Source: a virus
Virus record (IMG/VR): IMGVR_UViG_3300037346_000424
Coordinates: 1 to 30,254 of that record
Length of the DNA stretch: 30,254 nt
Direction: 5' to 3' (one strand)
Shown one piece after another: positions 1 through 30,254 of the stretch. The first letter of the stretch is position 1; every line of letters begins with the position of its first letter. Made by a program: the position numbers and the translations under genes. The notes under the pieces were generated by a model. That model ran no database searches. It was not told the DNA's origin and saw only the letters and a program-made list of their open reading frames with translations.

Positions 1-257
1 TAACGCGGCGCTGATCTTCGGGAGATAGCGTACTAAAGACGTTCGCAGGGATACCCTTGATGTCCGCAGCGGCCTTTGGCGCTGTGCCCAAAACGTTCTG
101 CTGATCCGCAGTGGGCAATCTGTCAAAGATATCCCGAGGAATACCGTTGACCGCTCCAGGGGTGGCGTCCCCAAGAATAACGCGGCGCTGATCTTCGGGA
201 GATAGCATACTAAAGACGTTCGCAGGAATACCCTTGATGTCCGCAGCGGCCTCTGGA
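1..257 (-). repeat. Direct repeat, 177-bp period, inside a virion gene
   Basis: The first ~80 bases of the window recur from position 178 with only a few mismatches, and the offset is exactly 177 bases (59 codons). The repeat therefore stays in frame in the minus-strand gene that runs off the left edge. At the protein level it is made of alternating ~30-residue units. Because the window begins inside one copy, the contig may have ended here through assembly collapse. Confidence 0.85.
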
Positions 258-1462
258 GCAAGCCCTTGCAAACGCCGCTGATCTTCAACAGGGAGCGACT
301 CAAACTGGTCTTGTGTCATTCCAAACTTGATGAAGAAGTCTTTTTCCGTGAGTCCTCCTGACGCTTGCGCCACACGCACCGACGCGTTAGGGTTCGCCGC
401 TTTGAAAGCGTCAAGGTCAGAGCGGTTTGACAAAAACTCCCGAGCAACGACGTTGCCGTCGGCGTCAATCGCCTCGTAAGCTTCGCCAATGCCGCGCTCG
501 CGACCGGCCGAAGCGCGGGCCGCGGCACGCTCTGCGCTAAACTCGCCCTGTGCGCCCTGCAGCGCGGCCAGCTTCAAGGCGCGGGACTGCTGTTCCTGCG
601 CGCCCAACCGCTCGCCAATTTGGCCGCCAAGGCCGGACAACGCCCCCGAAAGCTGCGCCGCAGAACTTCCAGAAAGCCGCTGCCCCGTCCGTGGGTCGAT
701 GCCCGCGGCAAACGCGCCGGCGCGGTCAGAAAGATCAAACAGGATTTGCGCCTGCGTCATGCGGCGCTGGTCCTCACCGTTGCCCATAACGCTTTCGTAA
801 ACAGGCAGCATCTCAGAATAAAGTTGCTGCAGGCGAGACGCTTCCCCGCCCGCTTGAAAGCGCTGGACCGCGCCGCCCTGACTAAAATTTGCAACGGGCG
901 GCTGCCCAACCCCCATGGCTTGAGGCGCAGCATCCTGGACCCCCGCTCCGGCCATCATCAGGCCCCCGATGCCTTGCCCCATCTGCGTGGGCGCACCAGC
1001 GTCGTCCATCATGTCAATGCCGCCAGTCAACTGGCCCATCAACTCGCCAATACCGCTGTCCATCGCACCCTGCTCGGTCATCATCATAACCGGCTGCAGC
1101 AAAGCCAGCACCGTTTCCGGCGTGCGCTGCGCGTCCTGCTCGCCAACAATCCCCGCAAGCTCGCCGTAACGTGCCTCCAAAGGCTGCTGGTTGCCCCGCA
1201 TCGCGTTGATCATTTCTTCAGGCGTCTCCGCCGTGTCGATCCCCGCCATCATCTGCTCGCCGTATTGCTGCGCTTGCATCGCCGCACCCTGCTCGGCCTG
1301 CGAAACAGCCTCCACGGCCCGCGGATCGAGGCTCGGCAGACCTTGCTGCGGCTGCGCCATCTGCGGCGCGGGCATCATCTGTGCTGCGGGCATCATCTGC
1401 CCCATTTCAGGAGCGACAGGGCCGCCAGCTTGCCGAAACAACGGCCGTTGGTACACGTTCAT
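1..1462 (-). CDS. Repeat-containing virion-type protein, C-terminus cut by window edge
   Basis: About 487 codons are visible, from ATG at 1462 to the window edge with no stop. The start overlaps the previous gene's stop by one base (TAATG), so translation is probably coupled. The first ~200 residues are rich in Met, Gln, Gly and Ala (MMPAAQMMPAPQMAQPQQG near residue 24). A GGAV..F..GGE segment follows near residue 205, then a Gln/Ala-rich helical stretch. From about residue 380 come ~30-residue tandem units with a shared pattern, DQRR(V/L) followed by A.DIKGIP..VF; at least three and a half are visible. I recognise no enzyme domain. Its place at the end of the tail block and its low complexity suggest an internal or tail-associated virion protein, which is inference. 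The full length is unknown. Confidence 0.8.
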   Translation of the reverse strand, partial: MNVYQRPLFRQAGGPVAPEMGQMMPAAQMMPAPQMAQPQQGLPSLDPRAVEAVSQAEQGAAMQAQQYGEQMMAGIDTAETPEEMINAMRGNQQPLEARYGELAGIVGEQDAQRTPETVLALLQPVMMMTEQGAMDSGIGELMGQLTGGIDMMDDAGAPTQMGQGIGGLMMAGAGVQDAAPQAMGVGQPPVANFSQGGAVQRFQAGGEASRLQQLYSEMLPVYESVMGNGEDQRRMTQAQILFDLSDRAGAFAAGIDPRTGQRLSGSSAAQLSGALSGLGGQIGERLGAQEQQSRALKLAALQGAQGEFSAERAAARASAGRERGIGEAYEAIDADGNVVAREFLSNRSDLDAFKAANPNASVRVAQASGGLTEKDFFIKFGMTQDQFESLPVEDQRRLQGLAPEAAADIKGIPANVFSMLSPEDQRRVILGDATPGAVNGIPRDIFDRLPTADQQNVLGTAPKAAADIKGIPANVFSTLSPEDQRRV

Positions 1463-2709
1463 TATATTAGCCCCGCTCTGTTTGCGCCGAGTAGCGCGGT
1501 GCCGCCCTGCCCCGCCAAACCTATCATTGTCTGGAATGGAGAGACTTGCGGCATGGATGATGCCTGCACCGTAGACTGCGCCGACGGCACGCCCGAGTAA
1601 ATGTCGGACAAGAAGCCCAAGGATTGGAAAGGCTGCTGCATTTGCTGCAAATTAGACAGACGCTCTGCGTCCAGTCCGGCCTGCTGCACCCCTCGGGCCA
1701 AAGACCCTGTCGCCAGCAAGTTCTGGATGTCTTGCGTGGACATCTGCTGCGCAAGTTGCCCAAGGGCCGCTTGTTGCGTACCAAGTTGACCTAACTGCTG
1801 CCCAAACGTGCCGAACTGGCCCGCCACGCCGGCAAGACCTTGCCCAAAAGAACCCAGCGCCTGCTGCCCTGCCAGTCCGAGTTGACCCGCCTGTCCGCCC
1901 AAGGCACCGATGCCTTGCCCAAAAGAACCCAGCGCCTGCTGCCCTGCCAGTCCGAGTTGACCCGCCTGTCCCGCAGCGGCAAGGCTGCGGCCCTGCGACT
2001 GCTCAAACGCCTGCTGCGCGCGCTGGCCAGCCGACTCAAAGCCGGTTTGACGCAGTTGGCCCGCGGTCCGCGCTTGCTGCTCCAAAACATTTCGTTGGAG
2101 CTCCTGCTGCGCAATAGCCTGTCGGCTGCCGCCAAAAGCGCCTGCGCCCACAGCCTGCGCTTGCAAGCCCTGTTGCGCAATCTGGCCTTGGCGGCCGATG
2201 TCCGCCATCGTCCGGTCAATGACCTCCTGCTCGTAGGGGTTCATAAATGCGGCGATGCCCGACGGCGAGAACTGACCGGTTGCCCCGTATAGCCCTTGCT
2301 GCGCCTGTCGCACTTGAGGCGCAACGCCCGCAGCACCTTGGCGGAGGAAATTAGAGCCCTCCGCGAGACCTTGTTGTCCCAGCCGCACTTGAGGCGCAAC
2401 GCCGGAAGCAGCTCGCCCGAACGCATCCTGCGCCTGCCGGAGACTTCCTATGCCTTGCCGAGAAATAACCCCTTGGCCGGCCGTAATCGCCCCCGAACCT
2501 TGGTTCAGGTAGGGCGTGCCGACGCCCTGCGACTTTTGCGCTTGACGCATGGCCTGTTGTTCTGCCGCGCTCAACCCCGCAATTTGATAACGCGGCATTT
2601 GCTGGTTCATCCGCTGCAGGGTGAGGGCCTGCGCGTCTTTCATTAACGCAATGCGAAGTGCTTCTGTTGCCGGATCGCCGCGTTGAATGACGGTTTGTGT
2701 CTCGCTCAT
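1462..2709 (-). CDS. Gln/Ala/Gly-rich probable internal virion protein
   Basis: A 415-residue protein. ATG at 2709 overlaps the preceding stop (ATGA) and has a strong AAGGGGGG Shine-Dalgarno. The composition is dominated by Gln, Ala, Gly and Leu. It has repeated helical blocks, including two near-identical copies of AGQLGLAGQQALGSFGQG encoded by a 75-bp-period repeat, and several QVR.GQQGL..G blocks in the first half. No transmembrane segment or catalytic motif is evident. A segment around residues 155-180 (FMNPYEQEVIDRTMADI) looks like a more ordered helix. Marine podovirus-like phages often carry such Q/A-rich proteins beside tail genes, where they are usually unassigned. I infer an ejected or tail-internal structural protein; the function is unproven. 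Confidence 0.8.
   Translation of the reverse strand: MSETQTVIQRGDPATEALRIALMKDAQALTLQRMNQQMPRYQIAGLSAAEQQAMRQAQKSQGVGTPYLNQGSGAITAGQGVISRQGIGSLRQAQDAFGRAASGVAPQVRLGQQGLAEGSNFLRQGAAGVAPQVRQAQQGLYGATGQFSPSGIAAFMNPYEQEVIDRTMADIGRQGQIAQQGLQAQAVGAGAFGGSRQAIAQQELQRNVLEQQARTAGQLRQTGFESAGQRAQQAFEQSQGRSLAAAGQAGQLGLAGQQALGSFGQGIGALGGQAGQLGLAGQQALGSFGQGLAGVAGQFGTFGQQLGQLGTQQAALGQLAQQMSTQDIQNLLATGSLARGVQQAGLDAERLSNLQQMQQPFQSLGFLSDIYSGVPSAQSTVQASSMPQVSPFQTMIGLAGQGGTALLGANRAGLI
1838..1971 (-). repeat. 59-bp perfect direct repeat, 75-bp period
   Basis: Bases 1838-1896 and 1913-1971 are identical and offset by 75 bases (25 codons). They encode the duplicated block LGLAGQQALGSFGQG. Perfect identity at every codon position implies a recent duplication or gene conversion. 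Confidence 0.9.
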
Positions 2710-4238
2710 GCGACCGCCCCCCCTTCAAATTTGCGCATTATATCATACATTTTTCGAACACCTTTCTCGCGGCTTCCGTCGCCTAGCCCGCGCACGGCGC
2801 GGGCGGTCATTACGAACTCGCCGTCAGAGAGCATCGCCGGAATGCTGTCAGAAGTTTCTGTGCCAGGGCCGTTGATGAACCCAGTGCGCCGCGGAAACTC
2901 CGTGATGGCCCCACCCCTTGCCGCCGCAACGACAGGTTGGAGGGGCCTGCCAAACATGTCAAACCCAAAGCCGCTGGGGTCCGGTTGGTTAAAGTTAATC
3001 GGAGCAAACGGCGGAGGCGGCGTCAGTCCAAAAGGGCCTTGCGCCAAATAGTCCTGTTGCTGGCCCTCATTGGGGAACCCCGCCCCGGGGACCATGACGT
3101 CCTGAATGCCCACGTTCTGATAAGTCGGCACTGAGCCCCCAGGGAAAATACGCTGCGCATCAACCTCTTCTTGCGACGGGGGCTGGAAGCCCATTTGGAA
3201 AGGGTCCGGCGCTTCAGGGGTATCGAAGGCCCCGCCCGCAAGAGCGAGCGCCCCGCCAGCCAAGGCAAGGTTTCCGTACTTGGAGATTACGCCGGGGTTA
3301 AGCGCTTTTGTGGCGGCCTCGATTGCTTCAGCGTTTCCAATCTGAATCCCTTGTGCTGCAAACTCTGCCTTAATGTTGGCAGCCTTTGCCGCAATGTCGC
3401 CTGTTGCGGCGTCGGGCTTAATAAGAAGGTCTTTAGTGCGGTCAAACAAGCTGCTAGGCGCTTCGGGGGCGGCGGCACCCGCAGGCGTTCCGCTGGCCGC
3501 GGCTTCCGCTCCGGCAGGAGGCGTAGCAAGGGGAGAAGCAACGGCATCCGCGCCGGCCCCGCCGAAGAAGCCCTTGATTGACGGATTTACTTCAAAGAAG
3601 CCCACCCCAGGCGTTCCAGTAAACCCTTGTTTCACGCCCGCCATAAATCCTTCGCCGCCGACAGCTCCGCTAACGCCGGACGCAAGGCCGCCCGTGACGC
3701 CACCGATCACGGCGCTTTTTAGAGCGTCTTTGATGCTCCCGCCCTGAACAAGAGTTCCTATGCCCGAGCCGAGCGCCCCCGCAGCAATTGAGCCCATGCC
3801 CGGAAAAATAAAATTAAGTGCAATTGGCAAAATGATAGGCGCGATCTTCTTAAAGACCTTTTTAACGCCGCGTATCAATTTCTTCAGAAAGAACTCACGC
3901 TGCCCCGTCATCGGGTTAATTGAGTTTTCGTCCGACCCCACGATATACGCGTTTGGATCAGCGCCTTCCGCGGCAATGCCCTGCATGATCTGACGCTGAA
4001 GCTCTGGGTTTTTTTCGACCACTTCCCGCGGCACCATCATCTCGCGCTCTGATGCGTGGACCACGAAGGTGTCGCCGCCGCGCCCCATCTGCGCCATACG
4101 CTCCGCGGTATCCCGCATCGAGTTGATGCCGGACTGCTGGCCAAAAGCCAAACGGCTGTCGTCCATCTCGTCTAAGTTAGATGTCAAAAAAGAAGCAAGC
4201 CCGCCTCCGGGTATGCTCATTCTGTTGGCGTCGACCAT
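2706..4238 (-). CDS. Probable virion protein with glycine-zipper hydrophobic segment
   Basis: A 510-residue protein. ATG at 4238 follows a GAGGA Shine-Dalgarno, and its TGA overlaps the next gene's ATG (ATGA). Residues ~55-115 form an ordered region (GDTFVVHASEREMMVPREV, then a DP.AYIVG stretch). A basic patch (residues 119-131, KKLIRGVKKVFKK) precedes a long glycine-zipper-like hydrophobic region at about 133-200, the kind of sequence able to insert into membranes. The middle is Pro/Ala-rich. The C-terminal ~70 residues carry the block GPGTETSDSIPAMLSDGEF (from residue 457) and a basic amphipathic end. That block is familiar to me from proteins of uncultured marine phages, where it has no firm function. 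Basic patch plus zipper in a tail block suggests an ejected channel-forming protein; this is inference. Confidence 0.8.
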   Translation of the reverse strand: MVDANRMSIPGGGLASFLTSNLDEMDDSRLAFGQQSGINSMRDTAERMAQMGRGGDTFVVHASEREMMVPREVVEKNPELQRQIMQGIAAEGADPNAYIVGSDENSINPMTGQREFFLKKLIRGVKKVFKKIAPIILPIALNFIFPGMGSIAAGALGSGIGTLVQGGSIKDALKSAVIGGVTGGLASGVSGAVGGEGFMAGVKQGFTGTPGVGFFEVNPSIKGFFGGAGADAVASPLATPPAGAEAAASGTPAGAAAPEAPSSLFDRTKDLLIKPDAATGDIAAKAANIKAEFAAQGIQIGNAEAIEAATKALNPGVISKYGNLALAGGALALAGGAFDTPEAPDPFQMGFQPPSQEEVDAQRIFPGGSVPTYQNVGIQDVMVPGAGFPNEGQQQDYLAQGPFGLTPPPPFAPINFNQPDPSGFGFDMFGRPLQPVVAAARGGAITEFPRRTGFINGPGTETSDSIPAMLSDGEFVMTARAVRGLGDGSREKGVRKMYDIMRKFEGGAVA

Positions 4239-4328
4239 GACAGGCGTCCTCTGTAGACATGTGGGGCACAGTGGTTTTTATAGAGGCGCTGCGGGCCTCT
4301 GCGCCAATATAAGCGACGTGCTGGGCCC

Positions 4329-4357
4329 AACATAGCAGACCTTCTTTGCCGGTGCAA
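4329..4357 (-). promoter_or_regulatory. Candidate promoter upstream of the 4238 gene
   Basis: In the 126-base gap between genes, the minus strand reads TTGCAC, a 17-base spacer, then TATGTT preceded by TGC (an extended -10). Matches to consensus are partial (3/6 and 4/6). The gap is unusually long for this compact region, which makes a local promoter plausible. Confidence 0.25.
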
Positions 4358-4364
4358 CGAAAGG

Positions 4365-5465
4365 CTATAGTTGAAGCTGCGAGACCGCAACAAGCGCGGA
4401 TGGCGCGGCAGGGGAAAAGGCAGTCGCCGCAATCGCATCTAAGGTGACGTTCGTGCTGTCCGCAGCCCAGTAAATCTCGACGTATTCTGTCGCTTGCAAC
4501 GAGATCGTGTAATTCAACGAAATCGGCGTGAAGCCCACGTTGATGTCGACAGTGATAATGCGGGTGCTGTCGGCGACGTTTGTTCCGTTTTTGCGCAGCC
4601 AGAAGCGCACGTTCTTGGAGATGGCGCTGCCCGAGCTAAGTTGAAGCGACGCAGTGATGTTGTAGAACCCCGCCTGCGACACAACTATGCGCGACGTTGG
4701 CGTGCCGCGCGTTACGCCGTTTGAGGACAGCGTGTTGTTGAGCGTTATGGCCGTGGCCGTATTGGTTGCCGCGAGCGTCTGATCCGTCGTCGCGTCGAAG
4801 CTCCCGTAGTGCAGCCCCATTGGGATGACCGGCCGGACCATGATCTCGCCGACTGTGGCATCTACCGTCAGGACTGCTGCAACCGCTATAACCACGTCAG
4901 GTGCCGTTGGTCGCGCCTTGGTGAAGGCCCCCGCCGTGTCCGGCGATGCGTATAGGATATCCCCTGCTACCCATGTTTCGTCCACCGCCGTGCCCGTGGT
5001 ATCGAGGCCTCGCACCTTGCCGTACACCGTAACCGGTCCCGTTGCGCCGTCGACCATTTCAAAAGTTGTCACGCCGACAAAGAACGGCTCTGAAATAGTC
5101 CCGTCCGCAATGTATGGCGCAATCTCGATCTCGCCGTCCACGCCCGAAAACCCCACGACTGTCCCGTTCGGTATCGTAGCACCGGTGTCGTTGGTCACAC
5201 GCATATACGTCTCGAAGCCAATCTGCTGCACCACGTTGTTCAAGTGCTGCAGGTCAAGCGTGTCCTCGAACGCGTTGTAGGACAAGATTCCGGTGTCAAC
5301 GTTACCGGTCTCGTCGGTTAGTGTAAGCGATGTCGCCCGTAGCGGCCCCGGAACCTGCGTCTGCTGAGCGAACACTGAGAAGTTCCGCACGAGCTGTGAG
5401 AAATACGCCTGACTATATTCCGCCGGCGGGCTTGGGAAAAACGGGATTGGTACGTTGCGGCTCAT
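4365..5465 (-). CDS. Putative tail or head fibre with C1q/jelly-roll-like C-terminal domain
   Basis: A 366-residue protein with ATG at 5465 overlapping the upstream stop by one base (TAATG). The N-terminal ~50 residues (starting SRNVPIPFFPSPPAEYSQAY) look like a virion-attachment segment. The middle (~85-215) is rich in short beta-strand Val/Thr/Gly stretches. The C-terminal ~145 residues (LHYGSFDATTDQTLAATNT, SRIVVSQAGFYNITASLQL, VRFWLRKNGTNVADS, ATEYVEIYWAADSTNV) follow the pattern of C1q/TNF-like jelly-roll tips on phage fibres, which usually trimerise and bind ligands. It follows the 621-residue tail protein in the same operon. I infer a receptor-contacting or virion-decorating fibre. The fold is recalled from family patterns, not computed. 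Confidence 0.8.
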   Translation of the reverse strand: MSRNVPIPFFPSPPAEYSQAYFSQLVRNFSVFAQQTQVPGPLRATSLTLTDETGNVDTGILSYNAFEDTLDLQHLNNVVQQIGFETYMRVTNDTGATIPNGTVVGFSGVDGEIEIAPYIADGTISEPFFVGVTTFEMVDGATGPVTVYGKVRGLDTTGTAVDETWVAGDILYASPDTAGAFTKARPTAPDVVIAVAAVLTVDATVGEIMVRPVIPMGLHYGSFDATTDQTLAATNTATAITLNNTLSSNGVTRGTPTSRIVVSQAGFYNITASLQLSSGSAISKNVRFWLRKNGTNVADSTRIITVDINVGFTPISLNYTISLQATEYVEIYWAADSTNVTLDAIAATAFSPAAPSALVAVSQLQL

Positions 5466-7330
5466 TAGCGACGCCCGTCAGTTCTGAGATCAACCCTTGG
5501 CGAACCCAGCCGCCAAGATGTGCCGACCTTGTTTGATTCGATCCGCAGCGACATCGCCCGCCCGCGCAACCGCACGAAGGTTTGCTCCGTAAATTGCTCG
5601 ACAGGTACGGTTGCACTGCGTGCCACTGGACTCGGCTGCGCCCCAAAAGGTTCGCCACCCGGGAAGTTTTGCGCGGTCAACGTAATCGTCGCCAGCGGGT
5701 TGTCGACGCTGTTGCGGAACGTGACGTCTGGGATCAGCCTGCTGGCGAACATAAACTGATCGCCCTCGCCAAGATCAGCGGCGGACGATTGGACGTACGC
5801 GCTGATCGGCGAAGCGGGCTCCGTCGACCCGTCGTCAACGCCAAGCTCGTGAGAGTACAAAAACCCATCCAGACCTGCTGCGGTTGGCGTCAAGGAAGTG
5901 CCTCTATCAGCCCATGCTGTGCGTGGGAGAGTGCCGTAATACCAGACCTGCTGGGCGTAGTTGTATATAGCATAACGCGTGCAGTCGCCAGAATCGACAC
6001 AGGGGTAAAGCCACCACACCTCGGAGAAAGAGGAGTTATGGCCTGCAAATACTTGGTCGCGCCGGGCACTGTTGAAAGTGACGTCAAACACGTACTCCTT
6101 AATTGGGCACGGGATTTCGCGCACCACACCGTCGTACATATAGAACTCGCCAAGCCCCATCCAGTATACGACACCGTTTGCGGCCACAGCACAGTTAGGC
6201 CCAGCAGTCGAAATACCCACGCCTACCTCTCGAATACCAAAGGTGAACGGAGGCCCAATAAACTGAAGGGTGTGGGCCGAAGAGTCAGTCAGAACAACGG
6301 TCTGCTGCGACGTCTGCTCCACGGCAACAATCTGATTACCAGAGCTGATGCGCAAATCACCTGCCGTGTTTGTCGAGGCGGGATTCCAGTCCAGAAAATC
6401 TTCCTGCGAAGAGAACCGGATCAACAACGGGTCAAGGTCGCCCCCGAACAATGGGGTACATCCAAACGCCAAAACGTGCCTGTCTTGCTCAGAGAGCCGA
6501 ACTATGTTGGCCTGCACGGGCACTTCATCGGCACCGGAAATAGTGGAAATATCGACAGCTCTATTGCTTGGGCTAACGCCCAACGAAACATCCCACAAGA
6601 AAAGACCCAAACCACGAGGGTTGATAATAAGGTCTTCGCCGAACGTAGTGTGTGACCACAGCCGAAGTTGTTCCCCCGGAACACTGCTGTCAGCAGGGTC
6701 GCCCCAGCCGCCAGCGCCCCAGCTTCCCGCGCCCCAGCCATCCCCCCGAAAAGATGTCGCGAGTCCTGTGTTGATTTGATACGCTCCAATAGTTGCAGTA
6801 CCACCGCTGCCTGTGTCCGACGCATTCGCCGATACCGAGAGCGTTATTTCGTAAGAGTTGCTGTTTACCACATCTGTTATTTGATGCTCGGTGTTCAGCA
6901 GATCTGACGTGATGTTGCCTCCAAGAGAGTCCGCTCCCGAGAACGTGACGTAGTCATTGAGCCTAGCACCGTGGCCTATGTCCGTCACAACAACAACGTC
7001 GGAACCGTCTGTTGCAGCGAAAGTTACGTCGCCCGGATCGGTCACTTCGCGGATGGGTGTGATGTCTAAGATCGAGCCGCCGCGCTGCGCATAGTATTTC
7101 AGGTTTGTCCCAATGCCAAAGAGGTTGGAACCCGTCAGCGTAGTCCAGTTGATCAGGCCGCGGCAAACACCTTCAAACGGCGTGGTCGAAATACGTTCCC
7201 AACCACCAATAGTTTCTGGGAAGCTCGCACGGAACCTGATCTTGTCACCGTCGACCCAGCCTCCTTCGTTGGTGTACGAAGTGACTTCCCGGTTTACCCC
7301 GGGTCGAAACTGAAGTTTTTGGAGCGGCAT
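5465..7330 (-). CDS. Large tail structural protein, possible tube/nozzle (gp12-like)
   Basis: A 621-residue beta-rich protein. ATG at 7330 lies behind an AGGGGG Shine-Dalgarno, ten bases after the previous stop. It begins with QKLQFRPGVNREVTSYTNEG and GDKIRFR..FPETIGGWE, a start typical of a protein widespread in marine podovirus-like phages. An insert-like section (~110-180) resembles an Ig-like or carbohydrate-binding module (VTDIGHGARLNDYVTFSG). A Gly/Trp-rich run (WGAGSWGAGGWG) then leads into a larger domain with many aromatic and WLYP-type strands. Size, beta content and position among connector and fibre genes fit the tail tube/nozzle of short-tailed phages, analogous to T7 gp12 or P22 gp10. 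That assignment is inference; membership in a conserved virion family is firmer. Confidence 0.8.
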   Translation of the reverse strand: MPLQKLQFRPGVNREVTSYTNEGGWVDGDKIRFRASFPETIGGWERISTTPFEGVCRGLINWTTLTGSNLFGIGTNLKYYAQRGGSILDITPIREVTDPGDVTFAATDGSDVVVVTDIGHGARLNDYVTFSGADSLGGNITSDLLNTEHQITDVVNSNSYEITLSVSANASDTGSGGTATIGAYQINTGLATSFRGDGWGAGSWGAGGWGDPADSSVPGEQLRLWSHTTFGEDLIINPRGLGLFLWDVSLGVSPSNRAVDISTISGADEVPVQANIVRLSEQDRHVLAFGCTPLFGGDLDPLLIRFSSQEDFLDWNPASTNTAGDLRISSGNQIVAVEQTSQQTVVLTDSSAHTLQFIGPPFTFGIREVGVGISTAGPNCAVAANGVVYWMGLGEFYMYDGVVREIPCPIKEYVFDVTFNSARRDQVFAGHNSSFSEVWWLYPCVDSGDCTRYAIYNYAQQVWYYGTLPRTAWADRGTSLTPTAAGLDGFLYSHELGVDDGSTEPASPISAYVQSSAADLGEGDQFMFASRLIPDVTFRNSVDNPLATITLTAQNFPGGEPFGAQPSPVARSATVPVEQFTEQTFVRLRGRAMSLRIESNKVGTSWRLGSPRVDLRTDGRR

Positions 7331-7340
7331 GGTTTTCCCC

Positions 7341-7796
7341 CTATGCGGGCTTAACGGGCCAGTCGTCCCCGCCCAGATACGGGAAGTTTACATGATCTGT
7401 GATGTCACGCAAAGCCTGTCGATAGGCCGCCCACTCAGCGGTCAGTGTGTTGTCACTAAGGGCCATCCAGTCAGTCGCTGCGATAATATCGTCTCGCTTG
7501 CTGCGTAGGTGCCGCGCTTGACTTTCGGTGCGATCAGCAATTTCTTCGGCTGTGGCGTCCGCCACCCCCCATACCTGCATCCAAGTGCCGCTTTCCAACA
7601 CCGGAGTGCCTTCTGTGGCGTTCTTACTCGGACCCACGTTGGGTTTGTCCGTCTTGACAACAGGGTATACGCCCCACGCTGCAAGCATCTCGTTTGATGC
7701 GCGCTTGGGAAAGCTGGTGTTAGGGTTGTCGCGACGTAGATTGCCGACCGTGTAGGGGTATTGGTCTATCTGGTCGTTTGTAATTTTCACGAACAT
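7341..7796 (-). CDS. Tail-assembly-chaperone-like protein (Phage_tail_APC type), copy 1
   Basis: A 151-residue protein; ATG at 7796 has an AAGGAG Shine-Dalgarno. The N-terminal part has the pattern YPYTVGNLRRDNP..SFPK and WGVYPV. The C-terminal ~55 residues (LRSKRDDIIAATDWMALSDN, EWAAYRQALRDI, then FP and WP.KP) match what I recall of the Phage_tail_APC family (Pfam PF16778), found with tail-fibre genes. It sits directly between the beta-propeller protein and the 621-residue tail protein. A second related copy lies at 10438-10893. I infer a fibre assembly or attachment factor; whether it stays in the virion cannot be read from sequence. Confidence 0.85.
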   Translation of the reverse strand: MFVKITNDQIDQYPYTVGNLRRDNPNTSFPKRASNEMLAAWGVYPVVKTDKPNVGPSKNATEGTPVLESGTWMQVWGVADATAEEIADRTESQARHLRSKRDDIIAATDWMALSDNTLTAEWAAYRQALRDITDHVNFPYLGGDDWPVKPA

Positions 7797-7806
7797 GGTC
7801 TACTCC

Positions 7807-8817
7807 TTATTCGTAAGCGTTAGTGGACGCTGGTCCGGGAATACTTAGAGCTATGCCTTGAGCATTGCTAAGGGTCGCGCTAGAAAGGCTATCCAGCTCG
7901 GCAAGGCTGCTCGGGTTGGAAATGTCGATAGAGGTGATGCTGTCGGAAACAGAGGACACCACGTAAGCAACTTGATTGGCAACGTCCACAGCGATGTTAT
8001 CAACACTGTCAAGGTTTACACTGGTGAAGCTATCCAGCTCGGCAAGGCTGCTCGGGTTGGAGATGTCGATAGAGGTGATGCTGTCGGCAGCAATGGACAC
8101 CACGTAAGCAACTTGATTGGTGAGGTCTAGAGCGTTGCCGCGGGCACCGTCAAGGTTTACACTGGTGAAGCTGTCCAGCTCAACGAGGTTGCTTGGGTTG
8201 GAAATGTCGATAGAGGTGATGCTTTCGGAAAAAAGAGAGTTTACGTAAGCGACTTGGTTGGCAACGTCGAGAGAGACGCTGCGGGGGCCATTTAAGCTTA
8301 CACTGGTGAAGCTGTCCAGCTCAACGAGGTTGCTTGGGTTGGAAATGTCGATAGAGATGATGCCGTCGGCAGTAAAAGCGTCTACGTAAGCGACTTGGTT
8401 GGTGAGGTCTAGAGCGATCCGCTGGGCCCCATTAAGGTTCACACTGGTGATACTGTCCAGCTCAGCGAGGTTGTTCGGGTCCGAGATGTCGATAGCGGTG
8501 ACACTATCGGCAGCAAAAGAGGCCACGTAAGCAACTTGATTGGCAACGTCCACAGCGAGGTTAGTAGCACCGTTAAGGCTCGCACTGGTGAAGCTGTCCA
8601 GCTCAACGAGGTTGAACGGGTTGGAGATGTCGATAGAGGTGATGCTGTCGGCAGCAGAGGACACCACGTAAGCAACTTGATTGGTGAGGTCTAGAACTAC
8701 GCCTTGAGCAGCATTAAGGTTCACACTGGTGAAGCTGTCCAGCTCAACGAGGTTGCTCGGGTTGGAAATGTCGATAGAGATGATGCTGTCGTTAGCCTGA
8801 GATGTCACATAAGCGAC
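7807..8817 (-). repeat. Seven in-frame 141-bp repeats encoding propeller blades
   Basis: Six consecutive 141-base units (7972-8817) and a seventh divergent at its end (7807-7971). They share long near-identical stretches, such as the segment encoding SIDISNPSNLVELDSFTS. The exact 47-codon period fits internal duplication, and similarity between units leaves room for recombination to change blade number. Confidence 0.9.
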
Positions 8818-8868
8818 CAGATCCGGTACCCGACGGCCAGCCTGCATCAAGATTCTAGAAATGCTCAC
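7807..8868 (-). CDS. Seven-bladed beta-propeller protein (LVIVD-type repeats), putative adhesin
   Basis: A 353-residue protein. It starts at GTG 8868, overlapping the previous TGA (GTGA). After a short basic N-terminus (SISRILMQAGRRVPDL), the whole protein is seven repeats of 47 residues, beginning at residues 18, 65, 112, 159, 206, 253 and 300. Each reads roughly VAYV, a short variable segment, SI.SIDISNP, NL.ELDSFTSV.L, LD..NQ. The IDISNP..L core is the hallmark of LVIVD repeats (Pfam PF08309), which form beta-propeller blades. Seven copies is the classical closed-propeller number. It lies in the fibre region between a fibre-like gene and the first tail-assembly-chaperone-like gene, so a receptor-binding or glycan-binding role is likely but inferred. 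Blades are highly similar, most variable just after VAYV. Confidence 0.88.
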   Translation of the reverse strand: MSISRILMQAGRRVPDLVAYVTSQANDSIISIDISNPSNLVELDSFTSVNLNAAQGVVLDLTNQVAYVVSSAADSITSIDISNPFNLVELDSFTSASLNGATNLAVDVANQVAYVASFAADSVTAIDISDPNNLAELDSITSVNLNGAQRIALDLTNQVAYVDAFTADGIISIDISNPSNLVELDSFTSVSLNGPRSVSLDVANQVAYVNSLFSESITSIDISNPSNLVELDSFTSVNLDGARGNALDLTNQVAYVVSIAADSITSIDISNPSSLAELDSFTSVNLDSVDNIAVDVANQVAYVVSSVSDSITSIDISNPSSLAELDSLSSATLSNAQGIALSIPGPASTNAYE

Positions 8869-9662
8869 GACATCACCTGCCCTGCTGTGAAGCCATAGAA
8901 TGTCGTTCCGCCGTCATGGGTGTAGAAAACAAACACATCCACTTCGCCCGAACCAGCAGAGATTGTCGGGGCCTCACCACCAGCCCACTCAACCGATGTG
9001 GGCCAAGTGATCGTCCGCGCTGTGGTGTCCTGCACGACCTTCAACGTAAAGCCAAAGGCCCGTCCAGATGCAGGTGGGTTGCTGAATGTATAGGTCACGT
9101 TCCCGGTCAGCACATGGGTGAACACGTTTCCGTCGCGGCAGTTGATCGTCGCTGCGCCTGCGCTGGAGGTGACGGTGGTTTCATCCTCAACAATACCCCC
9201 ATCAAAGGTTGTCACACCGTTGGCATCTGCCGTAGCAACACCGACTAAGTCTGCGGCCAAGCTGTATACGTTTGCACCTGCGCCGCCGCCGTCAGCGTAA
9301 ACAATGGACGTTTTTCCGGTGGGAACGGTCACAGTGTCCCCCGAACCCTGCGTCAAGACAATGCTTTGACCAGAGCTATTGCGCACGAGAAACACTTTCC
9401 CTTGATCGTTCGGGCTGATCGTCACCGTGTTCGTGCCACTAGGAGTGCCGCCAAAAACAAGAACCGCGTAGTGTCCATCGGACAAGGCGCCGTCGCTCGT
9501 CGTTAGCGTGTGTGTCGTGCCGGAAATCGTGATAGGGCCGATGCCGTTAGTCAGACGGTCGATGATCTGCAGGTTTGTGTTGGTGGTATCGCCCCATGCA
9601 CCCGACTGCTCGCCGTTGCCAATAAGCTCGATACCGGTGTTCGTTGTAAACGTGCTTGCCAC
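8865..9662 (-). CDS. Fibre-like virion protein with shared C-terminal domain
   Basis: A 265-residue protein starting at GTG 9662 behind an AAGGAG Shine-Dalgarno. The N-terminus (ELIGNGEQSGAWGDTTNTNL) is a widespread start of phage fibre or tip proteins that attach to the virion. The middle has strand-rich Thr/Ser/Gly repeats. The C-terminal ~85 residues (NVTYTFSNPPASG.AFGFTL, then TI.WP.SV.W, and VFYTHDGGTTFYGF) are nearly the same as the C-terminus of the 12541-13209 product. The two proteins therefore share a tip domain on different N-termini. Its stop overlaps the propeller gene's start by four bases. I infer a fibre or baseplate-like adhesin component. Confidence 0.82.
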   Translation of the reverse strand: MASTFTTNTGIELIGNGEQSGAWGDTTNTNLQIIDRLTNGIGPITISGTTHTLTTSDGALSDGHYAVLVFGGTPSGTNTVTISPNDQGKVFLVRNSSGQSIVLTQGSGDTVTVPTGKTSIVYADGGGAGANVYSLAADLVGVATADANGVTTFDGGIVEDETTVTSSAGAATINCRDGNVFTHVLTGNVTYTFSNPPASGRAFGFTLKVVQDTTARTITWPTSVEWAGGEAPTISAGSGEVDVFVFYTHDGGTTFYGFTAGQVMS

Positions 9663-9673
9663 AGCTCAGCTCC

Positions 9674-10438
9674 TTACGCAGCGATGTCCGTCCAGATGCT
9701 GCCCGAGTCGGGGGCAACATCAGTCCAGATTGTTGTACCAGACGGATCGACGTTCGTCCACTGGTTGCCGGGGTCTGGGATCACGCGCCCCCAAACAATA
9801 ACCTGACCGACTTGACCGGCGGCTTCGACCCCGGCAACGACGGCAGTGGCGCCAGCATCGACGGTAGACGATCCCACCTGACCCACAGCTTCAACACCGT
9901 CTGGAAGAACGAGGGCCGCCCCAGTGACGGTGACGTTGCCTACCGCGCCAGCGGCTTCAACACCCCCAGACAAAACAAATGCGCCAGCAGCGGCCTCAAC
10001 AGCGCCGATCTGACCGACGCCTTCGATGCCCCCGGGGGAGACAAGTGCGCCAGCATCGACGGCAGATACACCCACCTGACCCGCGGCCTCAACGCCGTCT
10101 GGAAGAACAAGGGCTGCGCCGGTGACCGCGACACCTTCAACTTGGCCTGTCGACTCAACGCCGGTAACAGGGACAGTGGTGACTTGGCCCGCTTGCACCT
10201 CACCGACCTGACCGTCGGCCTGAACACCCCCAAGGACGACGATAGTGCTTGGCAAGACAGTAACTTGGCCAACAAAGCTTGCGCCTTCCACGCCCTCAAG
10301 AGTCAGGGTCGCTCCCGCAGTAACAACAGTCGGTGCCACTGCCCCAACAGCCGCCACACCAATAGCTGAGACGCTGACGTCAAGGGACCCTACGTCGTCA
10401 GCTAAAGCGGCGGAGGCTAGGGGTGAGAAGCCAAGCAT
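9674..10438 (-). CDS. Repetitive beta-solenoid-like protein, 22-residue repeats
   Basis: A 254-residue protein; ATG at 10438 overlaps the preceding TAA by one base. A short N-terminus (MLGFSPLASAALADD) resembles virion-attachment starts of marine phage fibres. Residues ~26-215 are about eight and a half repeats with a strict 22-residue period from residue 50 on, consensus VEA.GQVG.V.V.AGA.V...G. Two short strands per unit suggest a beta-solenoid or hairpin ladder. The C-terminus carries three WT(N/D)V..P-type repeats (QWTNVDPSG, IWTDVAPDSG, IWTDIAA). No enzyme motif is present. The context (between a tail-assembly-chaperone-like gene and a fibre gene) supports a fibre shaft or spacer; this is inference. 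Confidence 0.82.
   Translation of the reverse strand: MLGFSPLASAALADDVGSLDVSVSAIGVAAVGAVAPTVVTAGATLTLEGVEGASFVGQVTVLPSTIVVLGGVQADGQVGEVQAGQVTTVPVTGVESTGQVEGVAVTGAALVLPDGVEAAGQVGVSAVDAGALVSPGGIEGVGQIGAVEAAAGAFVLSGGVEAAGAVGNVTVTGAALVLPDGVEAVGQVGSSTVDAGATAVVAGVEAAGQVGQVIVWGRVIPDPGNQWTNVDPSGTTIWTDVAPDSGSIWTDIAA
9794..10363 (-). repeat. Degenerate 66-bp in-frame repeats (22-residue solenoid units)
   Basis: About eight and a half units of 66 bases encode the VEA.GQVG repeat of the 254-residue protein. The first unit carries a two-residue insertion. The DNA copies have diverged more than those of the propeller gene, so selection probably holds the period at the protein level. Confidence 0.8.
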
Positions 10439-10893
10439 TAACTTCCATCCGACTCATAGGGCGCAGTAGGCCAGACCACGGCAAAAGGGAATCCGATCTG
10501 CTGCGGAAGGTTTCTGAGGTTTTCCCTGTAGCTCAGCCATTCGTCTGGAACAGGAAGGCCTTTCTCCAAACAACGGACAACCCTAATATCGGTTTCCCAG
10601 AGGACGCTATTGCGTGTTTGGCGAACAGAGTTCGCTGCGGCTCCAAGCTCCTTGTTCACAACTTCATAGCCCAAAAACCACTTTCCGCCCTCCTCGAAAA
10701 AATCGGCGGCATCGTTGCAGATTTGGGTCAGGGGGTCGTAACTCGGCCGAGACGTTCTGGTATACGGGTAAACCCCGTAGTCAGACAAGAGTGTGTCCGG
10801 TGGATTTTTTGGGAACCCGACCAATGGGTTATCGGCCCTCAGCTGAGACAGGGAATACGGACGGGCCTTCCCATCATGGATGTGTAGGTACAT
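10438..10893 (-). CDS. Tail-assembly-chaperone-like protein, copy 2
   Basis: A 151-residue protein; ATG at 10893 has an AAGGGAG Shine-Dalgarno. It has the same length and frame as the 7341-7796 product: an N-terminal PYSLSQLRADNPLVGFPK with GVYPY, and a C-terminal segment ending W..YRENLR, FPF and WP. The middle differs (an insert containing NDAADFFEEGGKWFLGYEVV). I read the two as paralogues with separate partner fibres: this one precedes the solenoid protein, the other precedes the 621-residue tail protein. A role in folding or attaching the adjacent fibre is inferred from family and position. Confidence 0.75.
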   Translation of the reverse strand: MYLHIHDGKARPYSLSQLRADNPLVGFPKNPPDTLLSDYGVYPYTRTSRPSYDPLTQICNDAADFFEEGGKWFLGYEVVNKELGAAANSVRQTRNSVLWETDIRVVRCLEKGLPVPDEWLSYRENLRNLPQQIGFPFAVVWPTAPYESDGS

Positions 10894-10908
10894 ACTGGAC
10901 TCCCTTTG

Positions 10909-11667
10909 TCACCTGTAGGTCTTTTTAGCATGAAACAGCTTTCGATACATCCCCCCCATATAGGAGGCAACTCGGGCTTTGTGCTCCTGTAGCTCAAATG
11001 ACGGCAGCGCAGCAACAACCATATTGTGCTCGTCTCTTCGAAACGGAATGACCTGCGCGACTGGCGTTCCTCGAGGGATTACATGCTTTCCTGAGGGGCC
11101 CGTATACTGAAACGGGAAGTTGACCTCGTGATACGAGTCGGTGTCTACCACAGCCGGAAGAATGGACAAGGGGCTCTCGTGATAGGCGGGCGGCAGGATG
11201 AGCGAGGAGTAGCCCCCTGCGGTGTGAATAAACCACGGGCTCACCAGCTTAAAAGCGCTGTTCCCCCAACACATCTTTTCCAGTGGAGAGCCTTGGACCT
11301 GAAACTTGGCGTGTGTTTCGACCTGATTGGTTTGGCCGAGCCAGTTGAATTGTAGCTGCTCAGATTCCCTGTAACAGTCCACCGCGAGGTCCGCCCACAA
11401 CGGTATGATGTACCCCGCGCCAATCATGTCGCGAACTGGAAGGCACTTCTTCACGGTCATCCCACCGTGGAGCCGCCCGAAATTTGAGAACATATCGAGC
11501 TTTTCTTTGTTCTCATAACCTGCCCCCGAGTTCGTAGGCATCTTTTTGTACCAGTCAGGAAAGGATCTTCCTGCCGGTGTCGGGTGCGGGATGGCCTTTA
11601 GCAACTCCGGCTTGACCTTAAAGACAATTTTTTTGGCGCTAAACTGGGGCAACAGAGAACGAACCAT
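10909..11667 (-). CDS. Conserved phage protein of unknown function, possibly DUF6065-like
   Basis: 252 residues from ATG 11667, which has GGAGAGG about nine bases upstream. The frame stays open further upstream, but that part is an Ala/Arg-rich shadow of the overlapping glycine-rich gene. The true N-terminus overlaps that gene by 29 bases. Features are IPHPTPAGRSFPDWYKKMP (near residue 28), a TVKKCLPVRDMIGAGYIIPL segment, W-rich strands, SPWFIHTAGGYSSLILPP, VDTDSYHEVNFPFQYTG and a C-terminal IPRGTPVAQVIPFRR. The pattern resembles what I recall of DUF6065-type proteins. It looks like a single all-beta domain. The family function is not known to me; the position in the adhesin block suggests a fibre-associated or host-surface role only by context. 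Confidence 0.8.
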   Translation of the reverse strand: MVRSLLPQFSAKKIVFKVKPELLKAIPHPTPAGRSFPDWYKKMPTNSGAGYENKEKLDMFSNFGRLHGGMTVKKCLPVRDMIGAGYIIPLWADLAVDCYRESEQLQFNWLGQTNQVETHAKFQVQGSPLEKMCWGNSAFKLVSPWFIHTAGGYSSLILPPAYHESPLSILPAVVDTDSYHEVNFPFQYTGPSGKHVIPRGTPVAQVIPFRRDEHNMVVAALPSFELQEHKARVASYMGGMYRKLFHAKKTYR

Positions 11668-12544
11668 CGCCGCCATCCTCTCCGGGAACAGCACTTCCGG
11701 GGCTGGCGCCGCCTGCACCGCCCGCGCCATTCGTAAGCGTCCAACCCGAGGGCGTAAGAGACGAGCCGCCGCCGCCACCGGCGCCATAAGAAGGCGTTTT
11801 GCCGCTGTCGCCAGAAGCGCCGCCGCCACCGCCATAGTGCCCAGCGCCGCCGCCACCGCCTGAGCCTGCGTTTGTTCCGGGGGTGTTTCCGCCTGTACCG
11901 CCGTTGTACTGAGTCCCCGCCCCGCCCGCCCCGACACCAGCTTCGTTTGCGGTTCCGCCTGCCCCGCCTGTGTTAGCTGCTCCCGCTAAGCCTGCGTTCC
12001 CATGATTCCCGTCAACGCCGTCGGAACCAGAAGCCCCGCCCGCACCAGAGGTGGTTGCGTTAAATGCACTTTGGTCCCCGCCACCAGAGCCACCACCGGC
12101 GGCAGCGACAGCATAAACGGTTCCGTTTAGCTCGAGGGTCGTCGCACCTCCGCCGCTTCCACCGGTCCCGTTTGAGGTGTTAGTAGCTGTCGTGTTGCCG
12201 CCTGCCCCGCCTGCGTTCCCGCCTCCGGGCCCGCTGTCGCCACCGGCAGGGCCGGTTAAACCAAAAACACCGCCTGTCCCCCCCTCGCCCACATAAAAGG
12301 CGAGCGTGTCCGAGACTGCGATAGTAAGTGTTCCCGTAACCTGTGCTCCGCTCCCGGCAGAGGCGCCACCGCCATTGCCAGAGCATCCACTGCCGCCTCC
12401 CGCGCCTTTTATTGTTACGGTGTGGTCTCCACTGAATCCGGTGAAAGACACCTCGGCTCCGGTGTAGCCCCCAGAAGCGGTCAAGGGGATGTCCCCACCT
12501 CCGGCACCAGCCGCCTTTTGAAGGTTTCTTGCAATCGTGCTCAT
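11639..12544 (-). CDS. Glycine-rich fibre/adhesin-type protein
   Basis: 301 residues from ATG 12544, which overlaps the preceding TGA (ATGA). The open frame extends upstream, but only as shadow. After a 40-residue start (STIARNLQKAAGAGGGDIPL) and one strand pair (VSFTGFSGDHTVTIKGAGGG), the protein is dominated by Gly, Ala, Ser, Asn and Thr. It has GGAGG, GGGGGAG and GGTGG runs separated by short strands such as TLTIAVSDTLAFYVGEGG and TTLELNGTVYAVAAAGGG. This is the layout of glycine-rich phage fibre domains, in which polyglycine-II helices can pack, as in T-even gp38-type adhesins. A receptor-binding or fibre-tip role is likely by analogy. High GC and repetition follow from the Gly codons and need not mean transfer. 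Confidence 0.85.
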   Translation of the reverse strand: MSTIARNLQKAAGAGGGDIPLTASGGYTGAEVSFTGFSGDHTVTIKGAGGGSGCSGNGGGASAGSGAQVTGTLTIAVSDTLAFYVGEGGTGGVFGLTGPAGGDSGPGGGNAGGAGGNTTATNTSNGTGGSGGGATTLELNGTVYAVAAAGGGSGGGDQSAFNATTSGAGGASGSDGVDGNHGNAGLAGAANTGGAGGTANEAGVGAGGAGTQYNGGTGGNTPGTNAGSGGGGGAGHYGGGGGASGDSGKTPSYGAGGGGGSSLTPSGWTLTNGAGGAGGASPGSAVPGEDGGDGSFSVAPV

Positions 12545-13209
12545 GACATAGCGTCCCCGGCTAGAAAGCCGTAGTACGTCGTACCGCCATCTTGCGTGTA
12601 GAAGACGAGGACATCTGTTTGACCAGAAGCAGGGACGTTTGGTGTAGTGCCCGCGGGCCAGCTTACGGAAGCAGGCCACGTCCACGTTATGGTGGCCGAG
12701 GGGGTCACCTTTAAGGTAAACCCAAAGGCCGTTCCCGAAGCAGGAGGGTTGCTGAAAGTATACGTGACGTTGGCCCCGGGGGCGTCCGAAAAAACGTTTC
12801 CCGTAGAGAGATCCAAGTCGCTTGACGTTATGGCCCCAACCGTTTCGCGGTAGTTTATGGCTGTTAGCGTCTTGTCAGTGACCGTCTGAGCTCCGGACAA
12901 TGTGACGAAGCTGAGCAGATCTGCCGCAGCCGCGCCAACAAACACAGTTGCACTCCCGCTGAGGTTTATCGCCGCGTCAGCATTGCTGCTTTCTTCTACG
13001 GATCTGCTTAGAGTCGTCCCCGCAGCCGTATATGTTCCCGTGCCAATCTCAAAGTCGGCGCCGTCCTCGATGACATATCGGACGGTGTTGCCGTCAGCCA
13101 CACCCGCCGCAGAGAAGCTCTGATACCCGTCAACCGCCGCCCCAAGAGTCAAGGTCCCCGTGCCAGTAGTGGCCGTGGTCATCTTAGCTCGGTTGACGAA
13201 GACAACCAT
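12541..13209 (-). CDS. Fibre-like virion protein sharing its C-terminus with the 8865-9662 product
   Basis: A 222-residue protein from ATG 13209, three bases after the previous stop. The N-terminal ~100 residues (VNRAKMTTATTGTGTLTLGA, YQSFSAAGVADGNTVRYVIE, GTGTYTAAGTTLSRSVEESS) are a common virion module of marine phages, probably a small beta-sandwich. The C-terminal ~85 residues (NVTYTFSNPPASGTAFGFTL, VFYTQDGGTTYYGFLAGDAM) duplicate the C-terminal domain of the 265-residue fibre-like protein. The gene ends in a four-base overlap with the glycine-rich gene. I infer that it belongs to the same adhesion apparatus. Confidence 0.82.
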   Translation of the reverse strand: MVVFVNRAKMTTATTGTGTLTLGAAVDGYQSFSAAGVADGNTVRYVIEDGADFEIGTGTYTAAGTTLSRSVEESSNADAAINLSGSATVFVGAAAADLLSFVTLSGAQTVTDKTLTAINYRETVGAITSSDLDLSTGNVFSDAPGANVTYTFSNPPASGTAFGFTLKVTPSATITWTWPASVSWPAGTTPNVPASGQTDVLVFYTQDGGTTYYGFLAGDAMS

Positions 13210-13212
13210 GTG

Positions 13213-13659
13213 TTACGCAATCCGCAGTATAGCGTTCGACGCATCAGGTGTCGGGAACTGCACCGTAAACGTACCCGTGGTCGCCGTCTTATCAGAGCCA
13301 AAGTCCAGAACCGCGACAACAGGGTTAGTGTAGGTGTGCGTCGGCGTGCTATTGTAGATCAACGCACCGCGTGCGGTGATTGTCGCCGTTGTAAACGACA
13401 AGTCTGCAAAGTCTGTGAACGCCGTTGTGCCGGACGTCGTCGGGTCGATGCGCGTCAGATCCCCACCACCAGCGGTGTAGCTGCCGGAGTTGCCGACTTC
13501 GTTCGTCGCGGTATACGCCGTGGTCGCCGCAGTAAACGAGGCGCTGTTGTCGTACAGCGCAAGCTTAAACGTGTCGCCGCCGGTGAGGCGGAAGTCGTGA
13601 ACCCCCTCAAGAATCTCTTGCTTGAAGCTGGTAGCCATGAAATTGCCAGTGAACGCCAT
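13213..13659 (-). CDS. Conserved small virion protein
   Basis: A 148-residue protein; ATG at 13659 has an AAGGAC Shine-Dalgarno at good spacing. An in-frame ATG seven codons later (MATSFKQ) is an alternative start. The pattern SFKQEILEGVHDF, GDTFKLALYDNSASF, TTAYTATNEV, TARGALIYNSTP and VLDFGSDKTATTGTFTVQFP is a compact beta protein that recurs in uncultured marine phages next to connector and fibre genes. No catalytic motif is seen. A role as tail or decoration protein is inferred from position only. Confidence 0.8.
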   Translation of the reverse strand: MAFTGNFMATSFKQEILEGVHDFRLTGGDTFKLALYDNSASFTAATTAYTATNEVGNSGSYTAGGGDLTRIDPTTSGTTAFTDFADLSFTTATITARGALIYNSTPTHTYTNPVVAVLDFGSDKTATTGTFTVQFPTPDASNAILRIA

Positions 13660-13660
13660 G

Positions 13661-13945
13661 TCAAAGGTCCTTTATCTGTTGTGCGAGCTGTCCGTAGCCC
13701 GCGCTGTTGAGTTTCTCCGCAACCGTCTTGCGGTCCTCTTCTACGGCCACCCTAACATAGTGCAGGACAACTGCCAACATCTGCTCGCGATACGCCCGCG
13801 CTTGCTGTGCCAGCTCCGGTGGCGCCTTGTCGGATATCGAGATCAGCCGGTTGACGCACAGTTCTGCCACCTGCTCGGGGCTGTGGCCGCCGTTGCTAGA
13901 GGTTACGACGAAGGGCGAGCCCACGCTGCTTGCTGCTTGGAACAC
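13661..13945 (-). CDS. Conserved small helical protein
   Basis: A 94-residue protein starting at GTG 13945, sharing one base with the preceding TAG (TAGTG). After a flexible Ser/Gly N-terminus it is almost entirely helical: GHSPEQVAELCVNRLISISD, PPELAQQARAYREQM, VLHYVRVAVEEDRKTV, then a C-terminal GQLAQQIKDL. It recurs near connector genes in marine podovirus-like phages. No function is known to me. A small assembly factor would fit, but nothing in the sequence shows it. Confidence 0.78.
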   Translation of the reverse strand: MFQAASSVGSPFVVTSSNGGHSPEQVAELCVNRLISISDKAPPELAQQARAYREQMLAVVLHYVRVAVEEDRKTVAEKLNSAGYGQLAQQIKDL

Positions 13946-14592
13946 TAAGACCTCCGGACTCGGACACTGCCCTCGCGATAGTCAGTCGTCGTCTCTTTGC
14001 CCTCGCCCAGGTCCTTCAGACGACCTAGAGATTCCGAGAAGCGTGCAGCGTAGAGCTGCATCATATCTGCATCCCCCTTGAGGAATGTGTAGGCCTCGAA
14101 CAGAGTGCCATATAGCAGGGACAACTCTGCATTCTCACTGAGCCATGTAGTGCCGTCCTCCGGCCCCGCAGTCAGGCTGGCGGGGCGATAGAAATAGTGC
14201 AGGATCACAGGGTAGTTCTGATCCGGCGGCGGGCCCAGCAGGAAGTTGTCCACGTCGAATGACGCAAAATACAGAGGCACGCCCGTGACCGACGGATCAG
14301 GATTGTAGGTCTGGATAAAATCCAGCTCCTTGAACAACAGGAACTCTTTCCCGTCGGCCGTGGTCATTGAGCAAGACAACGGGGACAAGAAGTCCGGAGG
14401 CACCGCAAGAAACTGGTTGCCCGCTACCGCAATAGCCGAAGCGTTCTTCTGGAAAAGGTTTAGGCGCACGTTCTTGAGAATACGTTCTTCCGCCATGCGG
14501 ATGAATAGCGGCAGATTGTTGACGAAGGATGTCTCCGAGCTCTCCAGATAATCCTGAACGGCCTGTTTCAACTGCGCAAAAGTAAAGCTCAT
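13945..14592 (-). CDS. Head-tail adaptor/connector candidate
   Basis: A 215-residue protein; ATG at 14592 overlaps the previous TGA (ATGA). The helical N-terminus (TFAQLKQAVQDYLESSE, LFIRMAEERILKNVRLNLF) and the central strands (FLAVPPDFLSPLSCSM, GVPLYFASFDVDNFLLGPPP, VILHYFYRPASLTAG) are followed by helices (LSLLYGTLFEAYTFLKG, ARFSESLGRLKDLGEG). This is the order seen in phage adaptor proteins that stack under the portal ring, such as T7 gp11-like or SU10-type adaptors. A second connector candidate lies at 14897-15562. The adaptor role is inferred from this pattern and location. Confidence 0.72.
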   Translation of the reverse strand: MSFTFAQLKQAVQDYLESSETSFVNNLPLFIRMAEERILKNVRLNLFQKNASAIAVAGNQFLAVPPDFLSPLSCSMTTADGKEFLLFKELDFIQTYNPDPSVTGVPLYFASFDVDNFLLGPPPDQNYPVILHYFYRPASLTAGPEDGTTWLSENAELSLLYGTLFEAYTFLKGDADMMQLYAARFSESLGRLKDLGEGKETTTDYREGSVRVRRS

Positions 14593-14900
14593 GTTATATC
14601 CACCGTAACCTGTCCCGCCTTGCCGAAAGCTTGAGTCGGGCGCAAACTAGGCGCTTCCACCAAAGGAACGCCTACAAAAACGATAAAGGGGTCCGCAATA
14701 TCTGGCCGCGGATCGCGAAGCGCCTGCGGATCAACCACTTTTCGACGCGGCTCCAGCTGGGGATGCTTCGGCTCCCATTCGTCAAAGCCTACCAACGCCC
14801 CCGTCCACTCTTTCTTCATTCGCGACAAAAGGTATCGAAACCCCGAGCGATCAGAAATGCCGTATGCGTTCTTGCCCGTTGCAAATTTTCCCATGATCAC
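14589..14900 (-). CDS. Conserved small phage protein of unknown function
   Basis: About 103 residues if it starts at GTG 14900, which overlaps the upstream TGA as GTGA, as other genes here do. ATG 14894 (starting MGKFATGK) has the better-placed GGAA and is equally possible. The N-terminal half (GKFATGKNAYGISDRSGFRY, LSRMKKEWTGALVGFDEWEP, KHPQLEPRR) is a motif found between connector genes of marine phages. The C-terminal half is Pro/Val-rich. No domain with known function is recognised. It lies between two connector candidates, so it may belong to the head-tail joint. Confidence 0.78.
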   Translation of the reverse strand: MIMGKFATGKNAYGISDRSGFRYLLSRMKKEWTGALVGFDEWEPKHPQLEPRRKVVDPQALRDPRPDIADPFIVFVGVPLVEAPSLRPTQAFGKAGQVTVDIT

Positions 14901-15562
14901 ATTCCGCTGTAACCGAAACCGGGCTCAATCCGCAAAGACGCCCGATCACGGTCCTCGGACATCGCCCGCTCCATCTCTTCCTCGTAGACCCCTTTCAGCA
15001 GCTGCGTGCGCTGCGGCGACCGCTTCAAGGACAGGTAGTAAGCCAATCCGGCCGCTAAGGCAGGGTAAAACCGAAACGGCATGTCCACAGTATTTGTCGC
15101 GCTTGACGCGTCATCCATCCGCACCAAACGGTCCAGAATAATGACGTCCGTGTTATTCTCCGGCGTGGGCCAAAGCTGCAAAACAGGGTTCGTGCTGCGC
15201 GCCACGAAAAACTGCGAAGGGCGCCCCTGGGTAGACTTGTTGGGGGTGTTCAAATCCGTGTCGCGGCTCACGCGGGCCATGGCAAAATCCGTCCCTGTCC
15301 GACGGACAACGGCAGAAAGCACGTCAATCGTTTCCGCGCCAAGGGCGTACTCGCGCGTCCCGACGATCAAGGGCACGGTGGTCCGCTGGATTGTCCACTG
15401 GTTCAGGCCGCGATTGGCCCATTCCGCCAGCATCAGATTCAGAGACCTCTTGGCGGTCTTCAGGTCATAGCCCGTCCGGACCTCCAAGCCGCAGCGCTCA
15501 AAAGCCTCTTCGATGTACTCTGTGACATCTAGCTCAAATACGGCAGTGCCGGATAGGGTCAT
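14897..15562 (-). CDS. Head-tail connector candidate (gp4-like)
   Basis: A 221-residue protein from ATG 15562. The N-terminal helices (DVTEYIEEAFERCGLEVRTG, AKRSLNLMLAEWANRGLNQW) resemble P22 gp4-type and related packaged-DNA stabilisation proteins. A beta section follows (TVPLIVGTREYALGAETIDV, GRPSQFFVARSTNPVLQLWP, DVIILDRLVRMDD). The C-terminal helix (FYPALAAGLAYYLSLKRSPQ and then EEEMERAMSEDRDRA) ends in a Gly/Tyr tail. This helix-strand-helix order and its pairing with the 14592 gene fit a neck protein closing the capsid after packaging. The function is inferred. Confidence 0.75.
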   Translation of the reverse strand: MTLSGTAVFELDVTEYIEEAFERCGLEVRTGYDLKTAKRSLNLMLAEWANRGLNQWTIQRTTVPLIVGTREYALGAETIDVLSAVVRRTGTDFAMARVSRDTDLNTPNKSTQGRPSQFFVARSTNPVLQLWPTPENNTDVIILDRLVRMDDASSATNTVDMPFRFYPALAAGLAYYLSLKRSPQRTQLLKGVYEEEMERAMSEDRDRASLRIEPGFGYSGM

Positions 15563-15565
15563 GGC

Positions 15566-15814
15566 TTACTTCCTAAACTTGGCCGTCTTCTTGGCGATCT
15601 TCTTGGGCTGCGCCACAAACTGCTTGCCCTTGCGCGTCCCTTCGCGTTTCGCGCGGGACGTTGCAGCGTATTCGGAAGGGCTGAGAGCGTCACGCGCCTT
15701 TTTTGGCAGGTAACGCTCGTCCGTTGCTTTCGAGCCCTGGGTGGACGGCTTTCCGGATTTTGTTCCCCAGTCAGCGTCCCCCCAATCCTTCAGGCTTTTC
15801 TGCGGCTTTTTCAC
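15566..15814 (-). CDS. Small basic Lys-rich protein
   Basis: An 82-residue protein starting at GTG 15814, overlapping the upstream TGA (GTGA). The composition is strongly basic, ending KKIAKKTAKFRK. Short recognisable stretches are SLKDWGDADWGTKSGKPS and ERYLPKKARDALSPSEYAA. Similar short basic proteins sit in the structural block of many uncultured marine phages. DNA binding within the capsid or neck is possible, but no evidence decides this. Confidence 0.75.
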   Translation of the reverse strand: MKKPQKSLKDWGDADWGTKSGKPSTQGSKATDERYLPKKARDALSPSEYAATSRAKREGTRKGKQFVAQPKKIAKKTAKFRK

Positions 15815-15999
15815 TTCTTACTCTTGGCGCCGCGCATCATCTTTTTCTTGGCTGCGCCGCCCTTTTTCATGCCCATAGGCATGTCGACCGCGCCGCCGCC
15901 CATCATCTTTTTTGTGCCCATAGGCATGTCGACAGCACCGCCGCCCATCATTTTCTTTGCCGCGCCGCCGCGCATCATCTTACGAGGTTTCATCGCCAT
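15811..15999 (-). CDS. Very small Met/Gly/Lys-rich repetitive protein
   Basis: A 62-residue protein; ATG at 15999 has GGAG about eight bases upstream, and the gene overlaps the previous one by 20 bases. It consists of repeats: KKMMGGGAVDMPMG occurs twice (M or T variants) between basic KKK and RGGAAKK runs. With such composition it cannot be a globular enzyme. The coding call rests on the Shine-Dalgarno, the coupled GTGA junction and the frequent presence of such genes in marine phages. It might bind DNA or membranes; this is unknown. Confidence 0.65.
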   Translation of the reverse strand: MAMKPRKMMRGGAAKKMMGGGAVDMPMGTKKMMGGGAVDMPMGMKKGGAAKKKMMRGAKSKK

Positions 16000-16507
16000 T
16001 GGTCAGTCTCCGTTTGCGGTTGACGACGAGTGCTTCATACTCGTCTGGGGGATACACGTCATAATAACCTAAAGGCTGCAGCCTGTCACTAGCGGCGACG
16101 ACCTGTGCTAAATCCTGTACAAAGAGCATTGCGTAGTCCTCAGAGACCTCGCCTTGCCACTCGTTGTCCGTCAGAAAATCTAGCTCCGCGTCGTCCGCAT
16201 CATAGTCAGGGTGGAACGTCATGCAGTGCAGCTGAGGGAACGCCGTGTTGAGTTCTTCGGACAGCGCGTGCAGCGCGCCCGCCTCGGGCAGATCGAACGT
16301 CGCGACGATCAGCAGTTCCTTGCCTTGGGCGCGGAACTCTTCGCAATGCTTGCGCGCATCGCTCAGGATGTCGTCAGTCTCGACCACAAGGACCGCGTTA
16401 TCCCGCCACGCCTTACGCGCGTAAGGACAGGGCGGCAAGCCGCGCAGGTGCTGATTCGGCACCTCGAGGACCTCACGGGACCATGACCGCAGGTCCTGCT
16501 CAATCAC
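15980..16507 (-). CDS. Conserved phage protein of unknown function (PPCPYA motif)
   Basis: 175 residues from GTG 16507, which overlaps the upstream gene by eight bases. The frame is open further upstream only as the shadow of the DUF5872-like gene. Motifs are EQDLRSWSREVLEVPNQHL, GLPPCPYARKAWRDN, ELLIVATFDLPEAGALHALS, LHCMTFHPDYDADDAELDFL and DYAMLFVQDLAQV, ending near YPPDEYEALVVNRKRRL. It looks like one alpha/beta domain with conserved Cys, His and Asp. Similar proteins occur in marine phages in this neighbourhood. I do not know the function. Confidence 0.75.
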   Translation of the reverse strand: MIEQDLRSWSREVLEVPNQHLRGLPPCPYARKAWRDNAVLVVETDDILSDARKHCEEFRAQGKELLIVATFDLPEAGALHALSEELNTAFPQLHCMTFHPDYDADDAELDFLTDNEWQGEVSEDYAMLFVQDLAQVVAASDRLQPLGYYDVYPPDEYEALVVNRKRRLTNGDETS

Positions 16508-16769
16508 GGTAGCCCCCGCCCTTGGCCTTGTATTGCTTCGCAAGCATTTGTGCCTTGCGGGCCGACCATTGGCCCGGGGCACCGCCCTTGCCACCAGACT
16601 TGATGCTGTTGAACAGGGACTTGCGCATGCTGGGCTTGGTGTAGTTGCCCGCCTCGTTGACCTTGGACTTGGCAGCACCGCCCTTGGCCATGGCCGTAAC
16701 GGTAGGCTTGGCGCGCTTCGCAGGGGGTTTGGCAATCTGTTGCGCCATGTTCGATCGAGATATGGTCAT
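16500..16769 (-). CDS. DUF5872-like small basic protein
   Basis: An 89-residue protein from ATG 16769, with GGAATTGCTGAC before it; MAQQ at residue 8 is an alternative start. The N-terminal ~35 residues are a basic Ala/Lys/Pro tail. The C-terminal half (KVNEAGNYTKPSMRKSLFNS, then IKSGGKGGAPGQWSARKAQM and ending YKAKGGGYRD) matches what I recall of DUF5872, a short domain common in marine phages and some bacteria. The role is not known. High Lys/Arg content suggests nucleic-acid contact, which is only inference. Confidence 0.8.
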   Translation of the reverse strand: MTISRSNMAQQIAKPPAKRAKPTVTAMAKGGAAKSKVNEAGNYTKPSMRKSLFNSIKSGGKGGAPGQWSARKAQMLAKQYKAKGGGYRD

Positions 16770-16770
16770 G

Positions 16771-17028
16771 TCAGCAATTCCACTTTTTCCTCGCCTTTCT
16801 GAGCCGGCTATCGGGGTCTTTTGCTGCGTTGGGAAACTTCTTCATTTGCCCCGCGCTGCGCGCACAAAAGCTCTTGCGGCGGTTTCCGTCCTTGGTTCCG
16901 GCTTTTGCCTTCGGCGCGGGTGGTTTGAGGTTCATGCCTTGCTTTTTGGCGGAAGCCCTTCCCTTGGCGTTGAGGCCGCCAGACGGGTCCTTACCTTCCT
17001 TGCGCGTCCATGCGGGGCTCTTTGCCAT
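16771..17028 (-). CDS. DUF6321-like small basic protein
   Basis: 85 residues from ATG 17028, chosen because AAGGAA lies seven bases upstream; GTG 17031 directly before it is possible. The pattern AKSPAWTRKEGKDPSGGLNA, KGRASAKKQG, then RRKSFCARSAGQMKKFPNAA and DPDSRLRKARKKWNC matches what I recall of DUF6321. Two conserved Cys (in SFCARS and the C-terminal KKWNC) might bind a metal, but no complete zinc-finger spacing is present. It is followed at once by the DUF5872-like gene; such genes are often adjacent in marine phages. Confidence 0.82.
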   Translation of the reverse strand: MAKSPAWTRKEGKDPSGGLNAKGRASAKKQGMNLKPPAPKAKAGTKDGNRRKSFCARSAGQMKKFPNAAKDPDSRLRKARKKWNC

Positions 17029-17043
17029 CACCGTATTCCTTGG

Positions 17044-17496
17044 TCAGGCCAGCTCAAAATGAGGGCCGTCAATGAAGGGGCGCTTCCCCTGACTGCGGCG
17101 TAAGTCCACGTACTCATTCATAGCATCTTCCATTGTACCATTACACTGGCGAATATCTGGGATGTGCCACGCGGCACCCCAGCGCAGAATAGCTCCGGTC
17201 TCGACAGCGGCCTGCTTCATCGCGTCGGCGATGTCGTCGTAGAGGTTCAGCTCCCACGAACCCCTGCTGCCAATGTAGGCCATTAGGTCAACGGCCTTGC
17301 CGTCCAAATGCTTGGAGCGCATGGTCTTGCTCGCACCTTTGTCGACTAGGACCCGCTGTTCCTCTATTGTACGGAGTCCGCAGATCACACCAAAATCAAT
17401 CTTCGTGGTCAGGATCGCCAGCTTCACAGTTGCCACGAGTTGTTCGTCGACGCCCTGCAGCGTGCTCATGCTGCGGTCTGAGAGTCTAAAGCTCAT
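17044..17496 (-). CDS. Endolysin: peptidase M15-type L-Ala-D-Glu/D-Ala peptidase
   Basis: A 150-residue single-domain enzyme; ATG at 17496 has a GGAGAAAAC Shine-Dalgarno. It carries the zinc-binding signature of VanY/M15 peptidases: SKHLDGKAVDL with His63 and Asp70, and GPHFEL with His146. A FGVICGLRTIEEQ stretch (residues 35-47) matches the family's usual S/GxRT motif. Such enzymes cut the peptide part of peptidoglycan (as T5 endolysin does) to release progeny. There is no signal peptide or SAR segment, so export depends on a holin. The holin candidate directly upstream overlaps it by 11 bases. Confidence 0.88.
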   Translation of the reverse strand: MSFRLSDRSMSTLQGVDEQLVATVKLAILTTKIDFGVICGLRTIEEQRVLVDKGASKTMRSKHLDGKAVDLMAYIGSRGSWELNLYDDIADAMKQAAVETGAILRWGAAWHIPDIRQCNGTMEDAMNEYVDLRRSQGKRPFIDGPHFELA

Positions 17497-17974
17497 GTGT
17501 TTTCTCCGTTGTGTTGCTTGCGCCGAAGTAGAAGGAGATGACAGCAGATGCGCTACCCCCCAGCCAGCCTACAGCAACGTTGATGAGACCAAGGTCGGCA
17601 CCGTGGTCGATGAACGTCACTGCCCCAACGTAGCCAAAGAACGCAAGCAGCGTCCCTACGGCAAGGACGGTGGGCGTCATATCTTTAACGCTGGCGTGGC
17701 GGCGACGCGCGCTGTCTCGGTCTGACGCAGCGATCTTAACCAAATCCACGTCCAGCTGTTTCATGCTGACCTTGAAGTCCGCCTCGACCTTTTTGATTTC
17801 AGCCAGCTGCGCCGGTGTGGCGTTTGTTACCGCAGCCTCGACCGCTTCCAAGGTTGACTCAGGGAGACCCAGCTTGTCTGCTACCAGTTTGAGCGCCATG
17901 CCGCCCAGCGGGCCGCCTATCGCGGTTGCAAGCGTGGGGGCCACCGCCCCGAGTATTGCCGTCAGGTTTTTCAT
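17486..17974 (-). CDS. Holin, GTA_holin_3TM type
   Basis: 162 residues from ATG 17974, behind an AAGGACC Shine-Dalgarno and overlapping the previous TGA (ATGA). The open frame runs further upstream, but that part is shadow. The N-terminal hydrophobic Gly/Ala segment (residues ~5-30, ILGAVAPTLATAIGGPLGG) is followed by a charged helix (40-98), then two clear membrane segments (101-122 and 128-150) and a short polar tail. This order matches the 3TM holin family known from gene transfer agents (Pfam PF11351). It would open the inner membrane for the endolysin encoded next. Confidence 0.82.
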   Translation of the reverse strand: MKNLTAILGAVAPTLATAIGGPLGGMALKLVADKLGLPESTLEAVEAAVTNATPAQLAEIKKVEADFKVSMKQLDVDLVKIAASDRDSARRRHASVKDMTPTVLAVGTLLAFFGYVGAVTFIDHGADLGLINVAVGWLGGSASAVISFYFGASNTTEKTHEL

Positions 17975-18456
17975 TGTTGCAGGTCCTTCAAAAACATTGC
18001 AAAAAAGTACAGCAGCCCGCCGCCTATGCCGACAGTAGCAAAAAGCGTGGCGCCAAGGAACACTTTTGCAAAGAACGCTTGCTGCTCTGCGATTACGGCT
18101 TGTCGTTGCTTGCGCAGCTGCCCCTCGGTGCGCAGGATTTCCTCCCATGTTCCCATGCCGTAGGTCATCGACACCCACACCTTCAGCTCATAGCGCTGCG
18201 CCTCAATCTGCTTGCGGGCCAGCACCGCCTGCGTGGCCATCGCCTCGATGTTACCGGAGCCTGTCAGAAGCCGCGTGATAACGCTTGGATTCTTCGTGGA
18301 CTTCTCAATCGCGGAGATTTGCGCAGAAGCCCCCATCCACTTCTGGATGTCACCGTGCATAGACTCAATATCGCGGCCGATCTCGAAGCCGCGCTTGAGC
18401 ATCGAGAACGCTTTACTGGCGGCGCCTATCGCTAAGGTGACTGAAGCTGGGTCCAC
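17971..18456 (-). CDS. Small membrane protein of the lysis block
   Basis: 161 residues from GTG 18456, two bases after the previous stop. The N-terminal ~130 residues are helical (ASKAFSMLKRGFEIGRDIES, AVLARKQIEAQRYELKVWVS, EGQLRKQRQAVIAEQQAF). One strong membrane span follows near the C-terminus (residues ~130-156, KVFLGATLFATVGIGGGLLY). A WMGASAQISAIEK segment is shared with similar proteins in marine phages. No spanin lipobox or N-terminal anchor is seen. It could be a lysis regulator such as an antiholin; the only support is its place directly before the holin. Confidence 0.75.
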   Translation of the reverse strand: MDPASVTLAIGAASKAFSMLKRGFEIGRDIESMHGDIQKWMGASAQISAIEKSTKNPSVITRLLTGSGNIEAMATQAVLARKQIEAQRYELKVWVSMTYGMGTWEEILRTEGQLRKQRQAVIAEQQAFFAKVFLGATLFATVGIGGGLLYFFAMFLKDLQQ

Positions 18457-18457
18457 A

Positions 18458-18682
18458 TCACTTCCTCAAGTGCTGTTCTATATTGTCGAGCTTTTCCATC
18501 ACTGCCTTAAAGGATTCCTTGACCTCTTTGAACTCACGGTCGTGGGATTCCTTGGTCGCGGTAGTTTGCGCCTTGATGACAGCAATGTCCGTCGTGTTCT
18601 GCTGTGTCTTGAGGTGTAGTAGCCATACGAATCCGGCCACTGGCGCAACAACCCACTGCATGATGGTGTTAAGCACGTCCAT
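18458..18682 (-). CDS. Small N-terminally anchored coiled-coil protein
   Basis: A 74-residue protein; ATG at 18682 follows a GGGAA-type Shine-Dalgarno. One membrane span (residues ~3-23, VLNTIMQWVVAPVAGFVWLL) is followed by a charged heptad-like helix (IAVIKAQTTATKESHDREFK, EKLDNIEQHLRK). This topology resembles XhlA-like hemolysin-type proteins and inner-membrane spanin subunits. With the holin and endolysin just downstream, a part in lysis is likely. Which part cannot be settled, and no matching outer-membrane lipoprotein is seen nearby. Confidence 0.75.
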   Translation of the reverse strand: MDVLNTIMQWVVAPVAGFVWLLHLKTQQNTTDIAVIKAQTTATKESHDREFKEVKESFKAVMEKLDNIEQHLRK

Positions 18683-18693
18683 CGCTCAGTTCC

Positions 18694-19209
18694 CTACGCA
18701 TAAAAAATGTTGACGGAAGATATGTTGATGAGGCTGGCAAAAGGTTTATTGCTCGCCAAAATACCCGCCCCCGGAACGTCAAAACAGTTTTGGAAGATAT
18801 CACTTGCAGCAATCGTAGCCGTAAACAACCACTCATTCTCGCCGCTTACATATCGGCACGCGGTGCCGGCAGTCACCGTAAAACTGTTGATGCACTGCAT
18901 TGTAAAGGTGTCGACATCAACGACTGTAATCACAAGATTCGCGCACGTTGAGGACCGACCGGAGCCGTCCACAGAGTACGCTACCCCCACACTAGCGCCC
19001 GTTTGTAGGCCGTGGGCGACGCTTGTTACCGTAATCGTAGTCGTTGATTGCCCATACGTTGCAGATACCGGGGCGGTGCTCGTGGCAAACAGATCCAACT
19101 GCCCAGCAGTTGCGGTGCCCCGGACAGAGATGCCTTTGATCCTAACACGCTCGTTCGCGAGCATGAACCCGCTTTGATGTATCTGGGCGGATTTTACATC
19201 GGAAACCAT
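18694..19209 (-). CDS. Putative virion protein, beta-rich
   Basis: A 171-residue protein; ATG at 19209 has a clear AAGGAG Shine-Dalgarno. The start VSDVKSAQIHQSGFML and IKGISVRGTATAGQLDLFAT, and the C-terminal ISSVNIFYA, are a pattern seen in small structural proteins of marine phages. A segment at ~52-110 (TTTITVTSVAHGLQTGASVG and DVDTFTMQCINSFTV) resembles an inserted Ig-like or adhesion module, like the one in the 621-residue tail protein. It has no enzyme motif. The structural role is inferred from composition and position. Confidence 0.72.
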   Translation of the reverse strand: MVSDVKSAQIHQSGFMLANERVRIKGISVRGTATAGQLDLFATSTAPVSATYGQSTTTITVTSVAHGLQTGASVGVAYSVDGSGRSSTCANLVITVVDVDTFTMQCINSFTVTAGTACRYVSGENEWLFTATIAASDIFQNCFDVPGAGILASNKPFASLINISSVNIFYA

Positions 19210-19212
19210 GAC

Positions 19213-19395
19213 TTACTCCTTGGATTTGCCCTTGGGCTTCTTCACTGGCTTCGGCGCAGGCTTTGCAGTCCATGCCTCATTTACGTCGGGTGTCGCAGGA
19301 TCGTCGGCTTGGAACGCGCCTTCGCTCGTGCGTGCACGGACCGGGCTCAACCCGCGACGCGCCAGCTCTTCTTCACTCGGGGGAACAAATTTCAT
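19213..19395 (-). CDS. Small Pro/Lys-rich hypothetical protein
   Basis: A 60-residue protein; ATG at 19395 has a GAGGTG Shine-Dalgarno nine bases after the previous stop. The N-terminus (KFVPPSEEELARRGLSPVRA) is followed by an acidic middle and a basic Pro/Lys tail (KPAPKPVKKPKGKSKE). Its low complexity prevents any functional call. The good ribosome site and tight packing between two other genes support it as real. Confidence 0.65.
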   Translation of the reverse strand: MKFVPPSEEELARRGLSPVRARTSEGAFQADDPATPDVNEAWTAKPAPKPVKKPKGKSKE

Positions 19396-19403
19396 AATTC
19401 ACC

Positions 19404-19625
19404 TCACGAGGCCGCGATGGTGGTGCCGGCAGCGGAGATGAAGTTTGTCCCGTCGCTGACTGCAATGGTCGGCGCACCAGCCAAACCGTCAGACACAAAA
19501 ATGATGGTGCCTGCACCCGCGGTGACGGCAGATGGTGCCGTGGCGACAGTGAAAGTTGGCAGCTGAACTGCACCCACGAAGCCATTGGTGGCGGTCACTG
19601 GGCCAGAAAAAGTTGTCGAAGCCAT
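19404..19625 (-). CDS. Small fibre/decoration-like protein
   Basis: A 73-residue protein; ATG at 19625 has an AAGGACC Shine-Dalgarno. The start ASTTFSGPVTATNGFVGAVQ is a common opening of short head- or tail-decorating proteins in marine phages. The rest (GTIIFVSDGLAGAPTIAVSD) is a short beta motif of the kind that caps trimeric fibre stalks. It is the first gene after the terminator and candidate promoter, so it would lead the second transcription unit. Confidence 0.72.
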   Translation of the reverse strand: MASTTFSGPVTATNGFVGAVQLPTFTVATAPSAVTAGAGTIIFVSDGLAGAPTIAVSDGTNFISAAGTTIAAS

Positions 19626-19718
19626 TGTATTCAGGTCCTTCTACACAAGGTTTCGCCGTGCAGTCTGTGTAGCGTCAGGTAGGCGTCCTGTCTGCATGGC
19701 TGAGTTTTGCCTGCCCTT

Positions 19719-19747
19719 AAAGTAGCACAGCGCAATGGGGCTGTCCA
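19719..19747 (-). promoter_or_regulatory. Candidate sigma70-type promoter after the capsid gene terminator
   Basis: On the minus strand TGGACA (5/6 to consensus) is followed by an exact 17-base spacer and TACTTT, with TGC directly before it (extended -10). It lies 17 bases downstream of the intrinsic terminator and about 94 bases upstream of the next start codon, so it could restart transcription for the genes leftwards. Confidence 0.4.
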
Positions 19748-19763
19748 CGGGTGCGTTGGACAT

Positions 19764-19788
19764 AAAAAAGGCCCGCCGAAGCGGGCCT
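19764..19788 (-). terminator. Rho-independent terminator with UUCG tetraloop
   Basis: On the minus strand, AGGCCCGC pairs perfectly with GCGGGCCT across a TTCG loop and runs straight into six T residues. It follows the major capsid gene stop by about 22 bases. This 8-bp GC-rich stem with the unusually stable UUCG loop is a textbook terminator. It separates the capsid unit from the genes downstream. Confidence 0.93.
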
Positions 19789-19810
19789 AAATTGAGAGGT
19801 GAATCGCCGC

Positions 19811-20716
19811 TTACGCGCCCGGAGAACCGAACACAGCGCGCCAGTCACTCACGCCGAAGCTGTAACGCTCACGGGCCTTGAACCGCATGTTGTCGGTGTC
19901 GAAGTCCCCCTCCATTGCAGTCCGGATCGGGCTACGCTGGAACATCTTGAAGCCGTTTGGCGCGTCAGTCTTGATGAAAAACGCGTCAGTGTCGGTCAAG
20001 AAGTGGTTTACAACAGCCCCCTCCGGAATCATGCCCATGGACTTTGCGGCGTTCAAATCGTTGTCCGCGGTGCCAGACCGCAGGTTCGAATTGATGACGC
20101 GCTCTGCGATAAACTGCAGTTCCTTGGGGATGATCAGCTTCATGCCGCGAACGGCAATCTTCAGACCGCGCTCGTCCGTGAACCCTGCGATGTCGATGAG
20201 CATCTGCTCAAGCGACGTCTCGTTAAGGTCCGCGGCCACAGCAAGCTGGTTGCTGCGGTTGCCCGACAACGTCGGGTGTGCGCTCGAACAAAGGGCAGCA
20301 CCATCCCCGACGGGGCTCGATGTGCTGAACGCGTTGTTCAGGATGGAAGCGGCTTTGATCTGCTTTGTCTGGGACATAGACCGTGCCAGGGCGCGGGTAT
20401 AGCGCGCTGCCAAACGATCATACAGATTGTCTTCAATCGCCTCTGCGGTAATTGAGAACGCCAGTGCGATGGTCTCGTGTGTATAACGCGCAGTGTAAGT
20501 TTCCTGTGCGTCATCAAACGAAATTGCGCCACCCTCCGATTTAACGGGGGCCGTCCCAAATCCGCCGAGCATAACTTCCTCTTCAAACGCCCGGTCCGAA
20601 GACTCCTCGTCGAAGATTTCCGAATGCTCGTTTTCGTAACGATCGTACTCCAAGCCGAACAGCGCGTTAAGGCCCGGTTCAAGCTCTTTCGCTAATTGTG
20701 CGCGAGAGATAGCCAT
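19811..20716 (-). CDS. Major capsid protein (Mu gpT-like family)
   Basis: A 301-residue protein; ATG at 20716 has a near-perfect AAGGAGG Shine-Dalgarno, fitting strong expression. The N-terminal helix (SRAQLAKELEPGLNALFGLE) and YENEHSEIFDEESSDRAFEE, MLGGFG..P.KSEGGAISFD, and YTARYTHETIALAFSITAEA follow the Mu gpT-like major head subunit pattern (Pfam PF10124). Later come the ALARSMSQTKQIKAASILNN helix and a C-terminal RYSFGVSDWRAVFGSPG. The length suits an HK97-fold capsid subunit. Neighbours are a scaffold and decoration protein upstream and a strong terminator downstream. Confidence 0.88.
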   Translation of the reverse strand: MAISRAQLAKELEPGLNALFGLEYDRYENEHSEIFDEESSDRAFEEEVMLGGFGTAPVKSEGGAISFDDAQETYTARYTHETIALAFSITAEAIEDNLYDRLAARYTRALARSMSQTKQIKAASILNNAFSTSSPVGDGAALCSSAHPTLSGNRSNQLAVAADLNETSLEQMLIDIAGFTDERGLKIAVRGMKLIIPKELQFIAERVINSNLRSGTADNDLNAAKSMGMIPEGAVVNHFLTDTDAFFIKTDAPNGFKMFQRSPIRTAMEGDFDTDNMRFKARERYSFGVSDWRAVFGSPGA

Positions 20717-20729
20717 GTTTTAACCCTCC

Positions 20730-21380
20730 TTATACGCCCGTCGAATCCGCAGTAGTCTGCGAATCAAAACGACGGGTTGCTGCGTTGAAATGAGAGTTGA
20801 TCCGGACCAACAGGTGCGCGCCTGCCACACCGTAATCGCTATTGGCCTCGTCATCGACAAGACCCACGATACGCAGGGGCAGAGTTGCAGTGGTGGCGAT
20901 GGAAGAAACGCTCAACTGCGAGTTGGAGCGACCGACAGCGGTCACACCGGTACGGGCTGAAGTCCCCAGCGATGCGTTGGCAAACACGCCTGCCAAAGCA
21001 GTGGCGCGGTTGGTCAAAGTAGCATCTGCAGCAACCACGAACAACTGATCGGGGTTATCTGCAACAAAGGCTTTTACAGGGTAGTTTGTGTCTACAGCCA
21101 CGCTTGCCGCGCCAGGCCAGTAATTAAGAAACACGGGTTTCTTCTGGACGCTGTCGTGGTATTGAATGCCTGTCAGGACGCCGAGTGCGGCTGTTGTGCC
21201 GCCGGCAGTATCACCAGCTTGGTCGATCACGCCTGCAGAGGTAGGCACAACCAGACTATTCTGGAAAATCGCGTTGGCGTTATCCGCAGCGATTTCGTAC
21301 TCAGTGACACCAGTGCTGTTCACACTGGAGCCAACTAGCCCGACAGGACGAAGGCCAAAGGCAGTTTCGGCATTTGCCAT
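20730..21380 (-). CDS. Probable capsid decoration/minor head protein
   Basis: A 216-residue protein; ATG at 21380 has a GGAG Shine-Dalgarno, and the stop is 13 bases before the capsid gene. The start ANAETAFGLRPVGLVGSSVN, then TEYEIAADNANAIFQNSLVV, GVLTGIQYHDSVQKKPVFLN and VKAFVADNPDQLFVVAADAT, is a beta-barrel-like pattern common directly before capsid genes in marine phages. No protease or scaffold motif is present. I infer a capsid-surface decoration or stabilising protein from position and fold pattern. Confidence 0.75.
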   Translation of the reverse strand: MANAETAFGLRPVGLVGSSVNSTGVTEYEIAADNANAIFQNSLVVPTSAGVIDQAGDTAGGTTAALGVLTGIQYHDSVQKKPVFLNYWPGAASVAVDTNYPVKAFVADNPDQLFVVAADATLTNRATALAGVFANASLGTSARTGVTAVGRSNSQLSVSSIATTATLPLRIVGLVDDEANSDYGVAGAHLLVRINSHFNAATRRFDSQTTADSTGV

Positions 21381-21408
21381 AACTTTTCTCCGTCGTTAGG
21401 GGCCACGC

Positions 21409-21897
21409 TTATTTGCGTGGGCCACCAAAGGTTACACGAGATTGACGATCAGGTCGTGTGATCGTCATGGTGGAGTGGGAGTTCTCGCGCATCATATCGT
21501 GATCCACTGCGGCCATCTGGTCGGAGTTCCGTTTCCGGAAATACTCTGACCGCTCGGCCACCGTTTCCACGGGAATACGAGCGAGAAGTAGTCCGCCTAC
21601 GCCAAAGACACCCTCATATTTTCCTGAATCAACCACTGGCGACTCGAAGTCCGGATACTCGTCCTGACGGACAAGTTCGTAACCTTCGCGTACTCGGGCG
21701 GAAATGTTTTTGCGATCATCAAAACCACGAACTTCTGCACGAATCCACCGGTGCTTATACCCTTCTGGGGCAGGAGGAGCGTCTAGCATTGACGGGGGAG
21801 CCCAAGGTCTGCGAGCAGCCTCTTTGTCCCGGGTCTTGTTTGCGCGGGGGGCACGGTCAATGCCAGCGTAACGATCGTTCTTCGTTTCTTCGGTCAT
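21409..21897 (-). CDS. Conserved capsid-module protein of unknown function
   Basis: A 162-residue protein; ATG at 21897 follows GAGGTAGGA, four bases after the scaffold stop. The basic, disordered N-terminus contains RRPWAPPSMLDAPPAPEGYK. It is followed by HRWIRAEVRGFDDRKNISAR, VREGYELVRQDEYPDFESPV, GVGGLLLARIPVETVAERSE and a C-terminal SRVTFGGPRK. This pattern recurs between scaffold and capsid genes in marine phages. It might be an assembly cofactor, but the function is not known to me. Confidence 0.78.
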   Translation of the reverse strand: MTEETKNDRYAGIDRAPRANKTRDKEAARRPWAPPSMLDAPPAPEGYKHRWIRAEVRGFDDRKNISARVREGYELVRQDEYPDFESPVVDSGKYEGVFGVGGLLLARIPVETVAERSEYFRKRNSDQMAAVDHDMMRENSHSTMTITRPDRQSRVTFGGPRK

Positions 21898-21901
21898 TTT
21901 C

Positions 21902-22831
21902 CTACCTCTTCACGTATTTTGCGTATTCTTCAAGCGGCACACCCAATTTTTTCGCAATGGCGACTTCGGTCGGGGTGAGACGAACCTTTTTACTGCGTCC
22001 AGACGTATTACCGTTTGTGCGGGACACACCAGCTACCGCCTGGACGGGGCGGCGGCTGGAACCCGAATCGTTTGCAGGGGCCGACGGAAACTCTTGTGGA
22101 AAGCGCTTTCGTAGCCGCTGATCAAGCTCACTATAGTACTCATCGGCCTGCGGGTCAAACCCTTCGTCTTCGATGAGCTTTTTGTGTATCCCGAAGGCGG
22201 CAAACGTCATGGCCTCGTCTTGGCCAAACCACGTATTCTTCTCCGCCCAAGACTCCGCTTTTGGGTCAGGGCGAACCATCTGCTGTTGCTGCGGCTGCTG
22301 CTGTTGCTGCGGGGCGTATTGCTGCTGTGGAGCATATTGCGGAGCGGCTTGTTGCTCAGCCTGCTGCTCGCGCATCTCCTGCCCGCGCTTTGCCTCGCGA
22401 TACTTTTCCGCGGCAGAGTAAAGCTGGTTGAGGCGCCGCTGGTTCTCGATGACGCCGTCAGAATCGCCCATTTCCACCGCGCGCTTCAAGGCGCTTTCCG
22501 CGGTCTTTGTCTCAATCTCCAACCGGCCGCCGTACTCTTGCATGTAGCCGGTGTCGAGCTGCTTCATCCGCGTCTGAAGCGTCTGGGACTCCTGCGTCAC
22601 CTGTTGCGCGTAGCGAATGGCTTCCTGTTCGCGGCGCTCGGCGTCGCGCATTTTCTTGGTCAGGCGATTGATGCGCTTTTGCGCGGCGCCTTGGTAGTCC
22701 TCTTGCTCGTTAGAAGAGTCGTCGGAAACGTCTTCGTCCGACGCTGCAATTTCTACTTCTGCAGCCTCTTGCTCGTCCATTTCGATGTCCAAGTCATCCG
22801 CTGACCCAAACGTGTTTTCTGTCGCACTCAT
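21902..22831 (-). CDS. Capsid scaffolding protein
   Basis: A 309-residue protein; ATG at 22831 has an AAGGGGGA Shine-Dalgarno. The acidic N-terminus (residues ~10-50) leads into a long coiled coil (~50-165, AAQKRINRLTKKMRDAERRE). A Gln-rich linker follows (about 165-195, QYAPQQQYAPQQQQQPQQQQ), then a helical domain and a basic C-terminus (SGRSKKVRLTPTEVAIAKKL, ending EEYAKYVKR). Acidic start, coiled coil and a basic C-terminal helix that can contact the capsid are typical of phage scaffolds, as is its place between portal and capsid genes. No protease motif is seen. Confidence 0.85.
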   Translation of the reverse strand: MSATENTFGSADDLDIEMDEQEAAEVEIAASDEDVSDDSSNEQEDYQGAAQKRINRLTKKMRDAERREQEAIRYAQQVTQESQTLQTRMKQLDTGYMQEYGGRLEIETKTAESALKRAVEMGDSDGVIENQRRLNQLYSAAEKYREAKRGQEMREQQAEQQAAPQYAPQQQYAPQQQQQPQQQQMVRPDPKAESWAEKNTWFGQDEAMTFAAFGIHKKLIEDEGFDPQADEYYSELDQRLRKRFPQEFPSAPANDSGSSRRPVQAVAGVSRTNGNTSGRSKKVRLTPTEVAIAKKLGVPLEEYAKYVKR

Positions 22832-22844
22832 GGTCTTGTCCCCC

Positions 22845-23294
22845 TTACAGGCTTAAAATGTCTTCTGGATCGCCGATCACGGCAAGGATTTCGTCGTCGT
22901 TCAAGATACGGACTTCCCCGCCATCTATGCGGAACCGTGATCCCGCGTAGCGCGCAAAAATTACCCAGTCGCCTGTCTTGCACCATGCACCTGCGGGAAA
23001 CTTCGCTTCGTCCTGGTAGCACAACGGCCCCTGCTTCATCACGTATCCGACAACCGTGCTGAGCTGCCCATCCTCGACAACCTTGTCAGGAAGATGCAGC
23101 CCTCCGGCTGTTTTGGATTTGCCGCGATACGGCAAAATCAGCATACGCCAGCCCGTGGGCTGCGGCATGCGGTCCAAAATGGATTGATCGGCTTTTGTCG
23201 GGTCCAAGACCCTGTCCTCTGGGGGGACATACATCGACGCCATCGCCGCTTGCGCGGCCGAGATGTCGATGGAAGATGTGACTGATTCAGTCAT
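22845..23294 (-). CDS. groES: GroES-like co-chaperonin (Cpn10)
   Basis: A 149-residue protein; ATG at 23294 has an AGGAG Shine-Dalgarno, and the gene overlaps its upstream neighbour by eight bases. An extra ~46-residue N-terminal tail precedes the Cpn10 domain (residues ~47-141). The domain includes GWRMLILPYRGKSKTAGGLH, in which the mobile loop reads TAGGLHLP (GroES has SAGGIVL), then a GYVMKQGPLCYQDEAKFPAG stretch, GDWVIFARYAGSRFRI and the end NDDEILAVIGD. It would cap host GroEL and widen or alter its chamber for capsid folding, as T4 gp31 does. No GroEL partner is encoded in this window. Confidence 0.87.
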   Translation of the reverse strand: MTESVTSSIDISAAQAAMASMYVPPEDRVLDPTKADQSILDRMPQPTGWRMLILPYRGKSKTAGGLHLPDKVVEDGQLSTVVGYVMKQGPLCYQDEAKFPAGAWCKTGDWVIFARYAGSRFRIDGGEVRILNDDEILAVIGDPEDILSL

Positions 23295-23484
23295 TTTTGA
23301 GCTCCTGTTTATCTAGCAGGCCCGAGAGTTCCTGAGCTACGAAATTGAGGGCGTTTAATTCGCCCATGCAGAGCTGATACTGCTCCATTGTTCGGATACC
23401 ATTGTTCTCAAGGGTATCCAAAACCATCGTGCGGCGCTCCTTGATGGAGCGCTGCACAAATTGTACTATGTCTAGTTCTTCCAT
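23287..23484 (-). CDS. Small conserved phage protein, possibly from a leaderless message
   Basis: A 65-residue acidic helical protein from ATG 23484: EELDIVQFVQRSIKERRTMV, DTLENNGIRTMEQYQLCMGE, then NALNFVAQELSGLLDKQEL. Similar small proteins lie between portal and co-chaperonin or scaffold genes in marine phages. No Shine-Dalgarno is present. Instead a perfect TATAAT ends only five bases before the ATG, so transcription might start at the start codon itself. It overlaps the co-chaperonin gene. The function is unknown; an assembly cofactor would fit the site. Confidence 0.75.
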   Translation of the reverse strand: MEELDIVQFVQRSIKERRTMVLDTLENNGIRTMEQYQLCMGELNALNFVAQELSGLLDKQELKND

Positions 23485-23489
23485 GCGAT

Positions 23490-23511
23490 ATTATATAGCA
23501 TATCGTATATG
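23490..23511 (-). promoter_or_regulatory. Perfect -10 element and AT-rich inverted repeat before the 23484 start
   Basis: The minus strand has TATAAT at 23495-23490, immediately before the start codon region, in an AT-rich island inside GC-rich DNA. Just upstream is an inverted repeat, CATAT-ACG-ATATG (23511-23499), which could be an operator. No good -35 is visible at 16-18 bases. The spacing would place +1 at or next to the A of the ATG. Confidence 0.4.
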
Positions 23512-23539
23512 GCGTGACCAGCCATTTTAGGCTGCGCTT

Positions 23540-23749
23540 TTAGTTCGACGAAAACTTCCCGCCGCGCAAAGCCGCGCCCATACCGCGCTTTTGACCCGTC
23601 GTGGACGAACCTTTCGCGGTGTTGGGCGTCGCAATATCCTTGACATCGCTGTACGGGATGCTGCCCTGACCCGCGATTACGGCCTTTTTAGAGGCTGCGG
23701 CGGTCTTGCCAGGGGCTGCGCCCATGTAATTCACTTTTCGGTCCATCAC
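23540..23749 (-). CDS. Small basic conserved phage protein
   Basis: A 69-residue protein; ATG at 23749 overlaps the portal stop (ATGA), so translation is probably coupled to the portal. The pattern DRKVNYMGAAPGKTAAASKK, VIAGQGSIPYSDVKDIATPN and a C-terminal GQKRGMGAALRGGKFSSN is mostly Gly, Ala, Lys and Ser. It recurs next to the portal in marine phages. No function is known to me. Confidence 0.75.
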   Translation of the reverse strand: MMDRKVNYMGAAPGKTAAASKKAVIAGQGSIPYSDVKDIATPNTAKGSSTTGQKRGMGAALRGGKFSSN

Positions 23750-26190
23750 TGTCTCCTTTGGTTTGCCATTTGAAGTTGCGCGGCAACGCGCATGCGTTCG
23801 CGCTCTGCTGTTGCCTGCAATTTGACCATTGTCAATTCGCGTGTCTGCTGCATGCGCTGGGCCTGCTCCTGCGCGCGCTGCTCTGCTTTTTGCTGCGCCA
23901 GCGTCAACTCGCCCTGATCAATCGCAATCTGCGCCTGATCTTTTTGTGCGCGCATTTGAAGCTCCTGCTCTTTCAGCGCGATCAACGGATCAGGCTGTCC
24001 GGCCTCGCCGGTGATCTGGGAGTTCAACTCGCGCAGGGCCTGCAAGTCTTCGGCGATCTGCTGAGCAACCAGAGCCTGCACCTGAACGTCGATTTCAGGC
24101 GTGATTTCTTGGCCCTGCATCATTTGCGTTACTTGCTCCATGACTGTCTGTACGGCTTTAAGCCGTACATGGTCCATGACGTGCTTTTGCAGGGCTACTG
24201 CGATTATCGGAGCCTGCGCAACAATACCTGAAGCGCCAAACACCAGGTGGGACATGATGTGGGCGTCGTGGTTTTGGCCCTCAAACGCCTGCATTTGCAC
24301 TTGGTTCAGAGCGTCGATGTTTTCGGTGGCCGGGTCTTTCGGCGCCGCCTCTTGCTCTTCTTGTGGCTTCAGGATTTTGTCGATGTCCCGCACCCCGAGC
24401 GCCTCATACATACGGTGCAATGCCTCGTACATATCGTGCATTTCGGGCGCTTGCGTCGCCAACTGCAACTGAGCCTGTGCCAAAGCAATGCGCTGCGCCT
24501 GGCTGAAGATGTTGGGGTCAGAAACAGGGATGACGTCCACGCGGTCGTCAAAATCCTGCGCCATGATGGTCTGATCGGCCCCAGCGACCGTATAAGGATA
24601 TTCCTGCGGCAGCGATTCCTTCATCACGCGCGCCAGAAGCTTGAACTCCCGCCGCATTGCGTAGTGCATGCGCTTGTGAACAGCGCTCATCACCCGCGCG
24701 CCCTGCTCCATCATAGCAATCGTCGTGCCAACCGCAGCCTGCTGGTTGCCGTCGCCCACTTTCAAATCAGTGATCGTGGCAAACCGCTGGCCCGCTTGAA
24801 CCACAAATCCCAAAAGCTGGAACAGCGTGCCATCCGGCCCCTTGAACGGCAAAGGCATCAAACTGTCGCGGATCGCGCCGCCCGGGCTGTCCACGTCGCG
24901 GAACTCCCCCGGCTGCAAAGGCTCGTCGTTGTCCCTGATCCGCAGTCCGCGGGCCTTGAAACCCGCTGGCAGGTTCGACAGCGTGCCGGCGTCAATCAAC
25001 TGCCGCAAAGCGGCAGTCGCGGTCCGCGACAAACCGCCGATGGTGTGGATCAGACCCAGACCGTAAAAGCCGAAGCCCGGCAGGAACTTGTAGTGGACAA
25101 AATACCCAATCTTGCTGCGCTTGGGATCGTCCTCGCGGTAGTTGCGGCGGATCGACAGCACGTCGCCGGTGTCCTCGCAAATCGTCACAAGGTAAGGCAG
25201 GCGAATCCCTGTCTCTTCCCCGTCTTCACCGATATCCTCGTAGCCCGGAAGGTCCAAATCAACATGGAACTCCAGCAACGTGATGTCGTAATCAATCATC
25301 GACGCCGAAGTGCCCGAAATCTTGTCCTCTACCTCAGCAATATCGTCCTGCTTGGCCGTCGAAGCATGCAGCGGAATGTCCCGATAAAAGCCGGAAACCT
25401 GCATTTTCCGGACATCGTTCCACGGCATACGGATAATTTGGGCAACAAAAGGCGACGTCTCCAAGTCCGACGCGTCATAAGGCACCACAAGGTTCTCGGC
25501 AGGCACAAACTTGCTGACCACCCGATCAAGGTTGGAGTCAAAATACACCTTTTTGAACGTCGATCCCGCCAGCGGCAGGTAAAACAGCATCTGATCAAAC
25601 TCGGGCGTGTACTCTTCTGCCTCGTTCATCAGGTAGTAATTCATAAAATCTTTGACGCGCTTGCTCTGCGCCTGCTTTTCTTTGGTCAGTTCGCCCATGA
25701 CCTGCGTCCGGACAGGGCCTTCTGCCGGCAAAAGCTCGTTGAACGCCTGCGCCTGAAACTGCGTCGCGGCCTCGGCCAAAAGCGGGTGCGTGACGCCCGT
25801 TGCGCCCTTGAACGGCTGCGTGCGCTCTTGGTAATTGAAGCCCAAAAGCTCCAAGCCCTTGCTGTATTCCTGCTCCCAGTCGCCGCGGCTTTCCTTGGCG
25901 CTGTCGTACTGCGCCATCAAATCGCTTGCCGTGGACCCCAAATCGCCGTTGTCCAAGTCTTCAGCAAGGTTCCGGCCGAAGTCCCCTTCGTCCCCTTCCT
26001 CGTCCTGCGGGTCAAAATCCACCGTGACGCCGCCATCGTCCTCTTCGACAATGTCGATGCCCTCAACAAAAGGCACCCGTGACGCCATCAAGGCGCCAGG
26101 CATTGCAACATCAAGGTCGATCTCAGCCTGCGCCAAGTCCGGGTCGTCGTTCTCGCGCTCAACAAAAGAAGCAGTCGGGGCTCGCGCCAT
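23746..26190 (-). CDS. Portal protein
   Basis: An 814-residue protein; ATG at 26190 has a TAGGAGG Shine-Dalgarno. The acidic N-terminus (~1-75) is followed by YNYQERTQPFKGATGVTHP- and LLAEAATQFQAQAFNELLPA-type segments near residues 120-160. A long portal core follows (PFVAQIIRMPWNDVRKMQVS, KIGYFVHYKFLPGFGFYGLG, TATAALRQLIDAGTLSNLPA). The last ~90 residues form a Gln/Glu/Arg/Lys coiled coil (EQELQMRAQKDQAQIAIDQG). The length suits the long portals of short-tailed phages. It forms the dodecameric DNA gate and nucleates capsid assembly. It lies downstream of terminase and upstream of the scaffold, as is usual. Confidence 0.87.
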   Translation of the reverse strand: MARAPTASFVERENDDPDLAQAEIDLDVAMPGALMASRVPFVEGIDIVEEDDGGVTVDFDPQDEEGDEGDFGRNLAEDLDNGDLGSTASDLMAQYDSAKESRGDWEQEYSKGLELLGFNYQERTQPFKGATGVTHPLLAEAATQFQAQAFNELLPAEGPVRTQVMGELTKEKQAQSKRVKDFMNYYLMNEAEEYTPEFDQMLFYLPLAGSTFKKVYFDSNLDRVVSKFVPAENLVVPYDASDLETSPFVAQIIRMPWNDVRKMQVSGFYRDIPLHASTAKQDDIAEVEDKISGTSASMIDYDITLLEFHVDLDLPGYEDIGEDGEETGIRLPYLVTICEDTGDVLSIRRNYREDDPKRSKIGYFVHYKFLPGFGFYGLGLIHTIGGLSRTATAALRQLIDAGTLSNLPAGFKARGLRIRDNDEPLQPGEFRDVDSPGGAIRDSLMPLPFKGPDGTLFQLLGFVVQAGQRFATITDLKVGDGNQQAAVGTTIAMMEQGARVMSAVHKRMHYAMRREFKLLARVMKESLPQEYPYTVAGADQTIMAQDFDDRVDVIPVSDPNIFSQAQRIALAQAQLQLATQAPEMHDMYEALHRMYEALGVRDIDKILKPQEEQEAAPKDPATENIDALNQVQMQAFEGQNHDAHIMSHLVFGASGIVAQAPIIAVALQKHVMDHVRLKAVQTVMEQVTQMMQGQEITPEIDVQVQALVAQQIAEDLQALRELNSQITGEAGQPDPLIALKEQELQMRAQKDQAQIAIDQGELTLAQQKAEQRAQEQAQRMQQTRELTMVKLQATAERERMRVAAQLQMANQRRQ

Positions 26191-26254
26191 AAAATCCTCC
26201 TAACGGTCAGACACCGTAGATTTGTGCCAACTTATCATGCAAAAGGCAACTTGA

Positions 26255-28036
26255 CTAGCGCTGTGGACGCGCGACAGGCCGCAAAGAATATTCCGGCAGC
26301 ACCGAAACCGCCCCAGGCAGCACCGGCGGGGGCTGGACCGCGAACGGGGCAAGGCTCTGCGGCGCAGCAAGGTCCGCGGGCCGCGCAATAGGACGCAACG
26401 ACTGTTCCAAAGGATTCGGGTTTTCCTGCATCGGAGCCTGCTGCGGCATAGCCGGCATTCCGGGCGGCCGCTGCGCCATAGTTTGTGACAGAAGCGCCAA
26501 AATCTGGTCGTCCTGCGAAAAATCTTGTGGTTGACCGCCCCGGTCGGGCCGCGCAACAGGGCGCACGACGCCCAATTCCGCCGCAGCTTGCGACCGCGTT
26601 TGATCAAATATGGGGTCATCCAGCGGCATGCCCGTAATTCGCGAAACGTAGTTTCTCGTCTCTCCGAAGGATGGAATCCCGCCGCTGCGACCCACTGCGG
26701 TGGGGCCAGCATTGTACGCCGCCAAAGCCAGGGGCACAGTGTGGAACTCGTCAAGCTGCTGGCGTAAATATCGCGCGCCGCCGCGCATGTTTTCAACAGG
26801 ATTGGTGCGATCCACGCCCAACTCGCGCGCCGTACCAGGCATCAACTGCATGTAGCCAAAAGCGCCCTTCTCGCTCTGCGCATTCGGGTTGCCGCTGCTT
26901 TCCTGCTGGATAAGACGCAGCATCAACTCCGGATCAATGCCCTCTTCGCGCGCGATCTCATAAGGGTCCACGCCAGACTCTTCAATAATTTTGGCCCTCA
27001 GACTCTGCAATACGTCCGAGGACACATATCCTACGACCTCGCCGCCCTCGTTCATAAATTGCGCAAAACCATCAATGCCCCGCGGTCCGCGGAACATGCC
27101 CCGCGCCGTCTCGCTCAAGCTGCCAATGCCTTCGGGCTGCATCATCACTTCTCCTCCGTTTCGATAATTTCTGACCGTGGGCCGCGAACCGGGGGCTTGC
27201 GTAAATCCCTGCCGCAAAGCATCCGTCAAAGCCTCTTCGCGCGTATTGTAAACCACATGATTGGTCGGCTGGCGATCCTCGTCGATAAAGGTCAAACGAA
27301 ACTTGCCAACCTCTTCCCCGCTCAGCCCAGGAGAAACAGCAACAGACCTGCCGCTGCCAGGGTCCGAAAGCCGCACACCCGTGCCCGACTCCGACAACGC
27401 AGCAACAGCGCGGTCCCGCGCCTCCGCCGCTTCCGAAGATATCCGCAGCAAATCGTCCAAAGACGTCTCTTTCGGCGCAGACAGCATCGCCTCCCGCGTC
27501 CGCGCAAAATCGTCCAGAGCGCTGGTTATACCCTGACCCATTGGGTTAGCCGAAAGGACGTTCGCGGCCCGCGAAGCGCGAAGCGCCGGCGCAGCAGGAA
27601 TCGCCGCCAAAGACAAAGCATCCAATGCCCCCGGCGCCTCGCCCGCCCGTATCTGATCCAAAGACGGCATCGTCGACGCCCCGCGATAAGCGTCCTGAAA
27701 CCCCTCCGCCATCATCCCCAGCACAGCCCTCGGGTCCGACCGCACAGCGTCAATCGCCCCGCTAACCCCCTGACCCAGCCGCTCGCCCGCCGTGCCATAC
27801 CCGTCGTCAAACCCGACAATGTTGTCCAAGGCAGAGTAGCCCAAGCGACGAGCGTTCTCAAAAAAGCTCTCATCGCGGCTCAAAGCACGATCCTGCGGGA
27901 CAGGAGGCCGCGCATTGCGCGCCGCAAAAGCAGTATTGTACCCCTCAATCAGCTCCTGCCGGCGAGCAGGCTCATAGCCAAACTCGTCCAAAGTGAACAA
28001 GAACTCGTCCGGAGAAAGATCGAAAAGGGTGGACAT
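26255..28036 (-). CDS. Virion protein with SLT lytic transglycosylase domain
   Basis: A 593-residue protein from ATG 28036, preceded by AAGGG. The first ~300 residues are helical and Ala/Arg-rich, with no known enzyme fold that I recognise. Residues ~355-470 are a soluble lytic transglycosylase domain: ELMLRLIQQESSGNPNAQSE with catalytic Glu379, GAFGYMQLMPGTARELGV, ALAAYNAGPTAVG, and NYVSRITG. The C-terminus is Pro/Gln-rich, with a RP(V/I)ARP motif at about residues 492, 548 and 586. A GG(E)V element precedes the domain. It cuts glycan strands, probably to let DNA through the wall at entry rather than for release, since a separate endolysin exists. It sits between terminase and portal. Confidence 0.85.
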   Translation of the reverse strand: MSTLFDLSPDEFLFTLDEFGYEPARRQELIEGYNTAFAARNARPPVPQDRALSRDESFFENARRLGYSALDNIVGFDDGYGTAGERLGQGVSGAIDAVRSDPRAVLGMMAEGFQDAYRGASTMPSLDQIRAGEAPGALDALSLAAIPAAPALRASRAANVLSANPMGQGITSALDDFARTREAMLSAPKETSLDDLLRISSEAAEARDRAVAALSESGTGVRLSDPGSGRSVAVSPGLSGEEVGKFRLTFIDEDRQPTNHVVYNTREEALTDALRQGFTQAPGSRPTVRNYRNGGEVMMQPEGIGSLSETARGMFRGPRGIDGFAQFMNEGGEVVGYVSSDVLQSLRAKIIEESGVDPYEIAREEGIDPELMLRLIQQESSGNPNAQSEKGAFGYMQLMPGTARELGVDRTNPVENMRGGARYLRQQLDEFHTVPLALAAYNAGPTAVGRSGGIPSFGETRNYVSRITGMPLDDPIFDQTRSQAAAELGVVRPVARPDRGGQPQDFSQDDQILALLSQTMAQRPPGMPAMPQQAPMQENPNPLEQSLRPIARPADLAAPQSLAPFAVQPPPVLPGAVSVLPEYSLRPVARPQR

Positions 28037-28046
28037 GCAAAAGCCC

Positions 28047-28088
28047 TTGGCCGCGGTTCCTCAAACCATACCATAGCTTCGCGGCCAA
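28047..28088 (-). other. Inverted repeat between terminase and transglycosylase genes
   Basis: TTGGCCGCG (28088-28080 on the minus strand) can pair perfectly with CGCGGCCAA (28055-28047) over a 24-base loop. It fills the gap between the terminase stop and the next start. The AAGGG ribosome site of the transglycosylase gene begins within the stem end. It is not followed by a T run, so it is not a terminator; a translational or RNA-processing role is possible. Confidence 0.55.
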
Positions 28089-28093
28089 CGGAA

Positions 28094-29548
28094 CTACCCA
28101 TAATACGCGCGTATCCTCGGGCTCTCGTCGTCGTCCACGGACCAATCATCCGTCGGCAAACTGACAAAATTGCCCTGCCGATACCGCATCATCGCCTGCG
28201 TGGTGCTGTCAACAAAATCGTCGTGTTCCCCGTTCGGGAACGCCGCGCACTCCTCGATCACATCCAAAGCCCACTGCTCGTCAGGCGCCCACACCATCCC
28301 CGCCTCAAACAAAGGCGCAATGCTGTGCGCCCGACTGACCTTGTCGTTCCCACGGCTCGGCGTGAAGTTGACAACAGGAATCCCCATGTTGCGCAGCTCC
28401 TGCGTCAAAGGCGTGCCCGTAGCCTTGGCCTCGATGATCACCGTCTCCGGTTCCCAAAACTGGAAGTTCTCCCACGCCACACGCTTCAACTCCGGAAAAT
28501 CCCAGCGCCCCTTCTTGGCGTCCAACAGCAACAAACCAGGCGGCCCGCCCTCGTCCATCCGAAAGACCCCCCACGTCGTGATCGCAGAATAGTCCGCAGT
28601 CTGCCGCTTCGAGAACGCCGTGTCGTAGCTCTGGATGACATACTCCAAAGGCGGTATCTTGTCCTTCTCCCACACACGCCACCACTCGCGCTTCAAAATC
28701 GAAGTCTCGTCACCCGTCGGGTTCTGCTGATACTGCGCGTTCCACTTGCTCGGCGGGATCGAAGCCTTGACCCGCTCCAAATCGCCAATCGGCCAATACT
28801 CCGGCCAACACGATTTCCCGCTCGGCATGATCGCAGGAAGCTCGACCACCTCCCACTGATCGGCCAACGGATCACGGGCCTGCGCCCGAATCAACTGACC
28901 CGTCAAGTCTTTCTCTGACCAGCGGGTCATAACCACAACAATCGCGCCCCCAGGCTGCAAACGCTGTCGCGGACCACCCGTGTACCAATCCCAAGCATCG
29001 TCAAACCCCGTGTTCGACATCAGCGTCTGCTCCGAATGAGGGTCGTCGATAATAATCAAATCCCCGCCGCGGCCCGCCAAGTTCGATCCAACACCAACAG
29101 CGTAATACATTCCCCCGCGGTCCGTGTCCCACCGACCAGACGCTTTCGAATCCGCCGCAAGCTTTACAGAAAACACATCCGCGTAATCTTCTCGCTCAAT
29201 TAAGTTCTTCGTCTTTCGACCAAAGCTGACCGCCAATTCCGTCGTGTGCGTCGCCTGAATTATTTTCTTATTCGGAAACTTTCCCATAAACCACGCCGGA
29301 AACAAGAAACTCGCAAACTCCGATTTCGTATGACGCGGCGGCATATTGATAATCAGACGCTTTAATTCGCCATTCGCCACCCTCTCCAATTTGTCAGCAA
29401 TAATCCGATGGTGGTTGCCCGCGATAAATTCAGGCCAGACATTCTTCACAAATGTCAGAAAATCATCTTGGCACCGGTCCTTCTTCTCCAACTGCGCCAG
29501 ACGAAGCTGCAGCTTCAGAAGCTTGTCGTTTGCGTTGTCTGTGTCCAT
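28094..29548 (-). CDS. terL: Terminase large subunit
   Basis: 484 residues from ATG 29548, chosen because AAGGGG lies about ten bases upstream; the longer frame reaches a GTG inside an operator-like palindrome. The ATPase domain has a deviant Walker A at residues 69-77 (MPPRHTKSE), Walker B with LIIIDDP (Asp168, Asp169) and a VVVMTRW motif III (~204-210). The nuclease domain has Asp309 (SYDTAFS), Glu373 (IIEAKATG) and Asp443/Asp444 (HDDFVDSTTQA). This two-domain motor pumps DNA through the portal and cuts it. No small subunit is in the window. It is the first gene of the structural operon. Confidence 0.93.
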   Translation of the reverse strand: MDTDNANDKLLKLQLRLAQLEKKDRCQDDFLTFVKNVWPEFIAGNHHRIIADKLERVANGELKRLIINMPPRHTKSEFASFLFPAWFMGKFPNKKIIQATHTTELAVSFGRKTKNLIEREDYADVFSVKLAADSKASGRWDTDRGGMYYAVGVGSNLAGRGGDLIIIDDPHSEQTLMSNTGFDDAWDWYTGGPRQRLQPGGAIVVVMTRWSEKDLTGQLIRAQARDPLADQWEVVELPAIMPSGKSCWPEYWPIGDLERVKASIPPSKWNAQYQQNPTGDETSILKREWWRVWEKDKIPPLEYVIQSYDTAFSKRQTADYSAITTWGVFRMDEGGPPGLLLLDAKKGRWDFPELKRVAWENFQFWEPETVIIEAKATGTPLTQELRNMGIPVVNFTPSRGNDKVSRAHSIAPLFEAGMVWAPDEQWALDVIEECAAFPNGEHDDFVDSTTQAMMRYRQGNFVSLPTDDWSVDDDESPRIRAYYG

Positions 29549-29587
29549 GGACGTCAACCCCTTTTTACCGCTGCGCAACCTAGCACA

Positions 29588-29603
29588 TTTTGTGATCACA
29601 AAA
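29588..29603. promoter_or_regulatory. Operator-like palindrome 1
   Basis: A perfect 16-base palindrome, TTTTGTGATCACAAAA. Its core TTTGTGATCACAAA occurs three times in 235 bases. It lies 40 bases ahead of the terminase start and just downstream of a -10-like element, so a protein bound here could block transcription of the structural operon. Confidence 0.7.
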
Positions 29604-29621
29604 CAGCCTCTGTTTTATGAG

Positions 29622-29627
29622 ATAATA
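29622..29627 (-). promoter_or_regulatory. -10-like element ahead of terminase
   Basis: TATTAT (5/6 match) on the minus strand lies about 75 bases before the terminase start codon, in an AT-rich patch. No convincing -35 is found, so a phage-modified polymerase or an activator might be needed. The predicted start would fall just upstream of palindrome 1. Confidence 0.3.
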
Positions 29628-29685
29628 TGCGATGCCTAAACTACACCCCCCATACGCCCAAAAACAAGCCCCTCCATAGGTTTCA

Positions 29686-29699
29686 AAAATATATATTTT
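29686..29699. other. AT-rich 14-base palindrome
   Basis: AAAATATATATTTT is a perfect palindrome in otherwise GC-rich DNA, next to a GGGGG run. It could be a melting site or a protein-binding site; sequence alone does not decide. Confidence 0.4.
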
Positions 29700-29724
29700 A
29701 GGGGGCCCAGGGGACCCAAACAGC

Positions 29725-29740
29725 ATTTGTGATCACAAAT
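29725..29740. promoter_or_regulatory. Operator-like palindrome 2
   Basis: A perfect 16-base palindrome, ATTTGTGATCACAAAT, with the same 14-base core as palindromes 1 and 3. It is 137 bases from copy 1 and 84 bases from copy 3. Confidence 0.7.
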
Positions 29741-29808
29741 CCGCGGATCGCGGGCCAAAAACCGCCCCTCACCCAGATTTTGCACGAAAAAATATCAGAA
29801 GGGCACGG

Positions 29809-29822
29809 TTTGTGATCACAAA
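29809..29822. promoter_or_regulatory. Operator-like palindrome 3
   Basis: The perfect 14-base palindrome TTTGTGATCACAAA. It lies 25 bases from the parS-type site. Bases outside the core differ among the three copies, so the 14-base core is the conserved unit. Confidence 0.7.
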
Positions 29823-29847
29823 ACCAATCGTCGCGGACCGCGGTTAA

Positions 29848-29863
29848 TGTTTCACGTGAAACA
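29848..29863. promoter_or_regulatory. parS-type ParB-binding site
   Basis: TGTTTCACGTGAAACA is a perfect 16-base palindrome and equals the canonical chromosomal parS sequence bound by ParB (Spo0J) in many bacteria, including Bacillus and Caulobacter. At parS, ParB loads CTP-dependently as a clamp and spreads to segregate DNA with ParA. It lies in gene-free DNA beside palindrome 3 and the 22-bp repeats. Whether a phage or the host ParB uses it is unknown; no parA or parB gene is in the window. Confidence 0.8.
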
Positions 29864-30072
29864 ATTCTCAAACGAAAAAAAATTAGGATTGTTAGCGACG
29901 AACATGGTCCATGCGCTCGTTGCCACCGGCCCCGCCCCCGGTCCGCGGAAAACGTAGCGAAAACAGCGGCTTACGGACCGTTTAGCCTCAATTGCCATAG
30001 GGGCCCCTAGACACGCGGACCGCGGGTCGCGGCCGGCGGATCGGGGCGCGCGGGCGGGGGATCGCGGCCACC

Positions 30073-30254
30073 GGATCGGCCACCAGGCAGGGCAGGATCG
30101 GACATCGGGCAGGGCAGGATCGGCCACCGGGCAGGGCAGGATCGGACATCGGGCAGGGCAGGATCGGACATCGGGCAGGGCAGGATCGGACATCGGGCAG
30201 GGCAGGATCGGACATCGGGCAGGGCAGGATCGGACATCGGGCAGGGCAGGATCG
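30073..30254. repeat. 22-bp tandem repeats running off the right edge
   Basis: Eight full 22-base units and the first six bases of a ninth, starting at 30073, 30095, 30117, 30139, 30161, 30183, 30205, 30227 and 30249. Each contains GGATCGG and ends GGGCAGGGCA or a close variant. Units 1 and 3 have CCACC where the others have ACATC. Units 4-8 are identical. No spacers are present. The array may continue beyond the window and may have stopped the assembly. Confidence 0.95.

Follow-up and report, generated by a model that had tools for sequence, protein, structure and literature searches.

A viral fragment from IMG/VR carries, upstream of its large terminase gene, an exact copy of the chromosomal partition site parS, which most likely serves to load host ParB onto the DNA of a phage that appears to have no par genes of its own. 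The fragment, here called the window, is the whole stretch of 30,254 bases that was analysed; it is an incomplete genome, cut at the contig end. A partition site is normally read as the mark of a plasmid, a phage-plasmid or a chromosome. In this fragment the site is exact, selected and of the ParB type, with a ParB-like pattern of tolerated change, and neither ParA nor ParB is detectable in the relatives of the phage. The site occupies the following setting.

28094-29548, minus strand: terL, large terminase subunit, 484 aa (PHROG 38, E 2.5e-107), the nearest gene downstream of the parS region
29549-30254, unstranded: non-coding region containing the palindromes, the tandem repeats and parS, truncated where the contig ends and continuing in a near-identical contig (L003)
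29589-29602, unstranded: palindrome TTTGTGATCACAAA, copy 1 (sequence scan)
29726-29739, unstranded: palindrome TTTGTGATCACAAA, copy 2 (sequence scan)
29809-29822, unstranded: palindrome TTTGTGATCACAAA, copy 3 (sequence scan)
29848-29863, unstranded: parS TGTTTCACGTGAAACA (position scan, consensus of PMC7022226 and conservation in relatives)
29890-29906, minus strand: second conserved element CATGTTCGTCGCTAACA, with the family pattern CATGTTYNTNNCNAAYA, upstream of parS
30073-30254, unstranded: tandem repeat with a 22-nt unit, about 8 copies, reaching the contig end

The 16-bp sequence TGTTTCACGTGAAACA is a perfect palindrome that matches the chromosomal ParB consensus TGTTNCACGTGAAACA exactly (PMC7022226), as the first-pass annotation had claimed, and lies upstream of terL, with 299 bases separating it from the start codon. 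It is the sole match in the window even when three mismatches are allowed (0.18 expected at three mismatches in shuffled sequences). Base composition predicts about 3e-6 exact matches per window, in line with the earlier view that a perfect match is unlikely to arise by chance in 30 kb.

The palindromes and repeats described beside the site are likewise real. Three identical 14-bp TTTGTGATCACAAA palindromes sit between parS and terL and are present only in the closest relatives (L002-L004); they are probable operators of a clade-specific regulator. The CATGTTYNTNNCNAAYA element is found upstream of terL at 53 of 69 loci in the window's TerL family (W), including some without parS, and at none in two further TerL families (B and C), and is a candidate packaging (cos/pac) or control element. 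The near-identical phage contig has an exact parS and goes on for roughly another 830 bases through GC-rich repeats. Long GC-rich tandem repeats lie upstream of the control region (1-1070 in that contig, 30015-30254 in the window), and both contigs end in or near them. Elsewhere in the window, a 141-bp tandem repeat of about 6 copies occupies 7888-8791 on the minus strand within an ORF of 353 aa that belongs to the structural module, and the ORF list leaves a second ORF-free gap near 23295-23745 besides the stretch upstream of terL.

The window TerL is 62% identical to that of Pelagibacter phage HTVC027P, and we took the best 80 of 599 relatives from a TerL scan as the W family. Of these best 80, 52 have a consensus or consensus-like parS no more than 500 bases upstream of terL, as do nine of the ten members of the window's own sub-clade with visible sequence, where it is exact or carries one change. 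Within the sub-clade the offset from terL shifts between -92 and -315, and the flanking sequence does not align. The best matches to parS across W are nearly all-or-none in mismatch count, and the alignment holds about 0.3 bit per column in the flanks versus 1.95 in parS, a contrast that is partly built in because the site pattern served as the alignment anchor. Many W relatives have paired sites, TGTTCCACGTGGAACA and TGTTTCACGTGAAACA, 24 bases apart and in variable order; the two differ by a symmetric change at position 5. Loss or mutation of the 16-mer in related phages had been named as grounds for rejecting its function, and relatives with the same TerL keep it.

Three W relatives that lack the upstream site (L057, L061 and L068) carry an exact parS about 7 kb downstream, one long W genome (G001) has three exact copies, and in HTVC027P the site lies between gp31 and gp32. 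On the TerL tree, upstream parS requires at least nine state changes and downstream parS at least four. The site is missing from some relatives (L006, the L013-L017 clade and L040/L064-L066) and is not found at one mismatch in HTVC023P, 023Pt_psg01 and DSL-LC04, an observation that counts against the use of host ParB. Judged by its conservation, parS in the window is a genuine, selectively kept site.

Families B and C extend this pattern to other terminases. Family B TerL shares about 29% identity with the window TerL, and 36 of 78 loci have exact parS in up to five copies each; arrays of two to five exact sites lie mostly at -140 to -2300 from terL, at positions that vary among relatives. In family C, whose TerL is about 54% identical to that of the window, the motif-bearing phages have parS mostly at +1824 to +1918 or at about -100 from terL. 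The first-pass annotation had placed the site ahead of the packaging operon; a position upstream of terL is indeed common, but it is not required, since other families carry the site elsewhere.

The family C sites also separate selection on DNA from selection on protein. Nearly all exact copies (33 of 34) overlap ORFs that are 100 aa or longer, and the sites are translated as VSRET or VPRET. Third codon positions are 97-100% fixed inside parS, with 24-68% minority letters in the flanks on either side. The sole frequent change within the site is T>C at position 5, which alters the amino acid and corresponds to the N of the ParB consensus TGTTNCACGTGAAACA (PMC7022226). Silent positions are thus fixed while an amino-acid-changing position varies, which rejects protein-coding constraint as the cause of the conservation and indicates that selection acts on the DNA. 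The family C rows were picked at no more than two mismatches; mismatch counts are bimodal, at 0-2 or 6-8 with nothing between, so this choice does not create the third-position result. In these relatives, selection appears to hold the DNA site and to tolerate change at the degenerate position only, as in a chromosomal-type parS.

Control palindromes behave quite differently from parS. The three TerL families together contain 185 exact parS in 2.42 Mb, versus zero copies of 839 control palindromes built from the parS half-site letters in the same sequence. Among IMG/VR viral contigs we find at least 120 parS matches, versus one for a control palindrome of the same length. In a collection of 50,697 phage records, parS-containing queries match 306-367, versus nine for a control palindrome in the same flanks, which has no match at 95% identity or above. 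These controls, together with the expectation for the window, rule out a chance match. Among the phage names attached to the motif, the ten most frequent do not include Escherichia and Klebsiella, hosts not known to have a chromosomal ParABS, despite hundreds of such records in the collection.

The motif also occurs in phages of other lineages in which ParB_N does not exceed the cut-off. The 19.3-kb genome of phi29 (L391) has four TGTTTCACGTGGAACA sites, at 10445, 15903, 17243 and 18760, which fit the Bacillus subtilis ParB consensus. Further parS-bearing phages of this kind are B103, Chedec 11, Ruegeria phages V10 and RpAliso (near genome ends), Gordonia phage Hail2Pitt, Lactobacillus phage LpeD, Bacillus phage vB_BcoS-136, Butyrivibrio phage Arian, Arthrobacter phage VroomVroom and Pseudomonas phage phiPsa300, whose site lies in the terminal repeat with one mismatch; phi29, B103, RpAliso, LpeD, vB_BcoS-136 and Hail2Pitt have two to four sites each. 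Microbacterium phage Paschalis bears the motif and does have ParB_N. The inovirus PQ006135.1 (L392) has six exact parS in only 5,910 bases (635, 662, 1414, 2857, 4096 and 5628), several directly after gene ends; it has no annotated ParB, and six of its nine annotated proteins, scanned against Pfam, gave no ParB match. With phi29 as the yardstick for use of host ParB, relatives of the window likewise combine a consensus parS with no detected ParB. Several sites in cultured phages lie near genome ends or in terminal repeats (V10 at 841, L384; RpAliso at 2020, L380; phiPsa300 at 385, L388; Hail2Pitt at 2581 and 3002, L385), perhaps in the DNA that enters the cell first.

Partition and integration genes were sought with domain profiles whose positive controls were detected in known genomes. 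No ParB_N (PF02195) exceeds the cut-off in 37 long contigs of the three TerL families or in HTVC027P, HTVC023P, 023Pt_psg01 and DSL-LC04, and no HTH_ParB (PF17762) does so in 27 long contigs. ParA (PF13614) is found in none of 31 long contigs and phages; near-full-length genomes of 51-62 kb are included among the relatives searched for ParB_N and ParA. One close relative (G010) has a ParB_N score of 20 bits in a 928-aa frame, under the cut-off. Tyrosine integrase (PF00589) is also below the cut-off in 27 long contigs, and a temperate lifestyle through such an enzyme was rejected. For the phage of the window, whose record is incomplete, the lack of ParA and ParB is read from these relatives, and a divergent ParB could escape the profiles or lie outside the 30-kb window.

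Host assignment was attempted through GTDB, where the look-up returned no more than three MAG contigs, two from Verrucomicrobia and one from Maricaulis. All three are probably stray phage contigs, and we rejected an assignment on this basis. In a Maricaulis MAG, two exact parS copies lie 1.5 and 3.5 kb away from parB, which illustrates that the phage site is the same as the chromosomal one; Maricaulis is not put forward as the host.

In bacteria, parS is where ParB nucleates before it closes into a CTP clamp and spreads (PMC12704722). The protein recruits ParA and SMC, loads SMC at parS in several species and can repress promoters adjacent to parS (PMC7022226). Since long relatives lack detectable ParA, ParB and integrase and the exact site is conserved, the most likely role of the window parS is to load host ParB. 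Of the readings put forward in the first-pass annotation, this recruitment of host ParB best accounts for a conserved parS beside no detected par genes, and we regard it as highly probable. After infection, host ParB would bind the phage parS, close as a CTP-dependent clamp and spread over neighbouring phage DNA, thereby linking the phage genome to the ParA and SMC segregation machinery of the host. By analogy with phi29 and Spo0J in sporulating Bacillus, the most likely benefit would be retention: phage genomes not yet packaged would stay at the nucleoid and be inherited by daughter cells during delayed lysis. Binding, spreading and a benefit from partition or tethering are what we infer for the phage DNA, and we lean modestly towards recruitment and such a benefit occurring together. 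Partition may be of little use to a lytic phage, and the position of many W sites just downstream of promoter-like sequence would also fit transcriptional control.

That alternative, in which host ParB mainly tunes late transcription or packaging, would have a clamp or roadblock between promoter and terL delay the expression of terL and the genes downstream. Many W relatives have parS shortly downstream of a TATAAT-like sequence and 52-150 bases before terL, which keeps regulation alive as a reading, and PMC5521831 also reports repression of promoters near parS by chromosomal ParB. A promoter scan of the window, however, finds no sigma-70-type promoter beside parS. The shifting positions among relatives weaken a role confined to the terL promoter, and the sites within a gene after terL in family C, 7 kb downstream in part of W, up to 2.3 kb away in family B and between other genes in HTVC027P argue against it; we consider transcriptional tuning as the main role rather unlikely. 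Use of the site across the genome is favoured over control of terL because of these shifting positions, the in-gene sites and the inovirus and phi29 cases. Alternatively, many replicated phage genomes could pull host ParB away from the host origin by titration, or divert SMC from it, so that host segregation stalls or phage DNA is compacted for packaging. Arrays of two to five sites near terL in family B, the six sites of the inovirus and the loading of SMC by ParB-parS (PMC7022226) are consistent with such a decoy, as is the destabilization of a helper plasmid by the parS copies of the genomic island SGI1 (PMC10954446). Many genomes have a single site, however, which would titrate poorly before replication, and this explanation is distinctly unlikely.

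The palindrome could also be the operator of a phage-encoded regulator that resembles parS by coincidence, and its location in a control region beside other palindromes, where phage operators are found, suits such a role. We nevertheless rate it as very improbable: the same 16-mer recurs in otherwise unlike phages (phi29-like, Ruegeria, Gordonia, Lactobacillus and inovirus), its tolerated position matches that of ParB, neither HTH_ParB nor ParB_N is found in long relatives, and Escherichia and Klebsiella fall outside the commonest names for the motif. The first-pass annotation had further raised a phage-plasmid with its own ParABS. The window is incomplete, and three of 50 other motif-bearing viral contigs do have ParB_N over the cut-off; yet the long relatives, among them the near-full-length genomes, yield neither a linked parB gene nor a ParA-type ATPase over the cut-off. 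This reading is not supported, and it is extremely improbable that the rest of the genome encodes a ParABS.

Recruitment of host ParB by a bare parS has consequences beyond this phage. Several families of phages of aquatic bacteria keep parS without partition genes under clear selection at the DNA level, and no integrase was found. This suggests that phages routinely draw on chromosome segregation as something the host provides, and it points to a mechanism by which carrier states and delayed lysis could arise. We tentatively propose, as a case that falls a little short of even, that a bare host-type parS is a widespread and repeatedly evolved trait of phages lacking ParABS, giving non-integrating phages plasmid-like inheritance or nucleoid tethering through host segregation. 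Its range would span marine and freshwater tailed phages, phi29-like phages, large Ruegeria, Lactobacillus and Bacillus phages and inoviruses. Our literature search found no report of parS in these phages, and papers on HTVC023P-type phages make no mention of parS or ParB; such borrowing had been hinted at for one Bacillus phage, phi29, and a bare parS is seen here in many unrelated phages.

According to PMC9437464, Spo0J, the ParB of B. subtilis, is reported to trap the phi29 chromosome inside the spore (Meijer et al. 2005). As appears to hold for the phage of the window, phi29 is virulent and has no ParB of its own, and host ParB keeps its genome with the host chromosome; it belongs to an unrelated lineage, whereas the host of the window phage is not known to sporulate and the window site lies near terL. 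SGI1 is a proven non-viral case of stolen parS, in which two parS mimics hijack the parABS of an IncC plasmid (PMC10954446). It too is a mobile element that exploits the ParB of another replicon for partition through bare parS copies, but its sites and the ParB that it uses are of the plasmid type rather than chromosomal, and it expels its helper. The chromosomal ParABS system (PMC7022226) shares the identical motif and tolerated position with the window site, which differs in residing on a phage, with no linked parA or parB and away from oriC. Sites for CtrA in alphaproteobacterial phages, associated with lytic deferment (PMC9437464), similarly place targets of a host cell-cycle protein on phage DNA; CtrA is a transcription factor, whereas ParB is a segregation clamp.
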